A stretch of DNA of 64,000 bases, from the NCBI RefSeq assembly GCF_000265205.3, contig NT_187163.1:124001-188000 (forward strand), written 5' to 3'. The stretch's first letter is position 1, and each line of letters starts with the position of its first letter. The stretch is from Sinorhizobium fredii USDA 257 (GTDB lineage Bacteria; Pseudomonadota; Alphaproteobacteria; Rhizobiales; Rhizobiaceae). The position numbers and the translations under genes were made by a program. Below, one piece after another: positions 1 through 64,000 of this stretch. Below the pieces are notes generated by a model. The model ran no database searches and had not been told where the DNA came from. It saw nothing but the letters and a program-made list of their open reading frames with translations.

Positions 1-2095
1 AGCGCTGGCGATGGGCGGCGCCCTTCTTCTCGGCGAATACCTGACCGGCAGCATCGTCGCACTGATGTACACGGGTGGACAGGCGCTCGAGGATTTTGCT
101 CAAAGGCGCGCACGCCGAGAACTGACGGCGCTACTCAATCGGGTACCGCGCATCGCCGCTCGCTACGCGGATGGGCAGTTGCAGGAGGTTTCCGTCGAAG
201 AGTTGAAACCTGGCGACCGGATCCTGGTGCGCCGTGGCGAAGTCGTGCCGGTCGATGGAAACGTGATGGATGGCGTCGCCGTTCTGGACGAGGCGGCCTT
301 GACGGGCGAAGCCCTGCCGGTCCGCCGCCGATCCGGCGAGCCGGTGACGAGCGGCACGACGAACGCTGGCGACGCCTTCGAAATGCTCGCCGCGAATTCG
401 GCGAGCGATAGTACCTATGCGGCAATTGTCAGGCTGGTGGAGGAGGCAAGAGCCGCGAAGGCGCCGATGGTTCGGCTTGCCGACCGCTACGCGCTGGTGT
501 TTCTCACGATCACGCTCCTTCTCGCCGGCGGCGCCTGGGCCGAGAGTGGCGAAGCGATCCGGGCGCTCGCGGTCCTGGTCGTTGCGACACCGTGCCCTCT
601 CATTCTCGCGGTCCCGGTGGCGATTGTCTCCGGTGTCTCCCGCTGCGCCGCCAAAGGCGTGCTCGTGAAGGGCGGCGGCGCGCTCGAGATGCTTGCGCGC
701 GTGAAGACGGTGATCCTCGACAAAACCGGGACAATTACCGATGGCCGGGCCCGTCTTATCGAGGTCAAGTCCCGCACCGATCTCGACCCTTTGGAAGTGC
801 TGCGTCTGGCCGCATCGCTGGATCAGGGCTCGCACCACGTCATCGCCCGCGCGCTGGTCGCAGCCGCAAGAGAGCGGGGATTGCGGCTGGCCGCACCATC
901 TGGATCCCGTGAAGAGGCGGGCTCCGGCGTGACCGGCTGCATCGACCGCCACGAGATCGCGGTAGGCGGCTGGGATTTCGTCAGCGCCAGGATCGAGGAG
1001 ACCGCCTTCTCGCGAGACATCCGGGAGTGGATCAGGAGGGATGGCACCGTTTCGGTTCTCGCCGCGAAGGACGGAACTCTGGCGGGGGCGTTTCTGCTTG
1101 CGGACGAGGTCAGACCGGAGGCCGGCAGCGTGCTGAGGCGATTGCGCGAGGCCGGCGTCGATCGGATCGTGCTTGCGACCGGGGATCGCACCGAGCTCGC
1201 GGAAAGCCTTCAGTCCTTCCTCGGGTTGGACAGCGTTGTCGCCGAATTGAAGCCGGAGGACAAAACTCGGATTGTGGAAGCGGAAAGATCGGCAGGACCG
1301 GTGATGATGGTGGGCGATGGCGTCAACGATGCGCCGGCTCTCGCAGCCGCCGATGTTGGGGTGGCTATGGGCGCGCGCGGGGCGGCTGCCTCCTCGGAAG
1401 CGGCGGACGTCGTGATCCTGGTGGACAGGCTCGATCGCCTCGTCAGCGCCATCAGCATCGCGCACCGGTCACGCAGCATAGCCCTCCAGAGCGTCTATAT
1501 GGGCATGGGCCTGTCCGTCGCTGGCATGTTTGCGGCTGCCTTCGGCTACCTGACACCGGTTCAGGGTGCACTGCTGCAAGAAGCGATCGACGTCGTCGCC
1601 ATCTTGAACGCGCTGCGCGCTCTTGGAAACCCTAAGCGCGGCTGGCGGAAAACAACACAATTACCGCACGCGGAGCTCATACAGCTCGAAGCCGAGCATC
1701 GTGCCCTGATGGACGTGGTGGACGAGCTACGCCATACGACCGAACGCATTCAGAATCTGCCGAAAACGGAAGTCCGTAAGGAGCTTGCGGACCTGGACGC
1801 CCTGCTCCGTCGACGTCTTCTGCCGCACGAGCGGCAGGACGACGAGGAACTCTATCCGAGACTGCGCAGTCGGGCGGCCACGCCGGATGCCCTTGCCGGC
1901 ATGAGTAGGGCTCACATGGAGATTCAGCGTCAGGTCCACAGCCTGACCTCCCTTCGAAAGGCCCTCGGCGCGCACGGGCCGAGCCCGGCGCAGCGCTACG
2001 AGATCCAGCGGCTGCTCCACGGGCTCGAAGCGATCACCCGGCTACACTTTGCCCAGGAGCAGGAAATCTATCGCTTGCTCGAGGACGAGCAGTAG
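1..2095 (+). CDS. nia: P1B-5-type metal-transporting ATPase with C-terminal hemerythrin domain (5' end outside window)
   Basis: Heavy-metal P-type ATPase, probably exporting Fe(II)/Ni(II) across the inner membrane. The frame is open to the window edge, so the first membrane helices are missing. Visible in order: the actuator region (LTGEALPV), the membrane metal-site motif TPCPL near residue 197, the phosphorylation site DKTGT near 239, the hinge GDGVNDAP near 437, and two last helices. TPC rather than CPC or SPC marks the P1B-5 subgroup. The last ~140 residues carry spaced His/Glu residues (HRALMD, LPHERQDDEELYP, HMEIQ, LHFAQEQEIY) typical of a hemerythrin-like diiron domain. This fusion matches Nia of Sinorhizobium meliloti, known to act in Ni and Fe transport in nodules. 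Substrate is inferred from the family. Confidence 0.85.
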   Translation, partial: ALAMGGALLLGEYLTGSIVALMYTGGQALEDFAQRRARRELTALLNRVPRIAARYADGQLQEVSVEELKPGDRILVRRGEVVPVDGNVMDGVAVLDEAALTGEALPVRRRSGEPVTSGTTNAGDAFEMLAANSASDSTYAAIVRLVEEARAAKAPMVRLADRYALVFLTITLLLAGGAWAESGEAIRALAVLVVATPCPLILAVPVAIVSGVSRCAAKGVLVKGGGALEMLARVKTVILDKTGTITDGRARLIEVKSRTDLDPLEVLRLAASLDQGSHHVIARALVAAARERGLRLAAPSGSREEAGSGVTGCIDRHEIAVGGWDFVSARIEETAFSRDIREWIRRDGTVSVLAAKDGTLAGAFLLADEVRPEAGSVLRRLREAGVDRIVLATGDRTELAESLQSFLGLDSVVAELKPEDKTRIVEAERSAGPVMMVGDGVNDAPALAAADVGVAMGARGAAASSEAADVVILVDRLDRLVSAISIAHRSRSIALQSVYMGMGLSVAGMFAAAFGYLTPVQGALLQEAIDVVAILNALRALGNPKRGWRKTTQLPHAELIQLEAEHRALMDVVDELRHTTERIQNLPKTEVRKELADLDALLRRRLLPHERQDDEELYPRLRSRAATPDALAGMSRAHMEIQRQVHSLTSLRKALGAHGPSPAQRYEIQRLLHGLEAITRLHFAQEQEIYRLLEDEQ

Positions 2096-2144
2096 GAAAG
2101 AGCGGATCGAAATCGGCCGATCGCTGTGCATCTCATCGGTCCGT

Positions 2145-2158
2145 TTGAGGGACATCAA
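2145..2158 (+). promoter_or_regulatory. FixK/FNR-type box upstream of the hydrolase gene
   Basis: TTGAG-GGAC-ATCAA, one base off the TTGAT-N4-ATCAA consensus. Its centre is about 67 bases before the hydrolase start, where a class II site would activate transcription beginning near position 2193. Confidence 0.5.
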
Positions 2159-2218
2159 AGTCCTTCGGGCTCAACCCGACTAGGATATCCGCAAGTTTGA
2201 ATTCCAAGGATGGCGGCC

Positions 2219-3247
2219 ATGGGTCGGATCGGGTGGGAGTTATCAGCGGTCTCTATCGCTGTCGTGGTCGCAGGCGGGCTGGTTTTCCTGTCCTACAGCA
2301 ATGACATCGACCGCGCGCGTTTTGCGGTCGCCAGTGGCGCGCGAGTTGCGAATACGGCCGCAGGTCCGATCGAATATGCCGAGCGAGGTGAAGGCACTCC
2401 GCTCCTGTCCATCCACGGTGCAGGTGGCGGGTGGGATCAGGGGCTGACCAACGTTGCCGATCTTGTCGGAAACGGCTTTCGCGTCATCGCTCCGTCGCGC
2501 TTCGGGTATCTGGGGACGCCGATTCCGTCCGATGCGTCGCCCGCCGCCCAAGCGGACGCCCATAGGGCGCTGCTCTCCGAGCTTCAGATCGACAAAGCCG
2601 TGGTCGTCGGTGTCTCGGCGGGCGCACGCTCGGCAATCGAACTGGCGCTTCGCCATCCGGATAGGGTGTCAGCGCTCATTCTGATTGTCCCTGGAACCTA
2701 CGCGCCCGAGAGTCCAGTGATGGTCGAGGGGAGTCGTGGCAGCGCGTTTGTCTTCTGGCTGGTCAATACCGGCGCCGATTTCGCCTGGTGGGCGACCGAA
2801 AAGCTTGCTCCGTCAATTCTCATCCGCTTCCTCGGGGTGCCCCCTGAAGTTGTTGAAGCGGCCCCCGAAAACGACCGAAATCGCGTGATGGCCATTATCC
2901 GCAGCGTCGAACCGCTTTCGCGGCGCTTCCCCGGCATTAACATCGATAGTGCGCCCGATCTCCACCGGCTGCCTCTCGAGAAGATCGCCGCTCCCACCTT
3001 GGTCGTCTCGGCCCAGGATGATCTTTTCAACACGCTCCCCGCAGCCAAATTCGCGGCCGGCAGCATTCCGGGCGCGAAGTTGGTCGTCTACGACACCGGC
3101 GGGCATCTGCTCGTTGGAGATGGGGAGGACGTTAAGAAGGCGGTCAGCGATTTCCTTGCTCAGACAGGCACAATGCAACCTTCCGGGTCCCGTGGCGGGC
3201 CGTCTGTTTGGCCAAATTCGCCCGCACCGTCGTCGACGCGGTCATGA
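2219..3247 (+). CDS. Membrane-anchored alpha/beta hydrolase
   Basis: A 342-residue alpha/beta-hydrolase-fold protein with an N-terminal membrane segment (AVSIAVVVAGGLVFL). Visible family marks are the oxyanion-hole loop HGAGGGWDQG, the nucleophile elbow GVSAGA (Ser), an acid in the SAQDDLF strand and the catalytic His in GGHLLVG. The start is set at 2219 because AAGGA at 2206-2210 lies 8 bases upstream; another ATG at 2210 overlaps that ribosome-binding site. A FixK-type box lies upstream, and the next gene follows after 12 bases, so the two are probably cotranscribed. The substrate is unknown. The last ~20 residues are low in complexity. Confidence 0.75.
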   Translation: MGRIGWELSAVSIAVVVAGGLVFLSYSNDIDRARFAVASGARVANTAAGPIEYAERGEGTPLLSIHGAGGGWDQGLTNVADLVGNGFRVIAPSRFGYLGTPIPSDASPAAQADAHRALLSELQIDKAVVVGVSAGARSAIELALRHPDRVSALILIVPGTYAPESPVMVEGSRGSAFVFWLVNTGADFAWWATEKLAPSILIRFLGVPPEVVEAAPENDRNRVMAIIRSVEPLSRRFPGINIDSAPDLHRLPLEKIAAPTLVVSAQDDLFNTLPAAKFAAGSIPGAKLVVYDTGGHLLVGDGEDVKKAVSDFLAQTGTMQPSGSRGGPSVWPNSPAPSSTRS

Positions 3248-3259
3248 GAGAGACAGCAG

Positions 3260-3841
3260 ATGACCAGGCGCGTCACAATTGTCCAGGGCCATCCGGACCC
3301 AGCCGGGCAGCACCTCCTGCACGCCATGGCTGACGCTTATGCCGATGCTGCCACGGCAGCGGGACACCAGGTGCGCCGCATAGAGGTGGCCAAGCTCGAG
3401 TTCCCGCTGCTGCGAACCCAGGAGGATTTCGAGACCGGGGCATTGCCACCCGGCCTGGAGCAATCGCGTGAGGATATGCGCTGGGCAGAACACTGGGTCT
3501 TTCTGTTTCCTCTTTGGCATGGAACGATGCCCGCCCTGCTCAAGGGCTTTCTCGAGCACATCTTCAGGCCGGGCTTTGCAATGGAATACAAGAAGGGCGG
3601 CTTTCCGAAGCGGCTGCTGGCCGGACGCTCCGCCCGCATAATCGTCACAATGGGAATGCCGGTGCTTCTTTATCGGTGGTATTTCGGCGCCTATGGCGTG
3701 CGCAGTTTCGAGCGTAGTATGCTGGGCTTCGCCGGAATCAAGCCTATTCGCGAGAGCTTCTATGGCCTCTCGTTTGCCGACGAGAAGGAGCGCTCTCGCT
3801 GGATCAAAGACATGCGCGACTTCGGCAGACGGGCGCGCTGA
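3260..3841 (+). CDS. Flavodoxin-fold NAD(P)H dehydrogenase (quinone) family protein
   Basis: A 193-residue protein of the Flavodoxin_2 family (KefF/MdaB/NQO1-like). The N-terminus IVQGHPDPAG is the FMN/FAD phosphate-binding loop, WVFLFPLWHGTMPALLKGF is the typical second flavin-contact segment, and EHIFRPGFA follows as in this family. It would reduce quinones or related compounds at the membrane with NAD(P)H. It lies 12 bases after the hydrolase gene in a probable operon under a FixK-type box, which fits a redox role under low oxygen. The natural acceptor is unknown. Confidence 0.8.
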   Translation: MTRRVTIVQGHPDPAGQHLLHAMADAYADAATAAGHQVRRIEVAKLEFPLLRTQEDFETGALPPGLEQSREDMRWAEHWVFLFPLWHGTMPALLKGFLEHIFRPGFAMEYKKGGFPKRLLAGRSARIIVTMGMPVLLYRWYFGAYGVRSFERSMLGFAGIKPIRESFYGLSFADEKERSRWIKDMRDFGRRAR

Positions 3842-4027
3842 CTTCAACCTCAAAGCGGGGAAACTCATTCCTGCTGGTCAGATAGAAAGGTCGCCAGTTA
3901 CCCAAGGCCGTTTGAACGCGGCGGCCCCTCAGCGCATTCTCCTCTGCTAACGACCCGGTCGCTTGAGTGCAACACGAACAGATCGCCCGATCTACCTTTA
4001 CGAGAGGCTCGCGATTGGAGACCGACT

Positions 4028-4041
4028 TTGAGCTTGATCAA
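4028..4041 (+). promoter_or_regulatory. FixK/FNR-type box
   Basis: TTGAG-CTTG-ATCAA, one mismatch to the TTGAT-N4-ATCAA consensus, about 83 bases before the small gene at 4124. The spacing fits activation from a start near 4076. Confidence 0.55.
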
Positions 4042-4123
4042 GGAGTTTCTGTGCGCGCGAAGCATAATGCTTGAGTGAACACAGATTGGTGGCTCCACTC
4101 GCACGCGTGCCGGGAGGACGAAA

Positions 4124-4414
4124 ATGCCCTTGAAGTTGGTCAGTGGAATGATGAAGGCATCGGGTGACGAGGCGCTTCTGATCATGGGAAGAGACGTCGG
4201 AGGCGACGAGATCGTTCTTGTTACGAAGGAAGCGCTGCTCGACATCGCCGATCCGCCGCTGTGCAACGAGTGCCGCCTGCAGGAATATGTCTCAGTCTTC
4301 AGCGAAATCGCGTCTCACAAATTCGATGGCAAAGAGCTCACGTCTGCTGGGTGCGTGACAGTAACTGCGACTGATGTGTCTGCTTGGAAAGCTCTTCACC
4401 CGGACGCGGCTTGA
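4124..4414 (+). CDS. Small conserved-looking protein of unknown function
   Basis: A 96-residue soluble protein with no signal peptide or membrane segment. Its start is well supported: GGGAGG lies a few bases before the ATG. It begins with a mixed beta/alpha stretch (DEIVLVTKEALLDIADPP) that loosely resembles short DUF1488-like proteins, but I do not recognise the family firmly. Three cysteines occur (PLCNEC and SAGC). A FixK-type box lies 83 bases upstream, suggesting low-oxygen expression alongside the cytochrome gene that follows. Confidence 0.6.
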   Translation: MPLKLVSGMMKASGDEALLIMGRDVGGDEIVLVTKEALLDIADPPLCNECRLQEYVSVFSEIASHKFDGKELTSAGCVTVTATDVSAWKALHPDAA

Positions 4415-4486
4415 GATGTGTTGCTTGCAACCCTGGCCGGTGACACGAACGCGAGTTGCAGGTGACCCCAATAGGACCTGGCTGCA

Positions 4487-4810
4487 ATGAAGCGAATAAG
4501 CGGTTTTCAAAGCGCTGTCACCGTTGCTCTCCTTTCGATGGTCGTCGGCGAGAGCGCCGCGGCCGATCGACTCCGCGGCCGCGGCATCGCTCAACGCTGG
4601 TGCAGCGAATGTCACGTCGTTGCACCTGGACAAATGCGCGGCTCTGATACGGTTCCGACATTCGCTCAAATTGGTAAATCGGAGCCGTTTGATGAGGCGA
4701 AACTTTCGGATTTCTTGGCTGCTCCTCACCACTCCCGCATGCCCAATCTGTCGCTGACACGTTCCGAGATTGCCGATCTCGTCGCGTACATCAAGGCGAA
4801 ACGACCTTAG
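4487..4810 (+). CDS. Periplasmic class I c-type cytochrome
   Basis: A 107-residue precursor with an N-terminal signal peptide (hydrophobic SAVTVALLSMVVG, cleavage near ESAAA-DR). A single haem-binding motif WCSECH (CXXCH) lies near residues 38-43, and the likely methionine axial ligand is in SRMPNLSLT near residue 85. After the signal the mature protein is about 80 residues, usual for a small cytochrome c electron carrier. It would shuttle electrons in the periplasm. Its place in a block with FixK-type boxes suggests a link to microaerobic respiration; the partner is unknown. Confidence 0.85.
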   Translation: MKRISGFQSAVTVALLSMVVGESAAADRLRGRGIAQRWCSECHVVAPGQMRGSDTVPTFAQIGKSEPFDEAKLSDFLAAPHHSRMPNLSLTRSEIADLVAYIKAKRP

Positions 4811-4859
4811 TTGATTCTACTCCGGCCGAGGAGAACGACGTCCGACCTGAGAACGTAGT

Positions 4860-5300
4860 GTGAGCGCAATGACTGAAATAAACTATCTCTGGCCCCTGGC
4901 AGGCGGCCTCCTGATCGGCCTGTCGGCAGGCCTCTACCTTCTGCTGAACGGAAGGATAGCCGGGATTTCCGGCCTCGCGGCCGCCGCAGCCGGCTTGACC
5001 CATGACGGCGACAGCAAGTTGGGACTGGGTTTCCTCGCCGGCATCATCGCAGGCGCTTGGCTGACGGCCACGCTCGTCCGCCACCCCGACATCACGCTCA
5101 CGTCTTCGCCAGCACTGCTGATTGCCGCCGGACTCATCGTTGGCTATGGCACCCGGCTCGGATCGGGCTGCACGAGCGGCCACGGCGTTTGCGGGCTTGC
5201 GCGGCTTTCGCCGCGTTCGCTTGCCGCCACAGCAATCTTCATAGCCGTTGCGGGCGCGACGGTCTTCGTCACCCGCCATCTCGTTGGAGTCCAGCCATGA
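4860..5300 (+). CDS. YeeE/YedE-family membrane protein, first half
   Basis: An inner-membrane protein of about 146 residues with roughly four hydrophobic helices and the signature GSGCTSGHGVCGLARLS, typical of YeeE/YedE (sulfur-compound transport) proteins. In many proteobacteria the family is split into two short genes, as here. The start is either GTG at 4860 or ATG at 4869; neither has a strong ribosome-binding site. The stop overlaps the start of the second half gene (ATGA). The cysteine-bearing signature is intact, but the partner gene is damaged, so transport is doubtful. Confidence 0.8.
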   Translation: MSAMTEINYLWPLAGGLLIGLSAGLYLLLNGRIAGISGLAAAAAGLTHDGDSKLGLGFLAGIIAGAWLTATLVRHPDITLTSSPALLIAAGLIVGYGTRLGSGCTSGHGVCGLARLSPRSLAATAIFIAVAGATVFVTRHLVGVQP

Positions 5301-5616
5301 GGGCCCAGATGTTAGCAGCGATCGTGTGCGGGCTCATCTTCGGGGCGGGTCTGGTAATCTCCGACATGATCAATCCCGGACGTGTGCTGGCGTTCCTCGA
5401 TGTCGCGGGTAACTGGGACCCGACGCTGGCCTTTGTCATGGGTGGCGCGCTGATCCCTTCTGCCGTGGCCAACATCATCCGCAGCCGCGGCTCGGCTCCC
5501 TTGCTCGACAGCCGCTTCTATGGGAGGCCGTTCTCTTCGTTGCGGCAATGCTGATCGGCATGTTGGTTTACCGCTTATCACACCGCCAGCGTCTTCCGAA
5601 CTACTCGGCAAATTGA
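5297..5616 (+). pseudogene. YeeE/YedE-family second half (DUF6691-like), internally deleted
   Basis: Begins with ATGA overlapping the preceding gene. The first ~70 residues look normal (GLVISDMINPGRVLAFLDV, a family signature). After LDSRFY the frame runs into a short unrelated tail and stops at 5554. In another frame the expected C-terminal helix (VLFVAAMLIGMLVYRL) follows directly and ends at 5616. The middle of the protein, about 40 residues with the usual second signature, is missing and the frame is shifted. I read this as an internal deletion that disabled the gene. Confidence 0.7.
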
Positions 5617-5872
5617 AAGTGTATTCCCTCCGCTTGGGTGAAGCGTGATGTGGAGGCACTTTGTGGATGGGTAAAGCCGGCCGCCGGAGCGAACCGCAGC
5701 AGGTGAGCTGCACAGCAAAGCGATCAGCCATTCATGCCGCTTCCAGGAAGAGGCAATAAACGACTAACGAGGCTCCAGCATCAATGTCGGTTTCCTTGCG
5801 CGAACCGGACCTCAGCCGCGGGGCCTCCGACGATCTCCATGGCGAAGTGGTCCGGTCAAGGGTACGGCGGCG

Positions 5873-7114
5873 TCAAGCGCGATTGTGCCGCTCTGCCACC
5901 ATCGTGCCGTCGGCCACACGGTCGCTCGGATGGAGCACGACCCGGTCCCCTGGCGAGAGCCCCGACAACACTTCCACCATCCTGCTGTTTCGCTGTCCAG
6001 TGCGGACGATCGTGGCTCGGGCGCGACCGTCGCTCACCGCAAAGACAGCCCAGTCGTCCCCCCGCCGAAACAGCGCACTCACGGGTATCGCGAGGGCGTC
6101 TTCCGATTCCCAAATGGATACGTGGACGATGACCCGGAAGTCATGGCCAAGCCGAGACCAGGAGTCGGGCGGATCGACGAGATCGACAACGGTGCCGACA
6201 CGCTGCTCCTCGATTCCGAGAGCCGAAACCTTCACGAAGCCGGCGGGATCGATGCGCTTCACTCGGTCGCGCAGGGCCGGTCCACCCCAGCCGTCAACGA
6301 TGACCGCAGCACCGGGGTCGATCTGGACGGCCTCGCTCGAGAGGAAATCCGCGACTATCTCGAGGTCCTTCGGATCACCGAGCTCGATGAGCGGCGCGCC
6401 AGCCTGAACGACCGCTTCGTCCTCCTGGACGATCCTGAGCACACGGCCGTTCACGGGTGCGCGGATTTGGACGCAGCAGCCTTCGCCGGTGCTTACATCC
6501 GCCTCGGGCGATCCGGTGAGGCGTGCCGACGCCACCGCCTGCTCTCGCCGCCGAACGTCAAGCTGTGCCTTGGCAGTCGCGAGTTGCGCTTCAATGGTAT
6601 CGAGATCGAACCTGGCCCTTTGCAAGTCACGTGCAGAAATCGTGTTGGTGCGTGCAAGCCCCTCGGCGCGCGCAAGTTCGGCACGAGCGAACCTGACTGC
6701 CGCTTCGATACGGCGGATTTCTGCCTCCGCCAAGGTGATGATAGCATTCGCGGCGACGACGGCTGCCTGCAGTTCCGCCCTGGAGCGTACATCGAGCAGG
6801 CCTGGGGTCACCGGCTGCATGATCGCCACTACCGTCTTGCCCGCAATCACTTCATCGCCGACGTGAAGGGATGTTTCGTCATGGCCGTCCGGAAGGGAGA
6901 TTCTGAGAACCTTTCCGGTCACGGGCGCGGTGACCGTGTAGACATGCCGGACGCGTGTTCTTGCCTCTTCGTCGATCGTCACCGCCATCGGCGCCCTCAC
7001 AGCGGCGGCCATGTCCACGGGGATCGGCCGCGGCCAGGCGAACCAGACGGCGGCAGCCGCCGCCGCCCCGACAGTGGTGAGCCATCCGGCCCGTTTCAGC
7101 CATTTCGCTTGCAT
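5873..7114 (-). CDS. Periplasmic adaptor (HlyD/MacA-like) of an efflux system
   Basis: A 413-residue membrane-fusion protein: N-terminal anchor helix (WLTTVGAAAAAAVWFAW), a biotinyl-lipoyl-like half (APVTGKVLRISLPDG), a long alpha-helical hairpin rich in Ala/Glu/Arg (about residues 115-205), the second lipoyl half (APVNGRVLRIVQEDE) and a beta-barrel end (VLSGLSPGDRVVLHP). It would link an inner-membrane transporter to an outer-membrane channel. The start at 7114 lies only 4 bases after the stop of the permease gene. It is the last gene of a three-gene set (ATPase, permease, adaptor), like MacAB-type exporters. The ATPase is broken. Confidence 0.85.
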   Translation of the reverse strand: MQAKWLKRAGWLTTVGAAAAAAVWFAWPRPIPVDMAAAVRAPMAVTIDEEARTRVRHVYTVTAPVTGKVLRISLPDGHDETSLHVGDEVIAGKTVVAIMQPVTPGLLDVRSRAELQAAVVAANAIITLAEAEIRRIEAAVRFARAELARAEGLARTNTISARDLQRARFDLDTIEAQLATAKAQLDVRRREQAVASARLTGSPEADVSTGEGCCVQIRAPVNGRVLRIVQEDEAVVQAGAPLIELGDPKDLEIVADFLSSEAVQIDPGAAVIVDGWGGPALRDRVKRIDPAGFVKVSALGIEEQRVGTVVDLVDPPDSWSRLGHDFRVIVHVSIWESEDALAIPVSALFRRGDDWAVFAVSDGRARATIVRTGQRNSRMVEVLSGLSPGDRVVLHPSDRVADGTMVAERHNRA

Positions 7115-7118
7115 GGCC

Positions 7119-9482
7119 TTATTCCCTGGTTTTGAGCACGGACACCAGGTCCAGCTCGTAGACGCGACGCCCGACGACAAGCGCCGAAATCAGTGCCGCG
7201 AAGAAGATGACCGCGGTCGCCAGCACATAGGTGGCATTCTCGACGACGAGGGGCGCGCGCATGAGCTCCCCGGCAAGCTGCTTGTTCATCACCAATGAAA
7301 GGCCGTAACCGATCGCCCAACCCGGCGGCTGGGCAAGCGCGACGATAGCGGCCAGTTCGAGCAGAAGAATGCGCATCGTCTCGCCCTGGCTGAAGCCGAG
7401 GACGCGCAGGGTCGCCAGCTCTCGCGCATGCTCCGAAAGCGAGATGCGGGCGCTGTTGTAGACGACGCCGAAGGCGGTCACGACGGACAACCCCGTATAG
7501 ATGCCCGCCATCGTCGTCACAATGATCGCCAGGCTCTGACGGAAATTCACGAGGGACACACGCTGCAGCGCTACCCCCGCAACCGTCGGCATCCGCTTTA
7601 TGGCCCCGTAGAGCAGATCAAGCTTGCCGTCGTCCACGCTGAGATGGACGCCATTCACCGTCGGGGCCTCGCGCAACAAGCGGGAAAGAGCTTGGGCATC
7701 CATCATCGCGGCAATGCCGAAATAATCCTCCACCAGGGCGGCTACGGTCAGTTGAATCGTCCGTCGCCGGCCGTCGAGCAGGTCCACTTCGACGGTGTCG
7801 CCCACGCGCGCATCGAGAAGGCGTCCCAGATAGGCGGAAATCGCCACCCCTGCCTCCGGCAGACTGACAGTGCGCAGATCAACGTCGATGATCCGGCTCA
7901 AGTCCGCTCCGGCGGGCCTGCCGGAGAGCAGCGTCCTGCGCTCGCGGCTTCCCTTTCGGATGCGGATAGGAACCTGGCGATAGGGTTCGACCGCGAGCAC
8001 GCCGGGCAGTCTGCTCACGTCGAACAGGACGGCCTCGGGCCGCTTCTCCACGAAGCTGATCGTGGCATCCTGGCGATCGGCCATGAAGTAGGTCACGTCG
8101 ATCAGTTCCTCCATGGCATTCCCAACGAAGAGTGAAACGACGAGAATGCCAGTCGCAAAGGCCATGCCGAGCGTCGCAAGGGCCGCCCGGATCGGCTTCC
8201 TCGAAACGTTCCTGAGCATCATCATCGTACGCGGTGAGACGACGGAGCCAAGTGCGGGCCATCCGAACAGCAAGGGCCGGAATGACGGAGGAGTCGGAGG
8301 CTGCATCGCGACTGCAGCGGCCAACGAGACGATCTCGCGAAGGGACCGAAACGCCCCGCCGATCCCAGCAGCTATGCTGAGGACCGCGGCGAGGACATAG
8401 ACATCGGGATTGTCGGCGAAGACGAGGAATGGGAACCGGTAGTACTCGCCGAAAAGCCGCGTCACGTAGACGCCGAGCCAGGTCCCCGCCGCGCTACCGA
8501 TCGCGATGCCGATGAAGGCAATCGCGGCGACGAATTTCAGATAGTGGGCAACGATGCTGGTATTGAAGTACCCCAACGCCTTGAGCAGCCCGATCTGCTC
8601 CCGTTCGAGTGCGACCAGTCGGCTTAGCGTCAGGTTCACGAGGAAAGCGCTGACGATGAGGAAAATCGGCGGCAGCGTGCGGCTCATGTTCCGGAGCATA
8701 TCGAGGCCGTGATCGAGATAGGCATGTGACGTCTGATCTTTGCGTCCGTAGGCGGCACCGCCGCCGTAGCGATCGAGCAGGTCGTCGAGTGCGCCGATGA
8801 CCTCGGTCTCAACCGCATCCGGCATCAGCTTGAGGCTGACCGAGGAGAACGCGCCATCGAGACCGTAGGCTTCGGCCAGGGCGCGCTCCCACATCCAGAT
8901 CACACCGAAGCGGCGATCGTCGGGCATCCGGTCGCCCGGTCCGATCGCGTAGACGTATTCCGGCGACAATGCGATACCGACGATGGTAAGCTCACGCCTG
9001 CGGCCGTTTAGCGTGGCCGAGAACCGGTCTCCCGGCTCAAAGGCGTGAGCTTTCGCAAAGCTCTCATTGACCATCACCTCATTAAACTGACTTGGGCCAG
9101 GCAGACGGCCGGCTCGCATATAGGGCCGATTGAGCTGCGGTGGACGATCCTCCGGAAGCGATATGAAACGGCCAGTCGCCGGCTCGCGAAAGTCCGGGAT
9201 GTCGAGCAGCGCGAATTCGGCGATGCGGGCCTCGACCGCGGCGACGCCCGAGATCTCGGCAATCTGAGCGACAAGCGTATTCGGAGCCCCTGTCACCTCC
9301 GCGAAGACATCAGCGAACTCGTACCGTTCGTAGTAGGCGGTGCGCGTCTCATCCAGCGACCTGAACGATCCGATCGACAGCACGAGGGATGCGACACCGC
9401 CGGCTATCACTAGGGCAATGGCGAGGACCTGACCCCAGAGCCGCCTCAGATCCCGCTGCAATTTGGTGTCGAGCGTGGCCAT
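7119..9482 (-). CDS. ABC transporter permease of the FtsX/MacB (lipoprotein-export-like) family
   Basis: A 787-residue permease with an N-terminal helix (residues ~17-37), a large periplasmic domain, and FtsX-type membrane helices in two blocks: the middle (FLIVSAFLVNLTLSRLVALEREQIGLLKALGYFN, shown here only as landmarks near residues 275-310) and the C-terminus (ARELATLRVLGFSQGE, then two helices). The RE/E-rich 'coupling' segments are typical for FtsX domains. It is cotranscribed with the adaptor after it and the ATPase before it (3 bases). Substrate unknown; macrolide, peptide or lipid export are family options. Confidence 0.85.
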   Translation of the reverse strand: MATLDTKLQRDLRRLWGQVLAIALVIAGGVASLVLSIGSFRSLDETRTAYYERYEFADVFAEVTGAPNTLVAQIAEISGVAAVEARIAEFALLDIPDFREPATGRFISLPEDRPPQLNRPYMRAGRLPGPSQFNEVMVNESFAKAHAFEPGDRFSATLNGRRRELTIVGIALSPEYVYAIGPGDRMPDDRRFGVIWMWERALAEAYGLDGAFSSVSLKLMPDAVETEVIGALDDLLDRYGGGAAYGRKDQTSHAYLDHGLDMLRNMSRTLPPIFLIVSAFLVNLTLSRLVALEREQIGLLKALGYFNTSIVAHYLKFVAAIAFIGIAIGSAAGTWLGVYVTRLFGEYYRFPFLVFADNPDVYVLAAVLSIAAGIGGAFRSLREIVSLAAAVAMQPPTPPSFRPLLFGWPALGSVVSPRTMMMLRNVSRKPIRAALATLGMAFATGILVVSLFVGNAMEELIDVTYFMADRQDATISFVEKRPEAVLFDVSRLPGVLAVEPYRQVPIRIRKGSRERRTLLSGRPAGADLSRIIDVDLRTVSLPEAGVAISAYLGRLLDARVGDTVEVDLLDGRRRTIQLTVAALVEDYFGIAAMMDAQALSRLLREAPTVNGVHLSVDDGKLDLLYGAIKRMPTVAGVALQRVSLVNFRQSLAIIVTTMAGIYTGLSVVTAFGVVYNSARISLSEHARELATLRVLGFSQGETMRILLLELAAIVALAQPPGWAIGYGLSLVMNKQLAGELMRAPLVVENATYVLATAVIFFAALISALVVGRRVYELDLVSVLKTRE

Positions 9483-9485
9483 GCA

Positions 9486-9980
9486 TCACCAGGTCAATGC
9501 CTCGGCGGTGAGCCGCCGCTCATTCACTTGAATTCTCGAAATCGTTCTGTCAGCAAAGAAGAGCACACGATCGGCGACCGCCTGAATGCTTGCGTTGTGG
9601 GTAATGATGAGCGTCGTGGTGCCAAGCTGGGTGTTGACGTTGATCAGCGCGTCGATCACGCGGATCCCAGTCTTGGAATCCAGTGCGCCCGCCGGTTCGT
9701 CGTAGAGCAATACCTCCGGGCGTTTGGCTATCGCCCGCGCAATGGCCACCCGCTGCTGTTCTCCCCCCGAGAGCTGTGCGGGAAAGTGGTTTCGCCGGGC
9801 ATCGAGTCCAACGGGCGCCAGCGCCTCGTGAGGCTGGATGGGGTTGGGCGAAATCTCGGTGACGAGGGCGACGCTTTCGTAAACGGTCAGGAGACTGAGA
9901 TCACGCAGTGCCTGCACGGCAACTTCGCCGGTCAGGCAGGTTCTCGCGAGGGACCGCGCGCGAAATATCGTCTCCGTCAT
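9486..9980 (-). pseudogene. ABC transporter ATP-binding protein lacking Walker A (internal deletion)
   Basis: The ATPase of the efflux operon, only 164 residues against about 230 usual. The N-terminal beta strand (VQALRDLSL) runs straight into LTVYESVALV, which in relatives follows the Q-loop. The stretch holding the Walker A (GxxGxGKS) and Q-loop, about 60-65 residues, is missing without loss of frame. The remaining motifs are intact: signature LSGGEQQRVAIARA, Walker B VLLYDEPAGALD and switch His in IITHNAS. Without Walker A it cannot bind ATP normally, so the exporter should be inactive unless another ATPase serves it. Confidence 0.8.
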
Positions 9981-10037
9981 TGTCTCCTCCGCGGGCGCGC
10001 GGGACGCAGGAGCGGTCGCCTTAATCCCGCATGCGCC

Positions 10038-10292
10038 TCAGCGGACCTCGGGTGCACCGCGGTGCGACAGACCGCGCTTGTGTGCGCCATGGCCGCCATG
10101 ACCATGATGAAAAATATGCAGCAGGGGACAGGCAAGGACGAGCAGATAAGGAAGAAAGCCGAGGGCGTGCACGCGATGCTCGGAGACGAGAAGAAATCCG
10201 CCGATCAGTAGAAAACCGATCAGCACGATCCCTGTCTTGGAGCGCCAGAAGCCTGCAGGCTCCGCAACATCTCTCTCATGTTCGCCGTGCAA
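10038..10292 (-). CDS. Small His-rich membrane protein (DUF2933-like)
   Basis: An 84-residue protein with two closely spaced hydrophobic segments (IVLIGFLLIGGFLLV and LGFLPYLLVLACPLLHIF) and a His/Gly-rich end (HHGHGGHGAH). This pattern is that of the DUF2933 family, small membrane proteins often found near metal-resistance genes. Translation appears to start at TTG (10292), since a stop lies just upstream in frame. It lies between the efflux operon and the LTXXQ gene, both possible metal or envelope stress functions. Confidence 0.65.
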   Translation of the reverse strand: MHGEHERDVAEPAGFWRSKTGIVLIGFLLIGGFLLVSEHRVHALGFLPYLLVLACPLLHIFHHGHGGHGAHKRGLSHRGAPEVR

Positions 10293-10336
10293 ACCGGCGT
10301 TGGCTGCCGCCGCTGCTCATACGAATGGTCTCCCTC

Positions 10337-10972
10337 TTACATCATGCCCATCATCGGAGGCACGAGCAGTCTGTCAGCCTTCTGTTTCTGCGCTCCATCG
10401 AACGACTGATAGAGAGGCGCGAGAACAGCCTTCAACTTGCGCACGCTTTCGAGGCGGCTGTTCAGAATGCCTTCCCTGACTTCGATGCGCTGCAGTGGGG
10501 TCGCGGCGGCACCGCCCTGGTCGCTCATAGCGCCCGGCATCTGCATCATGCCGTCCGGCAAGCCGCCGACATTGGCGCGCAGAACCTCGGTGAAGGCGTT
10601 CCAAGACGCCTCCTGCTGAGGCGTTACCTTGAGTTCCGTCTTCAGGAACGCGATACGTCCCTCAATGTGTTCGGGGGCCATCATCTGGGCCATCGCACTC
10701 ATGCCGGTCTGCCCCGCAGATGCTTGGCCGCCCATCATGCCCATGGGGTCTTGTCCGCCGGCCATCATCCGCATCATGCCGGCCATCATGTCACCGCACA
10801 TCATGCCACCTGGCATCCCGGCGACCGGATTTGCGGCGGGAACCGCCGGCTGCACAGCTTCTTCGCTGATCTGCCCGGCTGTGGCCTCGGGATGGTGCGC
10901 GTCTTTTGCAAAGCCTGGCGTGCCAAGCATAAGCATTGTGCTCGCCAGCAGGATCGTCCGCAGTGTCGCCAT
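10337..10972 (-). CDS. Periplasmic LTXXQ/Spy-like, Met-rich protein
   Basis: A 211-residue secreted protein. The start at 10972 has a strong ribosome-binding site (GGAGAGG) and begins a signal peptide (LRTILLASTMLMLGTPGFA). A Met/Gly-rich region follows (GGMMCGDMMAGMMRMMAGG), then helical segments with LKVTPQQEASWNAF, the LTXXQ-type motif of Spy/CpxP proteins. The methionine clusters suggest metal (Cu or Ag) binding or sensing. A FixK-type box (TTGAC-GCAG-ATCAA) lies 64 bases upstream. Role inferred: periplasmic chaperone or metal buffer under stress. Confidence 0.75.
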   Translation of the reverse strand: MATLRTILLASTMLMLGTPGFAKDAHHPEATAGQISEEAVQPAVPAANPVAGMPGGMMCGDMMAGMMRMMAGGQDPMGMMGGQASAGQTGMSAMAQMMAPEHIEGRIAFLKTELKVTPQQEASWNAFTEVLRANVGGLPDGMMQMPGAMSDQGGAAATPLQRIEVREGILNSRLESVRKLKAVLAPLYQSFDGAQKQKADRLLVPPMMGMM

Positions 10973-11035
10973 TTCGCCTCTCCTAACCTTCGGTAAAGGA
11001 CTTCCTTCAAGGTACGACGTCTGGGACGATCTACA

Positions 11036-11049
11036 TTGACGCAGATCAA
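11036..11049 (-). promoter_or_regulatory. FixK/FNR-type box upstream of the LTXXQ gene
   Basis: TTGAC-GCAG-ATCAA on the plus strand (TTGAT-CTGC-GTCAA on the minus strand), one base from consensus, 64-77 bases before the LTXXQ start codon. It also falls just past the phosphoketolase stop codon. Confidence 0.5.
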
Positions 11050-11065
11050 GTTCTCCAAGCATCCG

Positions 11066-13441
11066 TCACTGCGCGTCAGCGGCGGATGCCAACCATCGCC
11101 AGCTCCGTATCTCCGGCAAGTCCTCGCCATTGTCGCGGATGTAGGCATCATGTTCCGCGAGCTTGCTTTCGACGAAACGGGCGAAGCCTTCTCGCGCCGC
11201 TGCGAGCGACGGCACGCGCTCGACCACCGCCTCGGCGAGATGGAAACGATCAAGCCTATTGAGAACGGCCATGTCGAACGGGGTCGTAGTCGTGCCTTCC
11301 TCCTGGTAGCCATGGACATGGAAGTTGGCGTGGTTGGCGCGGCGATAGGTCAACCGGTGAATGAGCGCGGGATAGCCGTGATAGGCGAAGATCACCGGCT
11401 TGTCGGTCGTGAACATCCGATCGAATGCATCGTCCGCAATGCCGTGAGGATGCTGGCTGGGCGCCTGCAGCGCCATCAGGTCGACGACGTTGACGACGCG
11501 CAGCCGCAGCGAAGGAAATGTTTCGCGCAGGATCATCACGGCCGCAAGCGCCTCCATGGTCGGCACATCGCCGGCGCAGGCGACCACCGCATCGGGGTCG
11601 TGTTCGTCATTGGACGCCCACTCCCACACGCCAAGGCCGGTCCGGCAATGCGCGACGGCCGCGTCGATGTCCATCCACTGCAACTGCGGCTGTTTGCCTG
11701 CGACGATCACGTTGACGTAGTCGCGGCTCCTCACGCAGTGATCGACCACCGAGAGAAGCGAGTTCGCATCCGGCGGCAGATAGATGCGGATGATGTCGGC
11801 CTTCTTGTTGGCCACATGATCGATGAAACCGGGATCCTGATGCGAAAAGCCATTGTGGTCCTGCCGCCAGACATGCGAGGTCAGCAGGTAGGTGAGCGAC
11901 GCGATCGGCCTTCGCCAGGGAATCTCGCGGCAGACCTTCAGCCATTTTGCGTGCTGGTTGAACATCGAGTCGACGATATGGATGAAGGCTTCGTAGCAGG
12001 AGAAGAAGCCGTGCCGACCTGTCAGCAGATAGCCCTCCAGCCAGCCTTGGCAGAGATGTTCGCTCAGCACCTCCATGACACGGCCGTCGGGCGATAACTG
12101 CGTGTCGCTCTCGAGGATCTCGCCCATGAAGGCGCGATCTGTCGCCTCGAAGACGGACGACAGCCGGTTCGATTCGGTTTCGTCGGGCCCGAAGATGCGG
12201 AAGTTCCGGTCTTCCGCGTTGAGTTTCAGAACGTCGCGGAGGTAATGGCCGGCGACGCGGGTCGACTCCGCGGTCTGGGTGCCCGGAATGTCGATCTCCA
12301 CCGCGTATCGACGGAAATCCGGCAGATCGAGGTCTTTGAGGAGAAGGCCGCCATTGGCGTTCGGATTGCCTCCCATGCGGCGTTCGCCCTTTGGCGCGAG
12401 GTCCTTTAGGTCGGGACGAAGCCTGCCATCCTCATTGAACAGTTCTGAGGGCCGATAGCTCTTCAGCCACCCTTCGAGGATGTCGAGATGTTCCGGCACG
12501 TCCGCGAGCTTTGCGAGCGGCACCTGATGCGAACGCCAGGAACCTTCGGTCTTGTTGCCGTCGACCTCGCGCGGCCCGGTCCAGCCCTTCGGCGATCGGA
12601 AGATGATCATGGGCCAGGCAGGGCGGTCGGAAAATCCGGCGCTGCGGGCTTGCCGCTGGATCTCGGCAATCTTTCCGTGGGCCTTGTCGAGCGCTGCCGC
12701 CATAAGCTGGTGCATCTGTCGCGGATCCGCGCCCTCGACGAACAGCGGTTTGTAGCCGTAGCCCCTGAACAGCGCCTCCAGTTCCTCATGGCTGATGCGG
12801 GCGAGAACGGTTGGATTGGCGATCTTGTAGCCGTTGAGATGCAGGATCGGGAGAACGGCTCCATCTCGTGCCGGGTTGAGGAATTTGTTCGAGTGCCAGC
12901 TCGTCGCGAGCGCTCCCGTCTCTGCCTCTCCGTCGCCGACGACGCAGGCAGCGATCAGGTCAGGATTGTCGAAGACCGCGCCGTAAGCATGCATAAGGCA
13001 GTAGCCGAGCTCGCCGCCTTCGTTGATCGAACCCGGCACCTCGGCCGCCACATGGCTCGGAATACCTCCCGGATAGGAGAATTGCGTGAAGAGCTTCCTA
13101 AGACCGGCCTCGTCCTCCCCAACGTCCGGATAGAGCTCGGAGTAGGTTCCCTCGAGATAGGTGTTCGCCACAAGGGCAGGGCCTCCGTGCCCCGGCCCGG
13201 TGACATAGATCATGTTGAGGTCATGCACCTGAATCAGCCGATTGAGGTGGACATAGAGGAAATTCAAGCCCGGTGTGGTCCCCCAGTGGCCGAGCAGGCG
13301 CGGCTTCACATGCGCAAGCGTGAGCTTCTGCTTCAGAAGCGGGTTGGCGCGAAGATAGATCTGGCCGACCGAAAGATAGTTTGCGGCGCGCCAATAGGCG
13401 TCGATCCGGTCCAGAAGGTCGGGCGAAAGGCTATCGGTCAT
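11066..13441 (-). CDS. xfp: Xylulose-5-phosphate/fructose-6-phosphate phosphoketolase
   Basis: A 791-residue thiamine-diphosphate enzyme that splits xylulose-5-P (or fructose-6-P) with phosphate into acetyl-phosphate and glyceraldehyde-3-P (or erythrose-4-P). Length is normal for the family. Signature patterns are present: [18 protein letters not shown] and GPGHGGPA near the N-terminus, EGGELGY, the thiamine-diphosphate/metal motif GDGEAETG, and [12 protein letters not shown] in the second half. It gives ATP through acetate kinase when respiration is limited, which fits the surrounding FixK-type boxes. No ackA or pta gene is next to it; only a short unrecognised open stretch lies upstream. 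Confidence 0.93.
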
Positions 13442-13661
13442 CGGGAGAGCTCCTGGCTTGGGGTTTCGGTGACGGCGCCTGCAAAGATGATCGGTTCATC
13501 TGCCGCGGTCACTCGGACCTCGATCATCCTGAGTGGCGGCTCGCCCAGTATAAATCTTCGGATGACAAGCGGACGGATGACCTGCCGGGCGACGCAATTG
13601 CCATTTACTGTGGTGGGCAGTACCGGCTAAAACCACACCCGCAGCATCGTCGATTAGGCGC

Positions 13662-14318
13662 TCAGGTAGCGATAATACGCAACTTGTTCCTGACGCCCCC
13701 CGCACCGCTGATCGTCTGGGCAGCCACTCGGGCCGCCTCGCGTTCCGCTTCGCTTTCGACCTGCCCCCACAAGCTGACGGTTCCATTCTCGACAGTCACC
13801 TCGACTGCCCCTCCGTCGAGCCCGAGATCGGAACAAAGCCGCGCCAGGACGGCACGCCGCATCGCCTCGTCACCTCCGGCTATCGCATCAGGCACGGCGG
13901 CAGCGATCGCCCGAAGAATGTCGCTTCGGCTTATGATGCCGACCATCTCTTCAGCTCGCATGACTGGAATCCGCTTGATCTGGTTGGCAGCCATTATCGC
14001 GCCGATGCGGCCGAGAGGCGCGTCTTCATCAACCGTGACGACACGCTGGGTCATCACGTCACCGACGCGCCAGCTATGTGTCTTGGTGAAGGCCTCCGGT
14101 TCGGCTTTGTCTCGGATGGCGCTCGGCCATGCTGCCGATCCCAGCTCTGCACGCCGCAACAAATCGCCCTCCGACAAAATGCCAACCAACTTGCGGTCGT
14201 CGTCGCATACAGGCAGTCCGCTTATTCGATTTTCGAGCATAGTAAGTGCAGCATGGCTTATACTGTGCTCGGGACTTACCGAAAGCACCTTCTTGGTCAT
14301 GATGTCTTTGGCCAGCAT
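13662..14318 (-). CDS. CBS-domain pair with C-terminal BON domain
   Basis: A 218-residue protein. Two CBS domains (residues ~1-60, MTKKVLSVSPEHSI and GLPVCDDDRKLVGILSEGDL; ~85-145, MTQRVVTVDEDAPL and IPVMRAEEMVGIISRSDIL) are followed by a BON domain (VTVENGTVSLWGQVESEAE). CBS pairs bind adenine nucleotides and sense energy state; BON is a small lipid- or ligand-binding module. A perfect TTGAT-CCCG-ATCAA box sits 55-68 bases before the start, so expression is probably under FixK/FNR control at low oxygen. Confidence 0.85.
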   Translation of the reverse strand: MLAKDIMTKKVLSVSPEHSISHAALTMLENRISGLPVCDDDRKLVGILSEGDLLRRAELGSAAWPSAIRDKAEPEAFTKTHSWRVGDVMTQRVVTVDEDAPLGRIGAIMAANQIKRIPVMRAEEMVGIISRSDILRAIAAAVPDAIAGGDEAMRRAVLARLCSDLGLDGGAVEVTVENGTVSLWGQVESEAEREAARVAAQTISGAGGVRNKLRIIAT

Positions 14319-14372
14319 CGCATCAAACTCCCATGTCGCCTCGCAGCATACGCCTTCCGGCGCAGCGGGCGA

Positions 14373-14386
14373 TTGATCCCGATCAA
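14373..14386 (-). promoter_or_regulatory. Perfect FixK/FNR box upstream of the CBS-BON gene
   Basis: TTGAT-CCCG-ATCAA, a full consensus palindrome centred ~61 bases upstream of the CBS-BON start. A transcript starting ~41 bases downstream of the centre (near 14338) would suit class II activation. Confidence 0.75.
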
Positions 14387-14485
14387 AGAATTGGCGGCCG
14401 TAATGATAAGATCAGCACCGTGCAGCGTTGTCCCGGCGCACCCCTCCTGACGAGGCATTATCAAACATAATTCGCCGCTGCGGGT

Positions 14486-14499
14486 TTGATCTCGCTCAA
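14486..14499. promoter_or_regulatory. Second FixK/FNR-like half-conserved box
   Basis: TTGAT-CTCG-CTCAA, one base off consensus, in the divergent gap between the CBS-BON gene and the small gene at 14654. It could serve either direction; spacing to both genes is long. Confidence 0.35.
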
Positions 14500-14653
14500 T
14501 GACCGATCCGCTCAGATGGAGAGAATCCAATCATGACTCGATCGCGCCCAGCCGTCCGTATAGGCAGCTTCACGCGCCTTTCGAAAACGGATGCCGCGGG
14601 GCGGAAATAACAGAGGCGACGCCGCCAAAGCCGGATCTTTGAGGAGAACGGCC

Positions 14654-14848
14654 ATGTTGCATTCGAGAGGTTGCAGGTCCGAAGCGACCGCAGTTGTTCT
14701 GGCGCGCGACTATCGGTCGGTATGGCGGCAATGCCTGCTGACGCTCCTCGCCATCGCCTTCATGACCGCGGTCACGACATCTTACGCCTCGGCAGCGTCC
14801 GAAGATGAGAACATCAGCATACGAGATGAGGCACGGGCAACCGTTTGA
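14654..14848 (+). CDS. Small protein with signal-like N-terminus, unknown function
   Basis: A 64-residue frame with a strong ribosome-binding site (GAGGAGA, 8 bases before the ATG). After a 25-residue charged stretch comes a hydrophobic segment (CLLTLLAIAFMTAVTTSYASA), which could be a signal or a single membrane helix, then an acidic tail. It ends 8 bases before the UbiB-type gene, suggesting cotranscription. I do not recognise the family. It could be a real small membrane protein or the fragment of a longer one. Confidence 0.45.
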   Translation: MLHSRGCRSEATAVVLARDYRSVWRQCLLTLLAIAFMTAVTTSYASAASEDENISIRDEARATV

Positions 14849-14856
14849 TATGTTAG

Positions 14857-16455
14857 ATGCCGATATTCCGTATCTTTCACATCGTCTACGTGGCCATGGC
14901 GTTCGCACTGGGAACCGCCCTGCGGGGTCTTCGCCTTCTCCCCTCGAGTCCGCCCTCCTCCGAACGATTTCGCCTCAGTCTCGAACGCCTGGGCACGACG
15001 TTTATCAAGTTCGGCCAGTCGCTCAGCATACGCCGGGACATAGTGCCAGATGACTACGTCGTCGCCTTGCAGAAATTGCAGGACCACGTCTCGGCCTTCC
15101 CGACGAGCGTCGCCGTGCAAGAGATCGAGCGCGGCCTTGGCCGGCCCGTAGCCAAGATGTTTGCCGAGTTCGAGGAGACACCGCTTGCTGCGGCGTCCGT
15201 CGCGCAGGTGCACGGCGCTCGCCTTCGGGACGGGCGGAGCGTCATCATCAAGGTTCGCCGACCCGGCCTGAAACGCCAGATCAATCAGGACATGCGTTCA
15301 CTATTCTGGCTGGCGCGCGTGGCTGCGGTGATCATTTCTCGCCTGCGCCACTATCAGCCGCTGCGCATCGTCACGGAGATATGGACTAACCTCCTAAAGG
15401 AGATCGATTTTTGCCGCGAGGCAAGAAGCATCAGGCGCTTCGTGACGGCCTTCGCCGATTGGCCCACGCTCAAGATTCCGGACGTGGTCGACGATCTGGT
15501 CTCGGAGACGGTGATCGTCCAGGAGCGAAGCCACGGCTTACGGATCGACGACGCATCCTTGAGATCGGACGGCCCTCGCCTCGCGGGAATCTTCGTCGAT
15601 GCTTACCTGCATCAGATTTTCGTGTTGGGGGTCTTTCACGGCGATCCTCATCCGGGCAATCTCTTCGTCACCGGAGACGGGCGGATCTGCCTTCACGATT
15701 TCGGAATCGTCGGATTTCTTGACCGGGCCATGCGCCGCAAGCTTGCCGCCTTTGCCATGGCCTTTGTTCGTCAGGACGCCGACTGGCTCCTCGAGGCTGC
15801 AATCGATCTCGGCATATTGGGCGGAGAACTGGACCGGAGCGAATTTCGCCGCGGCCTGGTGGAGATCATCGGCGACTATGCGGCGCTGCCGCTCAAGGAC
15901 TGGTCGCTGGCAGAGGCGTTCCTGCGCGTGACGCGACTCGGACAGGCGCAAAACGTTTTTGTCCCGCTGGACCTCCTTATCCTGATGCGGGCGATGTTTC
16001 TCGCCGAGCATACCGTCCGCATCCTCGATCCTGATTTTCAGCTTCTGGAAGCCCTGCAGACCAAGGCCCCTGGCGTATTGGAAGCGGCGATGAAGCAGGC
16101 CGATTGGGCAACCACGCTCAATCGCCTGAGGCTCGATGCAGCGGACACTGCGCGCGACCTGCCGTCGATGCTCAGCACATGGGTCCAACAGCTCGCTCGG
16201 GAAGGCAGCGGCCTGGGGCTTACTCTGCATGTGCGCGAACTCAAGGGCCTGCATGAAAAGCTTGAAAGGAGCAGCAACCGGTTCGTGCTCGGCCTCATTG
16301 CCTCAGGTCTCTTCGTGTCGGGGGCGCTGCTCATGGAAACTGCGGGACCGCGTATTTTCGGCGAGGTTCCGGTATTCGCGGCGGTCGCCTTTGCGCTCGC
16401 GCTTTGGTTCACGCTTCGCCTTCTGCGCGCGATTGCCCGCTCCGGCAGGCTCTGA
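14857..16455 (+). CDS. ABC1/UbiB (AarF)-family atypical kinase
   Basis: A 532-residue protein of the UbiB/ABC1 family, which supports ubiquinone synthesis or lipid homeostasis through an unusual ATPase/kinase fold. Visible marks are the N-terminal KxGQ element ([13 protein letters not shown]), the Ala-rich loop replacing the usual Gly-rich loop ([11 protein letters not shown]), the lysine in VIIKVRRPG, ExD in [11 protein letters not shown], the catalytic HGDPHPGN, and DFG ([10 protein letters not shown]). Two C-terminal membrane helices are seen ([17 protein letters not shown] and [15 protein letters not shown]). No ubi genes are adjacent, so this is probably a plasmid paralogue rather than the housekeeping UbiB. 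Confidence 0.88.
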
Positions 16456-16517
16456 AGCCCAGGCGGCAAGCGGCAGTAGAATGCGTGACGTCGGTCTTAG
16501 GCGAAAGGAGATCAGCC

Positions 16518-16695
16518 ATGCTTGCGCTGACGATATCGGACCTTATCGTAGTGGATAATCCGGTCGAGATCGTGGAACGGAAAGGCCTGGGCCACCCGGA
16601 CACGATCTGCGACACCCTTGCCGAGACGCTTTCCCGCAATCTCTGCCGTCTCTACCAGCAGCGTTTCGGCCGCATTCTCCATCACAACGTAGAAG
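16518..16695 (+). pseudogene. Truncated S-adenosylmethionine synthetase (archaeal-type MAT family), N-terminal fragment
   Basis: An ATG with AAAGGAG upstream starts a clear match to the 'archaeal-type' methionine adenosyltransferase: [21 protein letters not shown] and [10 protein letters not shown]. After HHNV the sequence departs from the family and no active-site half follows. Only about 60 of some 400 residues remain. The break at about 16695 marks the edge of the block and the start of DNA unrelated to it, so it may be a recombination junction. Confidence 0.7.
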
Positions 16696-17174
16696 TCTGT
16701 TTTCGTCCGAGCGATAGACGGACTCAACAAAGCTGCCCTTATCTGCAGAGGCGCTCTGAACCTTTGGGCAAAGATCGGCCGTCTGGGATTTTCGCGATCC
16801 CCAGAACTCGCGGACGGAGCGTCCGATCTTGCTTCATTGCTAGCGACTGCCGTTCACAGCGGCATTTCCCCAACGTAACCATCCGTGACAGAACGCGAAG
16901 ATCGCAGGTCGAGCTGAATGACTGCCTTCCTAACGTCCGTCGCCTTGAGTGGCTTCGAACCGCAGGCCCCAATTTGGATGCAGGTGGTTCGTTCGGTGCA
17001 ATGGCGGCTGAATGTGGGCAATTGCTTAACGCAGTTCCGGCGCAGAGTTTCCGGTCAAAGCTTTAGGCGGGGTGCAGACCAAAACCCCATCGCCGTCATC
17101 TCGCAAGATCATCTACGCAGGCGTAGCTGTCTTCTGGTCGTGGGCGGTAGTTGCTGACGCCGACGGAAGATGTG
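16696..17174. other. Gene-poor stretch between the broken MAT gene and virB11
   Basis: About 480 bases with no frame I can support as a gene. Short frames exist but show no family marks, and none has a convincing ribosome-binding site. No terminator, tRNA or insertion-sequence end was recognised. It is probably the remnant of a rearrangement at the end of the virB cluster. Confidence 0.5.
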
Positions 17175-18164
17175 TCAGGCTCGAAAGTAGATTTCTGTTG
17201 CTCGAAACCGACCGTCCATTCGCTTGCATTGGACAATGACGTCGATCGAGACCCTCAACAATCGATCGATGTCTTCGCGATCCAAGTTACGTCCTCCTTC
17301 GGATTCCTTCACAAGCAGCGTCAACTGTTGGAAGGCGAGCTTGGCGGAATCGGCATGCACGGTCGTTATCGATCCGGGATGGCCGGAGTTGACATTGCGG
17401 ACATAGTAGAAGGCCGTGCCATCACGTAACTCTTGCAGCAAAATGCGGTCTGGCCGCATCCGGAGACAAGATTCCAGTAGTTCTTTGGGGCGGGCACTCG
17501 AAAGTCCTTGGGCGCCTTTCGAATAGAACAGGCGCACGTGGTTGGGCTGCGGAATAACCAGCTCGGGGGTGTCCTCGATCGAAATGATCCGCTCATGCTC
17601 CGGAATATGTTTGATCAGCGCTTTCGACAGCGTCGTCTTGGCCGATCCGGTTGCGCCTGAGATGATGATATTTTTCCGTGCGATGACGGCTTCCCGCAGA
17701 AAATCCTTGAAGCGACCGGTACGGTATAGTGCCAGCAAATTCTGTTCCTGCGTCGACGCCCGGTCGTTGGTCGCCCGCGTTTCGGAGAAAAACTCCCTCT
17801 GCTCCAAGTCGTCGAGCGTGAATTCGACCGAGGATGGCTTCCGGATGGTGATGCTGACCGTGTTTCTCGTGGTGGCCGGTGGAATGACGATCTGGATTCG
17901 TTCGTCCCCCGGCAGGGTCGCCGACAGGATCGGCCGCGTTTCATCGATGGATTGGTTGGAAAAACTGGCCACGGCTCGGGCAAGGCGCATCAGTTTTTCG
18001 AAGGAAAGCTCCGGCAGATCATGGGTCCGCCACCCGCCGGCACCCTCAGTCAACACCTGCCCGGGCCGATTGACGATCACTTCGTAGAGCGACTTGTCAT
18101 CGAGGAACGGCGCGAACGGAGAGAGCAGTTCACGAACGACCGTCGCGTCGGAACCTTCGGTCAT
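17175..18164 (-). CDS. virB11: Type IV secretion ATPase VirB11
   Basis: A 329-residue traffic ATPase of the VirB11/PilT family, a hexamer on the inside of the inner membrane that powers pilus assembly and substrate switching. N-terminal domain about residues 1-150; Walker A in ISGATGSAKTTLSKAL near 165; Asp box in ISIEDTPEL; Walker B-like region LRMRPDRILLQELRDG; His box SGHPGSITTVHAD. Length is normal. It is the last gene of the virB operon and starts 10 bases after the virB10 stop. Confidence 0.92.
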   Translation of the reverse strand: MTEGSDATVVRELLSPFAPFLDDKSLYEVIVNRPGQVLTEGAGGWRTHDLPELSFEKLMRLARAVASFSNQSIDETRPILSATLPGDERIQIVIPPATTRNTVSITIRKPSSVEFTLDDLEQREFFSETRATNDRASTQEQNLLALYRTGRFKDFLREAVIARKNIIISGATGSAKTTLSKALIKHIPEHERIISIEDTPELVIPQPNHVRLFYSKGAQGLSSARPKELLESCLRMRPDRILLQELRDGTAFYYVRNVNSGHPGSITTVHADSAKLAFQQLTLLVKESEGGRNLDREDIDRLLRVSIDVIVQCKRMDGRFRATEIYFRA

Positions 18165-18174
18165 CGCCCTTACC

Positions 18175-19347
18175 CTACTTCGTCACGAGCGTTGATCGCG
18201 GGCCGAAGTCGCCGAGCACCGCCCGGTCGAGGACCTTGTTCCTCGGCTCGGTCGCCCGCAATCTATAAACACCGGAAAAGTCGAGATCGCGCGCCACGAA
18301 GATCGAGACGAGTTCACCCTGATGTTTGTTGAGCGTCGGCGGGATGTTGATCGATTGCTCGACAGCGATCGCCGCGGCCTGCTGGCCGGCGCTCGTCGTG
18401 TTCTGCGCGTCGACGTCGCTGTCCTGCAGCCGACTGTTCGCATAACTCGTGGCGTCGCCAACGATGGAAAGGAGAAGCGCACTTCCGAACCGCTCCCACC
18501 AATGCGTGTCGACATAGCCGTCTACGCCGGCGCGGCCGAGCGCATCCGTCGCCGGCGAGGCCAATGGGACGATGACGCCATTCGGGGTTTTCGCGCGGTT
18601 CCAGAGCACGAAGAGGCGCTTCTGTCCTCGCTGGAGGCCGCCGCGGTACTCGCCGAGAACTTGAGTGCCTTTTTCCATCAGCACGACCCGGCCATTATCC
18701 GAGAGGACATCCCGGTTGATAACGCAGCTGGTGAAGCCGGGCTGATCCGACGCTAGTGCCGTTTCCAGGACGCAGGGTATCGAGGTTCCCATCGCAACGA
18801 TGAAATTCCGGTTGCCGAGCGTGCCGGCGCGCGAGCCCTCAAGCCTGGTCGGTCGTAGCAACCCGTTGAACCTCTGTTCATCGACATTGGCCGTATTCGG
18901 GCCCATCATGCTTCCATCGAACGGCACGAAATTGCTGTCCGCCGAAATGGGAGGATTTTCGGTGTCACGGTGCAATGTCGCGTTTTTCTGTCCGCCGCTA
19001 TAGGCCATGACGGGCGCCCGCCGCGCCGAGTCGAGCAGTGGATCTTCCTCCTTGACCTCCTCGGTCACGATGGGGGTTGGTAGCTTCACTTCCGGCACTG
19101 GCTGAACGGGTTCCATTTTCTCCTTGGCCGGTTCGAAGTTCGTCGTTTGGCGGATGACCACCCGCTCCGGCTGGGCATTGTCCTGCCGTTTCCCTTCCCC
19201 GCTCATCGACCATAGGGCGAAGCCGACAAAGGCGACGACGGCAGCCGCAACCGCGCCGCGCTTCAGGACGGGATTGTTGTCGATCCTCCTGCCGGCAACC
19301 GTTTCGGCCCGCTCGCCGGGTATCCGGCTTTCGTCTTTCTGAACTAT
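18175..19347 (-). CDS. virB10: Type IV secretion core protein VirB10 with ATA in place of a normal start codon
   Basis: VirB10 spans the inner and outer membranes and forms the core complex with VirB7 and VirB9. The coding frame clearly extends to 19347: residues RIPGERAE, then the inner-membrane helix (AVAAAVVAFVGFALW), a Pro-rich periplasmic stretch (VQPVPEVKLPTPIV) and the C-terminal beta barrel. At 19347-19345 the codon is ATA, preceded at 5 bases by a perfect AGGAGG. No ATG, GTG or TTG occurs in frame before 19206, which lies after the helix. From ATA the protein is 390 residues, the usual length; from 19206 it is 343 and lacks its membrane anchor. Either ATA is used weakly or the gene is impaired. 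Confidence 0.85.
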   Translation of the reverse strand: MVQKDESRIPGERAETVAGRRIDNNPVLKRGAVAAAVVAFVGFALWSMSGEGKRQDNAQPERVVIRQTTNFEPAKEKMEPVQPVPEVKLPTPIVTEEVKEEDPLLDSARRAPVMAYSGGQKNATLHRDTENPPISADSNFVPFDGSMMGPNTANVDEQRFNGLLRPTRLEGSRAGTLGNRNFIVAMGTSIPCVLETALASDQPGFTSCVINRDVLSDNGRVVLMEKGTQVLGEYRGGLQRGQKRLFVLWNRAKTPNGVIVPLASPATDALGRAGVDGYVDTHWWERFGSALLLSIVGDATSYANSRLQDSDVDAQNTTSAGQQAAAIAVEQSINIPPTLNKHQGELVSIFVARDLDFSGVYRLRATEPRNKVLDRAVLGDFGPRSTLVTK

Positions 19348-19356
19348 GACAGCCTC

Positions 19357-20211
19357 CTATTGCGCCGCGCTGGCGTCGGTCTTCACAACCCGCTCGACCG
19401 ACGGCGAGGTCGTATTGGTGTCCGGATTGATGCCGACGCGGTCGTAGGCCTCGTTGAAGACGCAGAGCACGTCCCCTCCCCTGCGCAGGATGAACTTGCG
19501 GCTGATCGCGTGGACGAGAACCAGGTTGCCGTCGACAGACTTCGGAACCTGGCTCTCGCTGCCGTCCGAGTTCTCGATGTAGATGGCCGGCATTTCCTGG
19601 TTGCCAACGAAGGCAAAGGTCGTGACCTTGCCATTGTCGTAGACCGATTGTGGCTCCAGTGCCTGCGCCCCTTGCGCGGAGTAACGCCAGTTCCGAGGGC
19701 CATAAGCCTCGTGGATCGCCAGCACATTGTCGGCCTCCTTCGCCCCCGCGGCGATCGCTCGCGCCGCCGCCGCCTGGCGCCGGCGCTCGGCGTCGTCGGC
19801 GGGATAGCGGTACTTGACGTAGAAGTAGGTGTTTTGGCCGACCTCCACCTTGCCATCCCGCACCGTCAATTCCATCTGGTAGCTGCGGGTCGATCCGTCA
19901 CGGCGGGTGGTCACGACGGAGATATTGGTGACCGGCTGATTTTCCCGCGGTTTGAGAAACAGGATGTTGCCCACCGGTGCGACCTCCCAGGCGACACTGT
20001 TGCCAAGCGCGACATGCGCGACCTCCTCGTCGGCCGCGAACTCGACCTGCACCGAGGAGCGCAGCGAACCGATGATGCGGGTGATGTTGTAGGGCTGGTA
20101 GTCGACGAAACGGATACGGTTGTCCTGCGACGCGCCGCGCGGAATTTCGAGGGCAGGCGCCGTGGAGGCGGAGACCGTAAGGAGGAGAGTGCAGATGAAA
20201 ATAGTCCGCAT
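19357..20211 (-). CDS. virB9: Type IV secretion outer-membrane core protein VirB9
   Basis: A 284-residue periplasmic protein with signal peptide (IFICTLLLTVSASTAPA). The N-terminal domain (RIRFVDYQPYNITRIIGSLR) and the C-terminal VirB7-binding domain (PQSVYDNGKVTTFAF and NPDTNTTSPSVERV) match the VirB9/CagX family. It forms the outer-membrane ring with VirB7 and VirB10. The start overlaps the virB8 stop by one base (TGATG), and a ribosome-binding site for virB10 sits at its end. Confidence 0.9.
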   Translation of the reverse strand: MRTIFICTLLLTVSASTAPALEIPRGASQDNRIRFVDYQPYNITRIIGSLRSSVQVEFAADEEVAHVALGNSVAWEVAPVGNILFLKPRENQPVTNISVVTTRRDGSTRSYQMELTVRDGKVEVGQNTYFYVKYRYPADDAERRRQAAAARAIAAGAKEADNVLAIHEAYGPRNWRYSAQGAQALEPQSVYDNGKVTTFAFVGNQEMPAIYIENSDGSESQVPKSVDGNLVLVHAISRKFILRRGGDVLCVFNEAYDRVGINPDTNTTSPSVERVVKTDASAAQ

Positions 20212-20882
20212 CAGTTGATGGCCTCCGGATCGGCCCGGTATTCGCTGACCGCAAAACCGAGAGGGTTCACCAGCCGATCCGTCGATGACATCGGCGCGTT
20301 CACATAGGAGAAGGTGAGCGTCGCAACCCAATGGGTTGTCCGGACTTCTTCCCCGCGGGTGATCGTGCGCATAAATCGGACGGATACGACATTCGGATTG
20401 ATCAGCGAGATCGAGGCAATGCTGATCCGCGCGGTGGCGCCGCGCCCATAGGTGTTCTGCGGCGACTCCGGATTGCTGCCGCGATAGAAGGCCGAAAACC
20501 GAGCCTGCTCCGGCTGCGTCGACAACAAGGCGACGGTGCGGAAATTTTCCTCCGCCTCGCTCCAGACATAGCCTTCGCGGCCCCGGACGTATTTCGCGGC
20601 GAAGTATTTGGTGACGGCTTCGTCGTAAGTGCCGGCCGTCGATGTCAGCGCCGAGACGACATCGACGATGCCCGTTGAATTGTCGACCCGCACGACAAAC
20701 GGTTCCACCGTTTTCAGCGGCGTGAGGCCGGCGACGGCGAAGATCGAAGCACCGGCAAGAATGCCGGCTACGGTGGCAACGGACCAGGCGATGCGCGCCG
20801 AGCGTTCGACCTGGATCATGCGGTCCTGATCGAAGCGTCGCGCCTTCTCGAAATATGTCTTGAGTTCATCTCCGGAGACCAT
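20211..20882 (-). CDS. virB8: Type IV secretion inner-membrane protein VirB8
   Basis: A 223-residue bitopic protein: short cytoplasmic tail (LKTYFEKARRFDQDRM), one membrane helix (VATVAGILAGASIFAVAGL) and a periplasmic NTF2-like domain with YDEAVTKYFAAKYV and REGYVWSEAEENF, typical for VirB8. It is an assembly factor contacting VirB9, VirB10 and VirB5. The start at 20882 is chosen because longer upstream frame sequence lies within virB7 and lacks family similarity. Confidence 0.9.
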   Translation of the reverse strand: MVSGDELKTYFEKARRFDQDRMIQVERSARIAWSVATVAGILAGASIFAVAGLTPLKTVEPFVVRVDNSTGIVDVVSALTSTAGTYDEAVTKYFAAKYVRGREGYVWSEAEENFRTVALLSTQPEQARFSAFYRGSNPESPQNTYGRGATARISIASISLINPNVVSVRFMRTITRGEEVRTTHWVATLTFSYVNAPMSSTDRLVNPLGFAVSEYRADPEAIN

Positions 20883-20886
20883 CGCG

Positions 20887-21162
20887 TCAACCCTCACAAG
20901 GACGATAGGATGCGTCGATGTCGAGATGGGCAAAGGTGGGAGGTTCCTTGCCCTCGTCGACATACGCGGTGGCGACGGACTGAGACGCCGCCGGTCGCGC
21001 ATCGGACTGTTTCTGTTTGAGGTTGCTATTGTCTTCCCACTGCCACATCGAACGATTGAGAGGACGGCGCGAATAGCCGTCGCATTTCGGGAGCGGATAG
21101 GTCAGCGATGCGCAGCCGCTTAAGGCGGCCGCCATGCAGAGCAGCGGAAATGTTCTGATCAT
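20887..21162 (-). CDS. virB7: VirB7-position outer-membrane lipoprotein
   Basis: A 91-residue lipoprotein precursor with lipobox LSGCA (Cys at residue 17) between virB6 and virB8, the position of virB7. It is longer than Agrobacterium VirB7 (about 55 residues) but typical for rhizobial plasmid virB clusters. A second Cys (PKCDGY) could form the disulfide with VirB9. Identification rests on position and lipobox. Confidence 0.75.
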   Translation of the reverse strand: MIRTFPLLCMAAALSGCASLTYPLPKCDGYSRRPLNRSMWQWEDNSNLKQKQSDARPAASQSVATAYVDEGKEPPTFAHLDIDASYRPCEG

Positions 21163-21198
21163 TCCTGGAGAGCCTTTTTCTTGTTCGTGCGAAAAGCG

Positions 21199-22140
21199 TC
21201 ATGATCCGGAGCCTTTCGAGGTGAAGGTTCGACCAACGGCTCGGGCGCCACGTCCGGCCGCACGGACGGTATGGGACGCCGCCCAGGCGAGCGTGCTTTC
21301 GTGGGCGTCGCGTGCGGCGCCGTAGCCGTAGGTCAACGACGCCCCGCCGGCGGCAAGCGCCGAGGCGATGTTGGGAAGCTGATAGAAGACATAGAGAGCG
21401 GCGAGGCAGATGGCGCAAAGCGCGATCGGCCGCATCAGCACGTCGCTATATCCCTCGATCGCCGTGAAGGTGGTGTCGATGCAAGTGATCAGCAGGGAGC
21501 CGACGGCGACGACGAGAACCTGAAGGATCACGAAGTTCGCAAGCTGGCCGATCCAGGCCTCGGTGAAGCGTCGCGTCGACTGGAACATTGCGAGCGCCAC
21601 GAAAATCGGGCCGATCGCGAGCACGATGGCAAGCGCCAGACGCGCGTAAAGCGAAACGATGTAGCCGATTGCGGCGACGATGAAGCTCGCGCCGATCACC
21701 ATCATGCCGCCAACGCCGGTGACGATATCGACCGGCCAGGAGGCACGTGACCAGATATCGGTGGCTGAGGCCTGTCCCTTGTCGAGCAGGCTGTCGAAGG
21801 TCGATGCGCTCGGCGCCGTGCCGCTGTTCAGCGCCTGGGACACCTCGCGCGGAAGCACATCGAAGAAGATGTTGGTGACATAGGTCTGGTACTCGCCGGC
21901 GTTCTTCACCAGCATGACGATGATGGCGAGCTTGATCGCCCGAAATGCAAAGTCGAGGATCGGTTCCTGGACCGAGCCGCGAAGAACGAGATAGCCGTAG
22001 AGCACGATATAGAGGGTCACCGCTGCCGTCAGAGGGCCTGAGACCCACTCGGAGATGTTCGACGTTCCGGTGGAGATGAAGTTCTCCAGCGGTGTCTTGA
22101 ACTGCTCGTCGACGAAGGCGAACACCTCATACATGGGCAT
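21199..22140 (-). CDS. virB6: Type IV secretion polytopic inner-membrane protein VirB6
   Basis: A 313-residue protein with at least five hydrophobic helices (AAVTLYIVLYGYLVL, IKLAIIVMLV, MVIGASFIVAAIGYIVSLYA, LALAIVLAIGPIFVALAMF, FVILQVLVVAVGSLLI) of the TrbL/VirB6 family. It forms part of the DNA channel at the inner membrane. The ATG at 22140 overlaps the stop of the EexN-like gene (TGATG), with GGGAGG before it; a second ATG two codons later is possible. Confidence 0.88.
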   Translation of the reverse strand: MPMYEVFAFVDEQFKTPLENFISTGTSNISEWVSGPLTAAVTLYIVLYGYLVLRGSVQEPILDFAFRAIKLAIIVMLVKNAGEYQTYVTNIFFDVLPREVSQALNSGTAPSASTFDSLLDKGQASATDIWSRASWPVDIVTGVGGMMVIGASFIVAAIGYIVSLYARLALAIVLAIGPIFVALAMFQSTRRFTEAWIGQLANFVILQVLVVAVGSLLITCIDTTFTAIEGYSDVLMRPIALCAICLAALYVFYQLPNIASALAAGGASLTYGYGAARDAHESTLAWAASHTVRAAGRGARAVGRTFTSKGSGS

Positions 22141-22370
22141 CAACCTCCCAACGATTGCCGCATGCGCTGGAGCCGCAGCTTGCCGTCGGCGCTTTCCGCG
22201 TTTTGGCAAGTCGCGGTATCGCGGAGCTCTCCTGGATTGTTGCGGCACTTCGTGACGATGCTGGAAAGCAGCGCTTCGTCCGCCACCAGTTCTTCAACCG
22301 TGTAGGTCCGCTCCTGCTCCGAGCAGGCGGCCAGGCCAAACATCGTCAGAAGAAGCAGCGATCTTCTCAT
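22140..22370 (-). CDS. EexN-family entry-exclusion lipoprotein
   Basis: A 76-residue lipoprotein with lipobox LAACS and the EexN family core TVEELVADEALL...KCRNNPGELRDTATCQNA, with two conserved cysteines. Such proteins reduce redundant transfer between cells that already carry the plasmid. It sits between virB5 and virB6 and overlaps both by 1-4 bases (ATGA and TGATG), so it is translated with the channel. Its presence suggests this system conjugates DNA rather than secreting effectors. Confidence 0.8.
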   Translation of the reverse strand: MRRSLLLLTMFGLAACSEQERTYTVEELVADEALLSSIVTKCRNNPGELRDTATCQNAESADGKLRLQRMRQSLGG

Positions 22371-23065
22371 TGCAGGGCCGCCTTGATCGCATCCATGCGC
22401 TGGCGCCAGTCCTCGGCCTTGCGCTGTTCATCGACCTGAACCTGCGCCTGCTGCACCATGCGCAAGCCTTCCATCCGCAACACATCGGTCTGAAGGAAGG
22501 CCTGTTCGGCCTGAAGCCGAGCCTGCAGGTCGGCGATATCCTTGGCGTCGCCTGCCGTCGATATCTTCTCGCGCAGCTGGTCGATGCCGTCGATACGCTT
22601 GGTCGCGGCATCATAAATCTGTTGGCCGAGGCTCATCTGACCGGCGTTCTTGTTCTGGATGCGCGAAAGCTCCTGCGCGTAGAAGTCGTCGGCGTTGGTT
22701 CGATAGGTCGTATTACCTTCGAGGAATTTTGAGGCTGAGTCAGCGAAGACGCCCGTACCGTTGGCCTTGAACAGGCCCTCGATGGCGCTGAAGTCCGCCG
22801 GCAGCGCTTTGCGAATGGCCGGATCGTTCAAGACGCTGGCAACATCTGCCATGTCGGTGAGCTTGTTGAGCGAACCGTAGAGCTGCTGTGCCTGCTCGAT
22901 CTGCTGATTGAGCGCATCGAGTTGCGACTTGAGCTCAGCGATCGTCTCAATGTGCTTGGCGATCGCCGTCTGGTCGATCACCGGGATCCCCTGCCCTGCC
23001 GCACCGCTGGCGGAAAGGATGAGCACGGAGGCAATCGAAGCACAATGAAGTCGATAGGAAGCCAT
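22367..23065 (-). CDS. virB5: Type IV secretion minor pilin VirB5
   Basis: A 232-residue secreted protein with signal peptide (IASVLILSASGAAGQG) followed by a mostly alpha-helical body rich in Gln (AELKSQLDALNQQIEQAQQL), as in the TrbJ/VirB5 family. It sits at the pilus tip. The start at 23065 overlaps the virB4 stop by one base; the EexN-like start overlaps its end. Confidence 0.88.
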   Translation of the reverse strand: MASYRLHCASIASVLILSASGAAGQGIPVIDQTAIAKHIETIAELKSQLDALNQQIEQAQQLYGSLNKLTDMADVASVLNDPAIRKALPADFSAIEGLFKANGTGVFADSASKFLEGNTTYRTNADDFYAQELSRIQNKNAGQMSLGQQIYDAATKRIDGIDQLREKISTAGDAKDIADLQARLQAEQAFLQTDVLRMEGLRMVQQAQVQVDEQRKAEDWRQRMDAIKAALQ

Positions 23066-25446
23066 CAACTTGCACTCCTTCTCTGCTGGAAAATCGGAAG
23101 CCAATCCTTGGCATCGTTGCCGACCTCGGCACGGATCGCATCGGCAAGTTCGACGTTGGCGGTTCGGCCGGAGAGGATGGCGAGTTCGTCGTCGAAGCCC
23201 TTGAGGTCTAGCTCGGCGACGACGCTGTTATGTCCCTGCTTCAACACGAACCGCCGGCTCTCGACCGAGAGCTCGCGCGCGACCAGCTCGTATTCGCGCT
23301 CCGTCAGCTTGAAGCCATCGACATAGTCGGCATGATTGCCGCGGGAGTTCGGCAGGAATATCTGCGTCGGGCATTGCTCGATGATGGTGTGAGCGATCGG
23401 CGAAACAATCGCATCCCGTGGACTCTGCGTGGCAAAGAGCATGAGTCCGTTCTGCTTTCGAATGGTCTTAAGCTTGTTCTGGGCGAGGTCCCGGAACCCC
23501 TCGTCCTGGAGCGCCTTCCAGAACTCATCGATCACGATGATGATCCGCCGGCCGTCGATCAATTGCTCGACGCGATGGAAGAGGTAGGCCATCAGCGGGG
23601 TCCGGATTTCCTCGTTGTCGAGGAAGTCGGTCATGTCGTAGCCGACGAACTTGCCGCCGATGCCGAATTCGCCGAAGCCGATATCCTCGATGACGTTGTC
23701 AAAGACCCAACCGAGTGGCCCTCCCCTCTCCCACCGCCGCAGCCTTGCCGCGATCCCTTCCGGATCGGTGTTGTTGAGAAAGGTCCTGAGCGCGCCGATC
23801 GTCCGACGCTCGACCGGCAGATCGGCAAGGCCGTCGATTGCGGCGGCGATGTCGCGGAGTTCGGTCACGCTCAGTTCCCGCGTGGTTGAGCCGACGAGCT
23901 TGCCGACCCAGCGCGTCAGGAACACCTTGTTCTCCGGCGTCAGTTCGAGCGCCTTTAAGGGGGCGCATCCGGTCGGAATGCCGTTCTTGAGGGGCAGATA
24001 GGTGCCGCCGGCGGCGCGCACGTAGAGGTCCGCCCCCCTGTCCTTGTCGAAGAACACTACATGCGGGTCGTGCTTCTCGAGTTGCGATAGCATGAAGTTG
24101 AGGAGCACGGTCTTGCCGGCGCCCGACGGTCCGCAGACGAAGGTGTTGCCGAGATCGCCGTAATGGAAATTGAAGTAGTACGGTGACCCGGACGCCGTCT
24201 TGAGCAGGGCGACGGCGGGCCCCCACTCGTTGGCGTCCTTCTGGCCGATCGGATAGGAGTGGAAGGGCGACAAGGCAGCGAAGTTCCGGGAGGTGATCGC
24301 GCCGGACCGGGCGCGATAGCGGAAGTTCCCCGGCAGCTGCGCCCACCAGGCCGCCTCAAGGCCAAGATCCTCGCGCGCGACGACTGCGCCGCCACTGGTC
24401 AGGCTGGCGCGTGCCTTGGCGAGGTTGTCGGTCAGTTCCTTCACCGATGGGGCGAAGACGGAAAGCGTCAGGTGGTGCTCGCCGAGCACGAACCGGTTGG
24501 ACTCCAGATCGTCCATCGCCCCATCAAGCTCCTCGATCTGCGAGGCCGCCTTGTCGCCGCTGCTGACCATCTGGTTCTGCTTGCGGCCCATGATGACACG
24601 GGCGTCCGCCTTCGAGACGAAGGAGAAGGATTGCGCCAGGATCAGTTCGAAAGGACTGGTGAGCACGCCGTCGAGCATGCCGGTCCTGGTGCGGGCCGGA
24701 TATTCCTTGAAACTCAGCATGCCGGCATAGCGGCTTTCTGCTTCGGGGCGGATCTCGACCGTCTCGCGGCCGACGATGACACGATCCGAGTAGATCGCCG
24801 ACGCAATGCGGCCCTCGGTCAGGGGGATCGGCTCGCGTCGTCCGCCGACGAACTGATGCAGCACTTCGCTCGGCTCCGAGAACAACAGGCCGTCATGCTC
24901 GTAGAGGGACAGCACGCGGGGCTCGAAGCGTTTCAAAGCCGCCGTGACATCGACGACCTTGTCGCGAAGGTGCTTGAGGGCCTCCTCGTCGAGTTCCGCC
25001 CCTGCGCGACGGGCTCGGCGCAGGCGCGACAGCAGCTTTGCCGCCTTGTCTGCCGGATCGCGTGCCGGTGACCAGAGGATGGTCAGATAGAGGTCGTTGC
25101 GAAACAGGTCCTCGCCCACCATTCGCGCGCGATACTTGTCGTTGAGCGCCGCCGAGAACGGCGTAGTGAACGTGCCTTCCGGATAGCTGTTGTCGCGACG
25201 GCGGATGAGATGCGTCCATAAGGCAAGACGCTCGTCGGCGATGTTTCGGTAGAGCGTGTTGAGGTCGCGATGGAGGGCATTCAGGTCGAGAACATCCGCG
25301 GTCTCGAAGGAGACGCCTTCGAGCGCGATCATCACCATCAGCGCCCGGGAATCGAGCGCGATCGTCGACTCGTCGACGTGGCGGACATAGGGGATGAAGG
25401 TCTCCGGACCGAGTTCGCGAGATCTGAGTGTGGTCAGGCTAGGCAA
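23065..25446 (-). CDS. virB4: Type IV secretion ATPase VirB4
   Basis: A 793-residue VirB4/TraC-family ATPase. An N-terminal domain leads to the C-terminal motor with Walker A GPSGAGKTVLLNF near residue 440, Walker B IIIVIDEFWKAL near 640 and the ATQSPRDA element after it. It drives pilin extraction and substrate transfer at the inner membrane. Length is normal. It overlaps virB3 by 8 bases at the start and virB5 by 1 base at the end. Confidence 0.93.
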   Translation of the reverse strand: MPSLTTLRSRELGPETFIPYVRHVDESTIALDSRALMVMIALEGVSFETADVLDLNALHRDLNTLYRNIADERLALWTHLIRRRDNSYPEGTFTTPFSAALNDKYRARMVGEDLFRNDLYLTILWSPARDPADKAAKLLSRLRRARRAGAELDEEALKHLRDKVVDVTAALKRFEPRVLSLYEHDGLLFSEPSEVLHQFVGGRREPIPLTEGRIASAIYSDRVIVGRETVEIRPEAESRYAGMLSFKEYPARTRTGMLDGVLTSPFELILAQSFSFVSKADARVIMGRKQNQMVSSGDKAASQIEELDGAMDDLESNRFVLGEHHLTLSVFAPSVKELTDNLAKARASLTSGGAVVAREDLGLEAAWWAQLPGNFRYRARSGAITSRNFAALSPFHSYPIGQKDANEWGPAVALLKTASGSPYYFNFHYGDLGNTFVCGPSGAGKTVLLNFMLSQLEKHDPHVVFFDKDRGADLYVRAAGGTYLPLKNGIPTGCAPLKALELTPENKVFLTRWVGKLVGSTTRELSVTELRDIAAAIDGLADLPVERRTIGALRTFLNNTDPEGIAARLRRWERGGPLGWVFDNVIEDIGFGEFGIGGKFVGYDMTDFLDNEEIRTPLMAYLFHRVEQLIDGRRIIIVIDEFWKALQDEGFRDLAQNKLKTIRKQNGLMLFATQSPRDAIVSPIAHTIIEQCPTQIFLPNSRGNHADYVDGFKLTEREYELVARELSVESRRFVLKQGHNSVVAELDLKGFDDELAILSGRTANVELADAIRAEVGNDAKDWLPIFQQRRSAS

Positions 25447-25780
25447 GTCCGAGGTCCCTTTCGTCGTATTTGCGGGCGAGCTTCAGCGGTGCAAGCGTTG
25501 CCCCGCCCCAATAGGCGCTGTTGCGGGACCGGCCGCGTGTCTCCACCCAGGCCAGTAAGATGCGAAACATGTTGTGGTCGTGTTTGACGAGCGCGCGGAA
25601 CACCAGGTGGAAGACGACGCCGACGAGCGCGTAAGCGATCGAGCCGGCGACGATGTAAAGGATGGTCGTCAGCATGACGTTCATGCCCATCGCTTCCATC
25701 GTCACGCCGGCGATCATCGCCGGGCGGGTGCAAGCAATGAACAGCGTGTCTTCCTCGAGCGCCGGCCGTGCGTTCGCCAT
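25439..25780 (-). CDS. virB3: Type IV secretion protein VirB3
   Basis: A 113-residue inner-membrane protein with the VirB3/TrbD start (EDTLFIACTRPAMIAGV) and two hydrophobic segments (MLTTILYIVAGSIAYALVGVVF). It works with VirB4 in pilus assembly. It begins 4 bases after the virB2 stop and overlaps virB4 by 8 bases. Confidence 0.88.
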   Translation of the reverse strand: MANARPALEEDTLFIACTRPAMIAGVTMEAMGMNVMLTTILYIVAGSIAYALVGVVFHLVFRALVKHDHNMFRILLAWVETRGRSRNSAYWGGATLAPLKLARKYDERDLGLA

Positions 25781-25784
25781 GGCG

Positions 25785-26084
25785 TCAGCTTCCGACGATG
25801 GTGTTGACGAGTTCGGTGGCGCCGAAGATGCCGCCGATGCCGATGATCCAGAACCCTGCCCGTCTCAGATCCATGTAGCCGAACATCCAGGCAATGCAGA
25901 TCACGATCACCGCGATCACAGCCAGCAGCTTGGCGATGTTGCCGGTCAACATGTCGACGATGTTCTGCAGCACGGTCTCGATGCCGGCGGCTTGCGCGAA
26001 CGCCGGTTCGACCAGACTGACCACCATGGCGACGGCCATCAGGGTCGAGGCGGCGATCGGGCGGATACGGGAACTGAAGGTCAT
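25785..26084 (-). CDS. virB2: Type IV secretion major pilin VirB2
   Basis: A 99-residue prepilin. A long signal region ends near FAQAAG, followed by the mature two-helix pilin (MLTGNIAKLLAVIAVIVICIAWM and FWIIGIGGIFGATELV) with the polar loop YMDLRRAG between them, the usual VirB2/TrbC layout. It forms the conjugative pilus. It overlaps virB1 by 4 bases. Confidence 0.9.
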   Translation of the reverse strand: MTFSSRIRPIAASTLMAVAMVVSLVEPAFAQAAGIETVLQNIVDMLTGNIAKLLAVIAVIVICIAWMFGYMDLRRAGFWIIGIGGIFGATELVNTIVGS

Positions 26085-26752
26085 TCACTCTGCTCCATTT
26101 GACTGTTCTGAAACACGAGGACGGAAGATTGCCGTCGCGAATTGAAAACATCCCAGGACGCCGCCGATGCCGCCTCGTCGGCAGACCGGTCGTCCCTCGC
26201 CTTCTCCACCGCCACATCGACAGGGCTCTCTTCGGTGATCCCCCTCCCCTGCCCGCCATCTCCGATCATGAGAGCCGCGAGGGTTGTGCCGAGCCGCTTC
26301 ACTTCCTGGCGGACCTGCTCGTCGTACTGGACCATGGCGCCGACGGAGGGATCGTCCCGTCCGTAGTAGGATTGCAGCATCACCTGTTCGGCTTGGTTCG
26401 GATCCGCGCCGGCCTTCATTGCGAGCCGGTAATATCCGTCGAGCAGTGTCGCGGTAGCCTGAAGGTTGAGGCAGGGATCGAAGGAGTCGGAGATCGAGAG
26501 CTTCAGCTTCCCGAGTTCTTCTGTGCCGATGCCGCCGAGACCGAGCTGGATGTCCTGCCGCTCGGCCGCCAGCGACGTGGCAATCTCGATCGCCTCCGCC
26601 TTGGTAGTGGGCTGCTCCGAGAGCGGAACGCCGCTGTTGATCCTGATGGCGAAGGGCTCGAATTGGCTTTCAAGGCTGACGACGCCGGCGAGTGTCTCGG
26701 CCGCAACTACGGGTGCGCAAGTTTGCGCCAGATCGAGGAAAGCAACAGGCAT
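26081..26752 (-). CDS. virB1: Lytic transglycosylase VirB1
   Basis: A 223-residue SLT-type transglycosylase that opens peptidoglycan for the channel. The catalytic Glu is in GVVSLESQFEPFAIRIN near residue 28, and the fold continues with DIQLGLGGIGTEELG and DPCLNLQATATLL. No clear signal peptide is seen, as in several VirB1 proteins. The C-terminal 60 residues are polar and variable. It overlaps virB2 by 4 bases and follows the gene before it by 3 bases. Confidence 0.85.
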   Translation of the reverse strand: MPVAFLDLAQTCAPVVAAETLAGVVSLESQFEPFAIRINSGVPLSEQPTTKAEAIEIATSLAAERQDIQLGLGGIGTEELGKLKLSISDSFDPCLNLQATATLLDGYYRLAMKAGADPNQAEQVMLQSYYGRDDPSVGAMVQYDEQVRQEVKRLGTTLAALMIGDGGQGRGITEESPVDVAVEKARDDRSADEAASAASWDVFNSRRQSSVLVFQNSQMEQSE

Positions 26753-26755
26753 GGC

Positions 26756-27283
26756 TCAGTACCACACTCTTTGTTTGCCGACGCCGTCGATGGTCACGTC
26801 GATGTAATGAGGCTGCGGGCGGACGTTCGGCCGCGTCGTCACATAGCGTTGGCACTCTCTGCGGCCTTCGCTCCGCCGCCACGTTGCCGAGGTGATCCGA
26901 TCATTGTTGGAATAGCATTCATCAGTTGAGACAGTCTGTGGCCCGGTCGAGATGCAGCTCGCCTCAAGCCCGCGATCACCATAGCGCGTTGTCAGGCGGT
27001 AGCCGTCGTTGCAGTAATAGGGCTCGTATCCGGGGCGCGAGGCGCGGAACCCAACGCCGCTGCAGGTGGGGAAAGAGTGTCCTTTTGCAAGCGCGCGCCA
27101 GAGCTTATGAATCGGCGGCCGGCACTCCGCATACTGCGTCGGACCGCCGGGATTGGAAAGGCACAGGATAACCTGGCATCCCCACTCATCCGCGCGCGCT
27201 TTGCCGTCGAAAACAAGATAGAATGACGCTAAGCTGGCTGCAGCGACGGCTGCCTGCACGAGAGACTTGTTCATGACCACCAC
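26756..27283 (-). CDS. Secreted Cys-rich protein, first gene of the virB operon, unknown function
   Basis: A 175-residue protein with a signal peptide (VQAAVAAASLASFYLVFDGKARA) and nine or so cysteines in the mature part (WGCQVILCLSNPGG, YAECRPP, PTCSG, YYCND, SCIST, DECYS, ECQRY), suggesting disulfides in the periplasm. It stands 3 bases before virB1 as the operon leader. Proteins like this accompany virB clusters on rhizobial plasmids, but I do not know its function. The start could be the ATG at 27283 or the next one three codons in. Confidence 0.7.
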   Translation of the reverse strand: MVVMNKSLVQAAVAAASLASFYLVFDGKARADEWGCQVILCLSNPGGPTQYAECRPPIHKLWRALAKGHSFPTCSGVGFRASRPGYEPYYCNDGYRLTTRYGDRGLEASCISTGPQTVSTDECYSNNDRITSATWRRSEGRRECQRYVTTRPNVRPQPHYIDVTIDGVGKQRVWY

Positions 27284-27348
27284 CCTTCACCGACGCGATT
27301 GCGCGCAGAGGCCAGCAAGTTTTGCCACTTCGCGACTCGTTTTACGAT

Positions 27349-27377
27349 CATATAACTGACAGTATAAAAGATGACAA
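27349..27377 (-). promoter_or_regulatory. Probable virB operon promoter with palindrome, overlapping the rctA-like start
   Basis: On the minus strand TTGTCA (27377-27372) and TATATG (27354-27349) are spaced by exactly 17 bases. The spacer holds the palindrome ACTG-A-CAGT (27355-27363), a possible operator for the divergent winged-helix protein, whose start codon lies inside the -35 region. Confidence 0.45.
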
Positions 27378-27739
27378 GCGCACTCAACGCACATTGGCAA
27401 AGCCAGCTGTTTGCGGCTTACGCCTTGCAGGAAGTTCTCGACAAACCGATTGACGGAGAGACGCCACAATCGCGGCTGAAGCAGCTCGGGATGATGACGG
27501 TTCTCTACATGATGCATCAGAGCCACGAGAAGCTAACGCTTTCAAATATCGTCAAAATCACCGGATTGACGCGCAATGCCGTGGCGGAATCGATCGATCC
27601 ACTCGTTGAGCGCGGCATACTTACAGAGACGATCGTAAAGAACTCCATGGGGCGCGGAACTGCCCGACAGTTTGAGTTCTGTCCGGAAGTTTTCGACCGT
27701 TTAAGGTTGGGAGCAGAGCAGGGAAAGTCAGGAGCGTAG
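27371..27739 (+). CDS. rctA: Winged-helix regulator, RctA-like repressor of the virB operon
   Basis: A 122-residue protein with a MarR-like winged helix: helices KQLGMMTVLYMMHQ, KLTLSNIVKITGLTRNAVAESIDPLVERGIL, and wing TIVKNSMGRGTAR. It is divergent from the virB operon with only 87 bases between. On rhizobial symbiotic plasmids the repressor RctA is encoded beside virB and keeps conjugation off. Size, fold and position all agree, but I name it by context, not by a full alignment. Confidence 0.65.
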   Translation: MTSALNAHWQSQLFAAYALQEVLDKPIDGETPQSRLKQLGMMTVLYMMHQSHEKLTLSNIVKITGLTRNAVAESIDPLVERGILTETIVKNSMGRGTARQFEFCPEVFDRLRLGAEQGKSGA

Positions 27740-28076
27740 TGACGGTTTTCTGACACGAACATCCTGTGTCGCTAGGTCTGTCAGGCGTTAGGTTACGAAT
27801 CGAGGCGCAACCGTCGTTCTCGATACGCACAGCGTTCTTCTTGAGGTCATAGCGTTAGGTTTCCCGCTGAAGAACGCCGCCTTTTCCAACTAAAGACATT
27901 TGCGGCCGGTTTGACGCGATCCTCCATCCGAGCTTCCGCGAATCAGCCGCTCGCTCATCAGCGCGAGAGCCGTTCGGCAACTGCCGGGTTGACGCTATGC
28001 GCCACCAAAGGGTTCACACGAGTTCGCAGCTGGCCAAAAGCGGTGAGTTCAAAGCGGTAACTGAAAGGGCAAAGCC
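27740..28076. other. Intergenic region without a supported gene
   Basis: About 340 bases between the rctA-like gene and the luxI remnant. No frame shows family marks. Part of it may be the lost 3' end of luxI, since residues resembling that end (RLCPFSYRFEL) can be read near 28070-28040 in another frame. Confidence 0.45.
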
Positions 28077-28636
28077 TCACAATGTCTCCGAATTGGCGGG
28101 CAGCGTGCCCGCCACGGCCATCGTAACGCCGATCTTCTTGGGCTCACCCAATCGCAGCAGTGGCCATCCGACTCGAGCGAGGATTCGCTCGAATCGAAGA
28201 TCGGTCACGGTGACAATATCGGTGTAGTCATGCGCCATGCACCATTCGATGATGCCTGCGAACATCGTCAACGTCGTCTCATGGACCATACCGCCTCCCC
28301 TTCCCTCATCGAGACCCGTGTCGACGCAGAAGCGAGAGCTCTCGATCAGAAAGGGATGGGCCTTCAGTCCCTCGTTCGGAAGAAGCGAGGGAAAGACGTC
28401 ATGGCCGGGCCAAGTGCTGGGAGAAGTCTGGCGCATCCTGCCACATGGCCGCTGTCCGACACGGTGATGATGTAGGTCGGTTGGAGACCATCGAAAGCAT
28501 CCGATTCCCCACCGTCGAGAACGCTCACCTCCCAGCCTAGCCGATCGGAAAAGACTCGCGCTCGGCGCCTGTGGTGCTGTTCAAGAAGTTGCTTCCCGCG
28601 AAGATCTGGGTGCGCGGAAATCGCAATAACCTGCAT
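28077..28636 (-). pseudogene. traI: Broken LuxI-family acyl-homoserine-lactone synthase (traI-like)
   Basis: From ATG at 28636 the frame reads a good LuxI N-terminus: LLEQHHRRRARVFSDRLGWEV, then AGCARLLPALGPAM near 28400. There it shifts frame. The rest continues one frame over as VFPSLLPNEGLKAHPFLIES, SSRFCVDTGL, and LTMFAGIIEWCMAHDYTDIV, and then stops at 28077 short of the usual end; a further shift would add RLCPFSYRFEL. So at least one and probably two lesions break it. On Ti and related plasmids traI makes the signal that induces conjugation and repABC copy number. Here it lies directly before repABC, as expected, but is dead as read. Confidence 0.8.
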
Positions 28637-28790
28637 GCTTGTCTTCGTCGTTGAAAATCGTCGCGGAGATGAGCACGGATCAGAATCGCTGGGCAGTTGT
28701 AGACTTCGACAAGGTTTTTGGTTGGGTGAGTCGCGAAGGTTGAACCCCAAACCAGCAGCACGGGCCGTCTCGTCAGGCGCGGTCGGGCTA

Positions 28791-28811
28791 CTCCTGTAGG
28801 ATTCACAGGAG
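28791..28811. repeat. Inverted repeat upstream of repA
   Basis: CTCCTGT (28791-28797) and ACAGGAG (28805-28811) pair perfectly around AGGATTC. It could be an operator or a weak hairpin; no U-run follows. Confidence 0.35.
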
Positions 28812-28966
28812 AACAAACTAAGGACCATTTTTAAGGCGCCGCAACCTAACCCTTTGTTTCGTTGAAGAGAATTCGGTTTCGAGCCCGTGGGCTGCGCCGC
28901 TCGCAAGTGCGGTTGTTAAGTATTTGTTAACTCTATTTTTCTTGTCAGCAGGAGGGAATCGGGGCA

Positions 28967-29008
28967 CAGTGACGATAATTTCTAATTTTCCGCAAAATAT
29001 CGTGACTG
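28967..29008. promoter_or_regulatory. Inverted repeat just upstream of repA, possible RepA operator
   Basis: CAGTGACGATA (28967-28977) and TATCGTGACTG (28998-29008) form an 11-base inverted repeat with one mismatch, ending 16 bases before the repA start. RepA/ParA proteins of repABC operons repress their own promoter through inverted repeats here. The rest of the gap 28637-29023 holds no gene I can support. Confidence 0.45.
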
Positions 29009-29023
29009 AGGGCATCTGAAAAA

Positions 29024-30211
29024 ATGAACGTGACAAAGCCAGTTTCAGAGCCATTACTGAGTTTTGCCGACACGATTCTGGATCAAGGCGGCGAAATTTC
29101 AAGCAAGCTCGACATGCTTCGAATCGAAAAATTCCCACCAAACGCGCAGAAGACCTTACGTCAATTCTCGCTAGCGGAGGTGGCGGATTTCGTCGGAGTC
29201 TCCCAGAGCTACTTGAAAAAGCTACACCTACAAGGAAAAGGTGTCGAGCCAACGGTCACTGCCACGGGCCGTCGATACTACAGTGCTGAACAGATGAACG
29301 AGCTGCGGTCGCTCCTGGATAGGGTCCCCCACCGCAACAAGGGCGAAAAGCTTCAAGTCATTGCGGTTGTGAATTTCAAGGGCGGTTCGGGAAAGACGAC
29401 GACATCGGCTCACCTTGCACAGCACTTGGCACTCAAAGGCTATCGTGTCCTTGCGGTCGACCTCGATCCACAAGCCTCAATGACGGCTTTATATGGAATC
29501 CAGCCTGAGCTTGATGAGAAGCCGTCGTTTTATGAGTCCCTTCGATATGATGACAATCGCAGGTCGATCATCGAGATTATACAGCCCACAAACTTCCCAA
29601 ACCTCGACATCGTGCCAGCGAATTTGGAATTGCAGGAGTACGAGTATGAAACACCGCTCGCAATGCAGCGGAAGGACTCGTCTGAAGGCAAGCTGTTTTA
29701 TACGAGAATAGGCACCGCGCTGGCCGAGGTCGACGATCGCTACGACGTGGTGGTTGTGGACTGCCCTCCCCAGCTCGGCTACCTGACACTTACCGCGCTG
29801 ACGGCTGCCACGTCGGTCCTCATAACTGTACATCCCCAAATGCTGGACATCATGTCGATGTCCCAGTTCCTGCTTATGCTAGGCGACATATTGAAGAGCA
29901 TCGAGGGAGCGGGTGTAACGGTTAGTCTGGATTGGTTCCGGTACCTGATTACCCGGTACGAGCCTATGGACATTCCGCAGCAGCAGATGGTCGGCTTCAT
30001 GCAGTCGATGTTTGCTCGGCAGATGATGAAAAACCACATGGTGAAGTCGACGGCCGTTTCGGACGCCGGACTAACAAAACAGACGCTCTACGAAGTGGAG
30101 CGCTCTCAATTTACCCCAGCTACCTATGACCGAGCGCGCGAGGCGATGGACCTGGTTAATTCGGAGGTTATCGAGTTGATGCATCAGGCTTGGGGGCGGC
30201 GACATGCGTAG
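29024..30211 (+). CDS. repA: Plasmid partition ATPase RepA (ParA family)
   Basis: A 395-residue RepA of a repABC plasmid. An N-terminal DNA-binding region (LAEVADFVGVSQSYLKKLHL) is followed by the deviant Walker A KGGSGKTTTSAHLAQHL near residue 117, Walker A' VLAVDLDPQAS, and Walker B YDVVVVDCPPQLGYLT. It segregates the plasmid together with RepB and parS and represses the operon. Length is normal. The leader lacks a strong ribosome-binding site. repB follows after 74 bases. Confidence 0.93.
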   Translation: MNVTKPVSEPLLSFADTILDQGGEISSKLDMLRIEKFPPNAQKTLRQFSLAEVADFVGVSQSYLKKLHLQGKGVEPTVTATGRRYYSAEQMNELRSLLDRVPHRNKGEKLQVIAVVNFKGGSGKTTTSAHLAQHLALKGYRVLAVDLDPQASMTALYGIQPELDEKPSFYESLRYDDNRRSIIEIIQPTNFPNLDIVPANLELQEYEYETPLAMQRKDSSEGKLFYTRIGTALAEVDDRYDVVVVDCPPQLGYLTLTALTAATSVLITVHPQMLDIMSMSQFLLMLGDILKSIEGAGVTVSLDWFRYLITRYEPMDIPQQQMVGFMQSMFARQMMKNHMVKSTAVSDAGLTKQTLYEVERSQFTPATYDRAREAMDLVNSEVIELMHQAWGRRHA

Positions 30212-30229
30212 AAAATTGTCAGCCGTACA

Positions 30230-30249
30230 CATTGGTTTTTTTGCCAATG
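30230..30249. repeat. Hairpin between repA and repB
   Basis: CATTGG (30230-30235) and CCAATG (30244-30249) are perfectly complementary around TTTTTTTG. It may mark a regulatory or RepB-binding site; the partition site itself was not identified. Confidence 0.35.
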
Positions 30250-30285
30250 GTTTCACTGAGTTAGGCCAAGATCGGAGTGGACGTG

Positions 30286-31272
30286 ATGGCTCGTAAGGAT
30301 GTCTTCGCCAACATAACCAGTGGAGACGGAGCAAGGTCCGAGAGAAAAGCCACCCCTGGTTACGCAAGTCGAGGAGCCTCCCGGTCAATGATCAGTTCCC
30401 TCGGGGAGCTTGCACAGAAGGCGGCCAAGGCGGAACAGATCTTGCAGGGCGAGGCGGTTGTAGAACTCGACCCGAAAGAGATCGACAGCTCGTTTGTGTC
30501 TGACCGCATGGACGATGACGAGTTAGCGTTCAACGAACTCGTTGAGGCTATCCGGGAGCGGGGGCAGGATACACCGGTCCTTGTGCGGCCCCATCCAGTA
30601 GACGAAGGCCGTTATCAAATTGTCTTTGGACATCGACGCGTGCGAGCCGCCAAGCTCCTCAATCGAACAGTTAGAGCGGTTGTTAAAGAGGTCGCGGATG
30701 TCGACCACGTTGTTGCCCAAGGCCAGGAAAATTCGGCGCGCGAAAACTTGTCGTTCATCGAACGCGCTACTTTCGCCCAACAGCTCCTGGATCTCGGCTA
30801 CGAGCGGCGAACCATAGAGCTGGCGCTGTCAATTGATCCCCCTATGCTGACGAGAATGCTGTCAGTCACCGGCAGGATCCCGGTGGAAGTCTCATCTGCC
30901 ATTGGGGCTGCGAAAGGTGTGGGACGTGATCGATGGCTTGAGCTTGCCCAATTGATCGAGCGGCCTGAAAACTTGGCTACCGCACTTGCAGTGACGGCCG
31001 ACGGGAGTTTCCCAGAAACGCCTTCCGATCGCCGCTTCGATCTGGTTCTCAATGAACTCAAGCGAGCAAGGAAGCCCGCAAAACGTGCTGTTGCGGCTAC
31101 CACATGGCAGCCGAAGGACAAGAGCCTGTCCGCGGAATTCAAGAACACTGGCAAGAGCTTTTCGCTTTCATTGAAGGCGAAGGATGCCGGGAAATTTGGA
31201 AGGTTTCTCACTGAAAACCTGGAGCGCCTCTACGAGGAATTCAGGAAGGAAGAGAAAGTGCAAGGAGACTAA
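30286..31272 (+). CDS. repB: Plasmid partition protein RepB (ParB family)
   Basis: A 328-residue ParB-type centromere-binding protein. The start at 30286 (MARKDVFAN) is preferred over GTG at 30277 because GGAG at 30274-30277 lies 8 bases upstream. ParB motifs: PVLVRPHPVDEGRYQIVFGHRR (CTPase box; GHRR near residue 110), QGQENSARENLSFIERA, and the helix-turn-helix LALSIDPPMLTRMLSVTGR. It binds parS and RepA. Downstream lies the counter-transcribed RNA that controls repC. Confidence 0.93.
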   Translation: MARKDVFANITSGDGARSERKATPGYASRGASRSMISSLGELAQKAAKAEQILQGEAVVELDPKEIDSSFVSDRMDDDELAFNELVEAIRERGQDTPVLVRPHPVDEGRYQIVFGHRRVRAAKLLNRTVRAVVKEVADVDHVVAQGQENSARENLSFIERATFAQQLLDLGYERRTIELALSIDPPMLTRMLSVTGRIPVEVSSAIGAAKGVGRDRWLELAQLIERPENLATALAVTADGSFPETPSDRRFDLVLNELKRARKPAKRAVAATTWQPKDKSLSAEFKNTGKSFSLSLKAKDAGKFGRFLTENLERLYEEFRKEEKVQGD

Positions 31273-31279
31273 ACCGTAA

Positions 31280-31335
31280 AAGAAAAAGGCCCCCAATCGA
31301 CCCTCGTCGTGGAAGCCTCTCTCGTATTCTGAGCA
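31280..31335 (-). ncRNA. Counter-transcribed antisense RNA of repABC (incA-type)
   Basis: The repB-repC gap encodes a short antisense RNA of about 55 bases on the minus strand, the usual size. It ends in a hairpin with stem AGGCTTCC / GGGGGCCT enclosing a second stem CGAC-GAGG-GTCG, followed by TTTTTCTTTT (31290-31281): a rho-independent terminator. It inhibits RepC synthesis and determines incompatibility. Its target repC leader is intact although repC itself is interrupted. Confidence 0.8.
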
Positions 31336-31340
31336 AATCG

Positions 31341-31369
31341 AGAATCGCATTTCCACGAATCACTGTCAA
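31341..31369 (-). promoter_or_regulatory. Promoter of the antisense RNA
   Basis: On the minus strand TTGACA (31369-31364), a 17-base spacer and GATTCT (31346-31341). The perfect -35 and exact spacing place the start near 31334. Confidence 0.7.
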
Positions 31370-31427
31370 GAGTCGTAGCCGTCGATAGGCGGGCGGATTT
31401 CTTTTGCCTCTTAGAAGGTGAAGAAAA

Positions 31428-31739
31428 ATGCAGAGTGGGAATGTGACGACGCCCTTCGGGCGGCGGCCGATGACGCTTGCCTTGGTACGGCGACAGATTG
31501 CGACGACCGAGATCAAGCCCGGCAAATCGGCTGACAAGTGGAAAGTTTTTCGGGATGTATCAGAAGCACGGGAAGTGCTCGGATTACAGGACCGCAGCCT
31601 TGCAGTGCTTGACGCGTTGCTTACCTTCTATCCTGACAACGAGCTTCGCCAGGATGCGCAGTTGATTGTCTTTCCATCGAATGCCCAGCTGACACTCCGT
31701 GCGCATGGCATAGCCGGCGCCACGCTTCGAAGGCACCTA
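31428..31739 (+). pseudogene. repC: repC, 5' part (replication initiator cut by IS630-family element)
   Basis: Codons 1-104 of RepC, the initiator of repABC plasmids: PFGRRPMTLALVRRQIA, LLTFYPDNELRQDAQLIVF and NAQLTLRAHGIAGATLRRHL. AAGGTG precedes the ATG. The frame then enters the insertion and stops after four foreign codons. The 3' part resumes at 32887. Joined, the two parts would give about 404 residues, the normal length. The N-terminal DNA-binding domain made from this part cannot initiate replication by itself as far as is known. Confidence 0.9.
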
Positions 31740-32837
31740 GTGGATGGAATCTAACACTTGGTGCCCCCGTTTGACGGCAGCGATGATTTTGTCGGGATCG
31801 GCGGTCCAGGTGAAGGGCTTGGGTTGTTGGTTGTGCTCTGTAAGGAAGCGGTTGATGGCGGCCTGGAGGTCAACGACCGAATGAAAGACGCCGCGCTTGA
31901 GGCGACGCTTCGACAGTTTGGCGAAGAAGCCCTCGACGGCGTTGAGCCACGAGCAGGACGTCGGCGTGAAGTGGAAGGTAAAGCGCTGATGGCGGTCGAG
32001 CCAGGCGCGCACCTTGGGATGCTTGTGGGCGGCATAGTTGTCGAGGATGACGTGGATCGCCTTGTCGGCCGGCACTTGGGCGTTGATGGCGTTGAGAAAA
32101 CGGATGAACTCCTGATGCCTGTGACGCTGCATGTTCCTGCCGATGACGGTGCCGTCGAGCACGTTGAGGGCGGCAAACAACGTGGTCGTGCCATGCCGCT
32201 TGTAGTCGTGGGTCATGGTGCCGAGCCGGCCCTTCTTCAGGGGCAGGCCGGGCTGGGTGCGGTCGAGCGCCTGGATCTGGCTCTTCTCGTCGACCGACAG
32301 CACGATGGCATGGGCCGGCGGGTCGACGTAGAGGCCGACAACGTCTTTGAGCTTGGCGACGAACTGCGGGTCGTTGGAGAGCTTGAAGGCCCGCCAGCGG
32401 TGGGGCTGGAGACCGTGCGCCTTCCAGATGCGGCGCACCGCGCTGGCGCTGACGCCCACCTCGGCCGCCATCATGTCGGCAGTCCAGTGCGTCGTCTCGC
32501 CCGGCGGGTCGGCAAGCGAAAGCGCCACCACCTGCTCGCCGATCTCCGGCCCGAGCGGCGCAATGCGCGAGGGGCGCGTCTTGTCGCGCAAGAGACCCTC
32601 GAAGCCTTCCGTGGCGAAGCGCTCCTGCCAGCGCCACACGCAGGTCTTCGACTTGCCGGTCTGTCGCATGATCTCGACGGTGCCGACGCCATCGGCACTC
32701 AGCAGGATGATCTCGGCGCGCCAGACGTGCTTCTGCGGCGCATTGCGATCACTGATGAGGGCTCTCAGGCGTTGGCGATCGGTCGGCGAAACGGTGAAGG
32801 CTATTCCTGTGCGCATGCGCCACACTCGCATACGCAC
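31737..32837 (-). CDS. IS630-family transposase
   Basis: A 366-residue DDE transposase. The N-terminal helix-turn-helix (GTVEIMRQTGKSKTCVWRW) is followed by the catalytic core: Asp in VLSVDEKSQIQ, Asp in HVILDNYAAHKHP and Glu in SWLNAVEGFFAKLSKR, with the family's 34-residue spacing between the last two. It appears intact. The stop codon TAG is completed by the duplicated target TA and the next repC base, so the element itself ends in CAC. Confidence 0.92.
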   Translation of the reverse strand: MRMRVWRMRTGIAFTVSPTDRQRLRALISDRNAPQKHVWRAEIILLSADGVGTVEIMRQTGKSKTCVWRWQERFATEGFEGLLRDKTRPSRIAPLGPEIGEQVVALSLADPPGETTHWTADMMAAEVGVSASAVRRIWKAHGLQPHRWRAFKLSNDPQFVAKLKDVVGLYVDPPAHAIVLSVDEKSQIQALDRTQPGLPLKKGRLGTMTHDYKRHGTTTLFAALNVLDGTVIGRNMQRHRHQEFIRFLNAINAQVPADKAIHVILDNYAAHKHPKVRAWLDRHQRFTFHFTPTSCSWLNAVEGFFAKLSKRRLKRGVFHSVVDLQAAINRFLTEHNQQPKPFTWTADPDKIIAAVKRGHQVLDSIH

Positions 32838-32884
32838 TCGCCAAAGGGAATCCCATACGGACTCTTATGTTAGGCGGATACCAC
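31740..32884 (-). mobile_element. IS630-family insertion sequence in repC
   Basis: An 1145-base element flanked by a TA duplication (31738-31739 and 32885-32886), as expected for IS630. Its ends are imperfect inverted repeats: GTGG...TCTAACA at the left and GTGG...CCTAACA read inward from the right. Removing it and one TA restores the RepC frame exactly (RRHL-AILVEAG). It carries one transposase gene. Confidence 0.9.
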
Positions 32885-32886
32885 TA

Positions 32887-33789
32887 GCCATTCTTGTCGA
32901 GGCAGGTCTGATCGTCCGGAAGGATAGTGCCAACGGCAAGCGCTACGCTAGAAAGGACAGGACAGGTGAGATCGAAAGTGCATTTGGCTTCGATATTTCA
33001 CCACTCCTTTTGCGTGCCGAAGAGTTCGCACAGATGGCGCAGCAGGTCGCGGCCGATCGAGCGGCCTTGCGCCGAGCCAAGGAAAGTCTGACGATTTGCC
33101 GCCGTGACGTCCGAAAGCTCATTTCCGCTGCGATCGAGGAAGGCGCGTCGGGCGACTGGGAGACCATTGAGGAGATCTACATAGGCCTCGTGAGCAGGAT
33201 TCCGCGCTCTCCGACGCTGGGCGACGTCACGTCAATCCTGGACGAGATGGAGCTCCTGCAGGGGGAGGTCGTCAACATCCTGGAAATGCAGAATAAAGAC
33301 GAAAATATCAGCACCAATGATGCTCATGGTGAGCGCCACATACAGAATTCAAAATCCGACTCCATCCATGAATTTGAACCTAGCTCTGGAAAAGAGCAGG
33401 GGGCGAAGCCGGCGGATGATGATCCGCCCAAGCGGGAGCCGATCCGGAATTTCCCACTTGGCATGATACTGCGGGCCTGCCCCGAAATTACGATGTACGG
33501 ACCAGGCGGCACGATCAGCAACTGGCGCGACATGATGGCCGCCGCGGTCGTCGTCCGGTCGATGCTGGGGGTCAGCCCGTCGGCCTACCAGGAGGCCTGC
33601 GAGGTCATGGGGCCCGACAATGCCGCCGCAGCGATCGCCTGTATCCTCGAGCGGGAAGGGCACATCAAGTCGCCCGGCGGATATCTCCGAGATCTGACGC
33701 GTAAGGCGGCGCGGGGCGAGTTTTCGTTGGGGCCCGTGCTCATGGCGCTTCTAAGGGCGAACGGGGCGGGAATGCAGAGGGCCTCATGA
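32887..33789 (+). pseudogene. repC: repC, 3' part
   Basis: Codons 105-404 of RepC, in frame to the stop: ILVEAGLIVRKDSANGKRYA, QVAADRAALRRAKESLTICRRD and, in the C-terminal domain, GPGGTISNWRDMMAAAVVVR and YQEACEVMGPDNAAAAIACILE. There is no start codon with a ribosome-binding site at the junction. The plasmid origin (oriV) normally lies inside repC, so the insertion may also disturb it. The part is otherwise undamaged, suggesting a recent insertion. Confidence 0.9.
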
Positions 33790-34018
33790 TCATCGTTGTC
33801 GAGGCATCAGCGCGGCGGGTAAACCGACGTGGTGCGCGGAGATGCTTCCGAGTTCTTGATCAGTCAGAGCTACCCAACTGCGCGACACGACTCAAACACG
33901 GATCCCATGCTGGGCGCACACCAATGGACGGATTGGAAGGGCGTTTTCGGGCAGAACCTGACGAAGTTGTTTGGCTAGTCTGAATGGTCTCCTGGCGATT
34001 GGGCTGCGAGGAAGCGAA

Positions 34019-35061
34019 ATGCCGTCTGAAACTCGGTCGCCCCGCCTCGCGGTCCTGATCGATGCCGACAACACTTCGGCCAAGATCGTCGACGGTCTGT
34101 TCGAAGAGGTCGCCAAGATCGGTGAGGCAAGCGTGCGGCGCATCTATGGCGATTTCTCCGGCACGCGCTCAAAGGGGTGGGCGGACGTGCTGGCAAAGCA
34201 TGCCATCATTCCACAGCAACAGTTCGCTTATACGACGGGAAGAATGCCTCCGATATAACGTTGGTGATTGACGCAATGTACTTGCTGCACAGCGGCCGAT
34301 TCGACGGCTTCTGCCTGGTTTCCTCTGACAGCGATTTCACACGACTGGCCGCTCGTATCCGCGAGCAAGGAGTCGATGTGTTCGGCTTCGGCGAGCAGAA
34401 GACGCCGGAGAGTTTTCGCCAGGCTTGCCGGTGGTTCGTCTACACCGAGAACCTGCTTCCCGGCGCGATCAAGGATGAGCAAAACACATCGTCTGTAGAC
34501 AAGACGCTACAGTCAGCGAACGCCGACGTTCGGCTGATCAAGAAGGTGCTGTCGCAGGAGGACACCGAGGACGGCTGGGTCAATTTAGGCACCGTCGGCA
34601 AACAGCTTCTGAACCTGGCACCCGATTTCGACCCCCGCGCCTTCGGTTTCCGAAAACTCAGCGATCTGATCCGCGAGACGAACCAGTTCGAAGTTCGCCA
34701 GGCCGAGGGCGGTCCATCAGTATCGGGTGAAACAACGAAACAAAAAGTAGTGCCACCGCCCGGCGATTTGGAAGGGCTGGGAGTGTCGGGATGCGGCGAC
34801 AGATCGTTCGGCTTTCCCCTGAGGCCAGAAGCGTCTATCAGTGCTGGCGCAAACAAAAGCTTCAGGCGAGCTCCGACGCTCGGCAAGACAATGATGAAAG
34901 GAAGACGTTATGGCGACCGGTACGGTAGAGTGGTTCAACGCAGCGAAGGGCTTCGGTTTCATCCAGCCGGACGACGGCAGCGCCGATGTCTTCGTTCACA
35001 TTTCCGCGGTGGAGCGAGCAGGAATGCGTGGTCTGAACGACGGCCAGAAGATCACCTATGA
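34019..35061 (+). pseudogene. NYN-domain (LabA/DUF88) nuclease with OST-HTH/LOTUS-like region, frameshifted
   Basis: Starts at 34019 with GAGGAAG upstream. The first part, LAVLIDADNTSAKIVDGLF and VRRIYGDFSGTRSKGW, holds the NYN (PIN-like RNase) acidic residues. At about 34232 one A seems missing (GGAAG where GGAAAG would keep frame); the original frame stops at 34258 while the next continues KNASDITLVIDAM, FCLVSSDSDFTRLA, then a LOTUS-like region (NADVRLIKKVLSQ...GWVNLGTVGKQL). The shifted frame is open to 35061 and overlaps the cold-shock gene, so its true end is uncertain. Confidence 0.75.
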
Positions 35062-35116
35062 GCTAGTGAAGGATCGCAAGTCTGGCAAGATGTCGGCTGA
35101 CAACCTCCAGGCCTGA
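34910..35116 (+). CDS. cspA: Cold-shock domain protein (CspA family)
   Basis: A 68-residue single cold-shock domain: [20 protein letters not shown] (RNP1) and [14 protein letters not shown] (RNP2), the full usual length. It binds single-stranded RNA/DNA as an RNA chaperone. AAAGGAAG lies before the ATG, and a strong terminator follows the stop, so it is probably transcribed alone. It overlaps the tail of the broken NYN frame. Confidence 0.93.
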
Positions 35117-35130
35117 GCCGGATTGCGGAG

Positions 35131-35153
35131 GGCCGGGTTCGCCCGGCCTTTCC
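35131..35153 (+). terminator. Rho-independent terminator of cspA
   Basis: GGCCGGG-TTCG-CCCGGCC followed by TTTCCTGTTT, 15 bases after the cspA stop: a perfect 7-base stem with a UUCG tetraloop. Confidence 0.85.
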
Positions 35154-35195
35154 TGTTTGCAGCTGGAGGTGTGCGACATCGGTGCAGCGTCGCGG

Positions 35196-35222
35196 CTTGA
35201 AGCTGCTGCATCGCAACATTAT
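35196..35222 (+). promoter_or_regulatory. Promoter of the CCUCC-loop sRNA
   Basis: CTTGAA (35196-35201) and CATTAT (35217-35222) with suitable spacing (15-17 bases depending on register), just before the sRNA. Rhizobial alpha-r14 genes have promoters of the CTTGAC-N17-type. Confidence 0.5.
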
Positions 35223-35228
35223 CTTTTG

Positions 35229-35348
35229 AGTACCGAGGCGATTTCACCTCCTCCCGAGTCGTTGCGGTCCGACGGACAGCACTCCTCCTCCCAAGCTGTC
35301 AGTCACTTTTGAAGCCCGGCGCACCTCCTCCCGCGCCGGGCCTTTCGT
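35229..35348 (+). ncRNA. Trans-acting sRNA with three anti-Shine-Dalgarno loops (alpha-r14/'cuckoo'-like)
   Basis: About 120 bases with three hairpins, each showing a CCUCCUCC-type loop: ACCTCCTCCC at 35247-35256, ACTCCTCCTCCC inside the perfect stem GACAGC/GCTGTC, and ACCTCCTCCC inside the terminator stem GCCCGGCGC/GCGCCGGGC (35314-35341), then CTTTCGTT. This layout is that of the alpha-r14 sRNAs of Sinorhizobium (which include NfeR1) and related CCUCC-loop RNAs of alphaproteobacteria. They block translation by pairing with ribosome-binding sites. Family is inferred from structure; targets are unknown. Confidence 0.75.
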
Positions 35349-35619
35349 TGCGCAAGCAGGTCATCATCGTAAGGATAGGCGGATCTCGATTTTCGACATT
35401 GTTGTCGATCACCGCCTCACATGAGAAATGCCGGGGAGGAATCATGGAAATCGGCGCCGGCGACCGCGAACTGATCGCGGTGACGAGACGGTTTTTGCGG
35501 CGAAGGCCGAGCTGGAAGTCCCGAGTGAGGCACAGGCGGCCCGTCCGAGAGCATAGCCGGTGCACCCTTCGGTGGCGACGCCTAGTCGCGGTCGGCCGCG
35601 GCAGCGCTGACGCACACGA

Positions 35620-36057
35620 TAGCACTCTAGCGGCCCGCCCGCGTCGTCGCGTGGCGTTGTTATAGTAGCTGGATGCCTGTTGCACGGAGCGGTGACGGGA
35701 TTGCTCCATCGCTTCGGGCAGGGGAACTCCGAGGTTCGCGGCTTCGGTGAGATATCAAGACCGCAATCCGTGTGCGGAAAACTCCTCCGCCTCCAGCCCG
35801 GCCATCGTCACCCGCCGCTTGACGACATCGTTGACCGCCTTCGGGTCGATCGCCCGAAACACGCTACCACTGTCGATCTTCGCGGCCGCCAGCCAGGCGT
35901 TCAGCGCGTCCACCGGCCGGCCGGTGAGATAGACAACCTCATCCTGGCTTGCGCCAGAATTCTTGCTGCGGCCGAGGTGGATGGAGAGCGAGCGCCCGCA
36001 GCTCGTCGACCTGCGCGTCATGGATCTGGTCTTCGGTGGAAACACGTGCGTCGCCAA
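35620..36057 (-). pseudogene. Tyrosine recombinase (integrase) remnant
   Basis: Reads VVYLTGRPVDALNAWL, AVNDVVKRRVTMAGLEAEEF, SAHGLRS, then a stop (TGA at 35757-35755 where GGA, Gly, is expected), then YLTEAANLGVPLPEAMEQSRH and QQASSYYNNATRRRGRAA. The catalytic HxxR (HGLR), the H/R of SRHR and the Tyr (SSYYNN) are recognisable. The N-terminal half is missing or scrambled. Such integrases occur in many copies on rhizobial plasmids. The nonsense codon and lost N-terminus make it inactive. Confidence 0.75.
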
Positions 36058-36427
36058 TCAGCCGGCGGGTGGGGGAGGGCATTGCTCTTCGGCGATTTTG
36101 CCATGGATTTTTGGCCCGATTCCGTATCGTTGCTCAGAATAGCAGCTCGCCAGCTCCAATTCGCTACCGGAGACGAGCAACGGAGCGTCCGCATAGGCAA
36201 ACGCGCGCCAGCGGGCTTCTGTGGCGGAAATGCTGGAAAACTAGGGCTCCTGGAGAAGGCCGAAGAACGAAAAGCTCGCGACAGGTGTCTGCAGGGGCGT
36301 CCCGGTGACGAGATCATGTAAGTTGCGGCCGCTAAACTCTGCTGCGGCCAGTCCGGTCAACCTTGCCGAAACGGCCCAAAAGCCCGGAAACCCTACCGAC
36401 AACCTCCATTTCCGTCGTCGAAAACCT

Positions 36428-36458
36428 CACTTCTGATAAGCATTACTTATCGGAAGTG
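36428..36458. promoter_or_regulatory. 31-base near-perfect palindrome upstream of the RHE_PE00001-like gene
   Basis: CACTTCTGATAAG and CTTATCGGAAGTG around CATTA, with one mismatch in 13 base pairs. It lies 75 bases before the gene; a half site (CGAAGTGAAG) recurs near 36481. Likely an operator. The region 36058-36427 before it holds no gene I can support. Confidence 0.55.
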
Positions 36459-36533
36459 AAAGGCCCAACCGGCAACCATACGAAGTGAAGAACCCTAACT
36501 TTGATATAGAGTTCGTTTAGCAAATCATTTACC

Positions 36534-37688
36534 ATGATTTCAATGCGTTACGAAATCGCCGCCCTACCTATCCAGAGCCTGCTGAAACCGATTTCGGACG
36601 CCGGCATCGCGCTGGCCCGTCTCGACGAGCGCATCGCCCGGTCGGCGGTCGGCGAAGGCTTTATCGAGCGGATGCATTTTGCCGACGCCTGCGCTTCCCT
36701 CTGGATCGACGGCGAGCTCGTCCATCTCGAGGACCTCGTCCTCCATGACGCCACAAAAGATATTCGCACCCCGACCCACGAACTCACCATCGCCCGCGAT
36801 GTTTTGAAAACCCGTCGGCGCATTGCCGCACAGCCGCCCGGCTGGGCACTGTCGACCGACGGCCTCCGCTCCGTAAGTGGGCGCGGCTTCGCCGCCGGCG
36901 CGTCGTTAGCTGCGGGTGAAATTGATGGCGCCAGCACGAAGGACGGTACAGAGCGGAATGTCGAAACGTTCGGAGGAGGGGAGGGGGAAGGTGCCGATGA
37001 TGGCGCGAGCGCCGTCGACGCGGAGTTCGCCGCCATCGATGCTGTGCTCGCCCGCTCTGACGCTGCGATCGAGGAAGCGAAAAAGCCCGGCCGAGGAAGC
37101 ACGCGCGAAAGGGATCCGCTGGTTTACGATCTCGACTGGGACGAGGACGAGCGGCTGGAAGAATGGCGCGGCGTGCTGCGGGAAGCCCAAAATCTGCCGG
37201 CGGTGCTGCAGGCGATCGTTGCCCTCGATGCCTGGAACGAGTTGTCAGTGTTGCAGTATGCGCCCTGGCTCGGTCGGCTGCTGGCGGCCTCGATCCTGCG
37301 CCAGGCCGGCGTCACATCAGCAGGGCATCTCGTTGCGTTCAATCTCGGTCTCAAAACCATCCCCGTCGACCGGCGCCGGCATCGCGATCGCGAGGTCCGG
37401 CTGCTCGCCATCGTCCACGGGTTGACCGCGGCCGCAGAGATCGGCCTCAAAGAGCATAACCGGCTGGCGCTGGCGCGACAGATGATGGAGCGGAAGCTGG
37501 AGGGGCGCCGCACCTCGTCGAGGTTGCCGGAACTGGTTGAGCTGGTCATGGCAAAACCGCTGGTGTCAGCTGGCGTGGTGGCCGAGACGCTCGATCTGAC
37601 GCCGCAGGCGGCGCGGCGGATCGTTTTGGAGCTCGGGCTGCGGGAGATGACCAGGAGGGGGAGGTTTCGGGCATGGGGAATTCTATAA
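36534..37688 (+). CDS. RHE_PE00001-family (Y4cF/DUF1612-like) protein with C-terminal helix-turn-helix
   Basis: A 384-residue soluble protein typical of rhizobial plasmids (RHE_PE00001 family). The conserved N-terminal region [20 protein letters not shown] and [24 protein letters not shown] is related to Fic-type adaptor regions in layout. The middle is acidic and low in complexity (about residues 120-205). The C-terminus ends in a helix-turn-helix ([30 protein letters not shown]). The biological role is unknown. It may act as a DNA-binding regulator; the palindrome upstream could be its own operator. Often found beside repABC or integrase genes, as here. Confidence 0.7.
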
Positions 37689-37837
37689 GACGCCGGTTAC
37701 GCCTGGGTATCCTGCCCCTGCGCTCAAGATCTTCTTCAGCGTTGCTGATGCTCGCCATCACACCAATGAACATGGGCGGTGGGTATGACGCAAGCTCTTC
37801 AGAACGTTCGCGAAGCGTTTCGGCTGCGCGTAACGCA

Positions 37838-38542
37838 TCAAGAAGATGCACTATCCTCCCAGCGGACGGCACGCAAAAACTCATCGCGGGTCAAGGCGCA
37901 GAGCGCGAACTCGCCGCGCTTCAAGGGGCCTCCCAGACGAGAGGCCACGGCGGGGCCTGCAAGGTAAAAGATATAAGGGCCTGCATTGAAGAAAACGTGG
38001 GCGGCCGCGCGCTTCCACTTCTCGATGAACTGCTTGTTCGGCCCCATCCAGCACATGATCGCGAAGTCCTTACCGTCAAGGTTTACGACCCGCGATCCGA
38101 AATCGAGCGACATGCTGAAATACGTGCCAAGGAACGAGCTTTCGCTGTGGATGTGGACCAGCCAAAACATTCTATGTTCGCGCCGATAGAATGCCTCTCG
38201 TGCATTGCGCTCGTCCTCGCTGATCGACGAGTGCTGCAACTCGAGAACGGTCGCGCGGGGAGTGCCACTGCCCACGAGAACGTCAGCGCGGTGCAACTCT
38301 TTCGTTACCGGGTCGCGCAAAGCGATCTCGCGGCATGACATATCGAAAAGTTCTTTCCATCCGAGATGCCAAGGTCCCTCGGGCTCGCTCCAGGGATCGC
38401 AGTCGCCGACCTTGTGCCGCCAATGCGGCGTATTCTCAGCCGGCATAACTGCGGTCAGCAAGCCACCGCAGTCACGGCAAATCGTCCGCTCTCCCTTCGC
38501 GATGGGCGCGCGCTTCTTGTGGCCGATCCAGGCGTAGAGCAT
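37838..38542 (-). CDS. CoiA-like nuclease with zinc ribbon, last gene of the AbiE-Hachiman operon
   Basis: A 234-residue protein. A Cys-containing N-terminus (CRDCGGLLTAVMPAENTPHWRHKVGDC) resembles the CoiA zinc-binding start, followed by GWKELF and the nuclease-like core HRADVLV...VLELQHSSISEDE: Asp, then ELQ in place of ExK, as in the competence protein CoiA family. This suggests a DNA-processing nuclease. It begins 14 bases after hamB and is thus probably cotranscribed with Hachiman. Whether it takes part in defence is unknown. Confidence 0.65.
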   Translation of the reverse strand: MLYAWIGHKKRAPIAKGERTICRDCGGLLTAVMPAENTPHWRHKVGDCDPWSEPEGPWHLGWKELFDMSCREIALRDPVTKELHRADVLVGSGTPRATVLELQHSSISEDERNAREAFYRREHRMFWLVHIHSESSFLGTYFSMSLDFGSRVVNLDGKDFAIMCWMGPNKQFIEKWKRAAAHVFFNAGPYIFYLAGPAVASRLGGPLKRGEFALCALTRDEFLRAVRWEDSASS

Positions 38543-38556
38543 GGCTACGGGTCCCT

Positions 38557-41500
38557 TTACTCATTCGCCGGCGGCCAGCGCAGCTTACCACGGCCGACGC
38601 GTAAGGCTTCCACAAGCCTGGTGTTGCCCGGCAACCGACCCCAGAAGAGGCTGGGCTTGGGATCGACAGCCGACTTTTTGAACGGGGCAAGCCGTTGGTA
38701 GTCTGGCGTCGCCAGCCAGGTGCGCCCATCACCTTCGTCGGTGACGATCCGATAGAGGCCGGCAGGAGGAGCGGCCGCGATGTCGAGCAGGCGTTTATAG
38801 TTTTCAACTGACCACTTCTGGATGCCGCCGCTGAGTGCTTCCGTTCGGAAGCGCGCCCATAATGCGGCGGTATCAGGTGTCGGCCAGTCGCCAGCGTCGG
38901 TGTAGGCCGTGATCTCGTCGGATTCCAGCCAGACCCGCATCTCAGCGGGTGTGACGAAGACAGGTTGGGCATCTTTGATCGCCGCCATAGCCGCACGCCG
39001 TGATGGAAGGCCCGCACGGATCAGCATCGCCATCATGAATTGCGGGACGCCGGTTTCAACCGCCGCGGCGCCGCCGCCGGCAACCGTCTCTGGCGACCAG
39101 CCGAGGGACATGCGGCGGGTGCGCACGGCTTCCAGCGCCCAGACCAGGCGATAGGTGAAGGCCTCTTCGACTGCGCGCATGTTCTGAGGTCCGATTTTGG
39201 CAACGTCCTCGCCTGACACCCAACTATGCAGGATGGCCTTCCAATTCGCCGGTAGCGCATTGGCCTTGTCGGGGATGAAGGGCCGCATGAACAGCAGCCG
39301 TTCGCCGAGACCGCAGAGGGCGTCGACGAGTTCGTCGATGTCGCCTCTCAGCGCCGCCTCGTCTGCCCGATCGAGCAGTGTAGCCAGTTCATCAGCCATC
39401 GCGTCGATTGAGAGACCGGCTTCAAGCCCAACGCCCATGGCGAAATGTCCGCGTCGCGTCTGTGCCGTGGTGCTTTTCCAGATGAGGTCGGCGCGTGCCT
39501 CAAACACCTTCTTGTGCAAAGGGGCGATGTCCTCGTCCTCGCGGGCGATCTGGCGGGCCCAGAGGGACCCCTTAAGCGCCTCGTCCAAGAGCTTCGGCAG
39601 ATCCGCGCGATCGGCGTCCAGCGCTTCGATCAGGCCGAACACGGTCGCGTCGAGGCGTTCGACGATCTGCGAGAGCGGCTCCTCGTCGATGGTTTCTTCC
39701 TCGTCATCGCCGCCCTCTTCATCGTCGTCGCCATTGGCCTCATACTCCACGGCGGCGGCCAAGCGCTCTGCGACCGCAGCTTCTTCCTCGGGCGATCTCC
39801 AGGCTTCGCGGGCGTTGGCGAGATATTCCCAGGCGTCGTCACGATCCAGGACACCCTCGCGGGACAGGCGTTCGAGGATCTCGGCGACGATCTGGATGAG
39901 ACCGCTTTTCAGTGTGCGGGCCTTGGCGGAGGCGACCAGCTTTCGCCATTCCCTTTTTCGCCAGTCGATTTTGTCGAACATGACATGAACGATCAGCCCC
40001 TCGACGTCGACGAAGGCACGCCCGGCGCGGCCCGCGACATTCGCGAACTCCTCGCCTTTGATCTTCTCGGAGGCGCGATACAGTGCGGGCACCAACAGTA
40101 CGGCGGCGTTGAGATTGAGGCCCTGCGAGAGCGTCGGCGAAGCGACGATGACCTTCAGTACCCCCTCGGACAGCAGGACTTCCAACTCGCGCAAGAATGG
40201 ACTTGGCAGCCGGCCGTGGTGGATGGCGACGCCCTGCTTGAGGCAGGCGACGGCGGGATGGTCTTCGCCCAGCCATTCTTTGCCGACCTCCAAGGCCCGG
40301 GCGATCGACGCTTCGTCCTCCAACAGGGAATGCAGATAGCCGCGCTTGCAGAGATCCATGGCCTGTTTGCCGTAGCTCTCGACCCAATTCGCCTGGGTGG
40401 AGAAGATCAGGGTCCGCTTGCCCTGGCTTGCAAATTCCCATGCCGCGAACAGGGCGAGGTGCGAATTCTTGCGCGGATAGGGCTTTTTCTCCTTTCCTCG
40501 TGCTGGTTTCTCCACGACAAATTTGTCGAGAAAGGGACCATCATCGTCGAGGTCGAGCCGGAGCAGTGCGTCCTTGCCTCGCCATGTGAGCGCGCCGAAC
40601 CGCTGTCGTGTGGGACGCCAGTCGGAACGCACCGGCTTACCCGGTTCGTCGGAGCGTATCCAGGCGGTGAGATCGTCCAATTCGTCACCGCTCGGCAGGA
40701 TGGCGGAGAGACAAACAATCCGGCGGTCTGCTGCATCCGCCCGCCGAAGCAGGCGCTGCACCAGCGTCTCGTAGCGGATTTCACGCTCGCTCGGGCCGAT
40801 CATGTGACCTTCGTCGAGGACGATCAGACCGACGTCGTCGATCAGCGACGGGTCGCTTCTCAGCGCGAAGTCGAGCTTCTCGGGCGTTGCAATGATGATC
40901 TCGCGGGTGCGCAGGGCGTCTTCATCACCGACCGAAAGTCCGCTGGCGCCGTAAAGGGAGGAGACGCTGAAGCCGAGGGGCGCGAAGGTCTTTCTGAAGG
41001 AGCGCTCGGTCTGGGCCGACAAAGCGCGCAATGGCGTGACGATCAGCACCCGGCGCGCCGACGACAGGGTCATAAGCGCGGCAATCTCGGCCACCCGGGT
41101 CTTGCCCGCGCTGGTCGGCAAGGCGACGACCAAATCGTCGGTGACATCCGTGGAACGTCGGGCCGCTTCGCGCTGCGATGGCCATAGCTCCACCTCGGAT
41201 GTCTTGCGCGCGTAGAGCGACGAGATGAACAGCCGGCGCAGGTCCGGATATTTTTCCTCTGTACCCTCTGGCGGTTCGGTTGGCAGGTTCTGGTGCAGTG
41301 AATGCTGCCAGAGGTCGTCGATCAGGTGGCGACAGAGGTTCGAGATCCACCACAGCGGAACGTTCTCGGCGTTGTCCGCAAGGCTGACCGCGGTGCGGAG
41401 CAAGGTCCGGGCGCTTTCGATCGGCTCAGGCTCGCCCGTCTCGAGTGCGAAGTCAAAATGCGCCAAAGCTCGGCAGATCGTTGTGTTGAGGATCGTCGAC

Positions 41501-42060
41501 AGCACCTCGTCGACGTCCGGTTCTTCATCCCGCAGCGCCTCGGCGATCTGCTCATCGCCGTGAGCCTCGTCATCCAACCATCCGCGAACGAAGCCGCGCA
41601 GCTGACCCAGATCGCGCAAGATCAGGTGTCGAATCGCCGTTTCACCCGGCGAGGTGTTGAGGTCGTCCGTGGTCTCGTTGAAGAGGGAGTAAGCGACCGC
41701 AGAGAACCCGGCCAGGTGATAGGCCGCCGCGGCGATGGTGCGACGGAAACCGCGATCGGGTGACTCCGGATCGCCGTTGCGCACCAGGGCTTCGAAGGCA
41801 TTGGCGGCGCGCTCGAAGGCCTTGCTGGTCAATTCCGACGAATCGGCCTGAGAACGCAGAGCCATCGCGCCCCGAAGCAGGGCGAAGCCGTGTTCAGCGA
41901 GATCGGTTTCGATTGTGGCGCCAAGGGGCGGTGCGTTCGGTGGGAGCACGCCCTTCTCGCGCATCAGCGACCACGCCGCACCGCGATAGAGCAGGCGCCC
42001 AAGGACGCCGTCGACGGTCGCGGTCGCCAGGAACGCGGTCAGTTCGTCAATCGTCTCCAA
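38557..42060 (-). CDS. hamB: Hachiman helicase HamB (Ski2/Brr2-like SF2)
   Basis: A 1167-residue SF2 helicase. The first ~290 residues are helical and variable; then Walker A ALPTSAGKTRVAEIAAL (~315), motif Ia LIVTPLRALSAQTE, motif II LIVLDEGHMIGPSERE, motif III CLSAILPSG, motif V SPTLSQGLNLNAAVLLV and motif VI NVAGRAGRAF (~630). It starts at TTG 42060 with AGGAGG 9 bases upstream and overlaps hamA by 14 bases. In Hachiman, HamB scans DNA and controls the nuclease HamA, which degrades phage or damaged DNA. Identified from architecture and pairing. Confidence 0.85.
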   Translation of the reverse strand: METIDELTAFLATATVDGVLGRLLYRGAAWSLMREKGVLPPNAPPLGATIETDLAEHGFALLRGAMALRSQADSSELTSKAFERAANAFEALVRNGDPESPDRGFRRTIAAAAYHLAGFSAVAYSLFNETTDDLNTSPGETAIRHLILRDLGQLRGFVRGWLDDEAHGDEQIAEALRDEEPDVDEVLSTILNTTICRALAHFDFALETGEPEPIESARTLLRTAVSLADNAENVPLWWISNLCRHLIDDLWQHSLHQNLPTEPPEGTEEKYPDLRRLFISSLYARKTSEVELWPSQREAARRSTDVTDDLVVALPTSAGKTRVAEIAALMTLSSARRVLIVTPLRALSAQTERSFRKTFAPLGFSVSSLYGASGLSVGDEDALRTREIIIATPEKLDFALRSDPSLIDDVGLIVLDEGHMIGPSEREIRYETLVQRLLRRADAADRRIVCLSAILPSGDELDDLTAWIRSDEPGKPVRSDWRPTRQRFGALTWRGKDALLRLDLDDDGPFLDKFVVEKPARGKEKKPYPRKNSHLALFAAWEFASQGKRTLIFSTQANWVESYGKQAMDLCKRGYLHSLLEDEASIARALEVGKEWLGEDHPAVACLKQGVAIHHGRLPSPFLRELEVLLSEGVLKVIVASPTLSQGLNLNAAVLLVPALYRASEKIKGEEFANVAGRAGRAFVDVEGLIVHVMFDKIDWRKREWRKLVASAKARTLKSGLIQIVAEILERLSREGVLDRDDAWEYLANAREAWRSPEEEAAVAERLAAAVEYEANGDDDEEGGDDEEETIDEEPLSQIVERLDATVFGLIEALDADRADLPKLLDEALKGSLWARQIAREDEDIAPLHKKVFEARADLIWKSTTAQTRRGHFAMGVGLEAGLSIDAMADELATLLDRADEAALRGDIDELVDALCGLGERLLFMRPFIPDKANALPANWKAILHSWVSGEDVAKIGPQNMRAVEEAFTYRLVWALEAVRTRRMSLGWSPETVAGGGAAAVETGVPQFMMAMLIRAGLPSRRAAMAAIKDAQPVFVTPAEMRVWLESDEITAYTDAGDWPTPDTAALWARFRTEALSGGIQKWSVENYKRLLDIAAAPPAGLYRIVTDEGDGRTWLATPDYQRLAPFKKSAVDPKPSLFWGRLPGNTRLVEALRVGRGKLRWPPANE

Positions 42061-42841
42061 GGTCTTCAGCCTCCTTATACATGGCCGCGATGAAGTCTTG
42101 ATGGTCTTCGACGTGTATGTTCACGACGTAGTGGTCCCGGTTGGTTCCCGTGGCGTCGAAGTCCTCCTTCAACGACGCGTGGGGGCCGTTACCCGACACG
42201 GTGAAGAGCATGTGGTCGATGCGATCGGAGCGAAGGGACTTCAGGCCCACCTCGTCACGGAGGCTGCGGCCTAGCGCGTTGTCATCTGGATCGTTGCTCT
42301 CCAGCAGGCGGTTGGCGACAAACAGCAGGGAATCGGGCGTGCAGCGGCCGTTGTCGCGGTTAAGCACCTTGCGGGCGCTCGTGACCGTGGCCTTGCCGAG
42401 CACCTTGTTGCTCTTAGCTTCGCCTTTCAGGAGCCAGAGCTTCTCGCCGGCCCCATCGTATCCGGCGCCGATGAAGTCGTCGCCGCGCATGGCCATGTTG
42501 CGGCCGTCCTTGTAGCGGAGGCGGCGCACCGGGACCCGCAGGCCGATCTCTTCCTCGACCAGCTCGGTCGCGAGAATCTCACCGAGATCGCCGGAGCGAC
42601 CTTTGGGCGTCTGGGGCATCGCCTCCCTGAGGATATTGGCGGCCACCTTGTACCCGAGCCGCTTCACGTCTTCGGCGATCCGTTCAAGTCGGTCGTAATG
42701 CGAACGAATGGTCTCGGCGAGGTCATCACGAATCTCGTCGCGGCCGCCATCCTTCTCGACATAGATCCAGAAATGCCTGCGCTTGTCCTTTTCCTTGGCG
42801 GCGTGACACCACCGCTCGTATAGCCCCACGTTTTCCCCCAA
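42047..42841 (-). CDS. hamA: Hachiman nuclease HamA (DUF1837)
   Basis: About 265 residues of the DUF1837 family. Nuclease core: GDLGEILATELVEE (Glu), MRGDDFIGAGYDG (Asp) and LLKGEAKS (ExK) near residue 140, a PD-(D/E)xK arrangement. The start is TTG at 42841, 3 bases after the abiEii stop, or GTG at 42829 with GGGGGA upstream; no ATG is in frame. It is translationally coupled to hamB. HamA is held inactive by HamB and released on sensing aberrant DNA. Confidence 0.85.
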   Translation of the reverse strand: MGENVGLYERWCHAAKEKDKRRHFWIYVEKDGGRDEIRDDLAETIRSHYDRLERIAEDVKRLGYKVAANILREAMPQTPKGRSGDLGEILATELVEEEIGLRVPVRRLRYKDGRNMAMRGDDFIGAGYDGAGEKLWLLKGEAKSNKVLGKATVTSARKVLNRDNGRCTPDSLLFVANRLLESNDPDDNALGRSLRDEVGLKSLRSDRIDHMLFTVSGNGPHASLKEDFDATGTNRDHYVVNIHVEDHQDFIAAMYKEAEDLGDD

Positions 42842-42844
42842 CTT

Positions 42845-43864
42845 TCATTTTACGGCCGCGCTGTTGGCACGCCCCGCGATGTCCCCGCACCGCTCTAGCA
42901 GCACCTCGAACGCCTCGGCGTCCTCAAGCAGCAACCCGTCCTCGACCATCCGGCTGTAGTCAGTGGCGAGCGCTGTGCGTGCTTCGCCAATTGGCACGAG
43001 TTGCAGTTTTCCGTTGACGGCGGCGTCATAGTCGATCGTCGCACCGTCGGCTGCCTTCTCCGCGAAGAACATGCTCTTGTGGCGGGCAACTGCATCGGCA
43101 AGGTCACGGTCGGACATTGCGTTAGCGGCTATGCCTGCTTCATCCAGGCGTACGACGTCATGCCAATGGCGGGCGAAGCGCTCGCCACGAAGCCGCTCCT
43201 GCAAGCAGAAAACATGCATCGCCGTTGCCTTCTCCCAGAAGGTCCGCTCGGCATGCATCACTCGTGGGCGCGCCATCGGAAAATCGACCCCTTCGATCAT
43301 TCCCGCCGCATCGCAGATGACATCACGTGGGCTTGCCGGCTCGCCCGTCGACCGAGCCCCGAACTCCAGCATCACGCTCGGCGCCACATAGCCCGACCCG
43401 GCCGAGGTCGCCTCATAGTCGATGAACAGCTTATCTCCTTCGACCCTGATCGTTGCGGGAAGCGCTTGCGCATCGATCGCACCGGCGACAAGCGGCCGGA
43501 CCGTCCCGTCGACCCATTCGGGCAGTCGATGCCGGACAGCCTTCGACCAACGCTTCTCCTCGCTGCGGTTTCTTGGCAGGGCCTCGCCGTTCTCGCCCAC
43601 CAGATCGGGGGCGATGGCGCGAATGTCGTAGGTCAGATCCACGTCCTCGGAAAATCTCCGAATGACGCCATAGGCCTTGGACAGGGATGTGCCGCCCTTG
43701 AACACGAGATGCTCGCCGAGATCGGACCCGAACAGTGTCGCGAGGGTCCAGACGACCCACACGTCCTTTTCCAGGAGATGGGCGGGGCGCCCGGATCGAT
43801 CGGCGGCGACGGCCAACGCCTCGCGCCGATCGTCGACCGACAATCTCAGGAACGCCTCAGCCAT
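42845..43864 (-). CDS. abiEii: AbiEii/AbiGii-type nucleotidyltransferase toxin
   Basis: A 339-residue toxin of the AbiE type IV toxin-antitoxin system. The nucleotidyltransferase motif is clear: VFKGGTSLSKAYGVIRRF followed by SEDVDL (GG/GS-Xn-DxD) near residues 57-77, with the lysine of LLEKDVW before it and a second acidic site in RVEGDKLFIDYEA. Such enzymes stop growth by modifying RNA. It overlaps abiEi by 8 bases and lies 3 bases before hamA, so toxin and Hachiman genes appear to be one transcript. Confidence 0.88.
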   Translation of the reverse strand: MAEAFLRLSVDDRREALAVAADRSGRPAHLLEKDVWVVWTLATLFGSDLGEHLVFKGGTSLSKAYGVIRRFSEDVDLTYDIRAIAPDLVGENGEALPRNRSEEKRWSKAVRHRLPEWVDGTVRPLVAGAIDAQALPATIRVEGDKLFIDYEATSAGSGYVAPSVMLEFGARSTGEPASPRDVICDAAGMIEGVDFPMARPRVMHAERTFWEKATAMHVFCLQERLRGERFARHWHDVVRLDEAGIAANAMSDRDLADAVARHKSMFFAEKAADGATIDYDAAVNGKLQLVPIGEARTALATDYSRMVEDGLLLEDAEAFEVLLERCGDIAGRANSAAVK

Positions 43865-44450
43865 GCGCGACCTTGCCGACCGTTCTGGCGAGCCAACTCG
43901 GGAGTTGGGGCGCGGCCGCGACGAGTTCGCCGAAAGTGGAAGATGGCAGCTTGCGCTTCAATGTCTTCAAGGCCGCTTCCGCCTTCTCAGGTCCCAGCCA
44001 GGCGAGCGCGCGCACAGCCTGGCCGGCAGGTCGATCGGCCAAAGCCAATTGCCAGCGCGGTGCGTGCCGCAACTCGACGACCTGCTGGCCCAAATTCATT
44101 GTCCGGCTGCGACCGGATGTCAGATAGACCGACCGAACCGGCACCTGAGTTGTGAGACCCAGCGCGTTGGCCGCCGACGCTCCATTTGACACGATGACCT
44201 CGCCACGCTGGAGCGCGAGTGCTTCGACGGTTTTCTCAACCGAAGGCGCGCGGACGCCGAACCGGCTCGAAACCGGGCGCAAATATACGCCGCGCCCGGC
44301 ACGCATCAGTCGGCCACGCTCAGCCAGGCGCGATAGAGCCTGGTCCACCGCAGCTCGATTGCCGAGATGAAGCAGGCCTTTTGCTGCGATCGGTGCGCCC
44401 TCGGGCAAGCTTTCGGTATATGTCAGTATCTGTTCAGCGAGTCGTTTCAC
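43857..44450 (-). CDS. abiEi: AbiEi-type antitoxin and autorepressor
   Basis: A 197-residue antitoxin. N-terminal winged helix (PEGAPIAAKGLLHLGNRAAVDQALSRLAERGRLMRAG) for operator binding; the C-terminal domain (VRSVYLTSGRSRTMNLG and AVRALAWLGPEKAE) is that of the AbiEi/DUF6088 group. It starts at GTG 44450 with AGGAG upstream. Known AbiEi proteins neutralise the toxin and repress their own promoter through an inverted repeat, which is present here. Confidence 0.87.
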   Translation of the reverse strand: MKRLAEQILTYTESLPEGAPIAAKGLLHLGNRAAVDQALSRLAERGRLMRAGRGVYLRPVSSRFGVRAPSVEKTVEALALQRGEVIVSNGASAANALGLTTQVPVRSVYLTSGRSRTMNLGQQVVELRHAPRWQLALADRPAGQAVRALAWLGPEKAEAALKTLKRKLPSSTFGELVAAAPQLPSWLARTVGKVAHG

Positions 44451-44460
44451 GATGAATCTC

Positions 44461-44497
44461 CTGTCAGAAATATATGCAGTTTTCTGACAGTTTTCAA
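44461..44497 (-). promoter_or_regulatory. AbiE operon promoter within a perfect inverted-repeat operator
   Basis: CTGTCAGAAA (44461-44470) and TTTCTGACAG (44481-44490) are exact inverted repeats. On the minus strand TTGAAA (44497-44492), 17 bases, TATATT (44474-44469) form a good sigma-70 promoter with the -10 inside the repeat. Binding by AbiEi would block it. Confidence 0.8.
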
Positions 44498-44766
44498 TCT
44501 CTGCTGGAGCTGCCGTTAACGACGTCGCATCTTGTCGCTTAGATCCAACGTGTTGTAGCTTCTTTTAAGCTCGCACGGTGATGCTGCCGTCCTCTCATTG
44601 GCGATGAGCATCGAATCACCTACATTGGACGTATGGATCATCCGGCCATGCCGTCCACAGTGGCGAAGCCTCAGGGCAGGAACGACTGAATCAACCCGCA
44701 AGAACCTCTTTCCAAGGTGCACGGGCCGAGTGGACACGCCATAGATTGCACCGCTGGAGTGGTTCC

Positions 44767-45687
44767 ATGCGAATCCAGCTTCCCAATCTCGATCGGCCAA
44801 AACAGGCCGCCAAATATCTTGTTCGTGCTGCGACCAATCTGAAGCTCTCGTATGCGCATGAAGCGCTTGCCAGTGTGCTGGGCTACCGCGATTGGCACGA
44901 TCTTTCCGGCAGCTGCCATCATGATCGACAAACATCACCCGGCGATTTGTGTCTCGAAGATGCGCTGCGTGTCATTCTCGAGCTAGCCGATGCTCTCCGT
45001 CTCCCTTACGCCGAGGTTCAGTACGCCGTGTCCAAGGCACGCCTTTTGCGTGAAACACCTTGGTCGCTTGACGAGCAGATGACGTTGCGCGCCTGGATCT
45101 GGCGGCGACGTCTTTTTGGTCCCCCGGGGCGGGGGAGGCCGGGGACAGTCGTGAAAGACAAGGCATATGGCGCCAACACGCCGGCTTATCTTCGCCGCGC
45201 TGGCCGTCCCACATATCTGTTCTTTGACACGGGGTTTGGTGAACGCGCAGACTTTGAGGTCGTGACTCCGCGCAGGACCCTCTCTGATTTCGTCCCGTCC
45301 CGCCTTTGGCTCCCCTACGGTGTCTGGAAACTGAAGGACGGCTCTGAAGTCATTTTCTCCCGGGACTATTTTCCGACGTGGGGAATTTGGGATGATCGTG
45401 TTCAGCGGCTCGCCCCTTGGCTTTGGATCAATGGCATCGTCGACCAAAGTCATTTTTGGAAGGCGGGAATCGGCGGCTGGACGAGCAGTTCGGCACGAGA
45501 GATGGCGATCGCCCACTTGGCTGTTCACCGCATCTTCGAACTTCCCAGGCTAACCGATGCAATGCCGCATCTTTTTGAAGCCGCTGTCGATTCCATGGAA
45601 GATGGTGTCAGGAGGCTTTATGCCGCGGGACGTCGCGACACCACGCTCCCATCCTATGCCGAATTGAACAAGCGCATTCTTAGATAA
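44767..45687 (+). CDS. Protein of unknown function between the two defence operons
   Basis: A 306-residue soluble protein, start chosen at 44767 with GGAG 7 bases upstream. The N-terminal 45 residues (AAKYLVRAATNLKLSYAHEALASVLGYRDWHDL) form a helical motif seen at the start of several plasmid- and island-borne proteins of unknown role. The rest is rich in Trp and aromatic residues (LWLPYGVWKLKDG, YFPTWGIWDD, APWLWINGIV). I do not recognise the family. It is divergent from abiE and 107 bases ahead of the helicase operon, so it could belong to either or act alone. Confidence 0.6.
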   Translation: MRIQLPNLDRPKQAAKYLVRAATNLKLSYAHEALASVLGYRDWHDLSGSCHHDRQTSPGDLCLEDALRVILELADALRLPYAEVQYAVSKARLLRETPWSLDEQMTLRAWIWRRRLFGPPGRGRPGTVVKDKAYGANTPAYLRRAGRPTYLFFDTGFGERADFEVVTPRRTLSDFVPSRLWLPYGVWKLKDGSEVIFSRDYFPTWGIWDDRVQRLAPWLWINGIVDQSHFWKAGIGGWTSSSAREMAIAHLAVHRIFELPRLTDAMPHLFEAAVDSMEDGVRRLYAAGRRDTTLPSYAELNKRILR

Positions 45688-45794
45688 GGCTACGCGGCAT
45701 GATGTTTGGGAAGATACTAGTTTCAGATCGGATTCTGGACGCAACCACTAGACGAATCTGCTATGTCAAAAGCAAATCGGCAGGCTGGAACTGA

Positions 45795-48700
45795 ATGACG
45801 ACAGTCAATACGGTCAAACAACATAAAAAACTCTCACTGGAATCCCGGTTCACATTTGCCGAGGACTCTCTCGCCCGTGTGAGCGGCGGTTGGGATTCCG
45901 ACCTGCGGCCAGCAGTCGGGCTCGAGGATGGTGAGCGATACTTGCTGCGGCTCTTCCGGAAGACTGGCACTGCGCTGGACGACGACTTGAAGGCAATTGT
46001 TAATCGAGGGCTGCGGCGAATTCGACGTGTTCTATCTTCACGACGGGCTCGTGAAGTTCTGGTCGAAGTGCTCGAGGTCGTCGAGGATGCGCAGGAAATC
46101 GCGATCGTTATGGCTGATCCCGGTAGCCCGATTTCCGGAACGTCGCATAGAAGGAGAGCAAGACAGGGCCGCTTTCTCACGAGCACGAGCCGAGCTATTT
46201 TCTGGCGCAATATCGTCCGGATCGCGGAGGCGCTTACTCTGTGCCATGATGCGGGCATCGTGCATGGCGGTGTGAGCACCCACACCATCTTCTCGCACTC
46301 AGACGATAGCGATGACTGTCGTCTCGGGGGATTCGAAGCATGCGTCCACATTGCTGACGGCGACCTTGGAGCCTCCGGACATCTCCTTCGCTCTTCTGGA
46401 GCGATTTCATTTCGACAGGATTGGATCGATCTTGCCGAAGTGGCCGCAGCTATACTCGGCCTGGATGGAGATACCCCTCCTTCGTTGCTATCGATCGAAC
46501 GCCGAATGCTGGATCGTTTGGCGAACCCGCCGCAGTTTCAGCTTTTTGACGGCAGCATCGTGCTTGGCGAATTAAGGGAAGTCATCGCCGAGCTCGACAG
46601 GGTCGGGTCGAGCTCTGACGGAGAACTCATCCTATATCCTTCACGGAACGTCCTTCAGAGCGATTTACCGGCTCTGTCGTCCGGGACGATACCGGCGCAT
46701 GATGTCGCTGCCCTTATGCAGTTCGTCGCGGAAGATCTGCTTACAGCCGGGGTTCGTCTCATTCCGGCAGGTCAAGATAGCATACGCATCCTCACCGATC
46801 TGGCGATCTACAACGTGAAGATCGTCAACGACGCAGTTGGAATGATCGAGGCGGCGCACAAAAGACGCCCGAACGACTGGATACAAGGCGCGGAGGATGT
46901 TGTTCACCGTTTACATTTGGCCAGGAATCGCGCGAGTGCCGAAGAGCGCGTGCGGAACCTTGGTCCAGGTGCACGACGATGGCGAGACTTCTCAGAGCGT
47001 GTGCGAGCAATTGGGGTGACGAATGATGTTCCTATGTGGTTCGCTCTTCTCCTCCTTGAGGCTTTTACCCTACTAAGGGAGCAGTTTCGCCTGTATCCCG
47101 TCGAAGTCCTTGCGTCGCCCGATAGCGAGCAAAATGTGGTGATGCTCGCACCTCGCGATGACTCGATGCGGGACGATCAGCGTGAAATAATGGGATTGCG
47201 GCCTGCGGCGGAGGCAATGTGGCGCGAACTCAAATACGACGACGGAAAGGTGAATTGGACCGTATCGAAGTCTGCCAAACTGGCAACCGGCCGTGAACGA
47301 TTGCCGGAACTCAGTTATGAGGGAAGCAACCTTGTTAACGGGAAACTTGCGTTCGCCTTTGCAACGAACCTGACTGTACCGCCAGGACAGTTGCTCTTTC
47401 TCCGGCCTCGCAAGGATAACGGAACCGAGCGAGCCATCAGGCGGCGGCTGCAGAACATTGTCGCGGCCAGGGCCAACGTGGAGCTCCTCAGAGCTTTGGA
47501 CGACCCGGCGCAGGTGGCAATGGATGACATGCTGCGTGATATCGCTGTTCCGGGTTCGCCGCCGGCAGATGCAGATATGGAGCCATCGAAGATTGAGGCA
47601 TGGCAGTCGATCGTCGCGGGGAGGTCGATTAACGTCGTCGTCGGCCCACCTGGGGTGGGAAAGACGTTTTTGATTTCACACCTCGTGAAAAGCATCCTCG
47701 ACCAAACGCCCGATGCTCGCATTCTGGTGTCTGCCCAGAACCATGAGACGCTCATTCATATGGAGGACGAGCTTCGGAAGTTCCTGCCCGAGCAGTCGAC
47801 AATTGTCGTTCGCGTCGAACGGTCTCGGGTCAGCGAAGAAGAGAGCACCCTGCGGCAAAGCTCGGTCGCGTTGTTACGCTCCATCTCCAAGCCTGACACT
47901 GAACGCGCGGCCGTCATGGCAAACCAGCTCCATCAGATCACTCAGGCGCTAAATCCTGTCGACAGGTCGGAAAAGTCAACCGCCGAACGTGCTTTGCGCG
48001 ACACCGACAATCTGACGCTTCGCTCGTCTGACGTCACCTTAGCCACGACCTCATCCCATGTCCTTGAGGAAATGATTGCCGATGGCGAACAGTTCGACTG
48101 GGTTTTCATCGAAGAAGCCGCGCGCGCAAATGGTGCTGAGCTAATTGGCGCCCTCCTTCTCGGTAACCGCCGGGTTATGATCGGCGACCATAATCAATTG
48201 TCGCCCTTCGATGTGGTCGAGCGCCAAAAGTTCTACGATGGCAAGCGCGCAAACGAATTGCTGAGGGATGCCAAAGAAAAGCTTTCTGCGATCCCCGATC
48301 TGCCAGGTGAAGTGGAAATCGCCCTCGACGCGCTCAAGGCGGATCAGTTCTTGCTCAGCGATGTTCTCGCCACCGCTTCTCGCCTCGAGGAGCCATTCAG
48401 ATCAATCGCCGAGCGAGAGGCCCTCAGAGCCGGAGACGCTAAACGTCCGAGCTCGATCGCGAACACCTTGCGCGAACAGAGCCGGATGCATCCAGCAATT
48501 GGCGAGCTTGTCTCAAACACCTTCTATAAAGGTGAGCTCGTTCCATCGGAGCGCGTGAAGCAGCGTAAGCCAGCAGTCGAAACAATTGCGGGCTTCCCTG
48601 CATCTCCCGTCGTGATCCTCGACATGCCCTCGTTGAGCGTCGTCAAACGCAAAGCGTTCGAGCACACTGTCAGGCGGTCTTACCGAAATGAGTCGGAAGT

Positions 48701-49235
48701 AAAGGCGATAGTATCCGCCATGAAGAGGTTGCGCCCAGTCGTGTCCGCGGACGGGCGTCGGCCGACGATGGCGGTATTGTCGCCCTATTCCGCTCAAGTG
48801 AGTCATTTCGAGCGCTTGCTCAAGCCCGAGATCGATACGACCGAGAAGACCCTTTTTGGCTTCGCCAGCCCGCGCGGAGATGGAAAGTTTATCTATACAA
48901 GTGACAGCTTCCAGGGTGGTGAGGCAGACGTGATCGTCGCCAGCCTCGTTCGAAACAACGTGCTCGTTGGCACGCGAGCCCTCGGTTTCATCAAGAACCC
49001 GCAGCGACTGAATGTGCTCCTCAGTCGAGCCAAGCATAAGCTGATACTTGCCACCAGCCGTAGGTTTATCAGCAACACCGTAAATGGGATCGATCCGGAC
49101 GGCCTGAATGATGAGCTAGGCTTCCTGCGAAGGATGCTCGATGAAATCGCGCGGCTTGCAGAGACGGAATTTCCGGGGGTTGGTATGGGCGCTTCCATCA
49201 TCACGGTCGATGAGAATGGGAAGCTCTCCCGATGA
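45795..49235 (+). CDS. mkoA: Kinase-like domain fused to SF1 (COG1112) helicase, Mokosh MkoA-like
   Basis: A 1146-residue protein. Residues ~20-260 have a protein-kinase-like fold: a VIV-type hinge, the helix ahead of the catalytic loop (AEALTLCHDAGIVHGG), and positions equal to HRD and DFG, but changed to HGG (~155) and GGF (~177). The C-terminal half is an Upf1-like helicase: Walker A VVGPPGVGKTFLI (~617), motif II WVFIEEAARANGAEL (~770), motif III GDHNQLSPF, motif V DSFQGGEADVIVASLVRNN and motif VI RLNVLLSRAKHK. Kinase-like plus COG1112 helicase followed by a PLD gene is the layout of type I Mokosh anti-phage systems. The next gene overlaps by 4 bases. Confidence 0.8.
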   Translation: MTTVNTVKQHKKLSLESRFTFAEDSLARVSGGWDSDLRPAVGLEDGERYLLRLFRKTGTALDDDLKAIVNRGLRRIRRVLSSRRAREVLVEVLEVVEDAQEIAIVMADPGSPISGTSHRRRARQGRFLTSTSRAIFWRNIVRIAEALTLCHDAGIVHGGVSTHTIFSHSDDSDDCRLGGFEACVHIADGDLGASGHLLRSSGAISFRQDWIDLAEVAAAILGLDGDTPPSLLSIERRMLDRLANPPQFQLFDGSIVLGELREVIAELDRVGSSSDGELILYPSRNVLQSDLPALSSGTIPAHDVAALMQFVAEDLLTAGVRLIPAGQDSIRILTDLAIYNVKIVNDAVGMIEAAHKRRPNDWIQGAEDVVHRLHLARNRASAEERVRNLGPGARRWRDFSERVRAIGVTNDVPMWFALLLLEAFTLLREQFRLYPVEVLASPDSEQNVVMLAPRDDSMRDDQREIMGLRPAAEAMWRELKYDDGKVNWTVSKSAKLATGRERLPELSYEGSNLVNGKLAFAFATNLTVPPGQLLFLRPRKDNGTERAIRRRLQNIVAARANVELLRALDDPAQVAMDDMLRDIAVPGSPPADADMEPSKIEAWQSIVAGRSINVVVGPPGVGKTFLISHLVKSILDQTPDARILVSAQNHETLIHMEDELRKFLPEQSTIVVRVERSRVSEEESTLRQSSVALLRSISKPDTERAAVMANQLHQITQALNPVDRSEKSTAERALRDTDNLTLRSSDVTLATTSSHVLEEMIADGEQFDWVFIEEAARANGAELIGALLLGNRRVMIGDHNQLSPFDVVERQKFYDGKRANELLRDAKEKLSAIPDLPGEVEIALDALKADQFLLSDVLATASRLEEPFRSIAEREALRAGDAKRPSSIANTLREQSRMHPAIGELVSNTFYKGELVPSERVKQRKPAVETIAGFPASPVVILDMPSLSVVKRKAFEHTVRRSYRNESEVKAIVSAMKRLRPVVSADGRRPTMAVLSPYSAQVSHFERLLKPEIDTTEKTLFGFASPRGDGKFIYTSDSFQGGEADVIVASLVRNNVLVGTRALGFIKNPQRLNVLLSRAKHKLILATSRRFISNTVNGIDPDGLNDELGFLRRMLDEIARLAETEFPGVGMGASIITVDENGKLSR

Positions 49236-50971
49236 ACAACATCTACATTCCGGCATGGCATTATCGGGCGCCAGGCATCGTTCAGCGCACGTGGGGCTGG
49301 AGCCCTATCGAGGAAATGGTGCTGCTGTCGCTTGATCGCAACCCAGGAACGATCGATGCCGTCGCGGCACACTTGGGAATCCTGCGACAGATTGTGAGCT
49401 CGACCGTAGCCCGCCTTATGCAGTTCGGCCTCGTTGAAGTCCGGCTTTCGCCACAGCCAGTGCTCGCCACAAGCAGCGTCGGGCATAGCTTCATTCGCGC
49501 GGGACGTGCGCTTCCTGAACGAACCACGGACCGCGAAATCGGTATCAGTGTCGTATATGAAAAGGTCGGGCAGTCTGTCTTCAGGACGCGAGATGTGGAC
49601 ACGATCCCGGTTTCGAAACTCCCGGCCAGCGGCGCGATTGTCGCTTTTCCATCGGGCGAAGCGCCGGAGACGGACTATTCGATGATGCAGCGCGTCAGTC
49701 AGTTCACGGCCGGTACACTTCGTCCGGGCGAATGGCTTCGGGGTGTCGAGGCCAACAGTTCGTTCCTGGAACGAAAATTCCTGGTTCTCAATCTTGACGA
49801 TGTGAAAGACGGGATACTGCCACTAGGGGCGAGCGACCAGCTCGTGGAAGCCCTGAAGGCGACAATAAAAACCGGCATCTTGCCGACGACCGCTGCTCCG
49901 CCAGTCAGCCAGCCTGTGGTGATCGACACGTCGTTTGCCACCGAACAGCTTATCGTTGGGTCCGAACAGCACTTGCAGCGCTTCGAGCAAATCGTTGGCG
50001 CTGCAAAGTCGCACATCTTTGTCCTTTCAACGTTTGTCGCTTCGCAGTCCGATGAGAAAGGCAAAGAGAGGCGCGAGAGGATATGGCAGGCCCTCGAGGA
50101 TGCATGCAGACGAGGCGTCAAATGTCACCTGTTCTTTGGAACGTCGCTTGATCGCGCCAAGCATGCATCAGCCATGCAGGAACTCTACACTCGGCTATCT
50201 GCGGTTCGGCAGACGAGAGGCTATCTGCTCGTCCAGAGAGATCCTGTGGGCAGCCATGCAAAGTTTCTCCTAGCAGACGATGGCGATGGTGGTGCAATTG
50301 CGGTGATGGGGTCCTGCAATTGGCTTTCGTCCCCGTTTTCGGCTGTCGAGGTTTCCGTAGAACTCAGGGAAACCAACGCTGTTGCGACCGGAATGGATCT
50401 ACTCCGCGAGATCATTGCCAAACTCTCCGGCGCCAGCCGATCCGTGGAAACGCTTTTGTTTATGGCGTCGGAACTGCGGCGTCAGCGTGCCCGTCTTTCA
50501 TGGTCTTCAGAAACCCCGCCTCCTACCGCCAGACTAACCATTCTTCGGGCCGACGACCACGAGCGCCTTCTCCGCGTTGCGGCGCACGATGCGCAGGAGC
50601 GTTTCGTTTGCTGCACGAATAAGGTCGGAGCCAATATGGTCCCCGCCCTGTTCGACCCCGCAGAGGTCGCAGGCAAGCGATTGAGTGACGTGCGTGTCTA
50701 CTACTCGCGACGGTCGGGGCCGATCAAACGGGGGCATGTCGCACAACACCGCGAACGTCTGAATGGCATCGTCGAGTTAACTGGCGTACCGGAGCCGCAA
50801 TTGCACGCCAAGTTCCTGGCGTGGGACAACGACCATATCGTCGTCAGTAGCTTGAACTGGGGCTCGCAATCGGGATTGGAGGAGAACCCATTGGACGAAA
50901 TCGGCCTTTACCTGCAGGGCACAAAGCTTGCGACATCGTTGCTAGATAAATTCGAGGCAGCGAGTAGATGA
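49232..50971 (+). CDS. mkoB: Phospholipase D-type nuclease, Mokosh MkoB-like
   Basis: A 579-residue protein. An N-terminal winged helix (WSPIEEMVLLSLDRNPGTIDAV...VSSTVARLMQFGLVEV, residues ~25-70) is followed by two PLD half-sites: SHAKFLLADDG...MGSCNW near 340 (HxK) and LHAKFLAWDND...VSSLNWGSQSG near 523 (HxK). Both histidines and lysines are present, so it should be active as a nuclease. Its ATG overlaps the helicase stop (ATGA), showing translational coupling. In Mokosh the pair degrades or blocks phage nucleic acid. Confidence 0.82.
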   Translation: MNNIYIPAWHYRAPGIVQRTWGWSPIEEMVLLSLDRNPGTIDAVAAHLGILRQIVSSTVARLMQFGLVEVRLSPQPVLATSSVGHSFIRAGRALPERTTDREIGISVVYEKVGQSVFRTRDVDTIPVSKLPASGAIVAFPSGEAPETDYSMMQRVSQFTAGTLRPGEWLRGVEANSSFLERKFLVLNLDDVKDGILPLGASDQLVEALKATIKTGILPTTAAPPVSQPVVIDTSFATEQLIVGSEQHLQRFEQIVGAAKSHIFVLSTFVASQSDEKGKERRERIWQALEDACRRGVKCHLFFGTSLDRAKHASAMQELYTRLSAVRQTRGYLLVQRDPVGSHAKFLLADDGDGGAIAVMGSCNWLSSPFSAVEVSVELRETNAVATGMDLLREIIAKLSGASRSVETLLFMASELRRQRARLSWSSETPPPTARLTILRADDHERLLRVAAHDAQERFVCCTNKVGANMVPALFDPAEVAGKRLSDVRVYYSRRSGPIKRGHVAQHRERLNGIVELTGVPEPQLHAKFLAWDNDHIVVSSLNWGSQSGLEENPLDEIGLYLQGTKLATSLLDKFEAASR

Positions 50972-52113
50972 CCGGGGTAGTGACTGAAAAGTCCGCGCCC
51001 AACGCCGCAAACGCCGGCCTCGTCATGAAATTTTTGGAGCTTGATGGGCAAAACGGTCAGCCGCCTCGTTCCGTGAGTATCGGTGGCCTCGAGCTGGAAC
51101 CACTAAACTACGACCAGCTGGCAGGTGCACAACTGCATAGACCTCTATCCGTCCCGCTCAATTGGCGTCACGCCAGAATTCTTGAGACGAACATCGAGGG
51201 CATTGAGATCGATAGTCTGGCACGCGGAAACGCGACGCTCGAGAGCACTCATAATTCGATGGCCGTCAGCCTGCAGCGTGGCGGTTGGCTTCCGTCTGGT
51301 CTCGCGATCGCCGATGGTGGCGTTACGATCCTGCCCGATAGAAATGTCATCAGCCAGATAAAGGGACGTTTCGAGGGCGGCTCTGTTGTCGGCGCGGGTC
51401 AGGACTTTCTGGACTTGCTTGCTGAGCAGGAGGTGCGACTTAACCCCCTTCTGTTCGCGATCGAAGGCAATGACCGGAGAATTCCAGATCATCAGATCGT
51501 AGAAGCGCAGCTGACGGAAGTGACGGCCTTTCTCCGCAAAGCGCTTCCGAAGGCAGAGCTTGTTGTCGGCAACGACAGTCTGAGGGGAGCTCTTGGCCTG
51601 ATCGAAGACACCCGTGCTGGGCTTGAGCGAAAGAGCAAGTTCCTCCTTCATCTCTCGCCTGTCCTCACTGCTCCAACGAGCCGCAGGCTTTTCGACAAAC
51701 GATGGACCGATGTGCTTGATGCGGCCGATCGCTACGGTGTGGCTCGCGGTTCTTTGGTTGTTCTGGCGGCGTTGAGCTCAGTGGCGGTTCCAAACTCTGG
51801 CAGCCCCGCAAAGAAGATGTTGAAGTTTCGGGCGACATACTCTGACGAGGACGCCTACAACGCGCTCGCAGATATACGTTCGCTTGAAATATTAATTCAC
51901 CTCCTCGCGCTGTTTCCCGGAGAGCGTCCTGCCATTTTTACAGCCGACAGAGCATTGGCGCTTTTCTGGACCGGAATCCGGGCGCATAACTTCCGACGCG
52001 AAATGCGCTCGGTATCGTGCGATCTAGCGCCGGTAGAGCAGTTGTTTCCGGGCGACACGATGAACCTCTGGAAGAGCGATTGCAGACCTCGCGCAGCCGC
52101 GCAGGCAACGTAA
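50968..52113 (+). CDS. PIN-like protein, third gene of the Mokosh-like operon
   Basis: A 381-residue protein whose ATG overlaps the mkoB stop (ATGA). PIN-like features: VTILPDRNVISQIKGRF (Asp ~124, in the place of the first PIN aspartate, with an Asn two residues on), AYNALADIRSLEILIHL (Asp ~302) and PAIFTADRALALFW (Asp ~327), each at the end of a hydrophobic strand as in PIN RNases. The first ~110 residues are of unknown fold. I infer a metal-dependent RNase that may be an effector or accessory of the system. Described type I Mokosh has two genes, so this third one is unusual. The call rests on motif reading only. Confidence 0.6.
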   Translation: MTGVVTEKSAPNAANAGLVMKFLELDGQNGQPPRSVSIGGLELEPLNYDQLAGAQLHRPLSVPLNWRHARILETNIEGIEIDSLARGNATLESTHNSMAVSLQRGGWLPSGLAIADGGVTILPDRNVISQIKGRFEGGSVVGAGQDFLDLLAEQEVRLNPLLFAIEGNDRRIPDHQIVEAQLTEVTAFLRKALPKAELVVGNDSLRGALGLIEDTRAGLERKSKFLLHLSPVLTAPTSRRLFDKRWTDVLDAADRYGVARGSLVVLAALSSVAVPNSGSPAKKMLKFRATYSDEDAYNALADIRSLEILIHLLALFPGERPAIFTADRALALFWTGIRAHNFRREMRSVSCDLAPVEQLFPGDTMNLWKSDCRPRAAAQAT

Positions 52114-52119
52114 ACCCGT

Positions 52120-54870
52120 TCATTCGGCGCTTCGTCGATCAATTAGCTGCGTGTGGTCACAGCCGGGATATTGGTTGCACCCGAGAAAGCGGCCGTTGTC
52201 GCGACCTTTCCGTTCTACCAGTTGGCCCACGCCGCACGCCGGACACGGATTTAGCGTGTCACCATCAATCGTCTCGAAACGCAAGTTTTCGCCGGCGATT
52301 TCTGAGAGCTCCCGAATATATCTGGATGGCTCACGGCTGTTCGTCAGCAGGAACACACCGCGGCTCGCGCGGGTCAATGCGACATAGAAAAGGCGGCGCT
52401 CCTCGGCAAACTCAAACGTCTCCGGTCGCGGCATGACTAGATTGAGCAGCTCATCGTCCTCTATCCGGCTTGGCACCCCATAATCGCCTTCGCTGACATC
52501 GAGCAGAATCGTATAGTCGGCCTCAAGTCCCTTGGCTCGATGGAACGACAGTCCCGAAACTTCGATATGCTCGAATTTTGGCATCGCCCCCCTGAACGGA
52601 TCCAGCTGGTTGTAGCGCCACAGCACCATGACCTTGAGCTTCTGGTGCTCGTCGCTCCGCCACTGTACGGAAATCCCGCCAAGGAAGGTATCGAGGCGCT
52701 TCAGCAATCGGAGGCATGAATCGGCAAAATCTGACTTGCCGCGATCACCGTCGATTGGAATGACCCGGATCGATCGTGGGATCGCCGGCCGTGTCGACCG
52801 CACCGATTTCTTAAGCTGGATCGGATTGCGCTGGACGAAGCTGGCCGCTGTTTCGGCGATGAGCTGATTGCAGCGATAGGTTTGCTCCAGACGACCTTGC
52901 CAACTTGCCCCAAAATTCGCCTCGAACTGCGTGAATATCGTAATGTCCGAACCGGCAAAGCGATAGATCGACTGCCAGTCGTCACCCACCGCAAAGATCT
53001 TGGTGAACGGCTTCTGGTGTTTCAGCGCCTTGATCAGCTTCGCGCGCGGCTCGGAAATATCTTGGAACTCTTCGACGAGGATCAGGGAGTATGGGCTCTC
53101 ATATTGTCCGGTTTCCACTAGCCGCGTGGCATTGGCGATCATCGAGTCGAAATCGATGCGGTTGGCCTCTACCAGCTTCTGGGAATAGGTTTCGGTGATC
53201 TTCCAGACGACCTGCGCAAATTCCCTGGCGCGGGTGCGATCGTGAAGCGATTTGGCGCGCTCAAGCAGCATGTCCAGGGTCAGGTGGCCGGCGCGAATGT
53301 GTTTGATGCAGATCGCAATCAGCTTGTGATAGTGCTTGATGACAACCGGCTCGAGGGCTTTCACGATCGCCGCATAGCTTTTACGTTCGAACCGAATGCC
53401 CCGTTTCGCAAGCTCTGCTTCGAGTTCCGCAATCAGCGATCCATCACTCGCTTGCGCCGACGTGGTCCGGAATACATCCATCCCGGCCTTGCGGTATGCG
53501 GCCAGCTTGTTTTCGGCATGGGTGACGTAGTCCGCGAAGGGGGACGTGCCGTCAGCGTTGATGGCCAGATGCTCATGGATCGTTTTGCTGGCGGGGTAAT
53601 AGAAGTCCGGATGGACGTACCGGATTTCCCCGTTTCCCTCGTTGATCGGGATCTGACGTTCGTACTCGAACTCGACGGAGTGCAGCCAGAGCCAGTTGGT
53701 GACTGTCTGCTCCTGGAGCGACTTCACATAGATGCCGGCCATCGTGCCGACGGTCGCATTTCCTTTCCGCCGGCGCACCGACAGGTAGCGCTCGTAGTCT
53801 GCCTCGGAATCGAACACCTCTGCCGGGATATCCGCCTTAGGATGAAGGACGAGGAGGTTGACCCAAAGCCCGGCGAATTCCGCGTCCGAACGCAGCAGCT
53901 CGTCTATGATCTCTTCGATCACTCTGGCCTCGCCGGCGGGATGTTCGACCCAGTCGGCAAGCTGAGGGGGACGGCCTTCGACCTCTTCGATAATTCCGCG
54001 ACCGAGGGCGTGAAACGTGATCACTTTACATCCCGGATTTCCTGGATCGACCGCGAGCTGTCTGTATATCCGCTCTTTCAGTTCATCGGCGGCGCTCTTG
54101 TTGAAAGCGAGCACAAGGATTTCCTCAGGCCGATAGAGCTGCTTGTCGAGGACGTAGGCGACCTTGCCGACCATGGTGGCGGATTTGCCTGAGCCGGCAG
54201 AGGCGACGAGGAGATTGTTGTCTTCCAATCGAATGCACGCCTCGCGTTGCTGATCGGACAATGACCGGCCATCCAGATTGTCGTAGAACGACCGGTATCT
54301 CGACAGCTCAGCCGAGACAAACGCATCATTATATCTGTGGCGAACATCCGGATCGGTGAGGAAGGTGAGCGATCGGGGCAGCGCCGCTTTAAGGGTGGCC
54401 GGCATCAGTTCCGGGTCGAACAGAGGGTGCGAAAGCGCGGCCGCGGCTTCACCTGTTACATTCGCAATCGCACGGGCCAGGTCGGCATGGGCCAGATATT
54501 GCCGGTTACCCTCGGTGATAGACTGTAGTTTCGTATCCACTTCGCTCAGGCGCTCGGTGTCGGAGCCGATCAAGTCGAAGAGGTGGTTATTGATAAAGCT
54601 GTAAAGGTCTGCCGCAATCCGGGTTGCTGCCTCTTCTCCGAGGCAGGGCAGGCTGTAGATTCGATTGCGAGACCGGACTTCGACCGAATGCCACAGCAAA
54701 GCCTTGCCGACGGAAATGGCTATGACGTCCAGACAAGGAAGATTGTCGGCGCCGTTCACGTTGATCTGCAGGGCCGCCGGCAACGACGAGCTCAGCGTCA
54801 CTTTCCATTTTCCTTGGGGAAGGAGTCGGGCAAAAAATCCAGGCCGGTGTGTTCGAACACGATCAGACAT
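52120..54870 (-). CDS. UvrD/helicase IV-like SF1A DNA helicase with zinc ribbon
   Basis: A 916-residue helicase like HelD (helicase IV). An N-terminal ~190-residue domain precedes Walker A LVASAGSGKSATMV (~225), motif II LILVEEFQDISEPRA, motif III FAVGDDWQSIYRFAGSD, motif V SFHRAKGLEADYTILLD and motif VI RLFYVALTRASRGVFLL. The end is a topoisomerase-type zinc ribbon (CPACGVGQLVE...GCNQYPGCD). It unwinds DNA 3' to 5'. It is convergent with the Mokosh operon (6 bases apart) and follows a frameshifted gene by 25 bases. Confidence 0.88.
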   Translation of the reverse strand: MSDRVRTHRPGFFARLLPQGKWKVTLSSSLPAALQINVNGADNLPCLDVIAISVGKALLWHSVEVRSRNRIYSLPCLGEEAATRIAADLYSFINNHLFDLIGSDTERLSEVDTKLQSITEGNRQYLAHADLARAIANVTGEAAAALSHPLFDPELMPATLKAALPRSLTFLTDPDVRHRYNDAFVSAELSRYRSFYDNLDGRSLSDQQREACIRLEDNNLLVASAGSGKSATMVGKVAYVLDKQLYRPEEILVLAFNKSAADELKERIYRQLAVDPGNPGCKVITFHALGRGIIEEVEGRPPQLADWVEHPAGEARVIEEIIDELLRSDAEFAGLWVNLLVLHPKADIPAEVFDSEADYERYLSVRRRKGNATVGTMAGIYVKSLQEQTVTNWLWLHSVEFEYERQIPINEGNGEIRYVHPDFYYPASKTIHEHLAINADGTSPFADYVTHAENKLAAYRKAGMDVFRTTSAQASDGSLIAELEAELAKRGIRFERKSYAAIVKALEPVVIKHYHKLIAICIKHIRAGHLTLDMLLERAKSLHDRTRAREFAQVVWKITETYSQKLVEANRIDFDSMIANATRLVETGQYESPYSLILVEEFQDISEPRAKLIKALKHQKPFTKIFAVGDDWQSIYRFAGSDITIFTQFEANFGASWQGRLEQTYRCNQLIAETAASFVQRNPIQLKKSVRSTRPAIPRSIRVIPIDGDRGKSDFADSCLRLLKRLDTFLGGISVQWRSDEHQKLKVMVLWRYNQLDPFRGAMPKFEHIEVSGLSFHRAKGLEADYTILLDVSEGDYGVPSRIEDDELLNLVMPRPETFEFAEERRLFYVALTRASRGVFLLTNSREPSRYIRELSEIAGENLRFETIDGDTLNPCPACGVGQLVERKGRDNGRFLGCNQYPGCDHTQLIDRRSAE

Positions 54871-54895
54871 CAGAGCTCACGTGCTACCAGAAAGT

Positions 54896-56277
54896 TCAGT
54901 CCGAAAGCCACTTGCAATCGGTCCAATGCCGTTCATACCGTCTTGCGAATTCTGTCATCTCCCGAACATTGGCCTGCGGTGTCTGACAGGCGCGGGCGCA
55001 GGTCGAGACGACATCCCGGTAAAGGGACGCGGAGACGGGCCGGATGCCCTCGTAGTTCATGATCAGGTCGGGAAGGCGCTCCGTGATTGCCTCTCCCCGA
55101 GGCGCCATGACAAAAGTCGGCGGTGTCCCGTATGCATTGATCAAGATGTATCTCCAGCTCGGGTCGGCCTGACCTTGGGTGGGAACGATCTCGCAAGGGC
55201 AAGCATCACCGCCGCCGGAAATCTCCTGATAGACCGCTTCGAGCGCGTGAGCCTTCCTGGCAATCAGGACATAGGGTCCTGCGGGCGTGTAGCCGCCCAT
55301 CCCTTCGTCATATTCGATGCCTAACAGGCGTAAGAGGTCGAAGCGCGCCGCTCGGTCCAGGAGGGAGCGCTCCGAGATGAACCACTGGAGTTGCCGCAGG
55401 GTAATCCCGGCTGCGGTGGCGATCTCTCTGGGCGAATTGGGCCAGCAGGCGACCAGGTTTTTGGCGATTTCGGCCGCATTGTCGTACTCTTCGTAGGCCG
55501 TGATGTCGTCGTCGTCATCGACGTCCTCTGATGGGTCTTCTCCCGAAAGCAGCCATATCCTGCCGGTAAATCCGTCGTGTTTGAAATAACGCGGCCGATC
55601 GGGTGGGAGTGAGGTCTCCCAGGATGACAGCCATGCACCGGCTTCCCAGTCCACTTTTTCGAGGAGAATGTCTGCCGGCTTTCGCATCGGCAATTCCAGC
55701 CAAGACTCGATCTTCTCCTCGAGTTTTCTGTTGCTGAGTCTGAGAGGACCGCGACCCGCCCTCCAATCGTGATCCTCGTGTGCATCGCGACAAAGGGTCT
55801 CGACGGACGCGACCAGCGACAGACCGACCGGGTCGTGTCTTTTTGACAGCCACAGGGAGGCATCCTGGGCTGAGCGCAACGATGCGGGCACTGTTTTATC
55901 CTTGGCGTCCGCAACCTCAGGCCGGATGCCGATCTTGGATCCGCCGCCAGTGTCGGATCGGCCTGTGCCACATGGCGGTTCACACGCAGAATATCCGGCA
56001 GACCGCGCAAACCCTCTGCGTTTCCCCATGCCGTCAGCAGCACGTCGCGCAACGATTTGTGCTTCTCCATGGTGGAAAATGTCAGCCAGCGGATCGGCAG
56101 GCCGGCAACGGTGAGCCCATAAAGTATGATGGGGCTCAGCCCATGCCGTTTGGCGTCCGCTAGTCGTATCGGATCGCGGATAGCGACAACGCCGTGCTGA
56201 GGGTGGTGGAATAGAAACTTGGCGGTTGAGACGTAGAAGTGATGTTCTCGGTCTGGCTGTTGCGCCTTATTGTCCAT
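54896..56277 (-). pseudogene. Protein of unknown function with HTH-like region, frameshifted; upstream of the helicase IV-like gene
   Basis: The N-terminal ~120 residues read from ATG 56277 (HHFYVSTAKFLFHHPQHGVV, SLRDVLLTAWGNAEGLRGLP). Near 55925 the coding potential moves to another frame, which continues KDKTVPASLRSAQDASLWLS to the stop at 54896. One base missing there would give a single protein of about 460 residues. The C-terminal part has a possible helix-turn-helix (PREIATAAGITLRQLQWFISER). The family is not recognised. The gene probably formed a pair with the helicase downstream. Confidence 0.6.
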
Positions 56278-56483
56278 GGCTGCTCTCAAAATCATCAAAT
56301 CGTTGGTCAGCATCCTACGTTTTCGACGTCAGCGCCTAAAGTACTTCCTTGCTTTAAATAGCGCTTGTTCGCAGTTCCCTAGCCGCAAACTCCGCGCGAA
56401 ATGCGCCTGATCAGGGTCGTCGTTGCTTGCCCCGACGCCGATGCGTATTGTGCGCGGCCATGCCGCAATCGGATCGGAATAAA

Positions 56484-57460
56484 ATGACCTCGCAACTCGA
56501 CTTCTTTGCAACACCTGTTCTGCCTACCGCGCAGGTTGCCAGGCCGCAGGTTATTGCAAAAAGTGGGCAGGAGGGCATTGGTTCGGATGACGAGGCCATG
56601 GCCCGTCATCTGCAAGCGACCGGCAATTATCGCATCTTGCGAAAGCTCCGACCGCGGCCGATCGTCGAGCCCCCGAGGCCGGAATTTCCGCGTCGTGGCG
56701 TCATTCTCGATATCGAAACCACCGGCCTCAATCATCGCTCCGACGAAATCATCGAAATCGGCGTGATAGCCTTCACCTTCAATGACGCGGCGCGATTGGC
56801 GACGTCACGGGCGTCTATGGCGGACTTCAGCAGCCAACTGGCCCGATCCCCGCCGAAATCACCCGCCTCACCGGGATCACCGACAATATGGTCGCCGGTC
56901 AGGTGATCGACGTTGCCTGCCTCAAATCCCTCACTGAGCCTGCCGACTTGATCATTGCTCACAATGCCGGCTTCGATCGACCTTTTTGCGAAGCTTTCTC
57001 GCAGATGTTTTGCAACAAGGCTTGGGCTTGCTCGGTTTCTGAGATCGACTGGTCGGCACGCGGCTTCGAGGGAAGCAAGCTCGGTTACCTGATCGGCCAG
57101 TCGGGCTATTTCCACGATGGCCACCGCGCGGTCGATGACTGCTTCGCACTGCTGGAGGTGCTCGGGCAGACACGGCCCGGCCCCACTGCGGCGCCATTTG
57201 CGGAACTCTATCAGGCCAGCCAGCGATCGCGGGTTCGCATTTATGCAGAGAACAGCCCGTTCGACATGAAGGATCAGCTCAAGGCGCGCGGTTACCGCTG
57301 GTCTGACGGCTCCGACGGCCGTCCGAAGTCCTGGTGGGCGGAATTGCCAGAAGAGAGGCTGGAAGAGGAGCTGCATTTCCTGCGGACGGAGATCTATCGC
57401 TGGGATGCCGATCCAGCGGTCAAATATCTGACAGCGTTCGACCGCTTCCGGGCTGTTTGA
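56484..57460 (+). pseudogene. DnaQ-like 3'-5' exonuclease, frameshifted
   Basis: The start region MTSQLDFFATPVLP leads to Exo I RRGVILDIETTGLNHRSDEIIEIGV (DxE intact). Near 56790 the frame is lost: one G added in GCGGC would restore AIGDVTGVYGGLQQPTGPIP and the rest from 56888, which contains Exo II-like IIAHNAGFDRPF and Exo III HDGHRAVDDCFALLEVL (HxxxxD). Joined length is 325 residues. A typical rhizobial plasmid exonuclease for DNA or RNA ends; inactive as read. Confidence 0.75.
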
Positions 57461-57476
57461 ATGGTCGGGAGGGGCG

Positions 57477-58282
57477 ATGACGACCGTTCTGGGTATTGAT
57501 GCAGCCTGGACCGCGGCACAGCCGAGCGGTGTCGCATTGGTCTCCGCCGCGGTCGGCAATTGGCGCCTGATCTTCGCGGGATCGTCCTATCGCCACCTTC
57601 TGGATCGCGCCGAAGATGATCGGATCTCCACGTCCCGTCCATCCGGCTCGGTCGCAGAGGCCGCCGCTCTCCTTGCCGCGGCCGGGAAAATTGCGGGCTC
57701 AGCCGTGGATCTCGTCTGTCGCAGGAGCCGATTACGGCGCGCCGGGTTTCGGACAATCTGGTCTCGGCAGCCTATGGCGCCCGTCATTGTAGCACGCATA
57801 CGCCGAGCGCGATCAGGCCCGGTAAAATCAGCGATGACCTGCGGAGCGGATTTGCGCTTTGCGGCTATGGGCTGCTGACGAAAGAGGTTTGCTCGCCGGG
57901 CCTGCTGGAGGTCTACCCGCATCCAGCCCTGGTCGAACTGATGCGTGCCGAAAAGCGGCTGCCTTACAAGCAGGGTAAGACCCGCAATTACTGGCCAACG
58001 GAAACCCCTGCCAGTCGGCGCAACAGACTCTTCGAAACCTGGCGGTCGATCGTCACCTCCCTCGACGGGGAGGTACAGGGCGTTTCGGAAAGACTGGTGC
58101 TGCCGCCGTTTGACGCGGCGCCGTGGCAGCTGAAAGCCTTTGAGGATATGCTCGACGCCGTCATCTGCGCGTGGGTCGGGATATGCGTCTTCGAGGGAAT
58201 CGCCGTGCCATTCGGTGACGACACTTCGGCGATCTGGATACCCCGGTCAGAGCTTCTCGCGTCGCGGCGGTGTCAGTCATGA
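57477..58282 (+). pseudogene. DUF429-family protein with internal deletion and frameshift
   Basis: Starts 14 bases after the exonuclease as TVLGIDAAWTAAQPSGVALV (DUF429, RNase H-like fold). After SAVDLV several residues (in relatives a VDMPL-type acidic strand) are missing and the frame changes; the rest continues as EPITARRVSDNLVSAAYGAR, VCSPGLLEVYPHPALVELM, and FDAAPWQLKAFEDMLDAVICAW to 58282. The lost strand carries an acidic residue of the fold, so the protein is probably inactive. Function of the family is unknown. Confidence 0.7.
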
Positions 58283-58551
58283 TCGGATTCTTGCGGCGAT
58301 GGATCGAACACCGGCGTGCAATCCTTCGCCGATGGCAAGAGGATGCGAAGCAGCTAGCTGCATCGGATCCGTTTGGCGCTCGTTACGAGGCGCAACGAAT
58401 GGCGCTCCGCAGACGTGCTCAAGGCAAACTTGGCGAATACTGACATTGGGCCAAAGGTGCGAGCGAAGTCGCCCGTATCGAACGGCGTGCCGCGATGGAC
58501 TTTGAGGTCGTCAAGGCGATTGCTGATCGGGAAGGCGGGTCTCGCCGGTAG
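58279..58551 (+). pseudogene. Small basic protein, unknown function, with an in-frame stop
   Basis: ATGA overlaps the DUF429 stop. It reads GFLRRWIEHRRAILRRWQED and ARYEAQRMALRRRAQGKLGEY, then TGA at 58438. The same frame continues HWAKGASEVARIERRAAMDF to a second stop at 58549. The continuing helical, charged pattern suggests one ~90-residue protein with a nonsense codon, or a 53-residue protein. No family recognised. Confidence 0.4.
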
Positions 58552-58741
58552 CCACCTGTACGGCGCGTCGCGGTGAGTACCCAGGCTGGTACTGTCTCGA
58601 CCTTCCGATGTTTCCATGCATCTAGGTCCAGGAGGTTGGTTGCTGGTTCGATTCCTTTCAACTGCAATCACCCGGATGCGCGGCAGATAATGCCGATCTA
58701 AGAGGTGAGCGCCGATCGTCACACCGAACATGGCAAGTACC

Positions 58742-61672
58742 TTAGGCGCTGGTCAGCCGTTGAGCCTTGGCGGCTCCGCCGCGCTGAGCGTAGTCCAATC
58801 CATAAACCATCAAGTCGGCGAGGTGTGCATCCACGGCTGCCCTCGATATCCCTGGCTGCACGCCGAAGATTTCAAACGTCAGTCCCGTCGGCGGGGTGGT
58901 CTCAAGCGCCCGCTTCATGGCGTTGAAATCACCTTTCACAAAACGTGAAGGGTTGCGGTGATGACCCGGATTGATGCGATGTTCAACGTGCTGAGTAAGC
59001 ACCGCGGCATCGCAGAAGGCGATTGATTTCAGCATCTGGCCGGACACTTCATACACATCGCCGACGCGCCGGCCAGAGGGTGCGCCGCCCGCGCCTTTGC
59101 AGTGATAGAGCCTGACAATAAGGGAGCCGTCCGGGTTTTGCACGAACGCGATATAGTCAGCTGCTTCCCCGCTGCGGTGGTCATAAACGAGCGCAATGAG
59201 ATCGTCCGATGCGCACAGGTGCCGCTCCAGCCCCTGATGGACAGTCAGCCGTCCATCAGGCTGGTCTGGCCCGAACTCCATGTCAATCTTGCAGTTGTCC
59301 CACGCGAGAGCGTCGGCATCGCCGTCGCGAAGCTGTGTGACGACATCGGCTGCTGCAGCAATAAGATTGACACCAATGAATGACGACTTATCGGCCGCGT
59401 AAAAGACTGGAGGATGATGGGATAGCCACGACGCCAGGTCCGTCCACTCGTCATAACCTGTGACAATTTCGACATCGCTTGCCCCGGCCTTTGTGAACAA
59501 GGCTCCCCCACCAAGGTTGAAGGAAATGCTTCCGCTGAAGGTATCCGAGACGACATCGAAGGTCATGGTGGAACGCCCTCCGTTCACCTGGAAATTGGCG
59601 AGTTCGAGATCGGTGACGATCCTATAGGTCCAAGGTGCGGCGGCTCCCGCTCTCCACCGGACACGCGGCGCTAGGCGATAAGCTTGCTTGTGCCAGCCGG
59701 CGGCAATGATGTGCTCCGGCAGCTGCCGCAAGGTGCGCGCGTGCTGAATGATGTCGAGTTGCGACGCTGCTATCCCGCCGCCGCCGCCAAGCCTTCCGTT
59801 CAGTTCGGTGATCCACTCGATGTATTCAGCGACGGAGAGGCGTTGGTTAGACCAGATACGCGAGCTGCTACTGGCGCCTATCGTCTCACGCACGTCGTCG
59901 TCGCCCACCCCGCTTCCGAAGAAGTGACCCTGCGAATAGGCGCGTGAATCGCCAGTTGTAATTGCGCGCTCGGCCGCCGGTCCAGTCATCACGCGATAAG
60001 ACTCGGCTTGGGAGTTCACGGCCGTGTTCTTTAGGCCGACATTGTAGAACCTGAGGCTGTTCAGCCCACTCAAGGCACGCCGCGTGCGCTCGTAACTGAT
60101 CGGTCGATGCTGGTCGGGCAGCGCCGTCTGAATCAGGTCGAGGTAGATACGTGCCGTTCGGCGAGTCGAGCCTATGTAACACAGGCGCGATGCCTGATTG
60201 TAGGCCAGCAGGAATGCGTCATGGCGCACGTTCACCAGAACATCTGAGGTTGCCCAATTCGGCGGCGAGGTGTCTACGGTCAGAAGCAGCGTCACTAGCC
60301 CGTCATCCGATGTCCACTGCTTGGCCACCCTCAGGTTGCGACCAATGACATCTCCAAAAAGCGAGAAATCCGGTTGGGCTTGGCACTCGAAGATCTGCGC
60401 GTGCGCATAGAGTTCCAGCAGGAGAGGCGTGACGGAATCGTAGTCGGAGTCGGCCTGCTTGTTGATCTTGAGGAAATCCAACATCTCCCGGTCGGCTTCC
60501 ACCTCCGCGATCTGAGCGCGCGCGACATCATCGATCAGCTCCGCGATGTCGACGCCTTCCTTGAACAGCTTGACCGACGCTTCTTTCAGTCGCGAGAGCG
60601 GCGCTACGAGCGTTGCATCGCCAGTCGAGGCATCGTTCGTGCGCGCGAAGCGACCGATGAATTGCAGAGTGGGAACAAGCGACCGGTGCGGGGCGTGCAG
60701 CGCTGCGATCTTCAATTTCGGGAAGTCATAGCCTTCGCCAAACATGTCGACGCAGACCACGCCGTCGATCTCGCCCGCGAGCAGCTCGGCCTCTGCTTTG
60801 TCCTGGGTGCGCTTCGATGCGTGACTGTCGATCGCTCTAACCCGGGCGCCAGTCTCTTCGTAGAGGCCTACCAACCTCCGCGCCGACGCTATCGTCGCCG
60901 CGCGGGCGAAAATACGATGATCGAAGCCAGCCGCCTGATCAGCGCGCAGCCGGGCGACTGCCGTTCGTGCAACCGCCCGGTCGATCTCGTCATCGTCATT
61001 GGCATTGCGCACCGGCGCCGGAGTGAAGGTGACGCGCCCGAAAGCGGATTCTTTAGCGGCTTTCGACACCGGATACCAATAGGCCATCCTCCCCGGGATC
61101 ACCTTTCGATCTCGGCGGAAGGGGGTAGCGGTCAGGAAGACAAATCGCGCTTCCGGATAATGCGCAAGGAAGGCTGCCCACGTTTCCGCGGGCGCGTGAT
61201 GCGCCTCATCGAAGATGATCAGGTCAAAGAGGTCAGATGGGGCTTCCGGCGCGACAGCTGGCGAGAGGCTCTGAGGTGTCGAGATGACGACGTCCTGTCC
61301 CGCGGCCTTCGTCCACGCGTCAGCGTCGCGGGGTGCGCCTTTTTGACCGAGCACCGCCGGGTTGGGTGTCGCCGCCGCGACGACGCCAAGCCGACGAAGG
61401 ACGGACAGCTCCTTGAAGTGGCTGGTCGTCTGCTGGCGCAAGGCGTCAGACGGCTCCACAACCAACACCCGCCGCGCTCGCAACAAAAAGGGCAGAGCCA
61501 TCAGAAGCGCTGTCTTACCGTAGCCCGTTGGTAAGGAAAGGATCGCTGGCTCATCGTAAACGGAAAAATGCGCCAGCGCTGAGTGCAGTGCGCCCAGTTG
61601 ACCGGGACGGAAGCCAGTATTAGGCCCGCCAATTAGATTCAGAATGAGATTGTTATCTGTAAAGTAGGGCAT
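58742..61672 (-). CDS. Large SF2 helicase with C-terminal nuclease-like segment
   Basis: A 976-residue DEAD/DEAH-type helicase of restriction-enzyme style. Motif I LSLPTGYGKTALLMALP (~47), II DLIIFDEAHHAPAETW (~155), III FLTATPFRRD, V VDMFGEGYDFPKLKIAALHAPHRS and VI LQFIGRFARTND. Residues ~430-960 are a long domain of unknown type. Near 834 the segment GEAADYIAFVQNPDG followed by LIVRLYHCKGAGG resembles the end of a PD-(D/E)xK nuclease core (Asp...xHCK). It stands alone between broken genes and the SRAP gene. A single-protein defence or repair role is inferred. Confidence 0.75.
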   Translation of the reverse strand: MPYFTDNNLILNLIGGPNTGFRPGQLGALHSALAHFSVYDEPAILSLPTGYGKTALLMALPFLLRARRVLVVEPSDALRQQTTSHFKELSVLRRLGVVAAATPNPAVLGQKGAPRDADAWTKAAGQDVVISTPQSLSPAVAPEAPSDLFDLIIFDEAHHAPAETWAAFLAHYPEARFVFLTATPFRRDRKVIPGRMAYWYPVSKAAKESAFGRVTFTPAPVRNANDDDEIDRAVARTAVARLRADQAAGFDHRIFARAATIASARRLVGLYEETGARVRAIDSHASKRTQDKAEAELLAGEIDGVVCVDMFGEGYDFPKLKIAALHAPHRSLVPTLQFIGRFARTNDASTGDATLVAPLSRLKEASVKLFKEGVDIAELIDDVARAQIAEVEADREMLDFLKINKQADSDYDSVTPLLLELYAHAQIFECQAQPDFSLFGDVIGRNLRVAKQWTSDDGLVTLLLTVDTSPPNWATSDVLVNVRHDAFLLAYNQASRLCYIGSTRRTARIYLDLIQTALPDQHRPISYERTRRALSGLNSLRFYNVGLKNTAVNSQAESYRVMTGPAAERAITTGDSRAYSQGHFFGSGVGDDDVRETIGASSSSRIWSNQRLSVAEYIEWITELNGRLGGGGGIAASQLDIIQHARTLRQLPEHIIAAGWHKQAYRLAPRVRWRAGAAAPWTYRIVTDLELANFQVNGGRSTMTFDVVSDTFSGSISFNLGGGALFTKAGASDVEIVTGYDEWTDLASWLSHHPPVFYAADKSSFIGVNLIAAAADVVTQLRDGDADALAWDNCKIDMEFGPDQPDGRLTVHQGLERHLCASDDLIALVYDHRSGEAADYIAFVQNPDGSLIVRLYHCKGAGGAPSGRRVGDVYEVSGQMLKSIAFCDAAVLTQHVEHRINPGHHRNPSRFVKGDFNAMKRALETTPPTGLTFEIFGVQPGISRAAVDAHLADLMVYGLDYAQRGGAAKAQRLTSA

Positions 61673-61955
61673 CCCTTCCTCCCCCTGAGCTGCAATGCAA
61701 TTGATTCCAGCTTGTTTTGCAAGAATGACTGCGTGCTTAGGTTGAGGAATTTGCTTCTGGCCTCCAGGCAGATCATCGGCCGGCCAATTTTTTACGAACC
61801 GGCCGGCAGGTGCTTTACCAAGGCGGTCTAACCCTCCGCAGGCAGCGGAAGCTGTTCAGCTGATGCAGGGGACGCGGAGATGCATCGTCCTACCCAAGGT
61901 TTACCCGCGGGTGATGGAGACCTCCTTCGCGCGGCGACTGCTAGTTTGTGCGAGG

Positions 61956-62546
61956 TCAGCCGACCTGTTCCACTGCCAGTGTGCCTGCGGCAAGCGGCTT
62001 GATCAGCGATTGGGCTGAGATGGTCGGATCGAGCCAGTTGGCCCAAGCATCACGCTCCAGAATGACAATCTGCCGGTCGTGGTACGGCGCGATGTCCGGT
62101 CCCGGTTCCATCGTCAGCATTGTGAAAGCTTGCCCGACCTCGGGCGTGTCGCGCCAGATGCCGGCAATGCAGAAGATCGGCTCGCCCTTCTTGGTGAACA
62201 GCCATTTGTCCTTGCGCTTCTTCTTCGGATCCGTGGGTTCTGTGAACTCGTAAAATCCGTCAGCAATGATCAGGCAGCGATTGGAATTGAATTCCCGGCC
62301 CTCCGACCGGAAATTATATACCGGACGCTTGTTCGGCCCCGGCCAACTCCAGCGCCGCTGCACGAGCTCGGCCTGATCGCGGGCGCCGTCGATCGTTCTG
62401 ACGATTGGGCCGAGATCGGTGATCTTGATGTCCTCGCGGGCTTCGAGGTTTGGCGCGCCTTCACCGAAGCGGATCTTGATCTTGAGCTCGGCGAAGTCCT
62501 CGACGATCGAGGCGACATCCACCATCAGCCGATAATCATTGCACAT
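61956..62546 (-). CDS. SRAP-domain (YedK/HMCES-like) protein with catalytic cysteine
   Basis: A 196-residue SOS-response-associated peptidase-fold protein that crosslinks to abasic sites in single-stranded DNA. The catalytic Cys2 follows the initiator Met (MCNDYRL). The conserved Asn and Arg of YNFRSEGREF, Glu in ADGFYEFTEP and His in YHDRQIVIL are all present. It protects DNA during replication stress. It is divergent from the second SRAP gene, 57 bases apart. Length is normal. Confidence 0.9.
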   Translation of the reverse strand: MCNDYRLMVDVASIVEDFAELKIKIRFGEGAPNLEAREDIKITDLGPIVRTIDGARDQAELVQRRWSWPGPNKRPVYNFRSEGREFNSNRCLIIADGFYEFTEPTDPKKKRKDKWLFTKKGEPIFCIAGIWRDTPEVGQAFTMLTMEPGPDIAPYHDRQIVILERDAWANWLDPTISAQSLIKPLAAGTLAVEQVG

Positions 62547-62603
62547 GCTTCCTCCGTCTCAGGTCTAATTGCCTCTCAAGTGTGTTCCTGATATGTTCCA
62601 TCT

Positions 62604-63101
62604 ATGACGAGTGCGACCATTTTCCATTCTGACGCCCCGCTCGATGAGCGCCGTGTGATCATAAGGCGCCATGACGGCGATGTGGAGATGGTGGAGCTGC
62701 CGTGGGGGCTGCGCCCCCGCGACGGCGATGCGCGCGCCGTCAACGTCGTTCGATCGGAAGGGAGGACGTTTCCGAGCCACCGCTGCCTGGTGCCGGCCTC
62801 GGAGTTTCGCCATAGGAGCTTCAGCTTCTCGCTCGCCAATGGCGACTGGTTCTACTTCGCGGGGATCTGGCGGCCGGCGATAGAAGACTGGCCGGAGGCC
62901 TATGCCATTCTGACGATCGAGGCGAATGCTGATCTCGCGCCGTTCCACGACCGGCAGATGGCGGTGCTGACACGCGATCAACGCATGGCCTGGCTCGACG
63001 GGCCTGTGCCCGAGGAGGAAATCCTTCGGCCGTTGCGGGCAGGGACATTCCGGGTCAAGCGCCATTCGACCGATCCTGTCCAGGCGACACTGGCGGTCTA
63101 A
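62604..63101 (+). CDS. Second SRAP-domain protein, lacking the catalytic Cys2
   Basis: A 165-residue SRAP-family protein. The conserved core is present: WGLRPRDGDARAVNVVRSEG, PASEFRHRS (Glu) and FHDRQMAVL (His). But the N-terminus is MTSATIF, without the Cys at position 2 that forms the DNA crosslink, and the N-terminal strand is short. It may have lost crosslinking and kept DNA binding. Such pairs next to dinB occur on rhizobial plasmids. Its stop overlaps the dinB stop (convergent). Confidence 0.82.
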   Translation: MTSATIFHSDAPLDERRVIIRRHDGDVEMVELPWGLRPRDGDARAVNVVRSEGRTFPSHRCLVPASEFRHRSFSFSLANGDWFYFAGIWRPAIEDWPEAYAILTIEANADLAPFHDRQMAVLTRDQRMAWLDGPVPEEEILRPLRAGTFRVKRHSTDPVQATLAV

Positions 63102-64000
63102 AGCGCCAGCCGCAACTGCGGCGCCACTCCAGAGGTCTGCCGTTCCAGCGAGGATAGCGAGACGCCGAGCAGGCGAATTCCCTTGCGCGGCGGGAAGATC
63201 GGGGCGAGAAGCAGCCCGACCACCTCCTCGAGATTGCTGATTGTTTGCAGAGGTGCCGCAACCGTCTTGCTGCGAGTGATCTGGGTGAAGTCGGCATATT
63301 TGACCTTGAGCGTCACGGTCTTGGCGCCGATCTCATTGGCCTCGCAGTAACCCCACACCTTCTCCATCAGCGGCTGAAGGCCTTCGCGTGCCGGCTCAAA
63401 GGCGTGAATGTCCTCAGAGAACGTGTCTTCCGCGCCGACGGATTTCCGCACGCGGTTCGGCTTGATCTCGCGATTGTCGATGCCGCGGGCGATGCCATAG
63501 AAATATGGTCCCGACTTCCCGAAGTGTTCGACCAAAAACTCGAACGACTTCTCTTTGAGATCGGCACCCGTCTCGATCCCGAGCCGATGCATCTTTTCGG
63601 CGGTTGCAGGACCGACGCCATGGAACTTCTTGATGGGGAGTTGCTCGACGAAGGCCGGCCCGTTCTTCGGCGTAATGACAGCCTGACCATTGGGCTTGTT
63701 GAGGTCGGATGCCATCTTGGCGAGGAATTTGTTGTAGGAAATCCCGGCCGACGCATTGAGGCCGGTGACCTGCTTGATCTTCGCCCGGATCTCCGCGGCA
63801 ATCTCGGTGGCGATCTCCATGCCCTTCAGGTTTTCGGTGACGTCGAGGTAGGCCTCATCGAGCGAGAGTGGCTCGATCATCGGCGTGTATTCGGCGAAGA
63901 TCGCGCGAATCTGCAACGAGACGGCCTTGTAGACGTCGAACCGCGGCCTGACGAAGACGAGGTCGGGGCATTTGCGCTTCGCGGTCACCGAAGGCATCGC
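63098..64000 (-). CDS. dinB: DNA polymerase IV, C-terminal ~300 residues (5' end outside window)
   Basis: Y-family translesion polymerase. The frame is open past the window edge, so the N-terminal catalytic start is missing. Visible: SLDEAYLDVTENLKG (palm, SxDEA/YLDV), INGLNASAGISYNKFLAKMAS, the thumb with KKFHGVGPATAEKMHRLGI (helix-hairpin-helix) and the little finger ending SLSSLERQTSG. It copies past damaged bases under SOS. The two SRAP genes alongside fit a damage-tolerance cluster. Confidence 0.92.
   Translation of the reverse strand, partial: AMPSVTAKRKCPDLVFVRPRFDVYKAVSLQIRAIFAEYTPMIEPLSLDEAYLDVTENLKGMEIATEIAAEIRAKIKQVTGLNASAGISYNKFLAKMASDLNKPNGQAVITPKNGPAFVEQLPIKKFHGVGPATAEKMHRLGIETGADLKEKSFEFLVEHFGKSGPYFYGIARGIDNREIKPNRVRKSVGAEDTFSEDIHAFEPAREGLQPLMEKVWGYCEANEIGAKTVTLKVKYADFTQITRSKTVAAPLQTISNLEEVVGLLLAPIFPPRKGIRLLGVSLSSLERQTSGVAPQLRLAL

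What the first reader, a model, noticed from the sequence alone, without database searches (positions are those of the whole stretch)
45795..52113. Mokosh-like operon with a third, coupled PIN-like gene
Three plus-strand genes overlap by ATGA at both junctions: a kinase-like/COG1112 helicase, a two-site phospholipase-D nuclease, and a protein with PIN-like aspartate motifs (~124, ~302, ~327). The first two match published type I Mokosh. The third is as tightly coupled as the second, so it is likely part of the system, either an RNase effector or a regulator. I know of no description of this three-gene form.
Basis: partly seen in the sequence, partly recalled or inferred. Interest (0 to 1): 0.82.

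Follow-up and report, generated by a model that had tools for sequence, protein, structure and literature searches.

The report
Mokosh operon with captured PIN-like gene
A known two-gene antiviral system of bacteria (type I Mokosh) here carries a third gene, probably an RNA-cutting enzyme, which looks like an optional add-on of one group of rhizobial mobile elements and whose relatives sit behind several unrelated defence genes.

The parts
45795..49235 (+). mkoA: MkoA, 1146 aa, AAA_11/AAA_12 (COG1112-type) helicase
   Evidence: PADLOC MkoA E 4.9e-224, residues 14-1123; Pfam AAA_12 4.6e-36; Walker A at 617
49232..50971 (+). mkoB: MkoB, 579 aa, MarR-like N-terminus and two HxKx4D phospholipase-D motifs
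   Evidence: PADLOC MkoB E 3.8e-91, residues 3-575; PLDc_2 7.8e-14; motifs at 342 and 525
50968..52113 (+). third gene, 381 aa, unnamed PIN-like family; 4-base ATGA overlap with mkoB
   Evidence: ORF; no Pfam, NCBIfam or PADLOC family (E <= 0.1) and no PDB sequence (E <= 1) matched; 257 homologues; AF2 pLDDT 93.5
51337..51948 (+). span of the four invariant acids of the third protein: D124 (51337-51339), E166 (51463-51465), D302 (51871-51873), D327 (51946-51948)
   Evidence: 171 of 171 aligned members; codon positions
50959..52150 (.). interval holding the third gene that is missing in L127 (and, in a decayed region, L128), where mkoB faces the UvrD-like gene directly
   Evidence: blastn: window 50958 and 52151 lie 41 bases apart in L127; window 50958 and 52172 lie 69 bases apart in L128; state of the flanking genes
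52120..54870 (-). convergent UvrD/helicase-IV-like gene, 916 aa; neighbour with and without the third gene, so context rather than proven part
   Evidence: Pfam UvrD-helicase 4.7e-42; NCBIfam DNA helicase IV E 4.9e-109, below its cut-off
44746..45687 (+). upstream 313-aa ORF with a weak PF20066-like N-terminus (E 0.014); seen only with the three-gene form (L004 in pieces of different frames, L009, L020; absent from L008)

Best explanation
The locus is a type I Mokosh operon (MkoA helicase, MkoB PLD nuclease) of the usual two genes, to whose 3' end one rhizobial mobile lineage has added a third gene. The third protein is probably a PIN-like, metal-dependent nuclease (D124, E166, D302, D327) with a beta-rich N-terminal domain and a helical insertion between the second and third acid. 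Its start codon lies inside the mkoB stop, so it is likely made in step with MkoAB and most likely serves as an extra, optional nucleic-acid-cutting (probably RNA-cutting) effector in the same infection response. Shown: the genes, the overlaps, the family, the invariant acids, relatives without the gene at the same place, and the rarity beside mkoB. Inferred: gain rather than loss elsewhere, coupled translation, nuclease activity, RNA as target, and any cooperation with MkoAB.
Against: No sequence profile links the family to PIN: 0 of 93 members list a PIN Pfam at E <= 1 and hhalign to 11 PIN proteins gives probability 1%. Foldseek finds nothing significant, and cyclodipeptide synthases and class I tRNA synthetases score as well as PIN domains. 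Both relatives lacking the third gene at this place have a broken UvrD gene, and L128 also lacks MkoA and the first 124 residues of MkoB, so decay with loss of the third gene is not excluded. Remnants of the third gene stand beside UvrD on plasmids without Mokosh in the stretch fetched, so it may have come with UvrD. dN/dS of the third gene (0.26) is weaker than of mkoA and mkoB (0.08). Nothing here shows that it acts with MkoAB; in S. glycinis it persists beside an mkoA lacking residues 1-261.
Confidence: 0.48

Rival explanations
1. The third protein is independent cargo: a stand-alone defence or toxin gene of a mobile family that happens to lie behind mkoB and uses its transcript, with no link to how Mokosh works.
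For: 39 of 43 family loci examined have no MkoB in the stretch fetched; 21 of 43 have no same-strand gene within 120 bases upstream by the script, others stand behind unrelated genes. The gene persists beside a shortened mkoA in S. glycinis.
Against: The overlap with mkoB is kept in Aminobacter and Shinella (MkoB 94 and 93% identical); coding constraint is kept.
Confidence: 0.3
2. It is an obligate third subunit or regulator of a distinct three-gene Mokosh type.
For: Tight coupling at both junctions; in the Rhizobiaceae sample both carriers of the third gene have it next to mkoB.
Against: Two-gene relatives with MkoB about 80% identical lack it; it is cut in Shinella and left as a deletion remnant in Roseibium; both carriers in the sample have identical MkoB and third proteins, so they are hardly independent.
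Confidence: 0.13
3. The core is a Rossmann-like domain related to cyclodipeptide synthases and class I tRNA synthetases, acting on tRNA or aminoacyl-tRNA rather than a PIN nuclease.
Confidence: 0.2

Closest known systems
Mokosh type I (MkoA + MkoB)
   Same: Both genes present with near full-length profile matches, 4-base overlap, helicase and two-HKD PLD nuclease
   Different: An extra overlapping gene at the 3' end, absent beside mkoB in 14 of 16 MkoB genomes of the family sample
PIN-domain nucleases (Rrp44 PIN, protein-only RNase P, VapC)
   Same: Four invariant acids in D-E-D-D order, the last two 25 residues apart; moderate fold match to Rrp44 and RNase P chains
   Different: 136 residues between the second and third acid (about 50 in small PIN proteins, recalled), an added N-terminal beta-rich domain, no profile match
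Cyclodipeptide synthases / class I tRNA synthetases
   Different: No sequence match in Pfam or PDB; invariant acids point to a nuclease
AbiJ-like and Xre-RES operons carrying members of the same family
   Same: Third-gene relatives directly behind the defence or toxin gene
   Different: No MkoAB; these members are 42-50% identical to the window's protein

Membership tests
Mokosh type I | MkoA-type helicase | tested here: met
   PADLOC PDLC03920 E 4.9e-224
Mokosh type I | MkoB-type PLD nuclease with two HKD motifs | tested here: met
   PADLOC PDLC03922 E 3.8e-91; motifs
Mokosh type I | mkoA and mkoB adjacent and overlapping | tested here: met
   4-base overlap; annotated the same in relatives L082, L083, L085, L086, not in L084
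Mokosh type I | protection against phage | not testable with these tools
   needs a bench test
Third gene as a regular Mokosh component | regularly found beside mkoB | tested here: not met
   2 of 16 MkoB genomes among 341 Rhizobiaceae; none in 28 MkoB-side loci; absent at the same place in L127
PIN nuclease (third protein) | conserved D-E-D-D acidic set | tested here: met
   171 of 171
PIN nuclease (third protein) | match to a PIN sequence profile | tested here: not met
   0 of 93 members at E <= 1 (the filters drop most matches above 0.1); hhalign probability 1%
PIN nuclease (third protein) | PIN fold | tested here: inconclusive
PIN nuclease (third protein) | metal-dependent RNA cleavage | not testable with these tools
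   needs biochemistry

The most novel reading that the evidence does not exclude
The third protein belongs to an undescribed, mobile family of PIN-like effectors that plug into the 3' end of unrelated defence operons (Mokosh, Xre-RES, AbiJ-like, restriction systems), often by start-stop overlap, giving each host system a second, interchangeable nucleic-acid-cutting arm.
Probability: 0.3. Interest if true: 0.72.

Novelty: new variant of a known kind. Interest (0 to 1): 0.5.

Why it matters
If right, a common but unnamed protein family becomes a testable class of plug-in defence effector, and Mokosh loci with and without the gene at the same place allow its contribution to be measured directly. 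It also warns that tight coupling alone does not make a gene part of a system.

Tried and rejected
Rejected: the third gene as a regular Mokosh component. Rejected: my guess that an IS66 element cut the Shinella copy; the ORF nearest the cut is an IS4/5-family transposase (DUF4096) and two further ORFs are chaperonins. Homology to the window ends at 51500 in Shinella L020 and starts at 51501 in Roseibium L072; I have no explanation and it may be coincidence.

Led nowhere: PDB sequence search with the third protein; phage collection tblastn (no match); Foldseek against PDB and viral models; Pfam over 93 members; hhalign to PIN; a second protein search with a divergent alignment, whose 120 listed hits were more of the same family, none with a PIN Pfam; a class-wide search for the family, 1 of 385 genomes, the window's own, and for MkoB, 2 of 385. 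The viral-contig scan gave 4 loci, not followed up. PIN rows were recognised by title or by recall of what the chains are. Known PIN site spacings are recalled.

For that I lowered the best explanation from 0.5 to 0.48 and raised the obligate-subunit rival from 0.12 to 0.13.

Literature: searches for Mokosh with defense (30 of 34 listed), MkoA or MkoB (20 of 241 listed, mostly other meanings), Mokosh with PIN domain (0 papers) and three of Mokosh, phospholipase D, helicase, accessory (10 of 91 listed) showed no title or abstract start about a three-gene form; open-licence PMC papers only. I saw passages of PMC10952713 and PMC11291487; all others as listings. The original Mokosh paper is not held and is recalled.

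Full report
Observation. The three plus-strand ORFs lie exactly where stated, with a 4-base ATGA overlap at both junctions. MkoA and MkoB match their PADLOC profiles over almost their full length. The third ORF (381 aa) matches no family of PADLOC, Pfam or NCBIfam at E <= 0.1 and no PDB sequence at E <= 1. Six bases after its stop a convergent UvrD-like gene ends.

Host and mobility. MkoB, the third protein and UvrD are 100% identical in Sinorhizobium glycinis (L008) and S. fredii USDA 205 (L009) contigs; MkoA is whole in L009 but lacks residues 1-261 in L008. In the genus, MkoB is in 3 of 33 genomes and the third protein in 3 of the 33 same-genus genomes among 100 relatives. The nearest other whole copy is on the conjugative Aminobacter plasmid pSR5: MkoA 91%, MkoB 94%, third 85%, UvrD 86%. 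In Shinella (L020) the third gene is cut after residue 178; in Roseibium (L072) a deletion joins part of mkoB to residues 179-381 of the third protein. Three further alphaproteobacterial plasmids (L073-L075) keep only a tail of the third gene next to a whole UvrD gene (90-91% protein identity), with AbiE genes and no MkoA or MkoB match in the stretch fetched.

Is it part of Mokosh? In the same 341 Rhizobiaceae genomes MkoB (E <= 1e-20, fragments and broken copies included) is in 16 and the third protein (E <= 1e-10) in 2, both beside mkoB and with identical proteins. In an order-wide search 187 of 397 genomes pass the loose MkoB threshold, but only 7 score as clear MkoB (E <= 1.3e-73; the next is 1.1e-19); of these 7 only the window's genome has the third gene, and 13-15 kb around the other six hold no match to it at E <= 1e-4. 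Altogether 28 MkoB-side loci (L082-L092, L110-L126, some overlapping or from weak or partial MkoB matches) gave no third-gene match. Among plasmids 64 records have MkoB, 45 nearly whole; of the 40 listed, one (Aminobacter) is also among the 15 records with the third protein; 24 were not listed. Most telling is L127: whole MkoA (77%) and MkoB (79%), then 41 bases, then the end of the same UvrD-like gene, where the window has 1.2 kb; no remnant of the third gene is seen. L128 agrees (69 bases) but is decayed: no MkoA, MkoB from residue 125, 93 residues of UvrD. UvrD is broken in L127 too. So gain in the Sinorhizobium-Aminobacter-Shinella lineage is the simplest reading, but loss in these relatives is not excluded.

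The wider family. The protein search gave 257 homologues at E <= 0.01, a lower bound since the candidates were capped. I examined 43 loci (34 from genome contigs, 9 plasmid regions; several near-identical pairs). Four carry mkoB: two Sinorhizobium, Aminobacter, Shinella; the window itself is not counted. A script found a same-strand upstream gene within 120 bases in 22 of 43, two of which (L041, L077) have unreliable offsets. The start overlaps the upstream stop by 4 bases in 11 of 43, behind MkoB (4), RES proteins (3; L012 and L015 scanned, L016 by its likeness to L015), a DUF1810 protein (2, identical), a PF20066 protein (1) and an unknown 137-aa protein (1). Three members stand next to AbiJ-like proteins 79-86% alike, one of them also beside IetS; one follows hsdR, methylase and hsdS genes; one follows a 244-aa gene behind a type IIG-like enzyme. 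Others follow genes of other kinds or have no close upstream gene. Gene calls in unannotated loci come from a home-made caller, so starts are approximate.

How it likely works. A passage in PMC11291487 says Mokosh degrades foreign viral transcripts. A coupled PIN-like nuclease would add a second cutting activity made in step with MkoAB. Purifying selection (dN/dS 0.26 against 0.08 for mkoA and mkoB, one pair) says it is used; its absence from two-gene relatives says Mokosh does not generally need it. Cooperation is inferred, not shown.

Verdict. Real, correctly seen, well read for the first two genes and plausibly for the PIN site; the step from coupling to system membership does not hold generally. 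New variant of a known kind, with an undescribed plug-in effector family as the more interesting reading.

Noticed in passing
38557-42841 (minus strand): Hachiman pair: HamB (38557-42060, 1664 bits) and HamA (42047-42841, E 3.2e-112), overlapping genes.
   Followed up: partly
42845-44450 (minus strand): AbiEii/AbiEi (DUF6088) type IV toxin-antitoxin pair beside the Hachiman genes.
   Followed up: partly
54896-56313 (minus strand): The gene next to UvrD appears frame-broken in the window, L008 and L009 (ORFs of 377 and about 330 aa in different frames) where Aminobacter has one 473-aa ORF; matching DNA lies near mkoB in L083, L127 and L129.
   Followed up: partly
51500/51501: Homology ends at 51500 in Shinella L020 and begins at 51501 in Roseibium L072: the same breakpoint inside the third gene in two different rearrangements.
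   Followed up: partly
L008 3611-6265: S. glycinis mkoA lacks the first 261 residues and the upstream 313-aa ORF is absent, while mkoB and the third gene are whole.
   Followed up: no
L073, L074, L075: Three alphaproteobacterial plasmids keep a tail of the third gene beside UvrD, overlapped by a DUF6088 (AbiEi) gene (so annotated in L073 and L075, hypothetical in L074): a likely scar of module exchange.
   Followed up: partly
L005, L012, L013, L015, L016, L017, L079: In Sphingomonadales loci the family member is followed by a gene of about 165-175 aa (six clustered by similarity, L079 by annotation), with no Pfam match in the one copy scanned (L015): a possible partner.
   Followed up: no
P0087, P0117, P0138: Some family members carry a PF20066 domain, and the window's upstream 313-aa ORF has a weak PF20066-like N-terminus.
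   Followed up: no
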